A stretch of DNA of 37,010 nt, from the IMG/VR virus record IMGVR_UViG_3300034104_002108, positions 1 to 37,010 of that record, one strand, 5' to 3'. The notes under the pieces are model-generated. The model was not told the DNA's origin. It ran no database searches and saw nothing but the letters and a program-made list of their open reading frames with translations. Positions within the stretch are counted from its first letter, which is position 1. Each line of letters begins with the position of its first letter. Below are positions 1 to 37,010 of this stretch, piece after piece. A program made the translations under genes and the position numbers. This DNA is from a virus.

Positions 1-1
1 G

Positions 2-172
2 TTAGACATATCTCTTATAAAAACATTAAAATATGAAACTGATTATACATCAGAAGACAAACCAAATTACATAGAAATATCTTTGCGTGAAAATGATAAC
101 TATGACTATCGTCTTTATTTTGCCGATTTAGATATCCTTCTTTTAGCATTAAAGGAGTTGAATAATAAATGA
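2..172 (+). CDS. Hypothetical protein, C-terminal part (5' end cut by window edge)
   Basis: An open frame runs from the window edge for 56 codons and stops at a TGA that overlaps the ATG of the next gene (ATGA), the tight coupling seen throughout this genome. The visible peptide is acidic and Asp/Tyr-rich and ends in a hydrophobic helix-like stretch (LDILLLALKELNNK). It is more AT-rich than the gene that follows. No family is recognised. If the two window ends are joined, positions 37009, 37010 and 1 form an ATG in this frame, giving a complete 57-residue protein. The stop and coupling are visible; the closure is inference. Confidence 0.55.
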   Translation, partial: LDISLIKTLKYETDYTSEDKPNYIEISLRENDNYDYRLYFADLDILLLALKELNNK

Positions 173-789
173 TTAAAATCTCCGCCACCCAGCTCGAATC
201 ATACCGCCGCTTTCTTGATGGTCTGATAACAGTCGAGCAGTTCGAGCGCTCGCTCCTAAGACTCGATTCGCCGAATGCAATGATGCAAAGAGGCATCGCA
301 TTCCACGAGATGATGCAAACCGACAGCCCGCAAGAGTTCGAAGGACAATTTAGCGATAACTGCATTATCAATGCCCGTAATTGCATGGATTATCGCTCGC
401 GAGTATTCGAGTATAAAGTCCGCCGCGTCTTCCGCACTCAATTCGGTGATATATCAGTAACCGGAGTCGCAGACCAGCTTATCGGACTTGATGTCGTAGA
501 AATCAAAACAAAATACAGTCCTATCAGTTTTGATGCCTATTACAGCTCAATACAATGGCGTGTGTATTGCGAGCTATTCAACGCGCCGTATGTTCACTAT
601 AAGATATTCGAGTTCGACTCGCCTGAAGCGATGGATTTTAAAAACAAAGCGGAATACTCATTCCCGAGACCCGCCTACAATTACGAATATGTCCGAAACA
701 TGATACACTACTTGCATGAGTATATCTTAGTTCGAGGACTTGATAAAGAAGAAGTTTTGCAATTACAAGAGAGCAAGGTGCTCGCTTAA
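169..789 (+). CDS. RecB/Cas4-like PD-(D/E)XK exonuclease
   Basis: A 206-residue protein with the ordered motifs of RecB-family PD-(D/E)XK nucleases: GIAFHEMM (residues 42-49, the conserved His region), an Asp in GVADQ (D102), the core VVEIKTK (E111, K113) and IQWRVY (Q129, Y133, the QxxxY motif). These residues bind metal and DNA in the family, so a single-domain DNA exonuclease is expected. No Cas4 iron-sulphur cysteine cluster is evident. A strong AAAGGAG at 151-157 precedes the ATG, and the start overlaps the previous stop. With the Sak4-like ATPase at 34380 it could form a phage recombination pair: the nuclease resects and the partner anneals. The family call is firm; the role is inferred. 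Confidence 0.85.
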   Translation: MIKISATQLESYRRFLDGLITVEQFERSLLRLDSPNAMMQRGIAFHEMMQTDSPQEFEGQFSDNCIINARNCMDYRSRVFEYKVRRVFRTQFGDISVTGVADQLIGLDVVEIKTKYSPISFDAYYSSIQWRVYCELFNAPYVHYKIFEFDSPEAMDFKNKAEYSFPRPAYNYEYVRNMIHYLHEYILVRGLDKEEVLQLQESKVLA

Positions 790-816
790 TTATTTATTTT
801 TTTATTGGAGAAAGGT

Positions 817-1581
817 ATGAGATACCAAACAGAACCAATGGCTAGTTTTCGCCAAGTTCACACTACAACAGATTATTCAATGTTTAAGCCAATTGACGGC
901 AATCGCAATAAAAATAGATTGCATATTGCAAGGCTAAAACAGTCAATGCTGGAGAATTATCTTTTTACTGTTATTGTAGTCAATGAAAAATATGAGATTA
1001 TTGATGGACAGCATCGCTTTGAGTGCATTAAAGAGTTAGAACTTCCACTTCATTACATTATTTGCAAAGGATATGGATTATCTGAAGTGCAAAGATTAAA
1101 TGCAAATGCAAGGACATGGAATTCAGATGACTATCTCGAAGGATATGTTAGTATGGGAATTCAAGATTATATTGTGTATAAAGAATTCAAAGAAAAATAC
1201 GATATAGGACATGGTGAATGTTTAGCATTATTATCCGGAAGTAAATATACTCCACCAGGTAACAGTCAAAAAGTAACTCAAAGAACTTTGTTCTATGATG
1301 GTAAATTTAAAGCACACTCATTATTTGATGCTGAAGATATTATGGATAAGATATTGCTTATTGCACCATTTTATAGTGGATACAAAAGAAGATCATTTAT
1401 TCAAACTATGATGATACTTCTGAAAAATGAAAATTTTGAATTTACAGAGTTCCTTCAAAAATTAAAATTACAACCTACTGCATTACAAGATTGTACTAAC
1501 ATTCAGCAATATAAAATGCTTATCGAAGAAATTTACAACTATAAGAGAAGAGATAAAATAAATTTGAGGTTCCTCGCATGA
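817..1581 (+). CDS. ParB-like nuclease-domain protein
   Basis: A protein of about 254 residues. The ATG at 817 is chosen over an in-frame TTG at 805 because GGAGAAAGG lies just upstream of the ATG and covers the TTG context. The N-terminal half has the ParB/sulfiredoxin pattern: a strand (FTVIVV), then EIIDGQHRFECIKEL with the diagnostic DGQHR, followed by helices. ParB-like proteins of phages may nick DNA or bind DNA or nucleotide; the substrate here is unknown. The gene is clearly more AT-rich and A-ending in codon use than its neighbours, suggesting separate acquisition. It overlaps the next gene by ATGA. No centromere-like array was found beside it, so a partition role is not supported. 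Confidence 0.8.
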   Translation: MRYQTEPMASFRQVHTTTDYSMFKPIDGNRNKNRLHIARLKQSMLENYLFTVIVVNEKYEIIDGQHRFECIKELELPLHYIICKGYGLSEVQRLNANARTWNSDDYLEGYVSMGIQDYIVYKEFKEKYDIGHGECLALLSGSKYTPPGNSQKVTQRTLFYDGKFKAHSLFDAEDIMDKILLIAPFYSGYKRRSFIQTMMILLKNENFEFTEFLQKLKLQPTALQDCTNIQQYKMLIEEIYNYKRRDKINLRFLA

Positions 1582-1886
1582 AAACATCCGCCCTATACAA
1601 AGAAGTCGCAGGTATCGAGACTTCGCTTAAACCCGGCGTGCCTTTGTCTCAGCAATTGCGAGAAGAACGCAAGGTAATCGAGAAAACTGCAATCGGATAC
1701 CAAAAGAGCAAAGGCGAAGGACTCACACCCGATGAAAGACAAGGCATTACGCCGCTTGCTCTCAAGTTACCACACGCAATGGCAGATCGTTTTAGAGAAC
1801 TCGCAAGAGCGCAAAATATCTCACAAAGAGAGCTATTCCGCCGAGCACTAACTAAATACTTTAAAGATTTTGAGGATGTGAAATGA
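1578..1886 (+). CDS. Small DNA-binding protein, ribbon-helix-helix-like C-terminus
   Basis: A 102-residue protein. The C-terminal part (about 58-98) reads as a ribbon-helix-helix fold: a short strand (LALKLP), a helix (AMADRFRELARAQN), a turn (IS) and a second helix (QRELFRRALTKYF). The N-terminal part contains PLSQQLREERKVI (22-34). The same motif at exactly the same residues occurs in the next protein, and a diverged copy occurs in the one after it, although their C-terminal folds differ. It overlaps both neighbours by 4 bases. Likely roles are origin binding or autoregulation of the replication operon; that is inference from context. Confidence 0.65.
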   Translation: MKTSALYKEVAGIETSLKPGVPLSQQLREERKVIEKTAIGYQKSKGEGLTPDERQGITPLALKLPHAMADRFRELARAQNISQRELFRRALTKYFKDFEDVK

Positions 1887-2446
1887 ATCATGTGGCTATT
1901 TACGATGAGGGGGAAGGTCTACCGACCCCCTTCATCAAAGGCAAAAGCCTATCCGAGCAACTACGAGAAGAACGCGAAGAACTTGAACGCAAAACCAAAC
2001 AAGCAATAAACACAAAAAACAAATTAGCCGATTATTACTTTTCAAAACAAAAGAGACCGCAAATTCAATACGCTCAGTTTAACCCGAAAACTAAAAGCGC
2101 TCACTTTATGACGCGAGGCATGGACTTTGCATTCGCAAATCCATACGCGGAACTATCCGGGCTTGAAGTCGAAATACTCAAACACTTTCCGACTAAACAC
2201 ACGCTCCGAGATAAAGTAAGATTCCAAGAGCTAATAGCAGCAAAGAGGATGTTTATATTCTTTGCAACCGTATATCTGAAGCTCACATCATTCAAGATCG
2301 CCGAATACCTAAACATGAATCGCTCGACTCTTTCGCATCATATTTACGCGGCGATAGACGAGCTTGATACATACTCGCAAGTGCAAGTAACAGCCCAAAA
2401 AATCGAAGACTATCTCTGGACTCGACATGAACAATTTAGATCGTGA
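1883..2446 (+). CDS. DnaA domain IV-like / helix-turn-helix replication protein
   Basis: A 187-residue protein. Residues about 115-165 resemble the C-terminal DNA-binding domain of DnaA: a helix with AAKRMFIFFATVYL, then SFKIAEYLNMNRSTLSHHI, comparable to the IG..F.RDHSTV..A segment of DnaA, and a closing helix. There is no Walker A or B motif, so this is not a complete initiator ATPase. The N-terminus carries SLSEQLREEREEL (22-34), shared with the preceding protein. The gene is translationally coupled on its 5' side. It sits two genes upstream of the primase-helicase, so an origin-recognition role is plausible. A generic HTH regulator is the main alternative. Confidence 0.6.
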   Translation: MNHVAIYDEGEGLPTPFIKGKSLSEQLREEREELERKTKQAINTKNKLADYYFSKQKRPQIQYAQFNPKTKSAHFMTRGMDFAFANPYAELSGLEVEILKHFPTKHTLRDKVRFQELIAAKRMFIFFATVYLKLTSFKIAEYLNMNRSTLSHHIYAAIDELDTYSQVQVTAQKIEDYLWTRHEQFRS

Positions 2447-2485
2447 AACTACTTTACAAGTCGGATATTATATCGAGGAAAAAAT

Positions 2486-2926
2486 ATGCCCTTACATCCG
2501 ATCGGTCACATTAGTGACCTCGCGCAAGATACAAACCCTAAGCCGCTGGCTACGCTCCCGCTTTCAGCGATTCTTAAAATAGAACGCGAGGAATTGTTCG
2601 GAAATCGAACAAAGAAACCCCGCGGGCGTGTTCGAAAACTGAACACCGCCGAACTCTATGAAGTATCCGAGCGGGTATGCCAAGTGGTCGCTGAATACTA
2701 TGGCGTATCAGTTCAGCATATTCACCAGCGCCAAAGCTTTGCGCGTCATGTGGCCATAACAATATGCTATCAAGACTTTGCATTCACTATGACGGATATC
2801 GCTTTTATATTTAATTGCGATCGTAAATTACCTATAATTGCAGCCCGAAATATCAAACACGAGCGCATACTAGATCCTAACTTCAACGAAATCTACTTAC
2901 AACTTATTCGCAAGGCCAAGGCATGA
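2486..2926 (+). CDS. Second DnaA domain IV-like protein
   Basis: A 146-residue protein whose last 80 residues (about 65-142) follow the DnaA_C layout: a first helix ending AEYYGVSV, an Arg/His-rich HQRQSFARHVAITICY, then MTDIAFIFNCDRKLPIIAAR in the place of the DnaA signature helix, and a terminal helix after NIKHERI. An AAA+ domain is absent. Near the N-terminus, PLSAILKIEREEL (25-37) resembles the motif of the two upstream proteins. The start follows a clear GAGGAAAAA. Its ATGA overlap with the primase gene suggests coupled synthesis. Binding to the repeats at 5155-5364 is a testable guess. Confidence 0.6.
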   Translation: MPLHPIGHISDLAQDTNPKPLATLPLSAILKIEREELFGNRTKKPRGRVRKLNTAELYEVSERVCQVVAEYYGVSVQHIHQRQSFARHVAITICYQDFAFTMTDIAFIFNCDRKLPIIAARNIKHERILDPNFNEIYLQLIRKAKA

Positions 2927-5127
2927 GTATTACTATTTCTTTCTTCAACTCAACAAGAGAAACCAAAGCCGCGAAGACTATGGACTTCGACTTCTTTCTG
3001 AAGTCAGTAGAACAAGGCATATGGCAAGACCTTGTCCTCAAATACCGAAACCTAGAAGAAGGCGAAAACAAAACCAACTTTAAACGCAAGCTCCCTGCAA
3101 TATCACCATCTGGCAAGTTCGCAGAACGCAAAGCGGATGCGCTCGAAGCGCACTCGGGTATTCTTTGCATGGATATTGATGAGAAAGATAATCCAGAAAT
3201 GCAGATAGAGCAACTGCAATCAGACCCGTTTGTATATGCCTATCACCAATCAGTCGGAGGATATGGCTATGCTGTTTACTTTCTCATTGAGCCTACAAAG
3301 CACTTAGAAGCCTACCACGCAATAGAAAAGCACTTAGCCGATAGTTATCACCTTATTTGCGACCCGGCTTGTAAGGATACAAGCCGATTGCGCTTTGTCT
3401 CCTTTGACCCGCATCTCTACAGACGCGAAGGCAAGACTCAAGTCTTCAAACGATACCTAAAACAACCAAAAGCAGAGGCGCGGAGGTATTATCCACACAC
3501 CAAGTCCGATATTGACCATATCCTCATGCAAATCGGCTCGCGTGGTATTGACCTGGTAGACTCATACTATGACTGGATGCAAATCGGCTTTGCAATCGCA
3601 GGTCACTACGGCGAACAAGGCCGGACCTATTTTCACTGCATATCTCAGCAAGGATCTAAGTATGACGCCGCAAAGTGTGATGCCAAGTATACCGAGTGCC
3701 TCAAAACAGGCAAAGGCCGCGTAAAAATCAATACTTTCTTTTACAAGTGCAAAGAAGCCGGTATTGAGATACAAACGGAGGAGAGCCGCAAAGTAGAACG
3801 CTATACCAAGGCGCAAATGCTGCAGGGCTTCAAGTCAGATGCCGAAATAGTCGAGTCAGTTACCAAACTAGCCAAGCAAGACGGCATAGCAACCGAGATA
3901 GCTCAAGATATAGCAGAGCAAACGCTCGCCATACCACGCTCGGAGCTAACAAAAGAGAAACAAGCTAATCTTTTACCCGAAATACGCGCCGCGCTGGCCT
4001 CTTATGGCATGAAACTTAATGAAGTTACGAACATGATCGAATACCAAGACCGGGCACTTACCGACTGGGATGTTAATACCATCTGGGGCGAGATTGCCGA
4101 TAAACTTGGCTCGCGAGTCGCTAAAACAACCATCGAAGATATCATAAACTCAGATGCAACGCCTCGATATAACCCATTTATGCAGTTTTTTGAGGCAAAT
4201 AAAGATAAAGTAACCCAAAACAACATCGAAAAGCTCGCAGAGTGTATCACCTTTGACTCTCAAGGAGTTACATACGAAGAATATCAAGCATATGCGCATG
4301 CTTTCTTGCGCAAATGGATAGTATCAATCGTTGCATCCATGCATGGCACTTACTCGCTTCTTATCCTGGTGCTTGTCGGAGGACAAGGCATCGGGAAAAC
4401 TAACTTCTTCAGATGGCTCTTGCCAAAAGAGCTACGAAGCTACTACGGAGAATCCAAACTCGATACCGGCAAGGATGATCTTATGCTTATGTGTACAAAG
4501 CTGATACTATGCGATGATGAGTTCTCAGGTAAGAACAAAAGCGAATACAAGCATATCAAAGACATAAGCTCAAAGCAAACTATCACTCTTAGATTGCCAT
4601 ACGGCCGCAGAACGCAAGACTTTACACGCTATGCCGTGCTTTCAGGAACTTCAAACGACCTTGAGATCATAAACGACCCGACCGGGAACCGCCGTATCGT
4701 GCCTATCAATATAAAAGCAATTGACTTCGATGCATTCAACGCAATCGACAAAACAGAGCTATTCATGGAGGCATATCGCATCTATCATACAGAAGGCAAT
4801 AGCTCTTGGCAATTATCCAAAGAGGATATTGAAAACTTGAATCAGCTCACTTCATATAACGAGCAAGTTGATACCGTCGAAGAGGCAATCATGATGTTTT
4901 TTGAGAGAACTGACTCCAATCATGAATCAAATACCAAAACAACAACCGAGATCATATCCTACATGATGCAGTACACAAAGTTGCATTTTAACACTCAAAG
5001 AGTCGGAATCGCTCTTAGAAATTTAGGATTTGAAAGAACAACAAAACGCAAAAATGGCAAGCCGGTGAAGTGTTACAAGGTAAAAGAGATACTCCCTACT
5101 ACACTTAATTCAGGTATTTACGGTTAA
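2923..5127 (+). CDS. Primase-helicase (BT4734-like N-terminus, PriCT-2, VirE-type ATPase)
   Basis: A 734-residue replication protein. The N-terminal region (about 1-180) resembles BT4734-like primase N-termini; ILCMDIDEKDN near residue 81 supplies the acidic residues expected in a primase-type active site. Residues about 205-280 (YDWMQIGFAIAGHYGEQGR onwards) match the PriCT-2 domain. The C-terminal half is a VirE-like SF3-type ATPase with Walker A GGQGIGKT at about residue 486, acidic LCDDEFSG, and the later GTSNDLEIINDPTGNRRIVP segment. It should prime and unwind at the phage origin. This architecture is typical of Bacteroidota phages and mobile elements. The candidate origin lies immediately downstream. 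Confidence 0.9.
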   Translation: MSITISFFNSTRETKAAKTMDFDFFLKSVEQGIWQDLVLKYRNLEEGENKTNFKRKLPAISPSGKFAERKADALEAHSGILCMDIDEKDNPEMQIEQLQSDPFVYAYHQSVGGYGYAVYFLIEPTKHLEAYHAIEKHLADSYHLICDPACKDTSRLRFVSFDPHLYRREGKTQVFKRYLKQPKAEARRYYPHTKSDIDHILMQIGSRGIDLVDSYYDWMQIGFAIAGHYGEQGRTYFHCISQQGSKYDAAKCDAKYTECLKTGKGRVKINTFFYKCKEAGIEIQTEESRKVERYTKAQMLQGFKSDAEIVESVTKLAKQDGIATEIAQDIAEQTLAIPRSELTKEKQANLLPEIRAALASYGMKLNEVTNMIEYQDRALTDWDVNTIWGEIADKLGSRVAKTTIEDIINSDATPRYNPFMQFFEANKDKVTQNNIEKLAECITFDSQGVTYEEYQAYAHAFLRKWIVSIVASMHGTYSLLILVLVGGQGIGKTNFFRWLLPKELRSYYGESKLDTGKDDLMLMCTKLILCDDEFSGKNKSEYKHIKDISSKQTITLRLPYGRRTQDFTRYAVLSGTSNDLEIINDPTGNRRIVPINIKAIDFDAFNAIDKTELFMEAYRIYHTEGNSSWQLSKEDIENLNQLTSYNEQVDTVEEAIMMFFERTDSNHESNTKTTTEIISYMMQYTKLHFNTQRVGIALRNLGFERTTKRKNGKPVKCYKVKEILPTTLNSGIYG

Positions 5128-5366
5128 TTCGCTAATTTTTCGCCATTGTGAAGTGTAGTAAGACTAGAGGTAAAAAACGCCTTAAAACTTCCCAGCAATT
5201 TGCAGTGTGTGTGATTGCACTTACTATACTATATATAATATATATATATATATATATATTCTCTTACTACATTACTACAAATAGTATAACTACCAATTAA
5301 ATCAACAATTTAGAGTGTAGTAAGGACTTTTGAAAAACTTACTACAGTCTTACTACGTTACTACAA
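5128..5366. other. Candidate replication origin (AT-rich tract with iteron-like repeats)
   Basis: This 239-base gap between the primase-helicase and the SF2 helicase is the longest clearly non-coding stretch of the early region. It contains 31 consecutive A/T bases, mostly alternating TA, at 5230-5260, flanked by many copies of an 8-mer (GTAGTAAG or its complement CTTACTAC). This combines a plausible unwinding element with protein-binding iterons, next to the genes that would use them. It could instead be an operator/promoter region for the helicase gene, since the last repeat runs into its ATG and leaves no conventional ribosome binding site. No convincing -35/-10 pair was found here. Confidence 0.55.
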
Positions 5367-5368
5367 AT
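5155..5368. repeat. Iteron-like GTAGTAAG/CTTACTAC repeats
   Basis: Exact 8-mers are seen at 5155-5162 (+), 5263-5270 (-), 5317-5324 (+), 5338-5345 (-) and 5349-5356 (-). Variants are ATTACTAC at 5271-5278, GTTACTAC at 5357-5364 and a CTTACTAT at 5220-5227. The two + copies share the extended context AGTGTAGTAAG. The composite 5263-5282 recurs at 5349-5368 with one mismatch in 20. Five exact 8-mers in about 200 bases is far above chance and points to binding of a dedicated protein. Confidence 0.75.
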
Positions 5369-6788
5369 GATACAATTACGCAAATACCAAGCCGATGCAA
5401 TTGAGAACCTCCGCAAAGCTTTTGCCGATGGACACCGCGCCGTAATTCTTTGCGCTCCGACCGGAGCGGGCAAAACGGTTATGTTCTCAGCTATCGCTCA
5501 AGGCGCACTGCAAAAAGGCAAAAGAGTGATGATACTTACCGACCGAGGTGAGCTCTTATGGCAAGCAGGCGGGGCACTTAATAACCTTGCTATAGTTCCT
5601 GAACTCATTACAGCCGAGACTACCAGAGTCAACTCAAGCCAGCGTATATTCGTTGCTATGATCGAGACAATATACCGCCGAGCTGAACAGCGGATCTACA
5701 GCGAACTACTTCAGAGCGTTGACTTATTCATATTCGATGAGTGCCACAAGCGTACATTCGACAAGCTCTTCCCTCTCCTTCCCTCTCATGCGAGAGTGCT
5801 TGGAGCGACGGCCACGCCTTACCGAGAGGGGAAGGGAACGCCTTTGACTGATCTCTATTCTCACATGGTCGAGGCTTCGACTATTCCAAGTCTTATCTCC
5901 GATGGCTACTTAGCTAAGCCTTCATACTATTCCGTGCCTATCGATCTAAGCGGCGTAAAAACCAAAGGCGCTGACTTCGATGCTGATTCCCTAGGAGCTG
6001 AATACTCAAGAATGCAGATATTCAAGGGCGCGGTTCAGAACTACCAGCGATGGACTCCGAATACCAAGGCCATAGCTTTTGCGCCGAATTTAAAGAGCGC
6101 GGCAGAGCTCCATGCAGAATTTCATAAGGCGGGACACCCTACAATCGCATTAAATGCCCTTGCGAGCCTCGTAGAGAGGCGAAACGCTATCAAGTGGTAT
6201 AAAGAGACCAACGGCGCCGTTTTAATCAATGTAGGACTTTTTACCACGGGCTTTGACGAGCCGAGTATTGAGACGGTTATTTTATACCGAGCTACTAAGT
6301 CTCTGCCCTTGTTTCTCCAGATGGTAGGGCGCGGCTCTCGGACCTGCGATGGTAAGGAGTCTTTCACCGTGCTAGACTTCGGGAATAACCTTTACCGCTT
6401 TGGAATGTGGGATGATTCGAGAGATTGGACTAAGCCACCGAAGAAGAAGCGGGACGGCTTGGCTGTTTACAAGAATTGCCCCGAGTGCGATGCGTTCCTA
6501 TATGCCAGTGCAAGAGTTTGCTCGGAGTGTGGAAAACTTATCCCGAAAACAGAGCGCGAAGTTCTCGAAGAGTTAGTTATATTGACAAAGCATGAGGCTA
6601 TGGCGCGTGCGAAGACAGGCGGGCTTCAAGATTGGATCGCACTAACCAAAGCTGGTAAATTGCATCCTTTGTATGTTCTACAAAGTTTGTGTAAATTGCG
6701 AACTGAAGCCGAAGCTTACCGAGATGCGATGGGATATGCAAGAGGCTGGCTATTCATACACAAAGACAAGACAGGACATTTGCGATGA
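5367..6788 (+). CDS. SF2 DEAD/DEAH-family helicase with C-terminal zinc knuckle
   Basis: A 473-residue superfamily 2 helicase. Visible motifs: Q-like IQLRKYQADAI, Walker A APTGAGKT (30-37), DECH box (124-127), motif III GATATPYR (about 148-155), motif V region GLFTTGFDEP and motif VI QMVGRGSR. A zinc-binding CPEC-X10-CSEC follows near residues 368-385. Such helicases are common in phage replication modules, where they act as ATP-driven DNA strand separators, often beside a VRR-NUC nuclease as here. The start lies directly inside the iteron-like repeat and lacks a clear Shine-Dalgarno sequence, so its translation may be weak or controlled by whatever binds the repeat. Confidence 0.9.
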   Translation: MIQLRKYQADAIENLRKAFADGHRAVILCAPTGAGKTVMFSAIAQGALQKGKRVMILTDRGELLWQAGGALNNLAIVPELITAETTRVNSSQRIFVAMIETIYRRAEQRIYSELLQSVDLFIFDECHKRTFDKLFPLLPSHARVLGATATPYREGKGTPLTDLYSHMVEASTIPSLISDGYLAKPSYYSVPIDLSGVKTKGADFDADSLGAEYSRMQIFKGAVQNYQRWTPNTKAIAFAPNLKSAAELHAEFHKAGHPTIALNALASLVERRNAIKWYKETNGAVLINVGLFTTGFDEPSIETVILYRATKSLPLFLQMVGRGSRTCDGKESFTVLDFGNNLYRFGMWDDSRDWTKPPKKKRDGLAVYKNCPECDAFLYASARVCSECGKLIPKTEREVLEELVILTKHEAMARAKTGGLQDWIALTKAGKLHPLYVLQSLCKLRTEAEAYRDAMGYARGWLFIHKDKTGHLR

Positions 6789-6946
6789 CTACCGAGCAAT
6801 GGCTTAACGACATGATAGATGACATAGTCATGGAATACGGCGTGTCTCATGATACGGCGCGTATTATGCTCTTTGCTTGGCTTGCAGAGTTACTAAGATG
6901 GAGTCCGAAGTTTTACGCAATGATGGATTACTTGTTGAATGACTGA
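6785..6946 (+). CDS. Small hypothetical protein between helicase and nuclease
   Basis: A 53-codon gene whose ATG overlaps the helicase stop (ATGA) and whose end overlaps the start of the VRR-NUC gene. The peptide starts MTTEQWLNDMIDDIVMEYG, has an amphipathic, Trp- and Met-rich helical character, and shows no known domain. The overlap on both sides argues that it is a real coupled gene. It could be a small accessory of the helicase/nuclease pair, but nothing in the sequence shows this directly. Confidence 0.6.
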   Translation: MTTEQWLNDMIDDIVMEYGVSHDTARIMLFAWLAELLRWSPKFYAMMDYLLND

Positions 6947-7259
6947 ACAACAACTACAAGCGCACTGCTTTACATGGCATTGGAATAATTGCCCAAGAGA
7001 GCGCGGGCTTTTGTACATGAATCACAATAACCCCCGCGACGCGAGGCAAGGCGCTCAATTGAAGGTGATGGGTATGATCTCTGGCGTTGCTGATATGACT
7101 TACCTATCAAAGAGCGGCCCGATATTCTTGGAGTTTAAGACTCCGACTGGTCGGCAAACTGATCGGCAAAAGTGGTGGCAAAGCCAAGTAGAGAATGCAG
7201 GATACCGATATTGCATAATAAGAAATTTCGAAGAGTTTGTAAAGTCCATAGATATTTGA
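6939..7259 (+). CDS. VRR-NUC domain nuclease
   Basis: A 106-residue single-domain nuclease. The family pattern is clear: an N-terminal helix with Gln, then GVADMTYL (D52), an acidic-basic core FLEFKTPTGR (E65, K67), and the trailing DRQKWWQSQVENAGYRYCII helix-strand that carries the conserved Gln. VRR-NUC proteins are PD-(D/E)XK-type nucleases that act on branched or flap DNA and often accompany an SF2 helicase, exactly the neighbourhood seen here. The ATG overlaps the preceding small gene. The length is normal for standalone phage versions. The family call is firm; the DNA substrate is not known. Confidence 0.88.
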   Translation: MTEQQLQAHCFTWHWNNCPRERGLLYMNHNNPRDARQGAQLKVMGMISGVADMTYLSKSGPIFLEFKTPTGRQTDRQKWWQSQVENAGYRYCIIRNFEEFVKSIDI

Positions 7260-7272
7260 GTATATTAGAGTT

Positions 7273-7382
7273 AGTCAGGTGGCGTAATTGGTTAAACGCA
7301 TGGACAGTAGGGTGAGATAGAATCAACCCCAGCTTATGAAAGAGGCTCCCAAACTTTGCAGGTTCAATTCCTGCCCTGACTA
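7273..7382 (+). tRNA. tRNA-like element, possibly a degenerate Leu-type tRNA
   Basis: A perfect 7-bp acceptor stem (7273-7279 with 7375-7381), an adenine discriminator (7382), a D-arm with GCG/CGC (7282-7284, 7297-7299) and a TTGGTTAA-type loop, and a perfect T-arm (7358-7362 with 7370-7374, loop TTCAATT). The middle is abnormal: 58 nt lie between D-arm and T-arm, about 20 more than a long-variable-arm tRNA allows. It can fold into two hairpins: 7310-7329 (6 bp, one bulge, 7-nt loop) and 7331-7347 (5 bp, 7-nt loop ATGAAAG, which would read GAA). The D-arm sequence resembles tRNA-Leu. CAA follows, so CCA is not encoded. It is a pseudo-tRNA, an unusual tRNA or a tRNA mimic. Confidence 0.5.
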
Positions 7383-7414
7383 CAATTTTTATTTTAGTTT
7401 ACTTTGAAATTTTT

Positions 7415-7627
7415 ATGAAAAACAAAACCATTGGTTATGTATTGGCCATAGCAGCATTAACCGCATTCTATATTGTGCCTTCAACAAGTGGGTTTAATGT
7501 TTTAATAGGATTGGTTTGTATGTTTGCTGGCATATACTACACCTGCAAGAGTGAAAGTATATTAGGTACGATATTATTATTAATTTCATTGATGGTTAAT
7601 ATAGTATTTAATTGGTATACAAGTTAA
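7415..7627 (+). CDS. Small membrane protein
   Basis: A 70-residue protein made almost entirely of hydrophobic segments: about 6-24 (IGYVLAIAALTAFYIV), 27-43 (FNVLIGLVCMFAGIYY) and 49-67 (ILGTILLLISLMVNIVF), with short polar links (TCKSES). It probably spans the inner membrane three times. It is AT-rich compared with the replication genes and stands alone after the tRNA-like element. No family was recognised. A superinfection or envelope function is possible but not shown. Its stop codon lies inside the first unit of the decamer repeat upstream of the methyltransferase gene. Confidence 0.6.
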   Translation: MKNKTIGYVLAIAALTAFYIVPSTSGFNVLIGLVCMFAGIYYTCKSESILGTILLLISLMVNIVFNWYTS

Positions 7628-7655
7628 AAGAGATTTAAAAGAGAATTAAAAGAGA
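7624..7655 (+). repeat. Three TTAAAAGAGA repeats with 11-bp period
   Basis: Identical decamers at 7624-7633, 7635-7644 and 7646-7655, each separated by one base, so the copies repeat about once per helical turn on the same DNA face. They begin at the stop of the small membrane protein gene and end 3 bases before the methyltransferase ATG. They could be an operator, a leader element with serial weak ribosome binding sites (AGAG), or replication slippage. Confidence 0.7.
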
Positions 7656-7658
7656 ATC

Positions 7659-8237
7659 ATGAATCACTACTACCAAAACATTCAAGGCTGGTTTGACTAC
7701 GAAGAGATAATCAAGCTAGCCATTGACAAAGCCGAAGACGGCGCGAAGTTTGTAGAGATCGGCGCTTGGAAAGGCAAGAGCGCCGCTTATGCAGGTGTGG
7801 AAATCCTAAACAGCGGTAAGGATATTACCTACTATGCTGTAGATCATTTCTTAGGCTCTGAAGAGCACCGCAACCCCGTGAGTGACTTTTACGACTTTAA
7901 GTGCCAAAGTGGTGAATTACGCACGGAATATCATGCAAACATCGAGCCTGTTAAGTCAGTAGTCAAGACTTACGATATGACAAGCGCTCAAGCTTCTAAG
8001 ATGTTCAAGAAAAAGAGCGTGGACTTCATATTTATTGACGGCTCGCATGACTTCGACTCTGTTTGCGTGGATATTGAGATATGGCTACCTAAACTGAAGC
8101 CTGGTGGAATGATCGGCGGTCATGATTATACGACGCATGAAACAGTCAAACAAGCAGTAGATACATATTTTACGGACTTGCAAATTATCGGCAAGTCATG
8201 GTTATACATTTCAAGGAGTGCAGAGAATGGCAAGTGA
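7659..8237 (+). CDS. Class I SAM-dependent methyltransferase (Methyltransf_24-like)
   Basis: A 192-residue Rossmann-fold methyltransferase. FVEIGAWKGKSA (31-42) is the SAM-binding motif I. YYAVDHF is the acidic end of strand 2. DFIFIDGSHDFDSVCVDI (about 121-138) is the motif typical of the Methyltransf_24 group, followed by LKPGGMIGGHDY. Relatives often act in sugar or cell-surface polymer modification rather than on DNA, and no DNA-methylase target motif such as DPPY or PCQ is present. Together with the two glycosyltransferase genes downstream, a role in decorating a glycan is plausible. The substrate is unknown. The start directly follows the decamer repeats. Confidence 0.82.
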   Translation: MNHYYQNIQGWFDYEEIIKLAIDKAEDGAKFVEIGAWKGKSAAYAGVEILNSGKDITYYAVDHFLGSEEHRNPVSDFYDFKCQSGELRTEYHANIEPVKSVVKTYDMTSAQASKMFKKKSVDFIFIDGSHDFDSVCVDIEIWLPKLKPGGMIGGHDYTTHETVKQAVDTYFTDLQIIGKSWLYISRSAENGK

Positions 8238-8499
8238 ATCATTAATAGCGATTGCGGCCTACAATCAAAGACAAGAAGACAATGAAAGAAAATTAAAAAT
8301 CTTAGAAAGTCAATACTACGATTTACGAGACAAATGCGAGAGAATGTTAGAATACACAAATTCATATGAATTTAGAGACATATCAAAACGCGAACAAGAT
8401 GCAATAAAAATGCAATATCAAGCAATGCGTCAATACCTTGAGTGCTTAAGTATTAGATTAGAAATACATGGCATAGAAATTACAAATTACACTTTTTAA
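8227..8499 (+). CDS. Coiled-coil hypothetical protein
   Basis: A 90-residue protein. The ATG at 8227 is chosen over an in-frame GTG at 8218 because AAGGAG (8213-8218) sits 8 bases before it and overlaps the GTG. Long charged helices (NERKLKILESQYYDLRDKCERMLEY and a second one through KREQDAIKMQYQAMRQYLE) suggest a coiled-coil hairpin. The gene overlaps the end of the methyltransferase gene by 11 bases. It is AT-rich compared with both neighbours. No domain was recognised. Confidence 0.65.
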   Translation: MASESLIAIAAYNQRQEDNERKLKILESQYYDLRDKCERMLEYTNSYEFRDISKREQDAIKMQYQAMRQYLECLSIRLEIHGIEITNYTF

Positions 8500-8510
8500 G
8501 GAGTGAACTA

Positions 8511-8834
8511 ATGGCAAAGATTGAGATTAGCGGCGAGGTAGTGTATGTCGGAGCGCCTGTAAAGTATTCCGATAAATTCACCAAAGCGGAGATCGTGGTA
8601 AAGGATTCGACAAGCAAGTATCCTGAATTTATCAAGTTCGAGGCGATCAACGACAAGGTCGAACTCATGCGAGGTTACCCGGTAGGTACTCAAGTAATTG
8701 CAGAGGGCTTTGTCGGTGGTAAGGAATACCAAAAGAAAGATGGCGGGATTGGATACATAACAAGTATCAAGCTCACTAAGATTTATGAAAACAAGCCCGC
8801 GCCTGTAGAGGTTCCCGATGCTATACCATTTTAA
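8511..8834 (+). CDS. SSB-like OB-fold protein (DUF3127-like)
   Basis: A 107-residue protein. The body alternates strands in a way expected of an OB fold (ISGEVVYVGAPV, KAEIVVKD, PEFIKFEAIND, GTQVIAEGFVGGKEY, GYITSIKLTKIYE) and resembles the Bacteroidota family DUF3127. The C-terminus, PVEVPDAIPF, mimics the acidic DDIPF tail that bacterial SSB proteins use to recruit replication and repair partners. I read it as the phage single-stranded DNA-binding protein. A strong AAGGAG sits just before the ATG. It would work with the primase, helicases and Sak4-like ATPase. The family match is from memory of the pattern; the tail is directly visible. Confidence 0.75.
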   Translation: MAKIEISGEVVYVGAPVKYSDKFTKAEIVVKDSTSKYPEFIKFEAINDKVELMRGYPVGTQVIAEGFVGGKEYQKKDGGIGYITSIKLTKIYENKPAPVEVPDAIPF

Positions 8835-9078
8835 CGATAGCTTTGACGAGATGCCTACCCTTGACTGGGAGGAACTCAAAGACAAAGACTTTAAGACCGA
8901 GATCATGAAAAACGGCGTGCCTTTCGAGGCGCGTCTGTTTCTTGCGGGTTCTGGATGGAAGCTGAAGCTAACTAACAAGGTAACAGGCCGATACGCTTTG
9001 GAGCTTAGGTTTCGTAATATGAGTCTTAATGATGCGATGGTAAAAGCGGAGTTTTACATCTTGGAGAACTTGGAATGA
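8818..9078 (+). CDS. Hypothetical protein
   Basis: An 86-residue protein whose ATG lies inside the last codons of the SSB-like gene (17-base overlap) with GAGG a short distance upstream; a second in-frame ATG at 8851 is possible. The sequence is acidic at the N-terminus (FNDSFDEMPTLDWEELKDKDF) and then strand-rich (FEARLFLAGSGWKLKLTN, YALELRFRN). No domain was recognised. Its overlap with both the SSB-like gene and the GT25-like gene shows it is part of the same transcription unit. Confidence 0.6.
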   Translation: MLYHFNDSFDEMPTLDWEELKDKDFKTEIMKNGVPFEARLFLAGSGWKLKLTNKVTGRYALELRFRNMSLNDAMVKAEFYILENLE

Positions 9079-9680
9079 GACTATCCGAGTGTGATGTTAG
9101 GTATATCAATTTAGATACGGCTCTTAGCAACCGAATAGAGATGGAGCGCCAGTTTGGAATGCTTGGCATGAATAAGACCGAGAGGATAAGTGCAAAGACA
9201 ATACCAGCGCCAAGCGGCTCTAAATTTGACAAGCACTTTGTCGGATGTGGACAATCACATATAGATGCACTGCAGTCAGGTGACGCTCCATTGTTGATAC
9301 TTGAAGACGATGCACAAGTTACCGAGCACTACCGAGAAGAGATAGATATTCCACACGGCGCGGATGCGATCTATCTTGGTTGGTCAACTGCAAATAAGAA
9401 AATGACAGTAAAGAACTTCAGCGAAAACTTAGTAAAGGTCACAGGCTTAGCGGCGGCTCATGCTATACTCTATTTGAGCAAACGATTCAAGGACTTTGCA
9501 GAGGATGCGATCAGGCGTGCAATCTATGAAGAGCAAGTTCCTTTGGATGTGATGCTTGCGTATATTCAAAAAGACTTCAATGTCTATGCAGTTCGCAAGC
9601 CGTATTTTATCCAATCGGATGCACGATATTCGCTAAACAAATGGGAATCACTAACAAGAGGCGAACTACATGAGACTTGA
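9075..9680 (+). CDS. Glycosyltransferase family 25-like protein
   Basis: A 201-residue protein with the layout of GT25 (the LPS-biosynthesis glycosyltransferase family): RYINLDTALSNRIEMERQF at the N-terminus, where Asn-Leu-Asp and the following Arg are conserved, ERISAKTI, then VGCGQSHIDAL and the metal-binding LLILEDDAQV (LEDD 76-79). GT25 enzymes transfer sugars, commonly galactose, to lipooligosaccharide or protein. It starts 4 bases inside the previous gene and overlaps the next glycosyltransferase gene. Possible targets are host surface glycan, phage virion protein or modified DNA; the sequence does not decide. Confidence 0.82.
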   Translation: MRLSECDVRYINLDTALSNRIEMERQFGMLGMNKTERISAKTIPAPSGSKFDKHFVGCGQSHIDALQSGDAPLLILEDDAQVTEHYREEIDIPHGADAIYLGWSTANKKMTVKNFSENLVKVTGLAAAHAILYLSKRFKDFAEDAIRRAIYEEQVPLDVMLAYIQKDFNVYAVRKPYFIQSDARYSLNKWESLTRGELHET

Positions 9681-10305
9681 AGTAATTATTCCCTACCGCA
9701 ATCGCGAGGCTCACATAAGCAAGCAAGTCCCTCACCTCTTTAAGACGCTTGAGGCTCAAGGCTTGGACTTTGGTATTACCATTGTAGAGCAAGAAGAGGG
9801 AAAGCTCTTTAATACCGGCATGATGAAAAACATAGGATTCCTAGAGTCTCAACACGCTGATTACTTTTGTTTTCATGATGTGGATATGTACGCTCAAGAT
9901 GCAGACTATTCACCAGTCACGATGCCTACTCACTTGGCAAGGTATGTAGAACAATACGACTGGGATATGCCTTACCGTGCTTACTTTGGCGGAGTGACGT
10001 TATTTGACAAAGATAGTTACCGCAAAATAAACGGCTACTCTAATGAATACTGGGGTTGGGCTGTCGATGATGACGATCTATATTGGCGATGCGTCCTTAC
10101 AGGCTTTGCAAGGAGAGAGGGGCGGTTTTGGTCCGATGATCATGACCGCGAGAACTACGACAAATGGCAAGAAGAAAACTGGGCTAAGTTTCAGGCTTCG
10201 CTTTTGGACACTGAAGCCAAGAGTGGAATTACAACAACGGAATACACTGTACTAGAGTCTAAGCAATTTAATCCACAGCTTAGGCGTATTTTAGTTTCTA
10301 TTTAG
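9670..10305 (+). CDS. Beta-1,4-galactosyltransferase-like (GT7) protein
   Basis: A 211-residue GT-A enzyme with unusually clear GT7 signatures: VIIPYRNREAH (5-15), FNTGMMKNIGF (48-58), the metal-binding FHDVDMY (68-74), YFGGVTLFDKDSYRKINGY, and YWGWAVDDDDLYWR (127-140). The last matches the WGWGGEDDD segment of animal beta-1,4-galactosyltransferases that holds the acceptor sugar and catalytic acid. It has no signal or membrane anchor, so it acts in the cytoplasm. With the GT25-like partner directly upstream (overlapping genes) it may extend a short glycan. The donor sugar is inferred only from family resemblance. Confidence 0.85.
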   Translation: MRLEVIIPYRNREAHISKQVPHLFKTLEAQGLDFGITIVEQEEGKLFNTGMMKNIGFLESQHADYFCFHDVDMYAQDADYSPVTMPTHLARYVEQYDWDMPYRAYFGGVTLFDKDSYRKINGYSNEYWGWAVDDDDLYWRCVLTGFARREGRFWSDDHDRENYDKWQEENWAKFQASLLDTEAKSGITTTEYTVLESKQFNPQLRRILVSI

Positions 10306-10316
10306 GAATAATCACA

Positions 10317-10583
10317 ATGGATGCAATTAAGACCTTTGTCCCTTTGGTCGCATTATCAGTCATTGCACTAGGTGCGACCTTAGGCGTGGGAGATGGGAGT
10401 TTTAGCACATTCGCGGTCGGTCTTAGCAAGTATGCACTTGCAGTTGGGGCGGCGTGGTTTGTGGATTCGTACTTAATCAAGGAGGTAAATACTCGTGAAA
10501 TTATCGCACAAAATCCTATCGCTTACGCTCTTTACTTGTCTGCTAACATCATCACAGCCGCTCTCTGCTTCTCTCAGTCCTAA
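10317..10583 (+). CDS. Putative holin
   Basis: An 88-residue protein with three hydrophobic segments at about 7-23 (FVPLVALSVIALGATLG), 32-53 and 69-85 and no other domain, the size and plan of a class I holin. The endolysin gene starts inside its 3' end in another frame, which supports a lysis role. Its job would be to permeabilise the inner membrane at a set time. Sequence families of holins are too diverse to confirm this. A second small membrane gene at 11472 is an alternative holin. Confidence 0.6.
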   Translation: MDAIKTFVPLVALSVIALGATLGVGDGSFSTFAVGLSKYALAVGAAWFVDSYLIKEVNTREIIAQNPIAYALYLSANIITAALCFSQS

Positions 10584-11052
10584 GGTTCTGCTTATAGCCA
10601 AGGGCTTTATAGGCACGAAAGAAGAGGGTAATAACGGCGGCTACTGGGTTCGCCGCTTTCAAGCGAGCACCAAGAGCCCAAAGGGCGCTCAATGGTGTGC
10701 AAGTTTTGTCAACTTTTGTCTTGACTCTGCTGGGGTTAAAGGCTTGCCGTTCACTGGGTCGGGCTTGGCGCGTCATTTTGCGACGAGAAATAAGACCATA
10801 AAGGCTACGAAAGTCATTGCTGAAAACATGACCTTACCACCGGGCACTATCATTGTATGGAGACGCGGAACGACTCCCTTTGGTCATGCAGGGATAGTTG
10901 ATACATGGCAGGGCAAAAAGGGCACGACAGTAGAGGGTAATACAAGCTCGGGGCTTCGAGGCTCGCAGCATGACGGCGATGGCGTTTGGGCAAGAACGCG
11001 AGTAATTAATCCGACGAGCTACTTCAGAATTACGGATTTCGTGATTTATTAA
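10495..11052 (+). CDS. Secreted CHAP-domain endolysin
   Basis: A 185-residue protein beginning with GTG, supported by AAGGAGG 9 bases upstream. Residues 1-25 form a Sec-type signal peptide: a basic start (MKLSHK), a hydrophobic core (ILSLTLFTCLL) and a polar end (TSSQPLSAS). The rest is a CHAP amidase/peptidase domain with the catalytic Cys in AQWCASFVNF (C68), His in FGHAGIVD (H131) and the acidic/polar site in VEGNTS (E147, N149). It should cleave peptidoglycan in the periplasm. With its own export signal, lysis may not need a holin for enzyme release. It overlaps the holin candidate. Confidence 0.88.
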   Translation: MKLSHKILSLTLFTCLLTSSQPLSASLSPKVLLIAKGFIGTKEEGNNGGYWVRRFQASTKSPKGAQWCASFVNFCLDSAGVKGLPFTGSGLARHFATRNKTIKATKVIAENMTLPPGTIIVWRRGTTPFGHAGIVDTWQGKKGTTVEGNTSSGLRGSQHDGDGVWARTRVINPTSYFRITDFVIY

Positions 11053-11060
11053 AAATAAAA

Positions 11061-11093
11061 TTTCTAAGTCCGTTTTAGTTGTGCTTATATTTG
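11061..11093 (+). promoter_or_regulatory. Candidate Bacteroidota-type promoter for the late unit
   Basis: TATATTTG at 11086-11093 matches the TAnnTTTG -7 element of Bacteroidota sigma-ABfr promoters exactly. TTTC at 11061-11064, 21 bases upstream, is one change from the TTTG -33 element. It lies in the only gap between the lysis genes and the structural genes. A match of this length can occur by chance in AT-rich DNA. Confidence 0.4.
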
Positions 11094-11137
11094 TTTTGCC
11101 AACATAGGCACTCCTTATCTCATGCCTTCACTCCGCG

Positions 11138-11165
11138 AGGGCTTCTTTCGAGAGGCCCTTGTTTT
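11138..11165 (+). terminator. Intrinsic terminator after the lysis genes
   Basis: AGGGC (11138-11142) pairs with GCCCT (11155-11159); the 12-base interior can add a TC/GA pair, and TTGTTTT follows. It closes the early/lysis unit. It also lies downstream of the promoter candidate at 11061-11093, so it could act as an attenuator in a late leader. Confidence 0.55.
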
Positions 11166-11178
11166 AACCGATATAGCG

Positions 11179-11475
11179 ATGGACATATTTAGTGAACTTT
11201 TGCGTAATGTTTTAGCGACTCTGGTAAGTACGGTAACGATTGTTATTATGTTTTTCAGATTTATGAATAGGGAACGCTTGCAACACGCAAAACAAATTGC
11301 AGATGTAATTGAAAAGACCGCAAAGCACGTATTTAATACTGCAACTTTAGAGCACCGCGTAGCTCAGCTCGAAAAGACCGAGAAAGAGCAAGCCGAATCG
11401 ATAGACAAGCAATTTGCTTTAGTACACTCAAGACTTGATCAGATCTATTCCATAATTGCAGGGCTTAACAAGTGA
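11179..11475 (+). CDS. Membrane-anchored coiled-coil protein
   Basis: I place the start at ATG 11179, giving 98 residues, because the alternative ATG at 11122 would run the reading frame through the terminator hairpin. The protein has one hydrophobic segment (about 10-28, VLATLVSTVTIVIMFF) followed by a long charged coiled coil (QIADVIEKTAKHVFN... LEHRVAQLEKTEKEQAE). The topology resembles small phage lysis accessories such as antiholins or inner-membrane spanin subunits, but no specific family is recognised. Neither start has a good ribosome binding site. The gene ends coupled to the next membrane gene. Confidence 0.55.
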   Translation: MDIFSELLRNVLATLVSTVTIVIMFFRFMNRERLQHAKQIADVIEKTAKHVFNTATLEHRVAQLEKTEKEQAESIDKQFALVHSRLDQIYSIIAGLNK

Positions 11476-11672
11476 GTTTGCACTTTGGCTTCAAATATTG
11501 GAACGAGCCTACACCTGCAAAGATTCGCAGAGTCGCGGGCGCTTTAGCCGCCGCTGGCATTGCCGGTTGCGGTTTTGCCTATTTACGCGATAACTTGGCT
11601 TTGGCGATTACGCTGTTAAGCTTCGCGGTTGGTGGGTCTTTCATTGCAAAGCTTTTTACGGACAAGCCATGA
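11472..11672 (+). CDS. Small membrane protein, alternative holin candidate
   Basis: A 66-residue protein starting with GTG that overlaps the previous stop (GTGA). Two hydrophobic stretches (about 20-37, VAGALAAAGIAGCGFAYL, and 42-61, LALAITLLSFAVGGSFIA) suggest a hairpin in the membrane, a class II holin-like topology. It sits after the CHAP endolysin and before the fibre genes. No family was recognised. Confidence 0.55.
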   Translation: MSLHFGFKYWNEPTPAKIRRVAGALAAAGIAGCGFAYLRDNLALAITLLSFAVGGSFIAKLFTDKP

Positions 11673-12010
11673 GAAGAGATAGATTCAATATAGCAATTTA
11701 CCGAGGTGAGACTTTCAGTCTTGCAGTCGAATTGAAAGACGCGGACGGCGCGGCTATTAGCTTGGTCAATGCGACTTTGACCGCTCAATGCAGAGTAAAG
11801 GCTACAAATGCGACGCTCTTTACTTTCAATACGACGGTAACATCCCCTGCAAGTGATGGCAAGTTTTCAATCTCTTTGCCGGGAGCTACAAGCCTTGGAC
11901 TCACTCCGCAAAAGGGGCTTGTCTATGATGTTAAGATTGCATGGCTTGGTGGTGATACAAAGTATTGGCTTGGTGGCGATTTGGATATTATCGATACGGT
12001 GACTTCATGA
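11669..12010 (+). CDS. Putative virion/fibre-associated beta-sandwich protein
   Basis: A 113-residue protein rich in predicted strands. The N-terminal IAIYRGETFSLAVELKDADG pattern recalls the first domain of phage baseplate or fibre-attachment proteins (BppU-N-like), which often begin with an RGdtF segment. A later SDGKFSISLPGATSLGL and a closing DVKIAWLGGDTKYWLGGDLDI fit a small Ig-like sandwich. It begins the fibre cluster and is coupled to both neighbours by 4-base overlaps. The structural role is inferred; no direct family proof is available. Confidence 0.5.
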   Translation: MRRDRFNIAIYRGETFSLAVELKDADGAAISLVNATLTAQCRVKATNATLFTFNTTVTSPASDGKFSISLPGATSLGLTPQKGLVYDVKIAWLGGDTKYWLGGDLDIIDTVTS

Positions 12011-12309
12011 GTACTAACAATGTAGTCATTACGGCGCTTCCAGAGGTAGTCCGAGTTTCGGTTGGAGCTACGATCAACTCAGGCGCGGCTGTTTACATCT
12101 GGAATGAAACACCGACGGGCACAATCAACGGCTCAAATGCGACTTTCACATCATTGCAGAACTTTGTCCCTAACTCTTTGCAAGTCTTCATTAATGGCGT
12201 ATTGCAAGTGCTTACAAACGATTATACGACAAGCGGCTCAACGACAATAACTCTTAATGTTTCGCCTGTCGTTGGTGATGTTATTAGAATACATTACAAA
12301 TTAGGATAA
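12007..12309 (+). CDS. Fibre-associated protein with repeated tip domain
   Basis: The ATG at 12007 overlaps the previous stop (ATGA), giving 100 residues. From about residue 34 it carries a compact domain, ETPTGTINGSNATFT through LQVFINGVLQ, DYTTSG, TITLNVSPVVGDVIRIHYK. The same domain recurs at the C-terminus of the next gene product. Domains with this PxGxxDGxNxxFxL...YLNGxxL...DYT...ITF...P..GD pattern are common in phage fibre and tip proteins. The gene is nearly just this domain. Confidence 0.6.
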   Translation: MSTNNVVITALPEVVRVSVGATINSGAAVYIWNETPTGTINGSNATFTSLQNFVPNSLQVFINGVLQVLTNDYTTSGSTTITLNVSPVVGDVIRIHYKLG

Positions 12310-12313
12310 TACG

Positions 12314-13138
12314 ATGGCTGAAACTACAATAGCAGGCCGCCAGATACGCGATGGAGCTATAACCAATAGCAAGGTCGCTGCAGGCGCTGCAATAGATTCG
12401 AGTAAATTAGCGGACGGCGCAAACTTTCTCAAGAAGGATGGGAGCGTAGCGTTTACGGGTGCTCAGTCAATGGGTAACAACAAGCTTACTACCCTTGCGA
12501 CTCCGACTGACTCAGGCGATGCTGCAACTAAGGGCTATGTAGATACGCAAATATCTGGATTACCAAGCGCTTACAAGTATCGAACTGTAAAAGCGGCTAC
12601 AACTGCAAATATCAATTTAAGCAATCCCGGTACTGATACTTTCGATGTCGTAACTTTAACAAGTGGCGATAAGCTTTTAGTCAAAGACCAAAGCACCCAA
12701 AGCCAAAACGGTATCTATGTTTTCAACGGATCTTCAAGCGCTTTGACTCGTGCAACTGATTCGGACGCATGGGACGAGCTTGTAGGTTCTCTTGTCTATG
12801 TCGATCAAGGTTCTACTCAAGGTGAATATAGATTCTACTGCACTTCAAATTCAGGCGGTACGCTTGGTTCTACAGCGGTTGTATATGTACGTGATTTAAG
12901 CGGTACTTTGACTAATAGCAACTTCGTATTTGAAGTCACTCCGAGCGGAACTATAGATGGCTCGAATACGGCCTTTACTTTACCTGACACTCCGACTGCA
13001 GGGACTCAAAGGCTCTATCTAAATGGTCAGCGACTCAAGAGCGGCGCGGGTAATGATTACACGATTTCGACGAATACAATCACGATGGCTACGGCTCCAA
13101 TTAGCGGAGATATTCTTCTTTGCGATTACATGAAGTGA
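12314..13138 (+). CDS. Tail fibre protein
   Basis: A 274-residue fibre. The N-terminal section (AGRQIRDGAITNSKVAAGAA, SSKLADGANFLKKDGSVAF, TPTDSGDAATKGYVD) is typical of fibre stalks and adaptor segments. The middle (about 90-200) is a strand-rich domain (KLLVKDQSTQSQNGIYVF). The C-terminus repeats the tip domain of the upstream gene (VTPSGTIDGSNTAFTL... RLYLNGQRL... DYTISTNTITM... GDILLCDY). It likely binds the host surface. Separation from the tail genes by the whole head module is unusual but not rare. Confidence 0.75.
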   Translation: MAETTIAGRQIRDGAITNSKVAAGAAIDSSKLADGANFLKKDGSVAFTGAQSMGNNKLTTLATPTDSGDAATKGYVDTQISGLPSAYKYRTVKAATTANINLSNPGTDTFDVVTLTSGDKLLVKDQSTQSQNGIYVFNGSSSALTRATDSDAWDELVGSLVYVDQGSTQGEYRFYCTSNSGGTLGSTAVVYVRDLSGTLTNSNFVFEVTPSGTIDGSNTAFTLPDTPTAGTQRLYLNGQRLKSGAGNDYTISTNTITMATAPISGDILLCDYMK

Positions 13139-13144
13139 TAAGAG

Positions 13145-14017
13145 ATGCCAACAACAAAACTAAATAATGCTCAATTACCCGATGCCATTGCAAGCAAGAC
13201 AATCGGGACTAGCAATACAATCAATACGAATCTTGAGAAGCTATCCATTGCAGGCGGGTCTAATGGTCAAGTATTATCCACTAATGGTAGTGGTACTTTG
13301 TCTTGGACTACGGCAAGCGGCGGCGGTGTAACTGACGGAGACAAAGGCGATATTACCGTCTCTGGTTCGGGCTCTACTTGGACTGTAGATAATGACGCGG
13401 TCACTTATGCAAAAATACAAAACGTATCAGCGGCTTCAAAACTTTTGGGCCGTGGTGACTCAGGTTCAGGCGATGTGCAAGAGATTACACTCGGCACGGG
13501 CCTCACGATGACGGGCACGACTTTGGCTGCGAGTGGTGGTGGTGGTTTAGATACTCCAAAATTTGTAGTTACAAAAACAGCAGATGAAACAGTTACAAAT
13601 AGCACAAGCACACAGGCCGATGACGATTTGCTTCAATCTTTAGATGCCAATAAACTTTATAGGTTTCAATTTAGACTTTTGTTGTCAAGGACAAATACTA
13701 CTACATCGGTAGGAATTAGAATAAGAGTAGATGGAACGCCAGGTGGAAGCTCAGACCAAGCTGGAAAATATTATGCAATGCCTCCGTTCGGATTTGGCAA
13801 TGCCACTACTGATGAATCTTCAAGTACTACTTTTGGAGCAACGCCCGGAAATTGCAATGTCAATGGTGCTGCTATATTCGATATTACAGGAACTTTAAGA
13901 CTAACTACATCCCATACTTTAAAACTTGAATGGGCACAAGCTACCGCTACTTCAGGTAATGGTACAGTCGTCAGGAAAGGTAGTCAATTAGTTGTATGGG
14001 AAATAGGAGCTATATGA
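13145..14017 (+). CDS. Tail fibre / receptor-binding protein
   Basis: A 290-residue low-complexity fibre. The N-terminal half has the widespread collar segment (NGQVLSTNGSGTLSWTTA, DKGDITVSGSGSTWTVDNDAV, SKLLGRGDSGSGDVQEI) found in many tailed-phage fibres. From about residue 140 a globular, strand-rich domain (YRFQFRLLLSRTNTTTSVGIRIRVDG, LRLTTSHTLKLEWAQATA) looks like a C1q/TNF-type jelly roll, a plausible receptor-binding head. The codon style changes at about position 13560, where this domain begins, suggesting that the receptor domain was swapped in. Confidence 0.72.
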   Translation: MPTTKLNNAQLPDAIASKTIGTSNTINTNLEKLSIAGGSNGQVLSTNGSGTLSWTTASGGGVTDGDKGDITVSGSGSTWTVDNDAVTYAKIQNVSAASKLLGRGDSGSGDVQEITLGTGLTMTGTTLAASGGGGLDTPKFVVTKTADETVTNSTSTQADDDLLQSLDANKLYRFQFRLLLSRTNTTTSVGIRIRVDGTPGGSSDQAGKYYAMPPFGFGNATTDESSSTTFGATPGNCNVNGAAIFDITGTLRLTTSHTLKLEWAQATATSGNGTVVRKGSQLVVWEIGAI

Positions 14018-14223
14018 TACTAACATTATACAAAAAAACTGAAGCCATAAATACCCCAGAACTTGCTTGGGACGCTCAAGGCAATGCGATTGAATTCGGC
14101 GCTTCGTTCCCTGTAATGCTATGGAAATTTCGTGATGAGAACGGCAATCTTTGGAATACTGAAACTGCAATCGATGGAACGGAAGAGGAAGCCGCGAGTA
14201 TCATTTTAGGTGCTAATCAGTGA
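14014..14223 (+). CDS. Small hypothetical protein of the fibre cluster
   Basis: A 69-residue protein. ATG 14014 is preferred over ATG 13996 because it overlaps the fibre stop and has AGGAG upstream. The sequence (LTLYKKTEAINTPELAWDAQGN, FPVMLWKFRDENGNLWNTE) is acidic and compact with no known domain. By position it could be a fibre assembly factor or fibre-binding protein; this is only contextual. Confidence 0.6.
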   Translation: MILTLYKKTEAINTPELAWDAQGNAIEFGASFPVMLWKFRDENGNLWNTETAIDGTEEEAASIILGANQ

Positions 14224-15083
14224 GTCAATACAGACCGCGCTTAAACGATCAAGAATACGCTGCTATCCTAAACTATAGACAAGGCAAGCGATTTGATCCA
14301 GATGCAATCCAAGTGGAAGAGCCGAGCAGAGTTCCTGAATGGCTTAACACGATGGACGATGGACGCGAGGAAGTTTTACCGACGCTTCGCATCCAGGGCA
14401 AGACGGCGGTCTTCAGTGATATTCACTTAGGCATTCATGACAAAGCGGCGCTTATTGCAGCGATTCAATATGCTAAACAGGATAGAGTAGAAAACATCAT
14501 TCTCAATGGCGATATACTTGACGCGGCGCAAATATCTGGACATCCTAAGACGCATGATACGCCAAAGTTTCTGAATGAATTAGAACTTACCAAGCAGTTT
14601 CTCGAAGGCCTAAGGTCCGAGTTCAAAGAGCAAACAATCTACTTTAAGCTCGGCAATCATGAGGATAGATTACAGCGGTATTTAATGGCAAAAGCCGACG
14701 CGGTTGCAGAGCTTGTGCATTACAGACAATTGCTAAAACTTGATGAACTCGGAATACGCTTTGTCGAATCTACGCAATTTATGAAACTTGAGAATACATA
14801 CATAGTCCACGGTCACGAGATGAAAGTATCAGGCGGTGTTAACCCCGCCCGCGCTTTGATTCTCAAAGCGGCGGCGAATGTCGTAATGGGTCATGTGCAT
14901 CGTACTTCTTTTGCATCTATCAAGAGCTTGGACGGTAAGTTCTACAAGGCATATACGACGGGCTGTTTGTGCAAGTTAAAACAGAACTATATGCCACACT
15001 CAAATAGCAATCACGGTTTTGCAATCATTCAAGAGAATGGTATGGTGGATAATCTCTTTATCGAGAATGGAGTAGTGCAATGA
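14220..15083 (+). CDS. Calcineurin-like metallophosphoesterase
   Basis: A 287-residue protein starting with GTG that overlaps the previous stop. All metallophosphoesterase motifs are visible in order: FSDIHLG (D67, H69), LNGDILD (GD 97-98), LGNHEDR (near 145), VHGHE (near 197) and VMGHVHR (near 226). These bind two metal ions and hydrolyse phosphoesters. Phage members are often annotated as DNA-repair-type exonuclease relatives, yet here the gene sits between fibre and terminase genes, not in the replication module. The substrate could be nucleotide, nucleic acid or a surface phosphoester. Confidence 0.85.
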   Translation: MSQYRPRLNDQEYAAILNYRQGKRFDPDAIQVEEPSRVPEWLNTMDDGREEVLPTLRIQGKTAVFSDIHLGIHDKAALIAAIQYAKQDRVENIILNGDILDAAQISGHPKTHDTPKFLNELELTKQFLEGLRSEFKEQTIYFKLGNHEDRLQRYLMAKADAVAELVHYRQLLKLDELGIRFVESTQFMKLENTYIVHGHEMKVSGGVNPARALILKAAANVVMGHVHRTSFASIKSLDGKFYKAYTTGCLCKLKQNYMPHSNSNHGFAIIQENGMVDNLFIENGVVQ

Positions 15084-15556
15084 GATTCAATGATGTGCTT
15101 AATGCGATGATGATAGTTGCAGTCTTGCTTATTATTGGCTTTGTTTCGGGGCTTCACATAGGCAAGACAAGCCAAAAGAGAGTAACTGATACAATTACTC
15201 AAGTGCAACTTATTGAACGCCCTGTAACGATTAGAGACTCAGTACATACGAAGTCAGTCATGGTACGAAATCGCGATACGGTTTATTTCCTAGATCGCCC
15301 CGTTGAAATCCCTTGCGGAGATACTGCATTTGTAGCTCAAAGCGACTCGGTAATAACTGCAACTCGCGATACAATCAATATGGCTTTTGCCTATGCAAAT
15401 CGCAAGGGGCACTTCTCACTTGTTTACCGCCCGCGCCCTGACTCAATTAAGGTAATTACTTTACCGACTGAAGTTCGTACGGAAAGCAACTGGGGATGGG
15501 TCGTAGGTGCTCTTGGTGTTGGATTAGGTTTGGGAGTTTATTATGGCAGGCGCTGA
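15080..15556 (+). CDS. Envelope protein with hydrophobic segments at both ends
   Basis: A 158-residue protein with an N-terminal membrane segment (about 8-26, NAMMIVAVLLIIGFVSGLHI), a periplasm-like central domain rich in Arg/Asp-Thr pairs (TITQVQ, TIRDSV, VRNRDTVYF, ATRDTIN), and a glycine-rich hydrophobic C-terminus (WGWVVGALGVGLGLGVYYGRR). Two membrane contacts around a soluble domain suit an envelope-spanning lysis factor, but no spanin lipobox is present. It is coupled to the upstream metallophosphoesterase and overlaps the terminase small subunit gene. Function is not recognised. Confidence 0.6.
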   Translation: MRFNDVLNAMMIVAVLLIIGFVSGLHIGKTSQKRVTDTITQVQLIERPVTIRDSVHTKSVMVRNRDTVYFLDRPVEIPCGDTAFVAQSDSVITATRDTINMAFAYANRKGHFSLVYRPRPDSIKVITLPTEVRTESNWGWVVGALGVGLGLGVYYGRR

Positions 15557-15881
15557 TAATCTCAAAGGACATAGCTTCAGAGACAAGCCCGAGCGTATCA
15601 ATCGAAATGGTAGGCCAAAGGGTTCGATAACCTATGTCAAAGACCTTGCAATGATGGCGGCGCAAGAGCTATCAAAGCCCGGCAAAACAAAGGAAACAGT
15701 AGCGGCTGAAATTATCGATATGCTGATTCATAAAAAGATCTTGCTAAAAGAAGATATAACAGCCATGAAACTACTAATGGAGTTACTGACTCACTTGAAT
15801 AATCAAGTAGCAGAGAAAGGCAAAATGATAATTGAGTGGGGTTCGCAAAATGGACACAGTGATACGGATAAAACCGCATGA
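15543..15881 (+). CDS. terS: Putative terminase small subunit
   Basis: A 112-residue basic protein. The N-terminal segment (NLKGHSFRDKPERINRNGRP, then KGS) resembles DUF5681-type small terminase-like proteins, followed by helical segments that could form the HTH and oligomerisation core. Position is the strongest evidence: it lies directly upstream of and overlaps the large terminase gene. It should recognise the packaging site and recruit the large subunit. The start overlaps the previous gene. Confidence 0.65.
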   Translation: MAGADNLKGHSFRDKPERINRNGRPKGSITYVKDLAMMAAQELSKPGKTKETVAAEIIDMLIHKKILLKEDITAMKLLMELLTHLNNQVAEKGKMIIEWGSQNGHSDTDKTA

Positions 15882-17010
15882 CAAACAGCTTGAGATACTT
15901 CGGAATCGGAAGCGCTTTAATGTTGTTCGGTGCGGCCGTCGCTTTGGCAAGTCTTATCTGGCTTTTGCTTTGGCCCTTGAGAAAATGCTGGAAATTGATG
16001 GGTCGTATGTTCTCTACACCGCGCCCTCATATACCGAACTCTCAGGAAGAGAAACCGAAGCCCAAAATTTCTTTGCACCGCTTGGCGCAACTTACAAACA
16101 AGGCCAGATTAAACTAGGCCGTAGTACATTGGTTTTGCAAGGTATTTACCGGGCGGACGGTCTTCGCGGTAATAAGTTTCATAGGTTTATTGGTGATGAG
16201 TGGGCGCACTGCTCAAACGCCGAAGACGACTGGAATTTTGTCATAAGCCCGATGCTTGCAGATTATGAAGGTGATGCGTTTTTCTTTTCAACTCCGAAAG
16301 GGAAAAACCACTTTTGGCAGCTTGACCAAATGTCAGAGACTATGCAAGATTGGCAGTCGTTTCACTACTCGACCTATGACGGCGGTCAAATCAAATTGAG
16401 TGAAATTGATAGACAAAAGGAAATGCTACCGAGCTTGGTCTTTGCGCAAGAGTTTCTTGCAGAATATGTCGATAGATCGGCTGCTAAGATTAAGAGAGAA
16501 TGGCTACGGACCACAAACGGTCAAGAATGCACGGCTTATTATATCGGAGTTGATCTTGCAATATCACAAAAGGAAACAGCCGATTATACGGCAATCGTTG
16601 TAATAGGCACGACAAAAGATGGTGAGGTAGTTGTAGTTGAGGCCGATCACTTTAGAGCGCAATTCCAAGAGATAGGACGCAAGATCATGTCAGCCGAGCA
16701 ACGATGGAACGCAAGAGTCGTAGCAGTGGAATCAAATCAGGCGCAAGCTTGGATGGTGCAAGAGCTGAAAAGAAATACTAAGATGAATGTAGTCGGAGTG
16801 AGAGCGGATAGAGACAAGGTGATTCGCTTTCAGCCTGTAGAGGCACGATATGAGCAAGGCCTTGTCTATCATGTCCCTCATATCAATCCAGAATTTACCG
16901 AGGAGCTGCTAAGTTTTACAGGCACTCCGCAAGACAAGCATGATGACTTTATTGACGCGTTGGGTTATGCCTTCAACGCTATTCGCAAAACTCCACAGAT
17001 ATATGTATGA
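15850..17010 (+). CDS. terL: Terminase large subunit
   Basis: A 386-residue packaging motor. ATG 15850 is preferred to an upstream TTG. The ATPase domain shows Walker A GRRFGKS (29-35), the adenine-region PHDKQLEILRN before it, and Walker B FIGDE (113-117). The RNase H-like nuclease domain shows GVDLAIS (about 237), VAVESNQ (about 288) and DDFIDALGYA (about 366), the three acidic positions expected. It cuts concatemers and pumps DNA through the portal. It overlaps terS upstream and the portal gene downstream. The length is at the short end for the family. Confidence 0.93.
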   Translation: MDTVIRIKPHDKQLEILRNRKRFNVVRCGRRFGKSYLAFALALEKMLEIDGSYVLYTAPSYTELSGRETEAQNFFAPLGATYKQGQIKLGRSTLVLQGIYRADGLRGNKFHRFIGDEWAHCSNAEDDWNFVISPMLADYEGDAFFFSTPKGKNHFWQLDQMSETMQDWQSFHYSTYDGGQIKLSEIDRQKEMLPSLVFAQEFLAEYVDRSAAKIKREWLRTTNGQECTAYYIGVDLAISQKETADYTAIVVIGTTKDGEVVVVEADHFRAQFQEIGRKIMSAEQRWNARVVAVESNQAQAWMVQELKRNTKMNVVGVRADRDKVIRFQPVEARYEQGLVYHVPHINPEFTEELLSFTGTPQDKHDDFIDALGYAFNAIRKTPQIYV

Positions 17011-19022
17011 GTCTACTTGACCAACTTAGAGATAGAATCGCGGCTGCAGTTGCACCGCGAAGAAACGACAGACCGTATATTCGGTCGGGTGGCTCTCGTA
17101 ATATCGGTGCGACTCAAGTCGGTAATGAGTTAAGCGCCTCGCTTCGAGGGACGGTCTTTGCTTGTTTGCAGCATCGAGCGAATGCTTTGAGCGGTATCAA
17201 ATTCGATGCATACAAAGAGCAAAACTGGGAAAAAGAAGAACTCGGACGCGGTCACTGGACTAACGAATTACTCTCAAATCCGAATCCCTACTTCACACGC
17301 TCTCAAGTCTTTGGCTATATTGAAAACTGGCTTAGTATAAATGGCAATGCGTTTATATGGACTCCGACAAATGGCTATCGCGTGCCCTTGCAAATGTGGG
17401 TATTAAACCCTACAAGAATGCGAGTCATTAAAGGGGAAAACAACTTCATTGATGGCTATGTATATCAATCAGCGCAAGAGGGCAATATAGCAATCCCTGA
17501 AAAGGAGATTATTCACCTTGCAAAGCTCCACCCCGCCGCGCGTCCTGAAGAAATAATCGGAATGAATATCTTTGGCGTTGGTCTTGTTTCAGCCGCTTTG
17601 GAATATGCGAATATAGACCGCGAAGTTAGTGCTTATCTTGCGCGTCTCTTTGCGAATAATACAGTCCCGCCGCTTATTGCAAAGTTCCCCGAAAGGTTCG
17701 ACCAAGACGAATGGCAAAAGCTAAAAAGCGCATGGAATGAGGAACTACCAGACTACAAGCTCCGAGCTTTGCTTGGAGGTGGTATGCAATTAGAACTCCC
17801 GCCAAAAGGTGAGCTTGCAGTTAGTTATGACGCGGTAAGCCGAGATACACGCGCTCAAATCGCTCAAGTCTTCGGCGTGCCTCCTGGAATGCTTGATGGA
17901 TCATTCCAAAACCGAGCGACTGCAGAGGTTCAGTTTGCAATTTTTAGACAAAACACGATAGACCCCGAAGCTTTGTACATTGCTGAAGAGTTTACTCGCC
18001 ATTTTAGACGATGGGAAGAGGATGTTTTAATTGATGCTCAGCCGTATGAATATGCAGACCCCGATGCTGATATGAGACAAGAAGAGTTCGAGCTTAAATG
18101 GGGAATCAAGACAATCAACGATGCAAGAGGCGAGCGCGGATATGACCCGATACCGAATGGAGATACGCCGCTTATTGCTAATGGTTTTGTCCCGCTTCAA
18201 AGCGCCGTTAACCCCGCTCCCGTGCCCGTGGTGGCTCGAAAACTCTTAACAAGGGCAAATCCTAAGCTCCCTATCGTTACAGCCGATGCAAAGGACTTGT
18301 TCTGGAGAAACTTTGACGGGATAACTGAAGCGAATGCAGGTAGCCTCGAGAATGTAGTTGAGATGATCATAGCTCAAATCAAAGAGCAAGTTTTTCAGCT
18401 TGCAGATGACGGCGTGTTAACTCTTGCAACTGTAGATGTTTCGCCCGAAGAACTTGCAAAGTATGATGCAATCATAGCAGAGGCCGCAAATCAAGTAGCT
18501 ACCGAACTCTATGCGACTCTTGCAATCGAAGGCGGCGTTCCTCCAACTGCAGAGGTTATTGCACTTGTCGAAGAGTCAAGCGCTCAAATCCGAGATTCTA
18601 TCGGAGTTATCAAGCAAGAAGTCCAAGCGACTTTAACTGCAAATGCTGGTAAGGATAAAGACGAATTATTTAAGATACTAACAAGCAAGTTCGACTCACT
18701 GCAAACAAGCAGAGCGCGTGCAATCGCAAATACGACAAGCGCAAATGTGACAAGCGGAATGCAATACGCCGTGTACAAAGATGAAGGCTTCAAAATGGTA
18801 TGGCTAACTCAACGCGATAACCGCGTAAGACCAGCACACGCCGCCATGGAAGGCTCGACTCAAGGCGCGGATGGATATTTTACGGTAGTGACTGAAGTCA
18901 AAGATAAAGAAGGCAATATCATTGAAGTCAAAACCGAAAAAGCAAAGCGCCCTCTTGGCTCTGGTCTAAGCGCTTCAAATGCAGTCAACTGCAGATGCCA
19001 ATTATTCCCAGTGGAAATGTAA
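17007..19022 (+). CDS. Portal protein fused to a MuF-like head morphogenesis domain
   Basis: A 671-residue two-part protein. Residues about 1-400 form an HK97-family portal: RGTVFACLQHRANALS, LNPTRMRVIKG, IHLAKLHP, and AQVFGVPPGMLDG followed by the clip/crown region. A linker region of helices (about 420-590) follows. The last 85 residues are MuF-like (phage Mu gpF, SPP1 gp7): MVWLTQRDNRVRPAHAAMEG, then NAVNCRCQLFPV with the typical paired cysteines. Usually these are two genes; here they are one uninterrupted frame. The portal feeds DNA in and out. MuF proteins sit inside the head and may be ejected. Confidence 0.88.
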   Translation: MSLLDQLRDRIAAAVAPRRNDRPYIRSGGSRNIGATQVGNELSASLRGTVFACLQHRANALSGIKFDAYKEQNWEKEELGRGHWTNELLSNPNPYFTRSQVFGYIENWLSINGNAFIWTPTNGYRVPLQMWVLNPTRMRVIKGENNFIDGYVYQSAQEGNIAIPEKEIIHLAKLHPAARPEEIIGMNIFGVGLVSAALEYANIDREVSAYLARLFANNTVPPLIAKFPERFDQDEWQKLKSAWNEELPDYKLRALLGGGMQLELPPKGELAVSYDAVSRDTRAQIAQVFGVPPGMLDGSFQNRATAEVQFAIFRQNTIDPEALYIAEEFTRHFRRWEEDVLIDAQPYEYADPDADMRQEEFELKWGIKTINDARGERGYDPIPNGDTPLIANGFVPLQSAVNPAPVPVVARKLLTRANPKLPIVTADAKDLFWRNFDGITEANAGSLENVVEMIIAQIKEQVFQLADDGVLTLATVDVSPEELAKYDAIIAEAANQVATELYATLAIEGGVPPTAEVIALVEESSAQIRDSIGVIKQEVQATLTANAGKDKDELFKILTSKFDSLQTSRARAIANTTSANVTSGMQYAVYKDEGFKMVWLTQRDNRVRPAHAAMEGSTQGADGYFTVVTEVKDKEGNIIEVKTEKAKRPLGSGLSASNAVNCRCQLFPVEM

Positions 19023-19041
19023 TTAAAATAGAGGTTTTAAT

Positions 19042-20022
19042 ATGAATTTAATAACACGCGAGCTGAACCTGCAAGTCAGGGACGGCTACGAATACGAAAA
19101 AGAGGAAGGCTACGAAGAGAAAGAGAATGATATCTATACTTTCGTAGTTTCAACTCCCGAAGTAGACCGCTATGGGACTATCATAGTTCCAAGCGGAATA
19201 GACTATCAAGCATATCTAAATAATCCCATAGTCTTAGCTCAACATGACTCAGACAAGTGGCCTATCGGACGCTGTTTGGGTTTTGCAATGAATGGCGAAA
19301 ACTTGGAAGCCACAATTCAAATTGAGTGTATTACTGAAGAAGGCAAGAAACTCAATAAGTTAATCAATGCAGGTTTTGTGAAGGCCGTATCAGTTGGTAT
19401 CATTCCAAACGAATACGAAGAGCAAACAATCGACGGCCAAAAGGTGACTGTTTACACAAAATCCGAGCTTGTAGAATTTAGCGTCGTTTCAGTCCCTGCA
19501 AATCGCCAAGCACTGCTTAAGAAATCAATCAAGACTTTACTCCAAGATTCAATTCAAAAATACAAAAAGGAAAGTAGAATGTTAACCCCAGAGATCGAAG
19601 CCAAGATCAAAGACGAGCTCTTGCCTGCAATCAAAGAAGCGTTTGTCAATGAGGTAATCAATCTCGGTTTCTCACCTGAAGAAGCCGAAGCATCAGTCAA
19701 CGCTTTTATTACTGCAGGCGCTCCTCCTATGCTAGCAGTTTTGCAAGGCGAAGTAGAGCCCGAAGTAGCTGAAGAACCAGCCGCCGCCGAGCCCCCAGTC
19801 GAAGTGGTAGCCGAGTCCATCGAGGCTAGTTTCGAGGTTCCTGAAACTCGCGTAGGAAAGAAAATCGCAGCTTCAACACAAGCGCAAATCAATGAAGGTA
19901 TGGATATGATTCAAAACGGTTACAAGATTATCAAATCTGCAGTAGCCGGCGAAGCAGGCCGTTCAATCACTTTGAATATGCCGAAGAAACTCAATACAGA
20001 CGAATTACTCAATTTAATCTAA
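19042..20022 (+). CDS. HK97-type prohead protease with scaffold-like C-terminus
   Basis: A 326-residue protein. The first 160 residues are a U35-family prohead protease: VVSTPEVDRYGTIIVP, the catalytic His in VLAQHDSDKWPIG (H68), Ser in KAVSVGI (S117) and LVEFSVVSVPANRQA (about 143-157). The C-terminal 147 residues are helical, Glu/Ala-rich and resemble a scaffold (EVEPEVAEEPAAAEPPVEVV), with a basic, hydrophobic capsid-facing end. An internal ribosome binding site and ATG lie exactly between the halves (see 19579). It should direct capsid assembly and then mature the head by proteolysis. Confidence 0.88.
   Translation: MNLITRELNLQVRDGYEYEKEEGYEEKENDIYTFVVSTPEVDRYGTIIVPSGIDYQAYLNNPIVLAQHDSDKWPIGRCLGFAMNGENLEATIQIECITEEGKKLNKLINAGFVKAVSVGIIPNEYEEQTIDGQKVTVYTKSELVEFSVVSVPANRQALLKKSIKTLLQDSIQKYKKESRMLTPEIEAKIKDELLPAIKEAFVNEVINLGFSPEEAEASVNAFITAGAPPMLAVLQGEVEPEVAEEPAAAEPPVEVVAESIEASFEVPETRVGKKIAASTQAQINEGMDMIQNGYKIIKSAVAGEAGRSITLNMPKKLNTDELLNLI
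19579..20022 (+). CDS. Nested scaffold protein from an internal start
   Basis: An in-frame ATG at 19579 is preceded by AAGGA (19567-19571) at 7-base spacing, a good translation start inside the protease gene. It would give a 147-residue protein (MLTPEIEAKIKDELLPAI onward) that contains only the scaffold-like half. In lambda, Nu3 is made from inside gene C in the same way. The ATG also marks the domain boundary, which makes chance less likely. The start is seen; use of it is inferred. Confidence 0.55.
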   Translation: MLTPEIEAKIKDELLPAIKEAFVNEVINLGFSPEEAEASVNAFITAGAPPMLAVLQGEVEPEVAEEPAAAEPPVEVVAESIEASFEVPETRVGKKIAASTQAQINEGMDMIQNGYKIIKSAVAGEAGRSITLNMPKKLNTDELLNLI

Positions 20023-20034
20023 GGATATTGCATA

Positions 20035-21219
20035 ATGGAAAACATTATCGTAACAAAAGACCAACTGAAAGAAGTTGTTGACCGCAAAGTAGCAGATCAA
20101 CTTCGTACACAAAAGCCAACTAATAACAATGGCTTCGTATCAATTAAAGCAGATCATGATGCACGCCGCGATCAAGCTCGCGTCGTTGCTGATTACATTC
20201 TTGCAGTTCACAAAGGACGCGATGGCGTTGCAGATGAAATCGCACGCAAAGCAAATGAGAAGTATCTCACAAGAGCAAACTTTAATACAGGTACATCATC
20301 ACAAGGTGGTGCTGCAGTTCCTCAGTTTTGGGTAGAAGAGATCATGTCTTTTGCAGATCAGTACGGATATGCAAGAGCACTCGCAAAGATCTATCCAATG
20401 CGCGGAAAGACAGAGAACCTCGTATCAAGCGGCGCGTTTACAGGAGCGGTGGTTGCTGAAGGTTCTGGTTTGACTTTGACTGACTCAGCGAACTTCTTTA
20501 CAGCGACTGCAATGACAGCTCGCAAAGTAGTTGCTGGTGCTATCGTTTCTGAAGAGCAACTTCAAGATGCTACTCCTGCATTCTTGGATTATGTCGTAAA
20601 TGGTTTGGGCCGCGCTCTTGCTGAAACAGAAGACAAGCAGTTCTTCAATGGCGATGGTAATGCCCCTAACTTTACAGGCCTTTTGAACGCCGCTTCAACT
20701 ACAGTTGTTCGACAAGGTGGTGCAAATAACTCTGGTAAGGATACATTCGGCGAAATCTCATGGACTGACCTTTGGAACTTGCGCCTCGGTGTAAATTCTG
20801 GCGTTGGTGCAAATGGTGTATTCGTAGTGCCTCAGTCAGTATTCGGATTCTTGATGAAAGAAACAGCAGGCTCACGCCCTGTTTATGATCAAGTACGTCC
20901 TATCGAAATTACATCCATTGGCTTAACAGCTCTTGCAGGTAATTCATACTTTACACCTACAGGCCGTCCGATGCATGTCGTACCAGATGCACTCTTCCCA
21001 ACATCAGCGGCTAATACAGCATCTGCAGTATATTGTGACTTTAACCAGTTTACAGTAATGGGTATCCGCGAGGATGTAACAGTTAACGAATACAAAGAGT
21101 ATTTCGGCGCGACTGGTTTGGGTGGTACTCATCAAAAAGGTATCGAAGTTGTCGAGCGCGTTGCTTTTGCATTCCCTGCTCCATCAGCGATCGGTGTTCT
21201 CAAAACTTCAACAACCTAA
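20035..21219 (+). CDS. Major capsid protein, HK97 fold
   Basis: A 394-residue HK97-type capsid protein. Residues about 1-90 form a helical delta-like domain (KDQLKEVVDRKVADQLR, ARVVADYILAVHKGRD). The shell part shows classical features: GGAAVPQFWVEEIM, the Glu-loop region TENLVSSG with GAVVAEGS, the spine helix DATPAFLDYVVNGLGRALAETEDKQFFNGDGN, and PDALFPTS followed by the C-terminal KGIEVVERVAFAF. It would assemble on the protease/scaffold made just upstream. Codon use is distinctly optimised (for example many GCA and GTA codons), as expected for a highly expressed virion protein. Confidence 0.92.
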   Translation: MENIIVTKDQLKEVVDRKVADQLRTQKPTNNNGFVSIKADHDARRDQARVVADYILAVHKGRDGVADEIARKANEKYLTRANFNTGTSSQGGAAVPQFWVEEIMSFADQYGYARALAKIYPMRGKTENLVSSGAFTGAVVAEGSGLTLTDSANFFTATAMTARKVVAGAIVSEEQLQDATPAFLDYVVNGLGRALAETEDKQFFNGDGNAPNFTGLLNAASTTVVRQGGANNSGKDTFGEISWTDLWNLRLGVNSGVGANGVFVVPQSVFGFLMKETAGSRPVYDQVRPIEITSIGLTALAGNSYFTPTGRPMHVVPDALFPTSAANTASAVYCDFNQFTVMGIREDVTVNEYKEYFGATGLGGTHQKGIEVVERVAFAFPAPSAIGVLKTSTT

Positions 21220-21230
21220 TTAGGTGATTT

Positions 21231-21389
21231 ATGCTCGTAGATGTAATTCTAATCGAGCCGTATAAAGGCGTATCGGCAGGGTATGAGACTTCTCTCCCTG
21301 CCGAGATTGCCGAGGCTCTTATTAAACAAGGCAAGGCGAAGGATGCAAAGCCCGCGCCGAAAGTAGAAACAAAGAAAACAGGTAAATAA
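21231..21389 (+). CDS. Small protein downstream of the major capsid gene
   Basis: A 52-residue gene from ATG 21231 to TAA at 21387, filling the gap between capsid and connector genes with short spacers. The first half (VDVILIEPYKGVSAGYETSL) predicts strands and an amphipathic helix; the C-terminus is a basic Lys/Pro/Ala tail (KAKDAKPAPKVETKKTGK). Small head accessory or completion proteins often occupy this place. No family was recognised. Confidence 0.6.
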   Translation: MLVDVILIEPYKGVSAGYETSLPAEIAEALIKQGKAKDAKPAPKVETKKTGK

Positions 21390-21391
21390 CC

Positions 21392-22018
21392 ATGCCATAT
21401 ACAAGCGCAAATCCGAGGGCGTTTAATGCTCTCATGACCTTTCTTAATTTGGAAGTTAATGGCGATCCGACCTCCGAGGATACGGCGCTGTATACTTGGT
21501 TTGATGACCTTATTACAACTTGCTATGTAGAGGCTGAAGGCTATTGCGGTCAGCCTCTCCGTAGTGGGACGATATACTATCAATTTTACGCCTCAAAAGC
21601 TCAACGCGGCCTCGAAGCGAATCACTCATGGAAATATATCCCTTACAATGCTAACACGGCTCTTACGGCTTTGCAGTGGCGCGAGAATGAGTTCGGCAAT
21701 TATGCTAACTTTGATGCTGCTAACTTTGCATGGAACGCCGAGCCGTATGCTAATTATATTGTCTTTAGAGACAAGACAAATGGACAATTCAAGGCGACGC
21801 TTACGACGGGCTTTAGTGATGCGTCAATGCCATATACAATCTTGCAAGGCATATCCGAAATGGTTGCACTTGCATATAAGCAAAGTCCTCAAGGCGGTAA
21901 TTGGTTCGGGCTTAACTCCGTCGCTACAGGCGGCGCGGGTCAAACAGTCAGCCAATCACTCAAAACCGATATAGGATGGCATAAGTACTTTGCTCAATTC
22001 GTTATACCAACGGTGTAA
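21392..22018 (+). CDS. Head-tail connector protein
   Basis: A 208-residue protein in the position of HK97 gp6-type adaptors, immediately after the capsid genes. An N-terminal helical bundle (ALMTFLNLEVNGD, YTWFDDLITTCYVEAEGYCG) precedes a strand region (TIYYQFYASK, ALTALQWRENEFG, YIVFRD) and a C-terminal helix (TILQGISEMVALAYKQSPQGG), as in phage connector adaptors that sit on the portal ring. The family call relies on this layout and order. Confidence 0.7.
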   Translation: MPYTSANPRAFNALMTFLNLEVNGDPTSEDTALYTWFDDLITTCYVEAEGYCGQPLRSGTIYYQFYASKAQRGLEANHSWKYIPYNANTALTALQWRENEFGNYANFDAANFAWNAEPYANYIVFRDKTNGQFKATLTTGFSDASMPYTILQGISEMVALAYKQSPQGGNWFGLNSVATGGAGQTVSQSLKTDIGWHKYFAQFVIPTV

Positions 22019-22020
22019 TT

Positions 22021-22563
22021 ATGCTAAGTACAGAGGCTCTAAAGGGCATTCTACGGCCAATCATAGCAGACTCTCTTAATAAGCTCCCGTTTGTCATGCA
22101 AGCGTATATCGGAGCGAATATGGAATTCAGAGGCGCGGCTGATAGAATAGCTCCTTCGACAAGTTCAAAGCTCGCGATTAACTCTGGTACTCTGTTTCGT
22201 AGTTTCTCAAAAGGACAACCCGGAAATGTTTTCAGAGTCTCGCAAAATGGTGATAACTTCGAAGCAGAATACGGCTCGGATTTACCGTATGCAAGAGTGC
22301 AAGAGTTTGGCGGCTTCATTGCAAGCAAAGGCAATATGCATAAGTACTTTTGGGCTAAATTTGCAGAGACTAAACAGCCGTATTTTAAGAATATCGCATT
22401 AAGCGTAAAAAAGAAAGGCGGCGTAAACATACCAGCGCGGCCGTACTTTAATCCTGCAGTCGATAGACTTCGAAATGATACGAAATTTGCAAGCGATATA
22501 AAACAACAAGTCATAATCGGAATACAACAATGGCAAGAGAGTCAGCGGCGATCAAATCCATAG
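22021..22563 (+). CDS. HK97 gp10-like / tail-completion neck protein
   Basis: A 180-residue basic protein. The segment DLPYARVQEFGGFI, with ARPYFNPAVDRLRND near the C-terminus, is the hallmark of HK97 gp10-type and Mu gpG-type morphogenesis proteins, which shape the neck or complete the tail. It follows the connector directly and overlaps the next gene by 34 bases. The length is normal for the family. Confidence 0.75.
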   Translation: MLSTEALKGILRPIIADSLNKLPFVMQAYIGANMEFRGAADRIAPSTSSKLAINSGTLFRSFSKGQPGNVFRVSQNGDNFEAEYGSDLPYARVQEFGGFIASKGNMHKYFWAKFAETKQPYFKNIALSVKKKGGVNIPARPYFNPAVDRLRNDTKFASDIKQQVIIGIQQWQESQRRSNP

Positions 22564-22994
22564 CAGATAGACTTCGCACAATGAGCGGGGTCAAAGTCTA
22601 TGACCAAGTAATGCTAGATAAATGGAATACTTATCAGTTCCCTTTTGTCGGTGTTTTGTCAGGTGCTGACTCTCGCGAGGTTATTGGACTTGAGGATGAT
22701 TCGGCTTTTGCAAATAAAGGCACGCTTGATATCTATTTGCTAGTCGGAGTGCAAGTAAAAAAGAATAGCACGGCGGGAAAAGCTAATTTGAGAGAAGCTC
22801 TTGCGGATTTATGCGAGGCAATCGAGAATAAGCTCACAAACTACAAGCCCGATGTCTATGAGTCCGATTATGAAAGGACGTTTTTTGCGCCAGTTCACTT
22901 TATCGACGCGCAAGCAGTCACATTCAATGACGATGAAACGAAAGGCATATCGTTTATGACTTTTAGAACGGTATATTACAGAGGAGATGTATGA
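22530..22994 (+). CDS. Tail terminator-like protein
   Basis: A 154-residue protein following the neck gene, the usual place of lambda gpU-like terminators. The pattern fits: an N-terminal helix (SAAIKSIADRLRTMSG), strands (VKVYDQVM, PFVGVLSGA, TLDIYLLVGVQVK), a long helix (AGKANLREALADLCEAIENKL) and a final strand segment (GISFMTFRTVYYRGDV). It would cap the tail tube and join it to the head. It overlaps the gp10-like gene by 34 bases and the glycosyltransferase gene by 4. Confidence 0.68.
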   Translation: MARESAAIKSIADRLRTMSGVKVYDQVMLDKWNTYQFPFVGVLSGADSREVIGLEDDSAFANKGTLDIYLLVGVQVKKNSTAGKANLREALADLCEAIENKLTNYKPDVYESDYERTFFAPVHFIDAQAVTFNDDETKGISFMTFRTVYYRGDV

Positions 22995-23686
22995 AGTTAA
23001 GTGCTTGTGTAATCTTTCAGGATGGAGATGACCTGAAAGGATGGCGGGATTCTTTGCCAAGTGATAATGTCGAAGTCATTGCACTTCGTACGGCGGTCAA
23101 TCCAAAATTGAAAGAGCCTATTTTCCAAGAAGTCGGTAGGACTTCAGACCATATAGTGCTCAATTGGGAATATCCTGACTTCGAAGAGTATTTTGACTTC
23201 AGTTATTGCCGTAATAAGCTTGATGAGTTTGCGACTGGTGACTGGATTCTGCACATGGACTCGGACGAAAGACTTGCAAGTCCTGAAGATGAGTTTTGGG
23301 CTTATCTCAAAGAGCTTAACGAAAGCGAAGCGGTTGCGGCTTATTTGTCAATTGCAGGATGCAATGCAGATCTTGACCCGCAATATACGCATATTCGGAA
23401 AAGGTATAACATACCGGCAATGCGATTGCACCGCCGAAGCGCGTTTCTAAAATGGCAAAGAATATGCCATGAGACGCTCGAAGTAGATCCTAATGGAACG
23501 GTCGTAGCTGATACGGACATATTGCTATACCACAAAGGATACAGCCAAGACAATGAAGTCTTGATGCAAAAAGCAGAACGGAATGGAGGCCTAATGGTAA
23601 GAGAATACACACGCGATAAATCACAAAGAAACTGGGATTATTTAGTTAATACTTTCGCATATTTAAAACAATTATCTAAGAGGTAA
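22991..23686 (+). CDS. GT2-type glycosyltransferase inside the tail operon
   Basis: A 231-residue GT-A glycosyltransferase. FSYCRNKLDEFATGDWILHMDSDERL (about 76-101) contains the RN.....D...W.L.lDsDE signature of GT2 enzymes with the metal-binding DSDE. A later acceptor-side segment includes AMRLHRRSAFLKWQRICHE. There is no membrane segment. It overlaps the terminator-like gene (ATGA) and ends 5 bases before the tail tube gene, so it is made together with the virion proteins. This favours modification of a structural protein over host polysaccharide, but the target is not proven. Confidence 0.8.
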   Translation: MKLSACVIFQDGDDLKGWRDSLPSDNVEVIALRTAVNPKLKEPIFQEVGRTSDHIVLNWEYPDFEEYFDFSYCRNKLDEFATGDWILHMDSDERLASPEDEFWAYLKELNESEAVAAYLSIAGCNADLDPQYTHIRKRYNIPAMRLHRRSAFLKWQRICHETLEVDPNGTVVADTDILLYHKGYSQDNEVLMQKAERNGGLMVREYTRDKSQRNWDYLVNTFAYLKQLSKR

Positions 23687-23690
23687 TATC

Positions 23691-24236
23691 ATGGTAGTAG
23701 GCGGCGCTAACCTTAGCGTATTCTATACAGCAAATGAACTCGGTACAGCCCCTTCAGTCGGCTCTACTGTACTTCACACAATGAAGCGCAAAATCAAAAC
23801 TTCATTAACAAGAACAACGTTCACAATCGATCAAAACGAAGACAACCCAGCGCTCACTTCATTCCTTGAAAACTATGCACCTGTTACTACAGTCACTGCA
23901 GATCAAGGCGAATACGAAGACGGGACAAAATTCAACTCTTCTCAAGCGACAAGTGATACACTTTTGCAAATCGTTTACGGCGGCGTAGATACAGTAGAAA
24001 ACAAGCGTAAGATTGTTTTGATGCTTTGCAAATTGGCTCAAGACGCTGGCGCGTTTGACCAAGAATCAGGTAAGTACACAAAGCCAAAAGTAGGCGGCGA
24101 TGTGGTAAACAATGATACAGACTTGGTTATTCCTGCAACTTATTTCTTAACTACTCTTGTAAGCGGTGCAACTGCGGTTACAATCCCTGCAAAGATTGGA
24201 TATAAAGAAGTTTGGTTCGCAATTCCAACGCCTTAA
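23691..24236 (+). CDS. Major tail tube protein (putative)
   Basis: A 181-residue protein placed between the terminator and chaperone genes, followed by a hairpin terminator as is common for abundant virion proteins. It is strand-rich with many Thr/Ser (RKIKTSLTRTTFTIDQNEDN, YAPVTTVTADQGEYEDGTKF, KIVLMLCKLAQDAGAFDQ) and has A/T-ending optimised codons like the major capsid gene. The many exposed Thr/Ser residues would be suitable acceptors if the adjoining glycosyltransferase acts on it; that is conjecture. Confidence 0.75.
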   Translation: MVVGGANLSVFYTANELGTAPSVGSTVLHTMKRKIKTSLTRTTFTIDQNEDNPALTSFLENYAPVTTVTADQGEYEDGTKFNSSQATSDTLLQIVYGGVDTVENKRKIVLMLCKLAQDAGAFDQESGKYTKPKVGGDVVNNDTDLVIPATYFLTTLVSGATAVTIPAKIGYKEVWFAIPTP

Positions 24237-24243
24237 TTCACAC

Positions 24244-24270
24244 GGGGCGGGCAAAACCCGCCCCCTTATT
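24244..24270 (+). terminator. Intrinsic terminator after the tail tube gene
   Basis: A perfect 8-bp GC stem, GGGGCGGG (24244-24251) with CCCGCCCC (24257-24264), a 5-base CAAAA loop and then CTTATTTT. It should end or reduce transcription after the tail tube gene so that less RNA reaches the chaperone and tape measure genes. Confidence 0.85.
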
Positions 24271-24287
24271 TTCACTAAGGAGATAGC

Positions 24288-24785
24288 ATGAAATTATATC
24301 TAAATGAAACAGCACACGAAGTAGCACTCTATTCAAAATTGACCCCTGCTCTTTATGACAAGGTTACGCCGCTTCTCACAGAACTTGCAAATACTAAAGG
24401 CGCTCAATCAGCCGCCGAGACCGAGATGATGGATAAGATATTTAGCCGCGAGAGCCTTGCGAAAAAAGTAGATTTAACAAAGGGAAAAGACGCATTCAAT
24501 GATATTATGCAAGAGTTCGAGTTCCAAGAAATTGTCAAGACTACATATTCGAAAGTCCGAGCAAATCTATTCGAGCTTATCAATGTCGATGAAACTACAA
24601 TACCAAAAGTCTTTCAATTTGTCAAAGCCGTAATCGATGAAAGCAAAGTGCAAAATACAGAGCTTTTGGCGGGTATTCAGTCCGAGCCGAGCTCTGAGTT
24701 TTGGCAAAACCAAGATCTTGATGGCATATTGGACTCACTAAAGTTTTTTCGTGAAACAGTATGCCGAAGAGTCCGCATTATGTGA
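24288..24785 (+). CDS. Tail assembly chaperone, first frame (lambda gpG-like)
   Basis: A 165-residue helical, acidic protein with a good AAGGAG before its ATG, located between tube and tape measure genes, the fixed position of gpG-like chaperones. Helices include TPALYDKVTPLLTELANTK, DAFNDIMQEFEFQEIVKTTYSKVRANLFELI and LDGILDSLKFF. Near its end six T residues (24744-24749) precede a second open frame, so a minor fusion product is likely. Such chaperones coat the tape measure protein before tube polymerisation. Confidence 0.75.
   Translation: MKLYLNETAHEVALYSKLTPALYDKVTPLLTELANTKGAQSAAETEMMDKIFSRESLAKKVDLTKGKDAFNDIMQEFEFQEIVKTTYSKVRANLFELINVDETTIPKVFQFVKAVIDESKVQNTELLAGIQSEPSSEFWQNQDLDGILDSLKFFRETVCRRVRIM
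24744..24750 (+). other. Probable programmed frameshift site (T6C)
   Basis: TTTTTTC lies in the end of the first chaperone frame as TTT TTT C. The second frame is open from 24742 and begins with GTG at 24751, with no ribosome binding site. Moving from the first to the second frame requires +1 or -2, not the usual -1. The fusion would be 252 (+1) or 253 (-2) residues. Confidence 0.6.
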
Positions 24786-25047
24786 GTATTACCTTGAGGA
24801 CTTGACTGTATTTAACGACCCAGACGATGACGAGTATGAAGAGACGGACGGAGATGAGAGTGCGTATTACCTTGGCGAAATTGTAGGCTCATATTGGATA
24901 TTCAAAGGCGTTGCAGGTGGCGATCCTGCAGCGTATCTAAGACTATATTACGACACGGCTCGCGTGGATGTAATCCGTACTTATGCTTACACAATAACTT
25001 ACCACAAAGAACGCCGCAAAATGGAGCGCAGAATCAATGGCCGATGA
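24751..25047 (+). CDS. Tail assembly chaperone, second frame (T-like extension)
   Basis: A 98-codon frame that overlaps the first chaperone gene by 35 bases and the tape measure gene by 11. It contains an acidic stretch (FNDPDDDEYEETDGDES) followed by a more globular end (YLRLYYDTARVDVIRTYAYTITYHKERRKMERR). The basic C-terminus would bind the acidic or hydrophobic tape measure, as expected for T domains. It has only a GTG after a run of T as a start, so expression as a frameshift fusion is more likely than independent initiation. Confidence 0.7.
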   Translation: MKQYAEESALCEYYLEDLTVFNDPDDDEYEETDGDESAYYLGEIVGSYWIFKGVAGGDPAAYLRLYYDTARVDVIRTYAYTITYHKERRKMERRINGR

Positions 25048-28000
25048 TATAAAAATTAAACTTGGACTGGATGCTACCGAATTATTCAACGGTCTGAATA
25101 AAGTCACTACCGAACTTAATCAGGTGCAAAATGAGTCGAAGCAAACCGACCAAGCACTTGATAAAATGGCCGATATAAATACTTCGGGAGCCGTCGCAGA
25201 TGTCAACAAGCTATCCGCGGCAATTGATGGCGTTGGTGATTCTGCAAGCGGTATAAGTGGCGTATTTGAAGGCCTAAAAGGCGGTATAGGTGACGCTCTA
25301 AGTGGTGGTTTAATTGGAGGGCTTGTAGGTGGTGGCTTGGCCGCTGGCGTGCAAGCTGGTGTCGGTGCTATTGTCGATGGCTTTGGGGCGGTTGTAGATG
25401 CAGGTCGCGGGCTTATCTCCGCTCAAGGCGATTTGCAAGCGCAAACAGGTGCGACGGGAGCGGAATTAGAGGGCTTAAAAAAAGCTGCAGAAGATGCATT
25501 CCTTGGTGGCGTTGGTGAATCAGCAGCCGAAGCTACAAAAGTGATAAGCAATGCAGCCGTAGTGCTTAAAGGCGCTCTACCTACCGAAGAACTTGGCAAA
25601 TTCACAGCAGGGGCGCAAGCTCTTGGAGCGCTTTATGACAAAGACGTTAACGAAGTTGTAGCAAAATCAGCGCCATTTATTAAGCAGTTCGGTCTTGGCG
25701 GGCAAGAGGCATTCGACTTGATTGCCTTTGCAGCCAAAGAGGGTAAAACTTCTCAAGATGATGTATTGGACACACTCGCCGAATATTCTCAGTTATTGCA
25801 AGAAGCGGGCTTTTCTGCAGAGGAATTTGCGGGTCAAATGGCAATCGCAGGGCAAGAGGGATTGTTTAATACCGACAAGATTGCAGACTCAATTAAAGAA
25901 GCGCAAATCCGATTAAAAGCAGGTGATACTGCAAAGGCTTTTGCAGAGATAAAAACTCAATTACCACAAGCGCTTGGTTCGACTCTTGGCAATCTTGAGC
26001 AACTTGCATCAAGTGGTCAAATTACCATTAAGGACTTTCTTAGCAAGTCTGGCGAGGCTATTAAGACTGCATTCGATTCGGGGCAAATTTCGGAAGCGAT
26101 GGCTAGTCAATTACAAGTAGCCGTAGCCGGAACGCCCGCCGAAGATATTGGAGTCGAAGCATATAACAAAATGTTCGGCGCTCCAATACCAGTCGAAGAA
26201 ATCAAGAAAAAAGCGGCGCAAGCTGGTCAAGATGCTATGAATGCTGCAGGTCAGTATCTTAGTTTTGATGTAGTTGGTCGTAACTTGTCCCTTGCCTTTG
26301 AAAAAGGCAGTGCGATGGTGGTGAGTGGCTTGTCAACTACATTCGGAATGATTGCGACAGCAGTGGGGCCGACTATGTCAAATTTAATGGATACATTGAC
26401 TGGTTATTGGGAAAGATTATGGTCTGTTATTGGCCCGATTGCTGCCTTAATTGGTGGTTCTATAATTGCCAATATAGTATATGCACTCAATGCAGTCATG
26501 GTGACTATTGATGTTGTATATTCAGTGTTAAGCGAGGCCTTTGATGCTATTGCAAATGCGCTTAATCCATTGATAGATGTATTTAAGCAAGCATTCGGTC
26601 TTGATGGCGCTCTTGGCGAGGGTATGGATGTCATGAAAATGTTTCAGGAAGGACTGAATCTCATGACTGAAATAATGATGGAAGTCGGTGGTATAGTTGC
26701 CGATATTGGCGGGCTTATTATTGAGTTTCTTATCACTCCATTTCAAACGCTAATCGAAGTTATTGCCGATGTGACCCGCTCTATTGCAGGATGGATATCG
26801 ACAAATGATTCAAGTACGGAATCTATGAAGGAATCAGGAAAAGCCGCGCAAAATAGCAAAGGCTTTATCGATACTCTTCGCATAGCATTCGATAATATCC
26901 GAGGCACTATCGGAGGCGTTCGCGAGTCCTTTATTCAAATCAAAACTACTATCGGTGAGTTTTGGGATGCTATTACGCAACTTGATATTCAAAAAGCGCT
27001 CTCTGCATTCACTGGTTTTGGTGATAAGTTAAGCGCGGCTTATGATAAGGGATTCAATAAGACAAAAGATACTATTAAAGCAACTGCAGAGGCGCAAAAG
27101 AAGGCAGTTGAAGATACGAAGAAAGAAACTGAAAAAGACACAAAAGATACTAAAGATACAAAAGATACTAAAGACAAAACTGCGAAAACGGCAAAAGAGC
27201 AAGCATCTGAATTAGAACAACTCAAGAAATTTTTCAAAGGCCGCCAAGACGAGATTAAAAATGATATTGAGCGCGAGCTAAATAAAGAAGAAAACAGAGG
27301 TAAAGATAAAAAAGCACTCCGAGCACAACTCGAAGCCGAAGCTAATGTAGAACTACGAAAATACCTAAACGAGCGTATCGGAGGCATTGCAGATGCGAAT
27401 GCATTTCTTGATAAAAATCAACTTACTGCAAAGATAACTCCAAGCAAAAAGAAAGGCGAAACAGTCGCGGATATAGATAATTTCTATACGCAAGAAATGG
27501 CGAAGTTAGCAGATAAATTAACAGTCGAAGTTGGTATCAGTGCAAAACCGCCCGAATTCAAAGAATTAGAAAAAGAATTCTCAGACCTTGCAAAAGAAAT
27601 CGAGAAAACATCCGAGTCTTTAGTGCCTAAAACCCTTGCTACAAGTCAAGAAGCGCTCGATGGGACTATTGCGACGGTTCAGCAATATATCGACTTCATA
27701 AAGCTTCAGAATGATGAAATTGCACTGAAACAAGCAGAGGCTTTAGCGGCGGGGAATGAAGAAGCGGCTGCAAAGTTTGGCGAGTCAATCCAAAAGAATG
27801 TACAGAATATCAATTTGCTAAGTGGCCGCTTGGAGCGATTCGGTACGGATAGCAAGGCAGCAATCGAGAAAACCGCGCGCGAGTCTACTTTGCAATTTCA
27901 AATACAGACCGCTTTGCAGACTAGCATTCTTGATGCCTTTAACTCAGAGAAAATCCGAAAGGAAAAAGAGGCTAACGATAAGATAAGAGAGGAACGCCTT

Positions 28001-28882
28001 GGATCGCTTAATGCTGAAGAGGATGATCTTACAAAGAGCCTTGCAAAGCGAGAAATCTCTTTCGAGGATTATGCCGCAAAAGTTGCAGAGATCGACGCGC
28101 AAAGAAAACAAGTCGAAGAGCAAACCGAAGTAACTTTCTTGCAAAGACTCAAAACTGCAGGTGATCAAGCGGCCGCGAGCGTATTCAAATCTCAATCCGA
28201 GATATTTAAGAAAAACGCCGAAGGTATGCAAGGCAATCAGAAAGTATTTAATCAATTTGTCGGTCAAACCTTAGAACAATTTGGAACGCTCGCCGCTTCA
28301 GGAAAAGCAACTCTAGCAGACTTCGGAAATGCAGCCGCGGGCGCGGCGTTTGATGCCGTCTCAAAGATGATACCATCTTTTGTTGTTGGTATTTTAGGAA
28401 GCTCGATCACCACACTCGGACCGATTGCAGGGCCGCTTATTGCAGCTACCCTAACTGCAGGGCTTCAACTGCTTTTAGCAAACGCCAGAGGCGCTCTCGG
28501 CTTCAAAGACGGTGTCGTAGGCCTCGAAGGTCCTGGAGATGAAAGAAGCGACTCTATACCAGCATGGCTCTCGAAAGGCGAGTCAGTTATTACAGCGGCG
28601 GGCACGCGTGCAAATCGCGAAGAGCTTGAGTGGATGAATAAGAACCCCGGTATGAGTATTCGCGATTACTTTACTTCAAACGCTCCGCAAGTTCGCTATT
28701 CCGTGCAAGAGGATGGTAACCTAATTGCAGAGGTTAGAAAGCTTCGCGAAGAGACTCGCGGGCTAGGTAAGCAGATCAATCGAAATACGCATGTCGAAAT
28801 AAGCGGCGCTCTTGTAGCCGATAATAACTCAATCAAGGCCGTGATCGAAAGAGACCGCCGCCGTAATGCAAGGAGAGGATAA
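25037..28882 (+). CDS. Tape measure protein
   Basis: A 1281-residue protein, the longest of the window. It starts MADDIKIKLGLDATELFNGL with a coiled coil, then a Gly/Ala-rich hydrophobic stretch (about 85-130), further hydrophobic helices (about 425-590), a charged coiled coil with DTK repeats (about 690-720), and a hydrophobic segment near 1115-1155. The C-terminus GPGDERSDSIPAWLSKGESV (about 1168-1187) is a signature of tape measure tails. At about 1.5 angstroms per residue it predicts a tail near 190 nm. It defines tail length and later forms the DNA channel. Confidence 0.92.
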   Translation: MADDIKIKLGLDATELFNGLNKVTTELNQVQNESKQTDQALDKMADINTSGAVADVNKLSAAIDGVGDSASGISGVFEGLKGGIGDALSGGLIGGLVGGGLAAGVQAGVGAIVDGFGAVVDAGRGLISAQGDLQAQTGATGAELEGLKKAAEDAFLGGVGESAAEATKVISNAAVVLKGALPTEELGKFTAGAQALGALYDKDVNEVVAKSAPFIKQFGLGGQEAFDLIAFAAKEGKTSQDDVLDTLAEYSQLLQEAGFSAEEFAGQMAIAGQEGLFNTDKIADSIKEAQIRLKAGDTAKAFAEIKTQLPQALGSTLGNLEQLASSGQITIKDFLSKSGEAIKTAFDSGQISEAMASQLQVAVAGTPAEDIGVEAYNKMFGAPIPVEEIKKKAAQAGQDAMNAAGQYLSFDVVGRNLSLAFEKGSAMVVSGLSTTFGMIATAVGPTMSNLMDTLTGYWERLWSVIGPIAALIGGSIIANIVYALNAVMVTIDVVYSVLSEAFDAIANALNPLIDVFKQAFGLDGALGEGMDVMKMFQEGLNLMTEIMMEVGGIVADIGGLIIEFLITPFQTLIEVIADVTRSIAGWISTNDSSTESMKESGKAAQNSKGFIDTLRIAFDNIRGTIGGVRESFIQIKTTIGEFWDAITQLDIQKALSAFTGFGDKLSAAYDKGFNKTKDTIKATAEAQKKAVEDTKKETEKDTKDTKDTKDTKDKTAKTAKEQASELEQLKKFFKGRQDEIKNDIERELNKEENRGKDKKALRAQLEAEANVELRKYLNERIGGIADANAFLDKNQLTAKITPSKKKGETVADIDNFYTQEMAKLADKLTVEVGISAKPPEFKELEKEFSDLAKEIEKTSESLVPKTLATSQEALDGTIATVQQYIDFIKLQNDEIALKQAEALAAGNEEAAAKFGESIQKNVQNINLLSGRLERFGTDSKAAIEKTARESTLQFQIQTALQTSILDAFNSEKIRKEKEANDKIREERLGSLNAEEDDLTKSLAKREISFEDYAAKVAEIDAQRKQVEEQTEVTFLQRLKTAGDQAAASVFKSQSEIFKKNAEGMQGNQKVFNQFVGQTLEQFGTLAASGKATLADFGNAAAGAAFDAVSKMIPSFVVGILGSSITTLGPIAGPLIAATLTAGLQLLLANARGALGFKDGVVGLEGPGDERSDSIPAWLSKGESVITAAGTRANREELEWMNKNPGMSIRDYFTSNAPQVRYSVQEDGNLIAEVRKLREETRGLGKQINRNTHVEISGALVADNNSIKAVIERDRRRNARRG
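27140..27175 (+). repeat. 18-bp tandem repeat in the tape measure gene
   Basis: Two copies of an 18-base unit starting ACAAAAGATACTAAAGA (27140-27157 and 27158-27175, last base differs) encode part of the T-K-D repeat. It is in frame and could lengthen or shorten the tape by six residues per unit through slippage. Confidence 0.75.
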
Positions 28883-28883
28883 T

Positions 28884-29345
28884 ATGTCTTGGAGATATTG
28901 GGTAAAATTCGAAGGGTCAAACTCGGCGGGCTTTGAGTCTATCAATACACTCGGAGTAGAGCTCCCTGTTTTCGGGATATTACCGACCTTTACAGTCGAG
29001 TCCTCGAATGAAGTCAGCATGAGTGGAACGGAAATCGGACAGCGCCGAATCAGGATAGCACTCGAAGTAGATTGCATCCCAGTGAGCACATGGGACTACG
29101 GCACGGTAAATAGTGATAATGTGTACTATCTTTTGCAAGAGATTTTGCAAAAGAAATATACTCGCATCGTAGAGCCGACCGCGCCAAAGCAAATGCCGAC
29201 AAGGTATCAGTCAACAAGCTCTTTCACGTACTCTAAAGCGCTTATTCCGTTTGTATTTGCACGATGCGACTTTAGTAATGAAAAACAATGGGCTTCAGGC
29301 TTGGAGAAATTTACAATAACCTGCTATCGTAGGGACTTGATCTAA
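28884..29345 (+). CDS. Distal tail-like protein
   Basis: A 153-residue protein. ATG 28884 is chosen over ATG 28866 because AGGAGAGG (28871-28878) lies between them and serves the later start. It directly follows the tape measure gene, where distal tail (Dit-like) proteins are encoded. It is strand-rich (FEGSNSAGFESINTLGVELP, GILPTFTVESSNEVSM, RIRIALEVDCIPV, ALIPFVFARCDF). No specific family was recognised; the call is by position and fold pattern. Confidence 0.6.
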   Translation: MSWRYWVKFEGSNSAGFESINTLGVELPVFGILPTFTVESSNEVSMSGTEIGQRRIRIALEVDCIPVSTWDYGTVNSDNVYYLLQEILQKKYTRIVEPTAPKQMPTRYQSTSSFTYSKALIPFVFARCDFSNEKQWASGLEKFTITCYRRDLI

Positions 29346-31147
29346 TGGCATTATCAAACCAAAGATTTGTAACTACTTGGACTTCAGAGGATAGCATTCA
29401 ATGGCGTATGTATATCATACCAAGTAGTGTAGATTACATTACGCCCGCCTTGAGTTCGAATGTGACGCTCCCTAGTGAGTTTCTGCTTAGGGATATGAGC
29501 CTCGATACCGAGCTAGGAAGTATTCCCGCCGGACTTGTTAGCCAAGTACTCAAGATAAATGTCAATATAGCCGCTTTGCAAGGCTCTGACGCGCTCAATG
29601 ATTTGCGAGTTGACTTATTGCAAGGGACTACGACAAAAAAGCGTCCTCTTAATAGCGATGGAACGCCATGGATAGATGCATTCACTACGACAGAGCAAAC
29701 TGAATTCGATGCATTCAATACTTTTGTTCTGCAATACAATGACGGCTCTGGATTCAAGACCGCATTCATAGGATGCCAAAAATACAGCGCTGAAAATGAA
29801 CTCGAAATAACCGCGCTTGATAATGTGATTACCTTTACAATTGAAATTTACGACATACAACGATGCATAGGAGAGGCAATTACTCCTCATATATGGTCAC
29901 GATTGCTAATGAGGGATAATACAACGGTCAATTATTCAGCATCGGTCGCCTTAAGCGAAAACACGCAATTTAATCAGCTCTATTCGGGTTTTATGCTTGA
30001 TGATCCGAATACTGGTTATGCAATGCTTGATATTTTGCCAGATGGATTTTCGATGTATATCAGTACATTCGCAAGGCTAAAAACTAAGATAGGTGAAATG
30101 TACTCAAAATACCTCAGAGCTCTTACAGGTAAATTGACCGCGTCCTTTGTATGTCATGATATATTTACTTATTCGGTATTTCTTAGAGATGCAAGCAATA
30201 ACTTTATTTTGCCTCAGTATCTTTGTTATGTATCTGAAATTTACGATAATCAAGGTCAACTCGTAGGCGGCGCTCTTGGTGACTCCAAGATGTTTGCACA
30301 GTTTACAAATTTTTACGAAGCATATAAGATGCTTTGCGATAATGCACTTGAAACAGTAAGGCCTACATATAGCTTCACAAGCGCAACGCCTGATGCGTAT
30401 ACTCTTACAATGGTATCAAGCAACCCATATCCAGCACTTGGGACGCCGTCTATTACTTTCGATCAACAAAATACATATAGCAATTTCAAAATCAAAATGT
30501 TTAGTGAAGTGCTTAATCAAGTGACTACGGAAGTTACAAGCATAACTGGAAATAGTGATACAACTTCATTCCCAAGTGGCAAACAAGGGACAAGCGGCGA
30601 TAATAGCAAAGACTTAAAAATCATGTTTCATAATGTGCCTCAATTGACAAGCCGTTCTGCAAATCTTGCATCTTATGCAGATATACCGTACTCGACATTC
30701 ATAAAATGGCAAAGAAACACGATAAATAGTGGATACTTGCTATACTTTGAGGCAAGTAATATAATTATAGTTCCAAAGCCTATCGTAAATGTATTTTTTG
30801 GTGGTGAAGATTACGCCGCCCCAACTGATACAAGCCCCTATATCGATCCAAGTACGCAAGTAATTTGGAAACAACAAAATGCTTGTCTACCTCAAACTAT
30901 ATCAGAGGCTATGGTCAATTTCTTAGGCCGTAAAAAACAAGCTGAAGCGACTCTAACGACAAACTTCACTACTGCAAAGTTTACAGATGTAGGTAAACGA
31001 TGCACAATTGACCTTGTAGACTATAATACGCTCTTGGAATCGATTTACGGCGAAGAGACAGCCCTTGCAGTTATGACAAAACACTCGCATAAAGTCTATG
31101 AAGGTATGGCCGATATTACACTACGAATCGACGCGGAGTCCGAATAA
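29345..31147 (+). CDS. Large tail-tip/baseplate hub protein (putative)
   Basis: A 600-residue protein of unrecognised family. The N-terminal part (about 1-180: WTSEDSIQWRMYIIPSS, LLRDMSLDTELGSIPAGLVSQVLKINVNI) looks like a strand-rich tube-extension domain. The later part includes repeated structural segments (SMYISTFARLKTKIGEMYSKYLRAL). Its size and place after the distal tail gene match tail-associated hub or lysin proteins, but no peptidase or muramidase motif is visible. It is coupled by 1-base overlaps to both neighbours. Confidence 0.55.
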   Translation: MALSNQRFVTTWTSEDSIQWRMYIIPSSVDYITPALSSNVTLPSEFLLRDMSLDTELGSIPAGLVSQVLKINVNIAALQGSDALNDLRVDLLQGTTTKKRPLNSDGTPWIDAFTTTEQTEFDAFNTFVLQYNDGSGFKTAFIGCQKYSAENELEITALDNVITFTIEIYDIQRCIGEAITPHIWSRLLMRDNTTVNYSASVALSENTQFNQLYSGFMLDDPNTGYAMLDILPDGFSMYISTFARLKTKIGEMYSKYLRALTGKLTASFVCHDIFTYSVFLRDASNNFILPQYLCYVSEIYDNQGQLVGGALGDSKMFAQFTNFYEAYKMLCDNALETVRPTYSFTSATPDAYTLTMVSSNPYPALGTPSITFDQQNTYSNFKIKMFSEVLNQVTTEVTSITGNSDTTSFPSGKQGTSGDNSKDLKIMFHNVPQLTSRSANLASYADIPYSTFIKWQRNTINSGYLLYFEASNIIIVPKPIVNVFFGGEDYAAPTDTSPYIDPSTQVIWKQQNACLPQTISEAMVNFLGRKKQAEATLTTNFTTAKFTDVGKRCTIDLVDYNTLLESIYGEETALAVMTKHSHKVYEGMADITLRIDAESE

Positions 31148-31896
31148 TGAAATTTAATGAACCCGTAAGGCCCGCTGGCATAGGCCGTAAGCAAGTTGCT
31201 TTTTCAATGCCCGATATGCCTAGTAGCTTGACAATTGTAGAGCAGCAAGACAATGAAGAAATAAATAACATAGAAGAAAACGGGGCCGTACTTGCTCAAG
31301 CCGTGCAAAGTGCCCGCGTCATTGCATATAGTGCTGCAAGCAGTGCAATTGACAATAACATGAATGAAGTATGGGGCATTAAGACCGTAGTGCCTTGGGA
31401 GCACATTGTTAATTCAAGCCATCTCGGTAATAGCCTCATAAAGTGGGAATCAGACCCGCGTAATGAAGCTTATGGAATTAATACAAGCCTTGCATATATC
31501 GACACTGAAGACCCGACCATTATCAGAGTTCGAAAGAAAGGATGGTATCTAGTCAATGTGATATTTTTGCAAACAGAATGGTATCATAACAACTCAATAT
31601 ATTATCTTAGAGCTCTTGCAGTTGACCAACAAGACTCATTCTATACAATGCAAGATGTCTGCATTACTGATACATACCCTGTTTTGCGCCTCTCGACGCT
31701 TATAGGAGTTCCAGGCGGTAATAACCTTGGTAAACCAAGCACTACTACTGATGGCGGAATACAGATAGAATTTAGATCGAATAACCCTGGCCACGGCGCT
31801 GAAATCTTTACGCTTGATGATGACAACGTCGAAGCGCAACTTCAGATAATTTGGCTAAGACCCTTCGAAGATGAAAATACATACAATTTCGCGTGA
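31147..31896 (+). CDS. Tail-tip protein with jelly-roll-like C-terminus
   Basis: A 249-residue protein. A helical and acidic N-terminus (about 25-75, EEINNIEENGAVLAQAV) is followed by a region with alternating strands: TIIRVRKKGWYLVNVIFLQT, YYLRALAVDQQD, VLRLSTLIG, GIQIEFRSNN and VEAQLQIIWLRPF. This resembles C1q/TNF-type trimeric jelly rolls used by phages for receptor binding. The family is not certain. It is coupled to the preceding hub candidate by a 1-base overlap. Confidence 0.5.
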   Translation: MKFNEPVRPAGIGRKQVAFSMPDMPSSLTIVEQQDNEEINNIEENGAVLAQAVQSARVIAYSAASSAIDNNMNEVWGIKTVVPWEHIVNSSHLGNSLIKWESDPRNEAYGINTSLAYIDTEDPTIIRVRKKGWYLVNVIFLQTEWYHNNSIYYLRALAVDQQDSFYTMQDVCITDTYPVLRLSTLIGVPGGNNLGKPSTTTDGGIQIEFRSNNPGHGAEIFTLDDDNVEAQLQIIWLRPFEDENTYNFA

Positions 31897-31903
31897 GTGA
31901 GAG

Positions 31904-32434
31904 ATGCTGAATAGATACCTCGGACAGTTAGGGCAAGATAGGACGGTAGTTAAATTTCTACTTAATCACTACGGCCCGCTTGATAATGAACGCTTTGAAG
32001 ACCCAGGTACTATCATGAGTACAGGATCTGTAAAAGTCCCTATGCCATTCCAAAAAGGCATAATAGAACGCGTCATTTATGAGCAAAACTCATGGTTTAG
32101 TCTTATTAATTATTCTTTTAGAATATGGCTATTTCAAGATACTATAACTTCAGCAGTCAGAGGCTCGCAAAAGGCTTTTACCTCAAGTGAAATGGACTCG
32201 GTAATAGGCTATATAGATGCCAGAACTGGAGACGATGTAGCAACGCAGACTGATATATGGGTTTATGGTGAAAGAAGCGTACCTTATGCCAATATGTTGC
32301 AAAAAACAGTAAATATACCCTTTGTAATCAATAGCGAAAATCCTACACTTGATGTTGTTGAAGAATATATCGGAGATGGGATAACATTGTATGATACTTA
32401 TATCTATTGCTACTTAATAATCAAACGAGACTAA
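31904..32434 (+). CDS. Tail-tip protein, first of two tandem paralogs
   Basis: A 176-residue protein, strand-rich, homologous to the product of the next gene. Shared features: LGQDRTVV versus KTGQDRVL near the N-terminus, GIIERVIYEQ versus GVIERIILKE, FRIWLFQDTITSA versus IRLWFFGSALTPA, SQKAFTSSEMDSVIGYID versus SPQAFTSAQFDILVGYAD, and ending in IIKRD versus VLRRD. A structural or receptor-binding role at the tail tip is inferred from position. This copy is more diverged in the middle and has extra residues. Confidence 0.6.
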   Translation: MLNRYLGQLGQDRTVVKFLLNHYGPLDNERFEDPGTIMSTGSVKVPMPFQKGIIERVIYEQNSWFSLINYSFRIWLFQDTITSAVRGSQKAFTSSEMDSVIGYIDARTGDDVATQTDIWVYGERSVPYANMLQKTVNIPFVINSENPTLDVVEEYIGDGITLYDTYIYCYLIIKRD

Positions 32435-32436
32435 AT

Positions 32437-32931
32437 ATGGAATTTTATACAGGAAAAACAGGACAAGACAGAGTATTAAGAGCAATCGACTTCGGTACTC
32501 TAGATACCGCCGCATATGCTGCAAATGATATACTCACTTCAGGCGCAATCTCAATCGACGCGGCTCGCTTTTTAGGATTCTCTGGAGTTATTGAGCGGAT
32601 CATTCTTAAAGAAACAACCTCGGGCACTCTGCAAGCACCCGCTATTCGCCTCTGGTTTTTCGGCTCGGCTCTCACACCAGCCGCGCGTAATAGCCCGCAA
32701 GCCTTTACAAGCGCTCAATTTGATATATTGGTAGGTTATGCTGATATTACTGCAGCAGATTGGGTAAACGGCGGTACTGGCGTCGCTATGGCTGCAATTA
32801 ATCCGAATCTAGTTTACAATTGTCAGCCGACAAGCAAGACACTCTATATGGTTCCTGAATTGAAACTGTCTGGTGAGACTTTCGCATCTGGCGCAACTAT
32901 CAAAGGCCAAATCGTACTGAGACGGGATTAA
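32437..32931 (+). CDS. Tail-tip protein, second of two tandem paralogs
   Basis: A 164-residue protein starting at ATG 32437, two bases after the previous stop; an upstream TTG start would overlap the paralog and is unnecessary. It contains the same core as the preceding protein (GVIERIILKE, IRLWFFGSAL, SPQAFTSAQFDILVGYAD) and many Ala/Gly/Thr residues. It resembles conserved strand-rich phage proteins of unknown function often found at the end of tail operons. Possibly a decoration or tip protein. Confidence 0.6.
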   Translation: MEFYTGKTGQDRVLRAIDFGTLDTAAYAANDILTSGAISIDAARFLGFSGVIERIILKETTSGTLQAPAIRLWFFGSALTPAARNSPQAFTSAQFDILVGYADITAADWVNGGTGVAMAAINPNLVYNCQPTSKTLYMVPELKLSGETFASGATIKGQIVLRRD

Positions 32932-33128
32932 TGGTAATTCGCATCACCGACCCAAAAGAAGAGCGGGCAATCAGAGCCTATGCTATTCGCAAGAAACTAC
33001 CAATAAACAAGGCCGTTTCTTTGGCCGTAAAAGAATGCGATCAGCTTCTTATGGCGCAAGGCGAGATAGCAACTTGTAAATTTATGCTGAAAGTCATGAA
33101 GGAAGATTACTATAATAAAAAGCCCTGA
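32931..33128 (+). CDS. Small protein, possible ribbon-helix-helix fold
   Basis: A 65-residue protein whose ATG overlaps the previous TAA. The pattern of a strand (VIRITDP), helix (KEERAIRAYAIRKK), turn (LPIN) and helix (KAVSLAVKECDQLLMAQG) fits RHH DNA-binding proteins. It closes the tail operon, and its stop lies inside a terminator hairpin. It might regulate late transcription; this is weakly supported. Confidence 0.5.
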   Translation: MVIRITDPKEERAIRAYAIRKKLPINKAVSLAVKECDQLLMAQGEIATCKFMLKVMKEDYYNKKP

Positions 33129-33150
33129 AAGTCATACACATTCAGGGCTT
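33117..33150 (-). terminator. Hairpin at the end of the tail operon, best oriented for the minus strand
   Basis: A 10-bp stem, AAGCCCTGAA (33120-33129) with TTCAGGGCTT (33141-33150), and an 11-base loop. On the minus strand the stem is followed by a T run (33121 back to 33117); on the plus strand only two T follow. It would stop antisense transcription and may slow plus-strand transcription before the next terminator. Confidence 0.6.
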
Positions 33151-33201
33151 ATGCTCTGGGGGGAGGCATACGGCTATGATGGGCCGCTAATTGCAATATA
33201 C

Positions 33202-33235
33202 AAAAAAAAAGGCTACCTTCCCCGGGTAGCCTTTT
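33202..33235. terminator. Bidirectional intrinsic terminator
   Basis: GGCTACC (33211-33217) pairs with GGTAGCC (33225-33231) around a 7-base loop. A9 precedes it (33202-33210) and T4 follows (33232-33235), so the stem can extend by A-T pairs and has a U tract in both directions. It ends the late transcription unit. Confidence 0.85.
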
Positions 33236-33279
33236 CGCACGCCAATGCTTTGAGTATTTGGCCACCTGCAAAATTGAGC

Positions 33280-33492
33280 ATGATGACAAACAAATATACT
33301 AAAATGATTCAAATAGAAATACATAAAATTTCAGGCGAGAGCTACCGCGCCGCCGTCCCCTCTCTAAATGCAGTCGTTAATCTTGCCGAAATTTGCGACA
33401 TAACGAAAATTTTTATTTTCGCCATAACTCCCCGCGAATTCAACTACTTACGCTCGCTTGACCTGCCCTTAAAAGTAGAAATAATCAGATAA
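33280..33492 (+). CDS. Hypothetical protein after the late terminator
   Basis: A 70-residue frame from the first ATG after the terminator (33280; other starts at 33283 and 33304). A longer start at 33151 would translate through the terminator and is rejected. The sequence (MIQIEIHKISGESYRAAVPSLNAVVNLAEICDITKIFIFAIT in short alternating segments) suggests a small alpha/beta fold. No ribosome binding site and no family were recognised. It is isolated from both neighbouring units. Confidence 0.45.
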   Translation: MMTNKYTKMIQIEIHKISGESYRAAVPSLNAVVNLAEICDITKIFIFAITPREFNYLRSLDLPLKVEIIR

Positions 33493-33506
33493 TAAAAAAA
33501 AAAGAC

Positions 33507-33535
33507 TTGACAAGTATTGTTTTGTTTCGTAAGTT
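33507..33535 (+). promoter_or_regulatory. Strong promoter candidate for the early unit
   Basis: TTGACA (33507-33512) is followed at 17 bases by TAAGTT (33530-33535), a good -35 and a moderate -10. The same bases, TAAGTTCG, are one change from the Bacteroidota TAnnTTTG element. It sits in an 85-base gap after the late terminator and about 43 bases before the first early micro-gene, with its AAAAGGAG ribosome binding site. Confidence 0.5.
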
Positions 33536-33577
33536 CGCACCGTAATTAACAACGCACTAACAAAAGGAGTGAACGCG

Positions 33578-33712
33578 ATGAAACTCAAACCACACAAAAT
33601 CTACAACTCTTTCGCCGAGGCAATGGCTGCAATCTTCTTGCATCCTCCAGGCGAAGCTCAAGTAATGCCATACAACGGCAAATGGGTAATCTTAACAAGG
33701 AGCGCAAAATGA
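33578..33712 (+). CDS. Micro-protein 1 of the early cluster
   Basis: A 44-residue gene with a strong AAAAGGAG 8 bases before its ATG. The sequence MKLKPHKIYNSFAEAMAAIF then HPPGEAQVMPYNGKWVIL looks like a compact helix-plus-strands fold; the YN.KW.I end resembles small phage host-takeover proteins only in style. Its stop overlaps the next ATG. The start region is repeated at micro-gene 3. Confidence 0.6.
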   Translation: MKLKPHKIYNSFAEAMAAIFLHPPGEAQVMPYNGKWVILTRSAK

Positions 33713-33819
33713 AACCCGAAACCAAGCAGGCGATATTCGAGATGGCCGTCGGACTCTTCGGCGGCCTATTCCTAAGCTACTTAATTGTTTATGCAATCAT
33801 TAATGGACTAGTACGATGA
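33709..33819 (+). CDS. Micro-protein 2, single membrane segment
   Basis: A 36-residue gene, coupled at both ends by 4-base overlaps. After MKPETKQAIFEMAV, a hydrophobic stretch (GLFGGLFLSYLIVYAII) makes one membrane helix, with a short NGLVR tail. AAGGAG lies upstream. Function unknown; a small inner-membrane early protein is likely. Confidence 0.55.
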   Translation: MKPETKQAIFEMAVGLFGGLFLSYLIVYAIINGLVR

Positions 33820-33914
33820 AACTCAAACCTTGGCATATGGTGGTAATTTTTGCACTCTGCTTTGTAGCGATCCGAGCTTTTGACTTTTGGCTATATGGAC
33901 AGGAGATAAAATGA
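33816..33914 (+). CDS. Micro-protein 3, single membrane segment
   Basis: A 32-residue gene starting MKLKPWHMVVIFALCFVAI, one membrane helix, then RAFDFWLYGQEIK. The 16 bases at its start are identical to those of micro-gene 1. It overlaps micro-gene 2 and the HTH gene by 4 bases each. Function unknown. Confidence 0.55.
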   Translation: MKLKPWHMVVIFALCFVAIRAFDFWLYGQEIK

Positions 33915-34123
33915 GTGACTGGCTGACTATTCGCGAGGCCGCCGAATTATTTCAAGTATCGCGAAGACTCTTGCACTATATGGCCGTCGGACGGCCTGGT
34001 GATGATATCCGAAACGAAAAAGAGGCGGTTCTAAGACAAGTAAAGCAAGTGCCTTATGGCGAAAGGACAATGTATCTATTAAACTATAACGAATTAAAAA
34101 GAATACTAGGAGCGAAGAGATGA
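33911..34123 (+). CDS. Helix-turn-helix protein (excisionase/MerR-like)
   Basis: A 70-residue protein. The start is ATG 33911 (AGGAG upstream, ATGA overlap), not an upstream TTG. WLTIREAAELFQVSRRLLHYMAVGRP is a winged HTH of the HTH_17/excisionase type; the second half (GERTMYLLNYNELKRILGAKR) forms the wing and last helix. No integrase is present, so a regulator of the early unit is more likely than an excisionase. Confidence 0.7.
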   Translation: MSDWLTIREAAELFQVSRRLLHYMAVGRPGDDIRNEKEAVLRQVKQVPYGERTMYLLNYNELKRILGAKR

Positions 34124-34359
34124 AAACAATGGCAAAACACACTATGCCCGCCGCGCATAGAGCAACTGAAGAACTTCGCGAGGCATTAAGCCCGCAAGAC
34201 TTCGCAAAGGTAGAGGATATTCTACGCTATGTGAGACAAACAGAGAATATGCAATTTCAACTTGCATGGAGATACGGACAAGAAGGCAAAACATTCGATG
34301 AGTTTATGGCAAGTTTTACTAAACAAGTGCCCTACGTGAACTGGGGCAATAAAATCTAA
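34120..34359 (+). CDS. Hypothetical helical protein
   Basis: A 79-residue protein coupled to the HTH gene (ATGA). It is entirely helical in appearance (HRATEELREALSPQDFAKVE, DILRYVRQTENMQFQLAWRYG) with a short aromatic end (VPYVNWGNKI). No family was recognised. It precedes the recombination ATPase by 20 bases and may be a partner of it. Confidence 0.6.
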   Translation: MKTMAKHTMPAAHRATEELREALSPQDFAKVEDILRYVRQTENMQFQLAWRYGQEGKTFDEFMASFTKQVPYVNWGNKI

Positions 34360-34379
34360 TTTATTAAAGGAGTTGAGAC

Positions 34380-35273
34380 ATGAGACTAATCACACAAACA
34401 GGCGGGATGCAAGTAAACGGGCTGAATGTCCTAATCTACGGCGATCCCGGAATCGGCAAGACCACACTCGCGAATACCGCGCCAAATCCAATTGTATTGG
34501 ACTTCGACCGAGGGCTGCATAGATCCTCACTGCTTAAGAATGGCTTGCAGTTCGAGTCATGGCAAGACTTGCTAAATAACAAGGCCGAGCTTGATAGCAT
34601 CCTAGCCAAGCATGATACGATCATTATCGATACGGCGGGCACTGTTATTGAGCTTATGCAAATGCACCTTACTATCAATAACCCCGGACTTCTTCGCAAT
34701 ACGATCAAGCTATGGGGCGAAACAAAGCGAACATTCCAAGAGTTTTTTACGCCTCTTAAGCTTAGCGGTAAAAATGTAGTTTTCATAGCACACGCAAAAG
34801 AGAAAGAAGAAGGAGATATGCGAATTAAGAGGCCATTGATACCAGGCGCAAGTTATGACTTACTTATGCAGTCATGCGACCTTGTAGGGTACTATACAAC
34901 GCAAGGCAATAAGAGAGTATTGACCTTTGACCTTAGCGATTCAATCGTAGCCAAGAACTGCGCGGAGATTGCACCCGTTCATGTCGACGGCTTGCACTCT
35001 ATGACTACTTGCCTTGCTGATATCTTAGAACATACCAAATCGGCAATATCGAGACGCTCCAAAGAGCAAGAGGCTGCAATCGCACTCGTATCAGAGTGGA
35101 GCGAAAAGGCAAAAGCCGCAAAGGATGCTAATAAGTTTGTCTCTGATCTTAGCAAAGCAGGCTTAGAGGATGCTTTGAAGCGCGCGGTATGGGCTTCAGT
35201 TGTGACTACATTCGGCGAACGTGGCTTGCAATGGAATAAAGAAAGCGGTAAGTTTGAAGAGGTGGTGAAATGA
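34380..35273 (+). CDS. Sak4-like RecA-fold ATPase (AAA_24)
   Basis: A 297-residue protein with AAAGGAG before its ATG. Walker A is GDPGIGKTT (21-29), followed by VLDFDRGLHRSS, Walker B DTIIIDTAG (about 79-87) and VVFIAHAKEKEEGD (about 134-147), where the His is typical of AAA_24. This fits phage Sak4, which binds single-stranded DNA and promotes annealing with SSB help. The C-terminal extension (about 225-297) is helical. With the SSB-like protein (8511) and RecB-like nuclease (169) it makes a recombination set if the genome is closed. Confidence 0.82.
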   Translation: MRLITQTGGMQVNGLNVLIYGDPGIGKTTLANTAPNPIVLDFDRGLHRSSLLKNGLQFESWQDLLNNKAELDSILAKHDTIIIDTAGTVIELMQMHLTINNPGLLRNTIKLWGETKRTFQEFFTPLKLSGKNVVFIAHAKEKEEGDMRIKRPLIPGASYDLLMQSCDLVGYYTTQGNKRVLTFDLSDSIVAKNCAEIAPVHVDGLHSMTTCLADILEHTKSAISRRSKEQEAAIALVSEWSEKAKAAKDANKFVSDLSKAGLEDALKRAVWASVVTTFGERGLQWNKESGKFEEVVK

Positions 35274-35755
35274 GATATACATTTAGAGAATCATTGAATC
35301 TTGTAAAGAAAATTTTAGAAAAATCAATAACAACTTTTGCTACTGAAAAAAAAATCACACTTTCTAGATTGCAGATACAAAATGAAATGCGAGATAGAGT
35401 AGAGGATATTCTTGAATATCATGATTGGAATGAATTAGAAAAACTAAATGATCAAATTATTGAGCAAGCATTAAATATAGCTTTGCTTGAAGAAAGGAAA
35501 AGACTTGCAGATAAAGAATTTGAGTTAAACCAACTAATTGAGCAATACAAAAAAAATATTGCATTGTTTAGTGAGCAAGATATTATAAGTCAAAGGCTTT
35601 TACTTATGAAAGACTACATAAACGAAATGCTACCTTTGAACAAATATGATAAAACTAATGAGAATCAAACTATTAGATCAAGAGGCTTGGCAATTGCGGC
35701 TTTGGCAGGATTGCAGCATGTCGGGAATGCTAAACAAGAAGGAGACGCGAAATGA
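35270..35755 (+). CDS. AT-rich coiled-coil hypothetical protein
   Basis: A 161-residue protein with long charged helices (LNLVKKILEKSITTFA, LEERKRLADKEFELNQLIEQYKKNIALF in successive segments). It is clearly AT-rich beside the Sak4-like gene, a sign of separate origin. It is coupled to both neighbours by 4-base overlaps. No family was recognised. Confidence 0.6.
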   Translation: MRYTFRESLNLVKKILEKSITTFATEKKITLSRLQIQNEMRDRVEDILEYHDWNELEKLNDQIIEQALNIALLEERKRLADKEFELNQLIEQYKKNIALFSEQDIISQRLLLMKDYINEMLPLNKYDKTNENQTIRSRGLAIAALAGLQHVGNAKQEGDAK

Positions 35756-35958
35756 CTAACACCTTCGAAGTCTGGGGCGCATTCGACGAGGATGATGTGC
35801 TATTAGATTACTCGCTATTTGAAGAGGATGTCAGAGAGTGGGCTTATGATCGCTTTGAGAAAGAGATGGTAAGCATAGCAAGAATGACAATACACGAACG
35901 CGAACAAGTTAAGATTCGCAATTTAAGAGACCCGTATCAGGAGTATATTGATGAGTAA
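35752..35958 (+). CDS. Small acidic hypothetical protein
   Basis: A 68-residue acidic protein (FEVWGAFDEDDVLLDYSLFE, then REWAYDRFEKEMVSIA). Many Asp/Glu residues and a two-part alpha/beta look suggest a binding or DNA-mimic type protein, although no family was recognised. It overlaps the upstream gene by 4 bases and the downstream one by 8. Confidence 0.55.
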   Translation: MTNTFEVWGAFDEDDVLLDYSLFEEDVREWAYDRFEKEMVSIARMTIHEREQVKIRNLRDPYQEYIDE

Positions 35959-36163
35959 GCAACAAACGGCAGTGCAATGGTTAATTTGTAGATTATTAGA
36001 AGGCATACCTTTGACGCTATCATTGAGTAACGAAGCCGAGCAAATGGAAAAAGAGCAGATTGAGGATGCATTTGATATTGGTTACGAAGCTTCGGAGTTT
36101 GGCAATTTATTGAACAAAGGCAAACAATATTACAAACAAACCTACGGAGGCGACCATGAGTAA
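35951..36163 (+). CDS. Small orphan phage protein, paralog 1
   Basis: A 70-residue protein from ATG 35951 (8-base overlap with the preceding gene). The plan is: a short WL helix (TAVQWLICRLLEG), a middle with MEKEQIEDAFDIGYEA, and an end GKQYYKQTYGGDHE. This EWL...MEKEQI.DA...G...YY..TYG pattern occurs in many small Bacteroidota phage proteins as I recall them. The genes at 36516 and 36746 are relatives. Its last codons lie in the 29-bp direct repeat. Confidence 0.65.
   Translation: MSKQQTAVQWLICRLLEGIPLTLSLSNEAEQMEKEQIEDAFDIGYEASEFGNLLNKGKQYYKQTYGGDHE
36135..36163 (+). repeat. 29-bp direct repeat, left copy
   Basis: Identical to 36495-36523, exactly 360 bases away. It encodes the QTYGGDHE end of one gene and at the same time CGGAGG plus ATGAGTAA, the ribosome binding site and start of a following frame. 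At this copy the following frame stops after nine codons. Confidence 0.95.
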
Positions 36164-36182
36164 GCAAACGGCGTATTGTTGG

Positions 36183-36269
36183 TAACGTTTGGCGGCTTGG
36201 CGAAGGCTGCCTAACGGAAAGTTCAAATTTCGCAGAATGTTTATGGCAGCTTTTGCCAAACCGCTGTTA
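36183..36269 (+). other. attC-like hairpin element
   Basis: An imperfect palindrome bounded by TAAC (36183-36186) and GTTA (36266-36269). The main arms, 36197-36211 and 36245-36259, match at 13 of 15 positions, and the outer part pairs with unpaired bases. The overall plan recalls integron attC sites and intergenic hairpins of Bacteroidota, but the canonical GTTRRRY/RYYYAAC core is not matched. The gap 36164-36313 otherwise holds no gene. Confidence 0.55.
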
Positions 36270-36313
36270 TGTGCTGGGCGGTTTATCAGCACTAAATTAA
36301 ATTTGAAACCGAA

Positions 36314-36523
36314 ATGAGCATACTTGAAATAATTGGAGCATTAACCATAGGTATAATTGCCATTGTTTTGTTGTATAAACTGTATAGAAAAATATTTGGT
36401 TATAGTTGGAATAGTTGTCCAAACGACCACGATACAATGGCAAGATACGGGGCTTCTAAATGCGACAAATGTGGTCAGAATTATCTGAATTACCAACAAA
36501 CCTACGGAGGCGACCATGAGTAA
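36314..36523 (+). CDS. Membrane protein with zinc-ribbon-like end (cassette gene)
   Basis: A 69-residue protein carried between the two 29-bp repeats. A membrane helix (about 3-22, ILEIIGALTIGIIAIVLLY) is followed by a basic RKIF and a Cys-rich part (WNSCPNDHDT, SKCDKCGQNY), which could be a one-sided zinc ribbon. The last residues QTYGGDHE come from the repeat and not from the original gene, so its natural C-terminus was replaced at integration. No family was recognised. Confidence 0.6.
   Translation: MSILEIIGALTIGIIAIVLLYKLYRKIFGYSWNSCPNDHDTMARYGASKCDKCGQNYLNYQQTYGGDHE
36495..36523 (+). repeat. 29-bp direct repeat, right copy
   Basis: The second copy of 36135-36163. Here the CGGAGG and ATG drive the real gene at 36516, while the other frame ends the cassette gene. 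Confidence 0.95.
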
Positions 36524-36749
36524 AACAGCAATGCAGACCCTACGGCAATCACTCGACTTCGCATATTATGAGGCTTCAGTGACTCGGACGCCAGGCGAGG
36601 TATTATCGCAGATCAGATTCCAAACAGTTGACCTTATTGCAAAGGAACGCGAGCAAATAATTAAAGCATTCGAGGCGGGCGCAAAACTGAAAGAAGCTTG
36701 CACGCCGGAAGCGTATTATAGACTAGTTTATGGACAGGAGGAAGTATGA
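36516..36749 (+). CDS. Small orphan phage protein, paralog 2
   Basis: A 77-residue protein starting inside the right repeat with CGGAGG 5 bases before the ATG. The end (AKEREQIIKAFEAGAKLKEA, YYRLVYGQEEV) matches the KEQI.DA...G...YY..TYG plan of the gene at 35951. The N-terminus differs (TLRQSLDFAYYEASVTRTPG). Coupled to the next gene by ATGA. Confidence 0.65.
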   Translation: MSKTAMQTLRQSLDFAYYEASVTRTPGEVLSQIRFQTVDLIAKEREQIIKAFEAGAKLKEACTPEAYYRLVYGQEEV

Positions 36750-36919
36750 GAGCAGTGGAGTGGTTATTTGAGCAACTAACAAGCACTTGGTATGACAAAG
36801 AGAGCGCAGAACAACTGCTTGAAGAATCTAAAAAGAAAGAAGACGGCTATATTTGGGCTGCCTTTACAAGCGGATACGACAAAGCAATTGATGACATGAA
36901 GGAGGTCGAAAATGATTGA
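36746..36919 (+). CDS. Small orphan phage protein, paralog 3
   Basis: A 57-residue protein (MRAVEWLFEQLTSTWYDKES, then EESKKKEDGYIWAAFTSGYD). It has the EWL N-terminal helix and the acidic helix plus G-Y segment of the same family but lacks the YY..TYG end, so it is a short member. AGGAGG lies upstream of its ATG, which overlaps the previous stop. Confidence 0.65.
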   Translation: MRAVEWLFEQLTSTWYDKESAEQLLEESKKKEDGYIWAAFTSGYDKAIDDMKEVEND

Positions 36920-37010
36920 GATAAAAGGATGGTTTTTGAAATGTCAAAGAAAATATTTTGGTGACTATAGTCAGCTTACTTATCAAAATACATGGTTAGA
37001 TAATAGCGAT
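36912..37010 (+). CDS. Hypothetical protein, N-terminal part (3' end cut by window edge)
   Basis: A frame of 33 codons from ATG 36912 (AAGGAGG just upstream) that runs to the window edge: MIEIKGWFLKCQRKYFGDYS and on. It is AT-rich. If the ends are joined, it continues 11 codons and stops at position 36, giving a 44-residue protein. No family was recognised. Confidence 0.5.
   Translation, partial: MIEIKGWFLKCQRKYFGDYSQLTYQNTWLDNSD

Follow-up and report, generated by a model that had tools for sequence, protein, structure and literature searches.

The 360-bp unit in the variable region of the window (the whole 37,010-bp virus record analysed here) is best explained as a single cassette of a phage-resident, integron-like system, parked in a small phage and later trimmed by recombination between gene linkers, a reading to which we assign a probability of roughly four in five. 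Integrons are known as platforms by which bacteria capture genes; those described in phages to date resemble borrowed fragments. A wider reading, which we consider likely, is that phages, probably of Bacteroidota, own a distinct class of integron, in which a short Xer-like integrase gene is preceded by an attI site and cassettes with a hairpin at the 5′ end face the integrase; small and mostly unknown genes would be exchanged among unrelated phages, with stray cassettes reaching phages that have no integrase. The contigs behind the array and integrase comparisons are metagenomic. Coordinates are collected in Table 1.

Table 1. Features of the insert and its surroundings in the window.
Feature	Position	Strand	Details
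Sak4-like ssDNA annealing protein	34380..35273	+	phrog_124, E 1.3e-45; just ahead of the variable region
Upstream small phage gene	35951..36163	+	MSKQQTAVQWLIC...YYKQTYGGDHE, then stop; 3′ end within linker copy 1
Linker copy 1	36129..36163	+	35 bp; RBS GGAGG and ATGAGTAA; recurs ahead of unrelated genes in relatives
9-codon remnant	36156..36185	+	MSKQTAYCW, then stop (ATGAGTAAGCAAACGGCGTATTGTTGGTAA); MSKQTA-type phage gene start; stop from TAA of the attC-like site
attC-like site	36183..36269	+	TAAC 36183-36186; left arm 36192-36211; right arm 36245-36264; GTTA 36266-36269
Conserved cassette leader	36266..36313	+	GTTATGTGCTGGGCGGTTTATCAGCAC...; small hairpin 36271-36276/36287-36292, both arms changing together in the L002 and L110 variants
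Cassette gene, 69 aa	36314..36523	+	cassette-derived to KCDKCG; C-terminus (at least NYQQTYGGDHE) from the linker region
Linker copy 2	36489..36523	+	gives the next gene its RBS and start
Next phage gene, 77 aa	36516..36749	+	MSKTAMQTLRQ..., intact; 29 related loci found in viral contigs

The window encodes a primase/helicase, terminase, portal, head proteins, and the Sak4-like annealing protein, a candidate engine of short-linker recombination. In a near relative (contig L004, ~94-96% identical to the window over the best aligned stretches), DNA matching the window's end runs on into DNA matching its start, so that the genome in this record is probably circular or permuted. The relative has the cassette in the same position, which indicates that the cassette was inherited. 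The insert is bounded by two identical 29-bp copies (36135-36163 and 36495-36523), part of a 35-bp direct repeat that matches at 34/35 positions with a spacing of 360, far above the chance expectation for a 2.5-kb region. The repeat contains GGAGG and ATGAGTAA, and it encloses the attC-like hairpin and a 69-codon gene. The main elements of the preliminary description are thus present, namely a 29-bp duplication holding a ribosome binding site and ATG, a remnant of nine codons and a stop, and a TAAC...GTTA hairpin, with a 20-bp stem between the two motifs.

How the repeat arose is clarified by relatives of the window. The linker 22-mer was found in 17 stretches of viral contigs, preceded by MSKQTAVEW-type genes, membrane proteins, or no gene at all, with about ten different gene contents in all, and mean identity upstream of the next gene (12 loci) rises from 0.29-0.34 beyond -30 to 0.76 at -15..0 and 0.98 at the start codon. 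Cassette-less relatives had been suggested as a check, and contig L030 provides one, with the same upstream gene directly joined to the same downstream gene. On this sequence comparison the repeat is a gene linker belonging to the phage itself (gene end, RBS, and next start) that joins numerous small, unrelated genes in related phages, and it is best interpreted as a mark of short-homology recombination rather than as a cassette signature; the repeat follows from the linker being a shared joint of exchangeable genes. The proposal that cassette insertion had produced the 29-bp duplication therefore falls, since relatives have unrelated genes enclosed by this linker, a pattern that had been named in advance as favouring homologous recombination. 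Modular phage linkers that support short-homology exchange are alike in having a short conserved RBS/start linker, exchangeable genes, and a Sak4-like protein nearby; they account for the repeat, but not for the hairpin or the cassette family.

Accordingly, the earlier view of a 360-base foreign unit stands for the hairpin and gene and fails for the repeats, which are phage DNA; judged from sequence, the foreign part runs from about 36172/36183 to about 36480. Its left border lies at the start of an MSKQTA-type gene, and the remnant's Trp keeps the same register as in the MSKQTAVEW genes of relatives. To the base, the border is ambiguous, with TATTGTTGG suiting the phage MSKQTA gene and an upstream-cassette tail alike. 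An exact-match search for an uninterrupted MSKQTAYCW gene returned only L035, which is the same contig as L004. In L049 and L067 a cassette likewise lies directly after an MSKQTA-type start, making three phages with a cassette that begins directly after an M(S)xKQTA-type gene start when the window (36156-36182) is counted; these starts may be a preferred off-target site, or the pattern may reflect the mere abundance of such genes. The AAACCGCTGTT of M(S)xKQTA-type genes looks like a hairpin right arm.

The window's insert belongs to a family with a fixed layout, consisting of an attC hairpin at the 5′ end, a leader, a small ORF, and a tail at the 3′ end, arranged in tandem in large phages. The 16-mer GTTATGTGCTGGGCGG gave 98 matching stretches in viral contigs, a minority of them coding or chance matches as judged by eye, and ~80 viral contigs combine the 16-mer core with an element recognisable by eye. 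True matches are flanked by an attC-like hairpin, a leader running to ...AAACGAAATG, one small ORF, and the tail TAGCCTTGCACATAAC, a motif found 57 times in the fetched loci and 0 times in the reversed control. Leader and tail are near-constant and the ORFs unrelated. The cassette ends form inverted repeats that vary jointly, with GTTACCTGC accompanying GCAGGTAAC in L002 and L110. When the five bases after GTTA are compared with the tail before the next TAAC, the match averages 4.05/5 and is perfect in 129/198 cases, compared with 1.93 for the upstream tail and 1.82 when shuffled (maximum 2.07 of 2000). Each cassette's two ends thus match each other, as expected, from sequence, of an excised circle.

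The product of the window's cassette gene shows, by eye, a hydrophobic stretch at the N-terminus as well as Cys residues, and it had no match in Pfam or PHROG. The gene also occurs with its native tail in L049/L302, and at 56% identity, outside any cassette, in L303. The homologues end in KCDKCGSEL (L302) and KCGNKL (L303), while the window copy ends in KCDKCGQNYLNYQQTYGGDHE, its last residues encoded by the repeat, which bears out the earlier suggestion of a new C-terminus. These comparisons indicate that the cassette tail (TAGCCTTGCAGCTAAC in L049) has been lost from the window copy, whose C-terminus is now encoded by the linker. The order of hairpin, leader, and gene makes the insert one unit of the same polarity as the phage arrays, without the tail. 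Classical cassette insertion at G^TT was rejected, since the order of hairpin and ORF is wrong and no tail is present in the window. A Pfam scan of 70 cassette proteins gave three families with one member each, one being a restriction-alleviation protein. In L053, L060, L091, and L116, a DNA methyltransferase-like ORF seems to continue across both hairpin and leader (..MCWAVDN..).

Folding and covariation support the hairpin as a structured site. A 125-nt fragment containing the stem folds with z-scores of -3.2 (sense) and -3.1 (antisense), and 0/200 shuffles folded as well; single-strand folding, proposed earlier as a check, thus exceeds shuffles on both strands. Across 53 diverse sites, 96.6% of stem positions are paired, with 338 double-change cells against at most 109 in slid controls, and the R′′/L′′/L′/R′ hairpins appear conserved in structure rather than in sequence, as in integrons. 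The window's core contains GTTA and reads GTTATGT, not GTTRRRY, with no conserved extrahelical base visible by eye. The sole Rfam match, to DicF, was dismissed as chance (20 of 48 bits). Wobble pairs indicate folding of the sense strand, at 384 G.T against 31 C.A with symmetric detection, replacing an earlier ratio of 373:16 that was biased by a scan crediting G.T. Sense-strand folding would also suit an RNA function, a point against reading the hairpin as a site of cassette recombination. Pairwise, similar hairpins are co-inherited with the downstream leader and not the upstream tail (212 pairs vs 7), which places each hairpin 5′ of its own gene; this test overturned the idea that hairpins on both sides vary freely around one ORF. 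In many small-phage copies the hairpin is truncated, at several junctions, so illegitimate joining occurs too. In sum, the hairpin has the behaviour expected of an attC-like cassette site, in agreement with the mobile cassette system first suggested for it. A weaker TAAC/GTTA-like inverted repeat at 22525-22683 of the window is probably chance or a terminator.

The recombinase for these cassettes is likely encoded by the phages themselves, judging from the genes beside the arrays. Seven of 28 cassette-bearing records contain one short tyrosine recombinase gene each, six of them within ~8 kb of a cassette. There are 444 integrase relatives in viral contigs, and in the best 80 of these 444, which were fetched and analysed, the integrase is a Xer-like protein of 265-277 aa at the 3′ end of cassette arrays. 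With our own hairpin scan (TAAC..GTTA, stem score at least 12 of 14), which is not calibrated on classical integrons and was applied to loci chosen by sequence patterns, sense hairpins number 247 upstream of the integrase (353 kb) and 8 downstream (497 kb), counts that include near-duplicate loci and so are not independent. Antisense hairpins number 12 upstream and 2 downstream, and the reversed-sequence control gave 3 and 2. All 46 integrase loci with at least 4 kb of upstream sequence hold at least one sense hairpin. Arrays end at an attI-like site, TAACTATTATATATA.., ~45 bp ahead of the start of the integrase gene, which lies on the cassettes' strand; the site was located upstream of the integrase in 76/80 loci. 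Contigs identical over 850 bp of attI and integrase (L233/L234/L236, L250/L251, and L238/L242) diverge exactly at TAAC, as does the pair L244/L245 (99.5% over attI and integrase), and such sharp divergence beside the integrase would be expected from the exchange of cassettes at attI. Among 29 viral contigs with the integrase, about half also have a terminase gene scoring above cut-off. The integrase falls below every NCBIfam cut-off, the nearest models being XerA, XerC, XerD, and TIGR02249, the last matching in a split alignment at 157-159 bits (cut-off 265), and an alignment with the IntI of L166 shows that the IntI-specific segment is absent. Only distant integrases (below 60% identity) occur in an annotated phage collection. 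No PF00589 gene was found in the L004 contig, so recent integrase action there is only a possibility. In L071 and L113 a small KVIRISE gene follows the tail and attI-like sequence, with no integrase gene adjoining.

In the mechanism we propose, the phage recombinase would excise cassettes as circles, in keeping with each cassette's matching 5′ and 3′ ends, and would join them, through the folded sense strand, at TA^AC in attI or in a different attC. Off-target integrase action, or else illegitimate joining, would have brought a cassette to a small gene of the window phage's ancestor, beside the MSKQTA start of that gene. Recombination between RBS/start linkers, probably by the Sak4-type annealing protein, would then have trimmed the tail and left a linker copy on each side. 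We infer both the integrase catalysis of cassette recombination and the part played by the Sak4-like protein at the linkers, the former from sequence patterns.

A bacterial origin was suggested in the preliminary description, and no chromosomal source of the cassette family was found in 84,980 species genomes searched by leader 20-mer. The four contigs that matched include one (L146) unlike a member around the leader and one, among the other three, carrying a phage terminase. This scarcity, together with a likely phage-encoded recombinase, argues against a source in Bacteroidota chromosomes. TIGR02249 scores above cut-off in 1/395 class genomes (L277, G150:C40), where the scan detected no attC-like site across the 20 kb retrieved, and chromosomal IntI of Bacteroidota was rejected as the source because it is rare and lacks such a site there. 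The closest genome relatives of the phage integrase are Bacteroidota chromosomal Xer-type enzymes (open frames of ~290-560 aa, E to 3e-87), mostly longer than the phage protein by an extra N-terminal part, with no hairpin array within 1.5 kb. Capture by the phage of a classical integron cassette from a Bacteroidota chromosome, mobilised by a bacterial IntI, is distinctly improbable in light of these counts and of a linked integrase that is phage-borne and without the IntI-specific segment, although the site has attC-like architecture and, according to Qi et al. (2023; PMC9892861), IntI1 recombines attC2 of Polaribacter phage P12002L. In P12002L our scan, run at a loose threshold, detects sites with this layout together with hits at the level of chance.

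Homologous recombination alone is unlikely to suffice. Here the hairpins would be RNA elements (terminators or leaders), with genes shuffling through conserved leaders and linkers and no site-specific recombinase; the linkers clearly do recombine, the sense strand folds, and hairpins are truncated at several junctions, yet the exact breakpoint at TAAC beside the integrase, the matching ends of each cassette, and the one-sided clustering of arrays at the integrase all speak against it. A perfect direct repeat on both sides of an element would also suit a transposon-like insertion with the 29-35 bp repeat as target-site duplication, which we find scarcely credible: the linker borders unrelated genes, many relatives have it as a single copy, no transposase lies inside the 360 bp, and other copies of the cassette family have no such repeat. 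Target-site duplication was rejected on the same ground, the repeat being a motif shared elsewhere.

The favoured phage-resident system resembles integrons (IntI/attI/attC; IntI4 structure 2A3V) in its tyrosine recombinase gene with attI at the 5′ side, its tandem single-gene cassettes with complementary ends, and its hairpin sites, whose R and L arms are conserved in structure and not in sequence. It differs in the short, Xer-like integrase without the IntI-specific segment, in the folding of the sense strand, in hairpins placed 5′ of their own ORF where integron attC sites lie 3′, and in ORFs that face attI and the integrase, whereas those of integrons read away from attI. By sequence layout, the phage arrays read from attI outward have the geometry of an integron with its genes reversed. 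Reverse integrons, as defined in Treponema denticola (PMC7691350), likewise have integrase and cassettes transcribed in one direction, but their cassettes lie downstream of the integrase, whereas the phage integrase follows the array. Integrons and attC clusters have been reported in phages (PMC9892861), and the integrase-less clusters share attC sites and small-gene cassettes with the present system; the portion of that report considered here describes no integrase or attI of the present phage type. Searches of the open literature turned up no description of an integrase that phages encode together with attI and reversed arrays. If true, such a platform, carried by phages and with hundreds of integrase homologues among viral contigs, would open a new path for genes to move between unrelated phages, and genes in the arrays would become candidates for accessory or counter-defence roles. 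The reversed polarity, the sense-strand folding, and the lack of the IntI-specific segment in the recombinase would then be directly relevant to how cassette recombination on single strands originated from Xer enzymes.

Two huge phage records, L002 (LR756502, 642 kb) and L003 (LR745206, 635 kb), carry cassettes and have no PF00589 match. Acinetobacter plasmids of ~330 kb (NZ_CP104336 and others) encode a tyrosine recombinase 50% identical to the phage integrase over residues 67-265.
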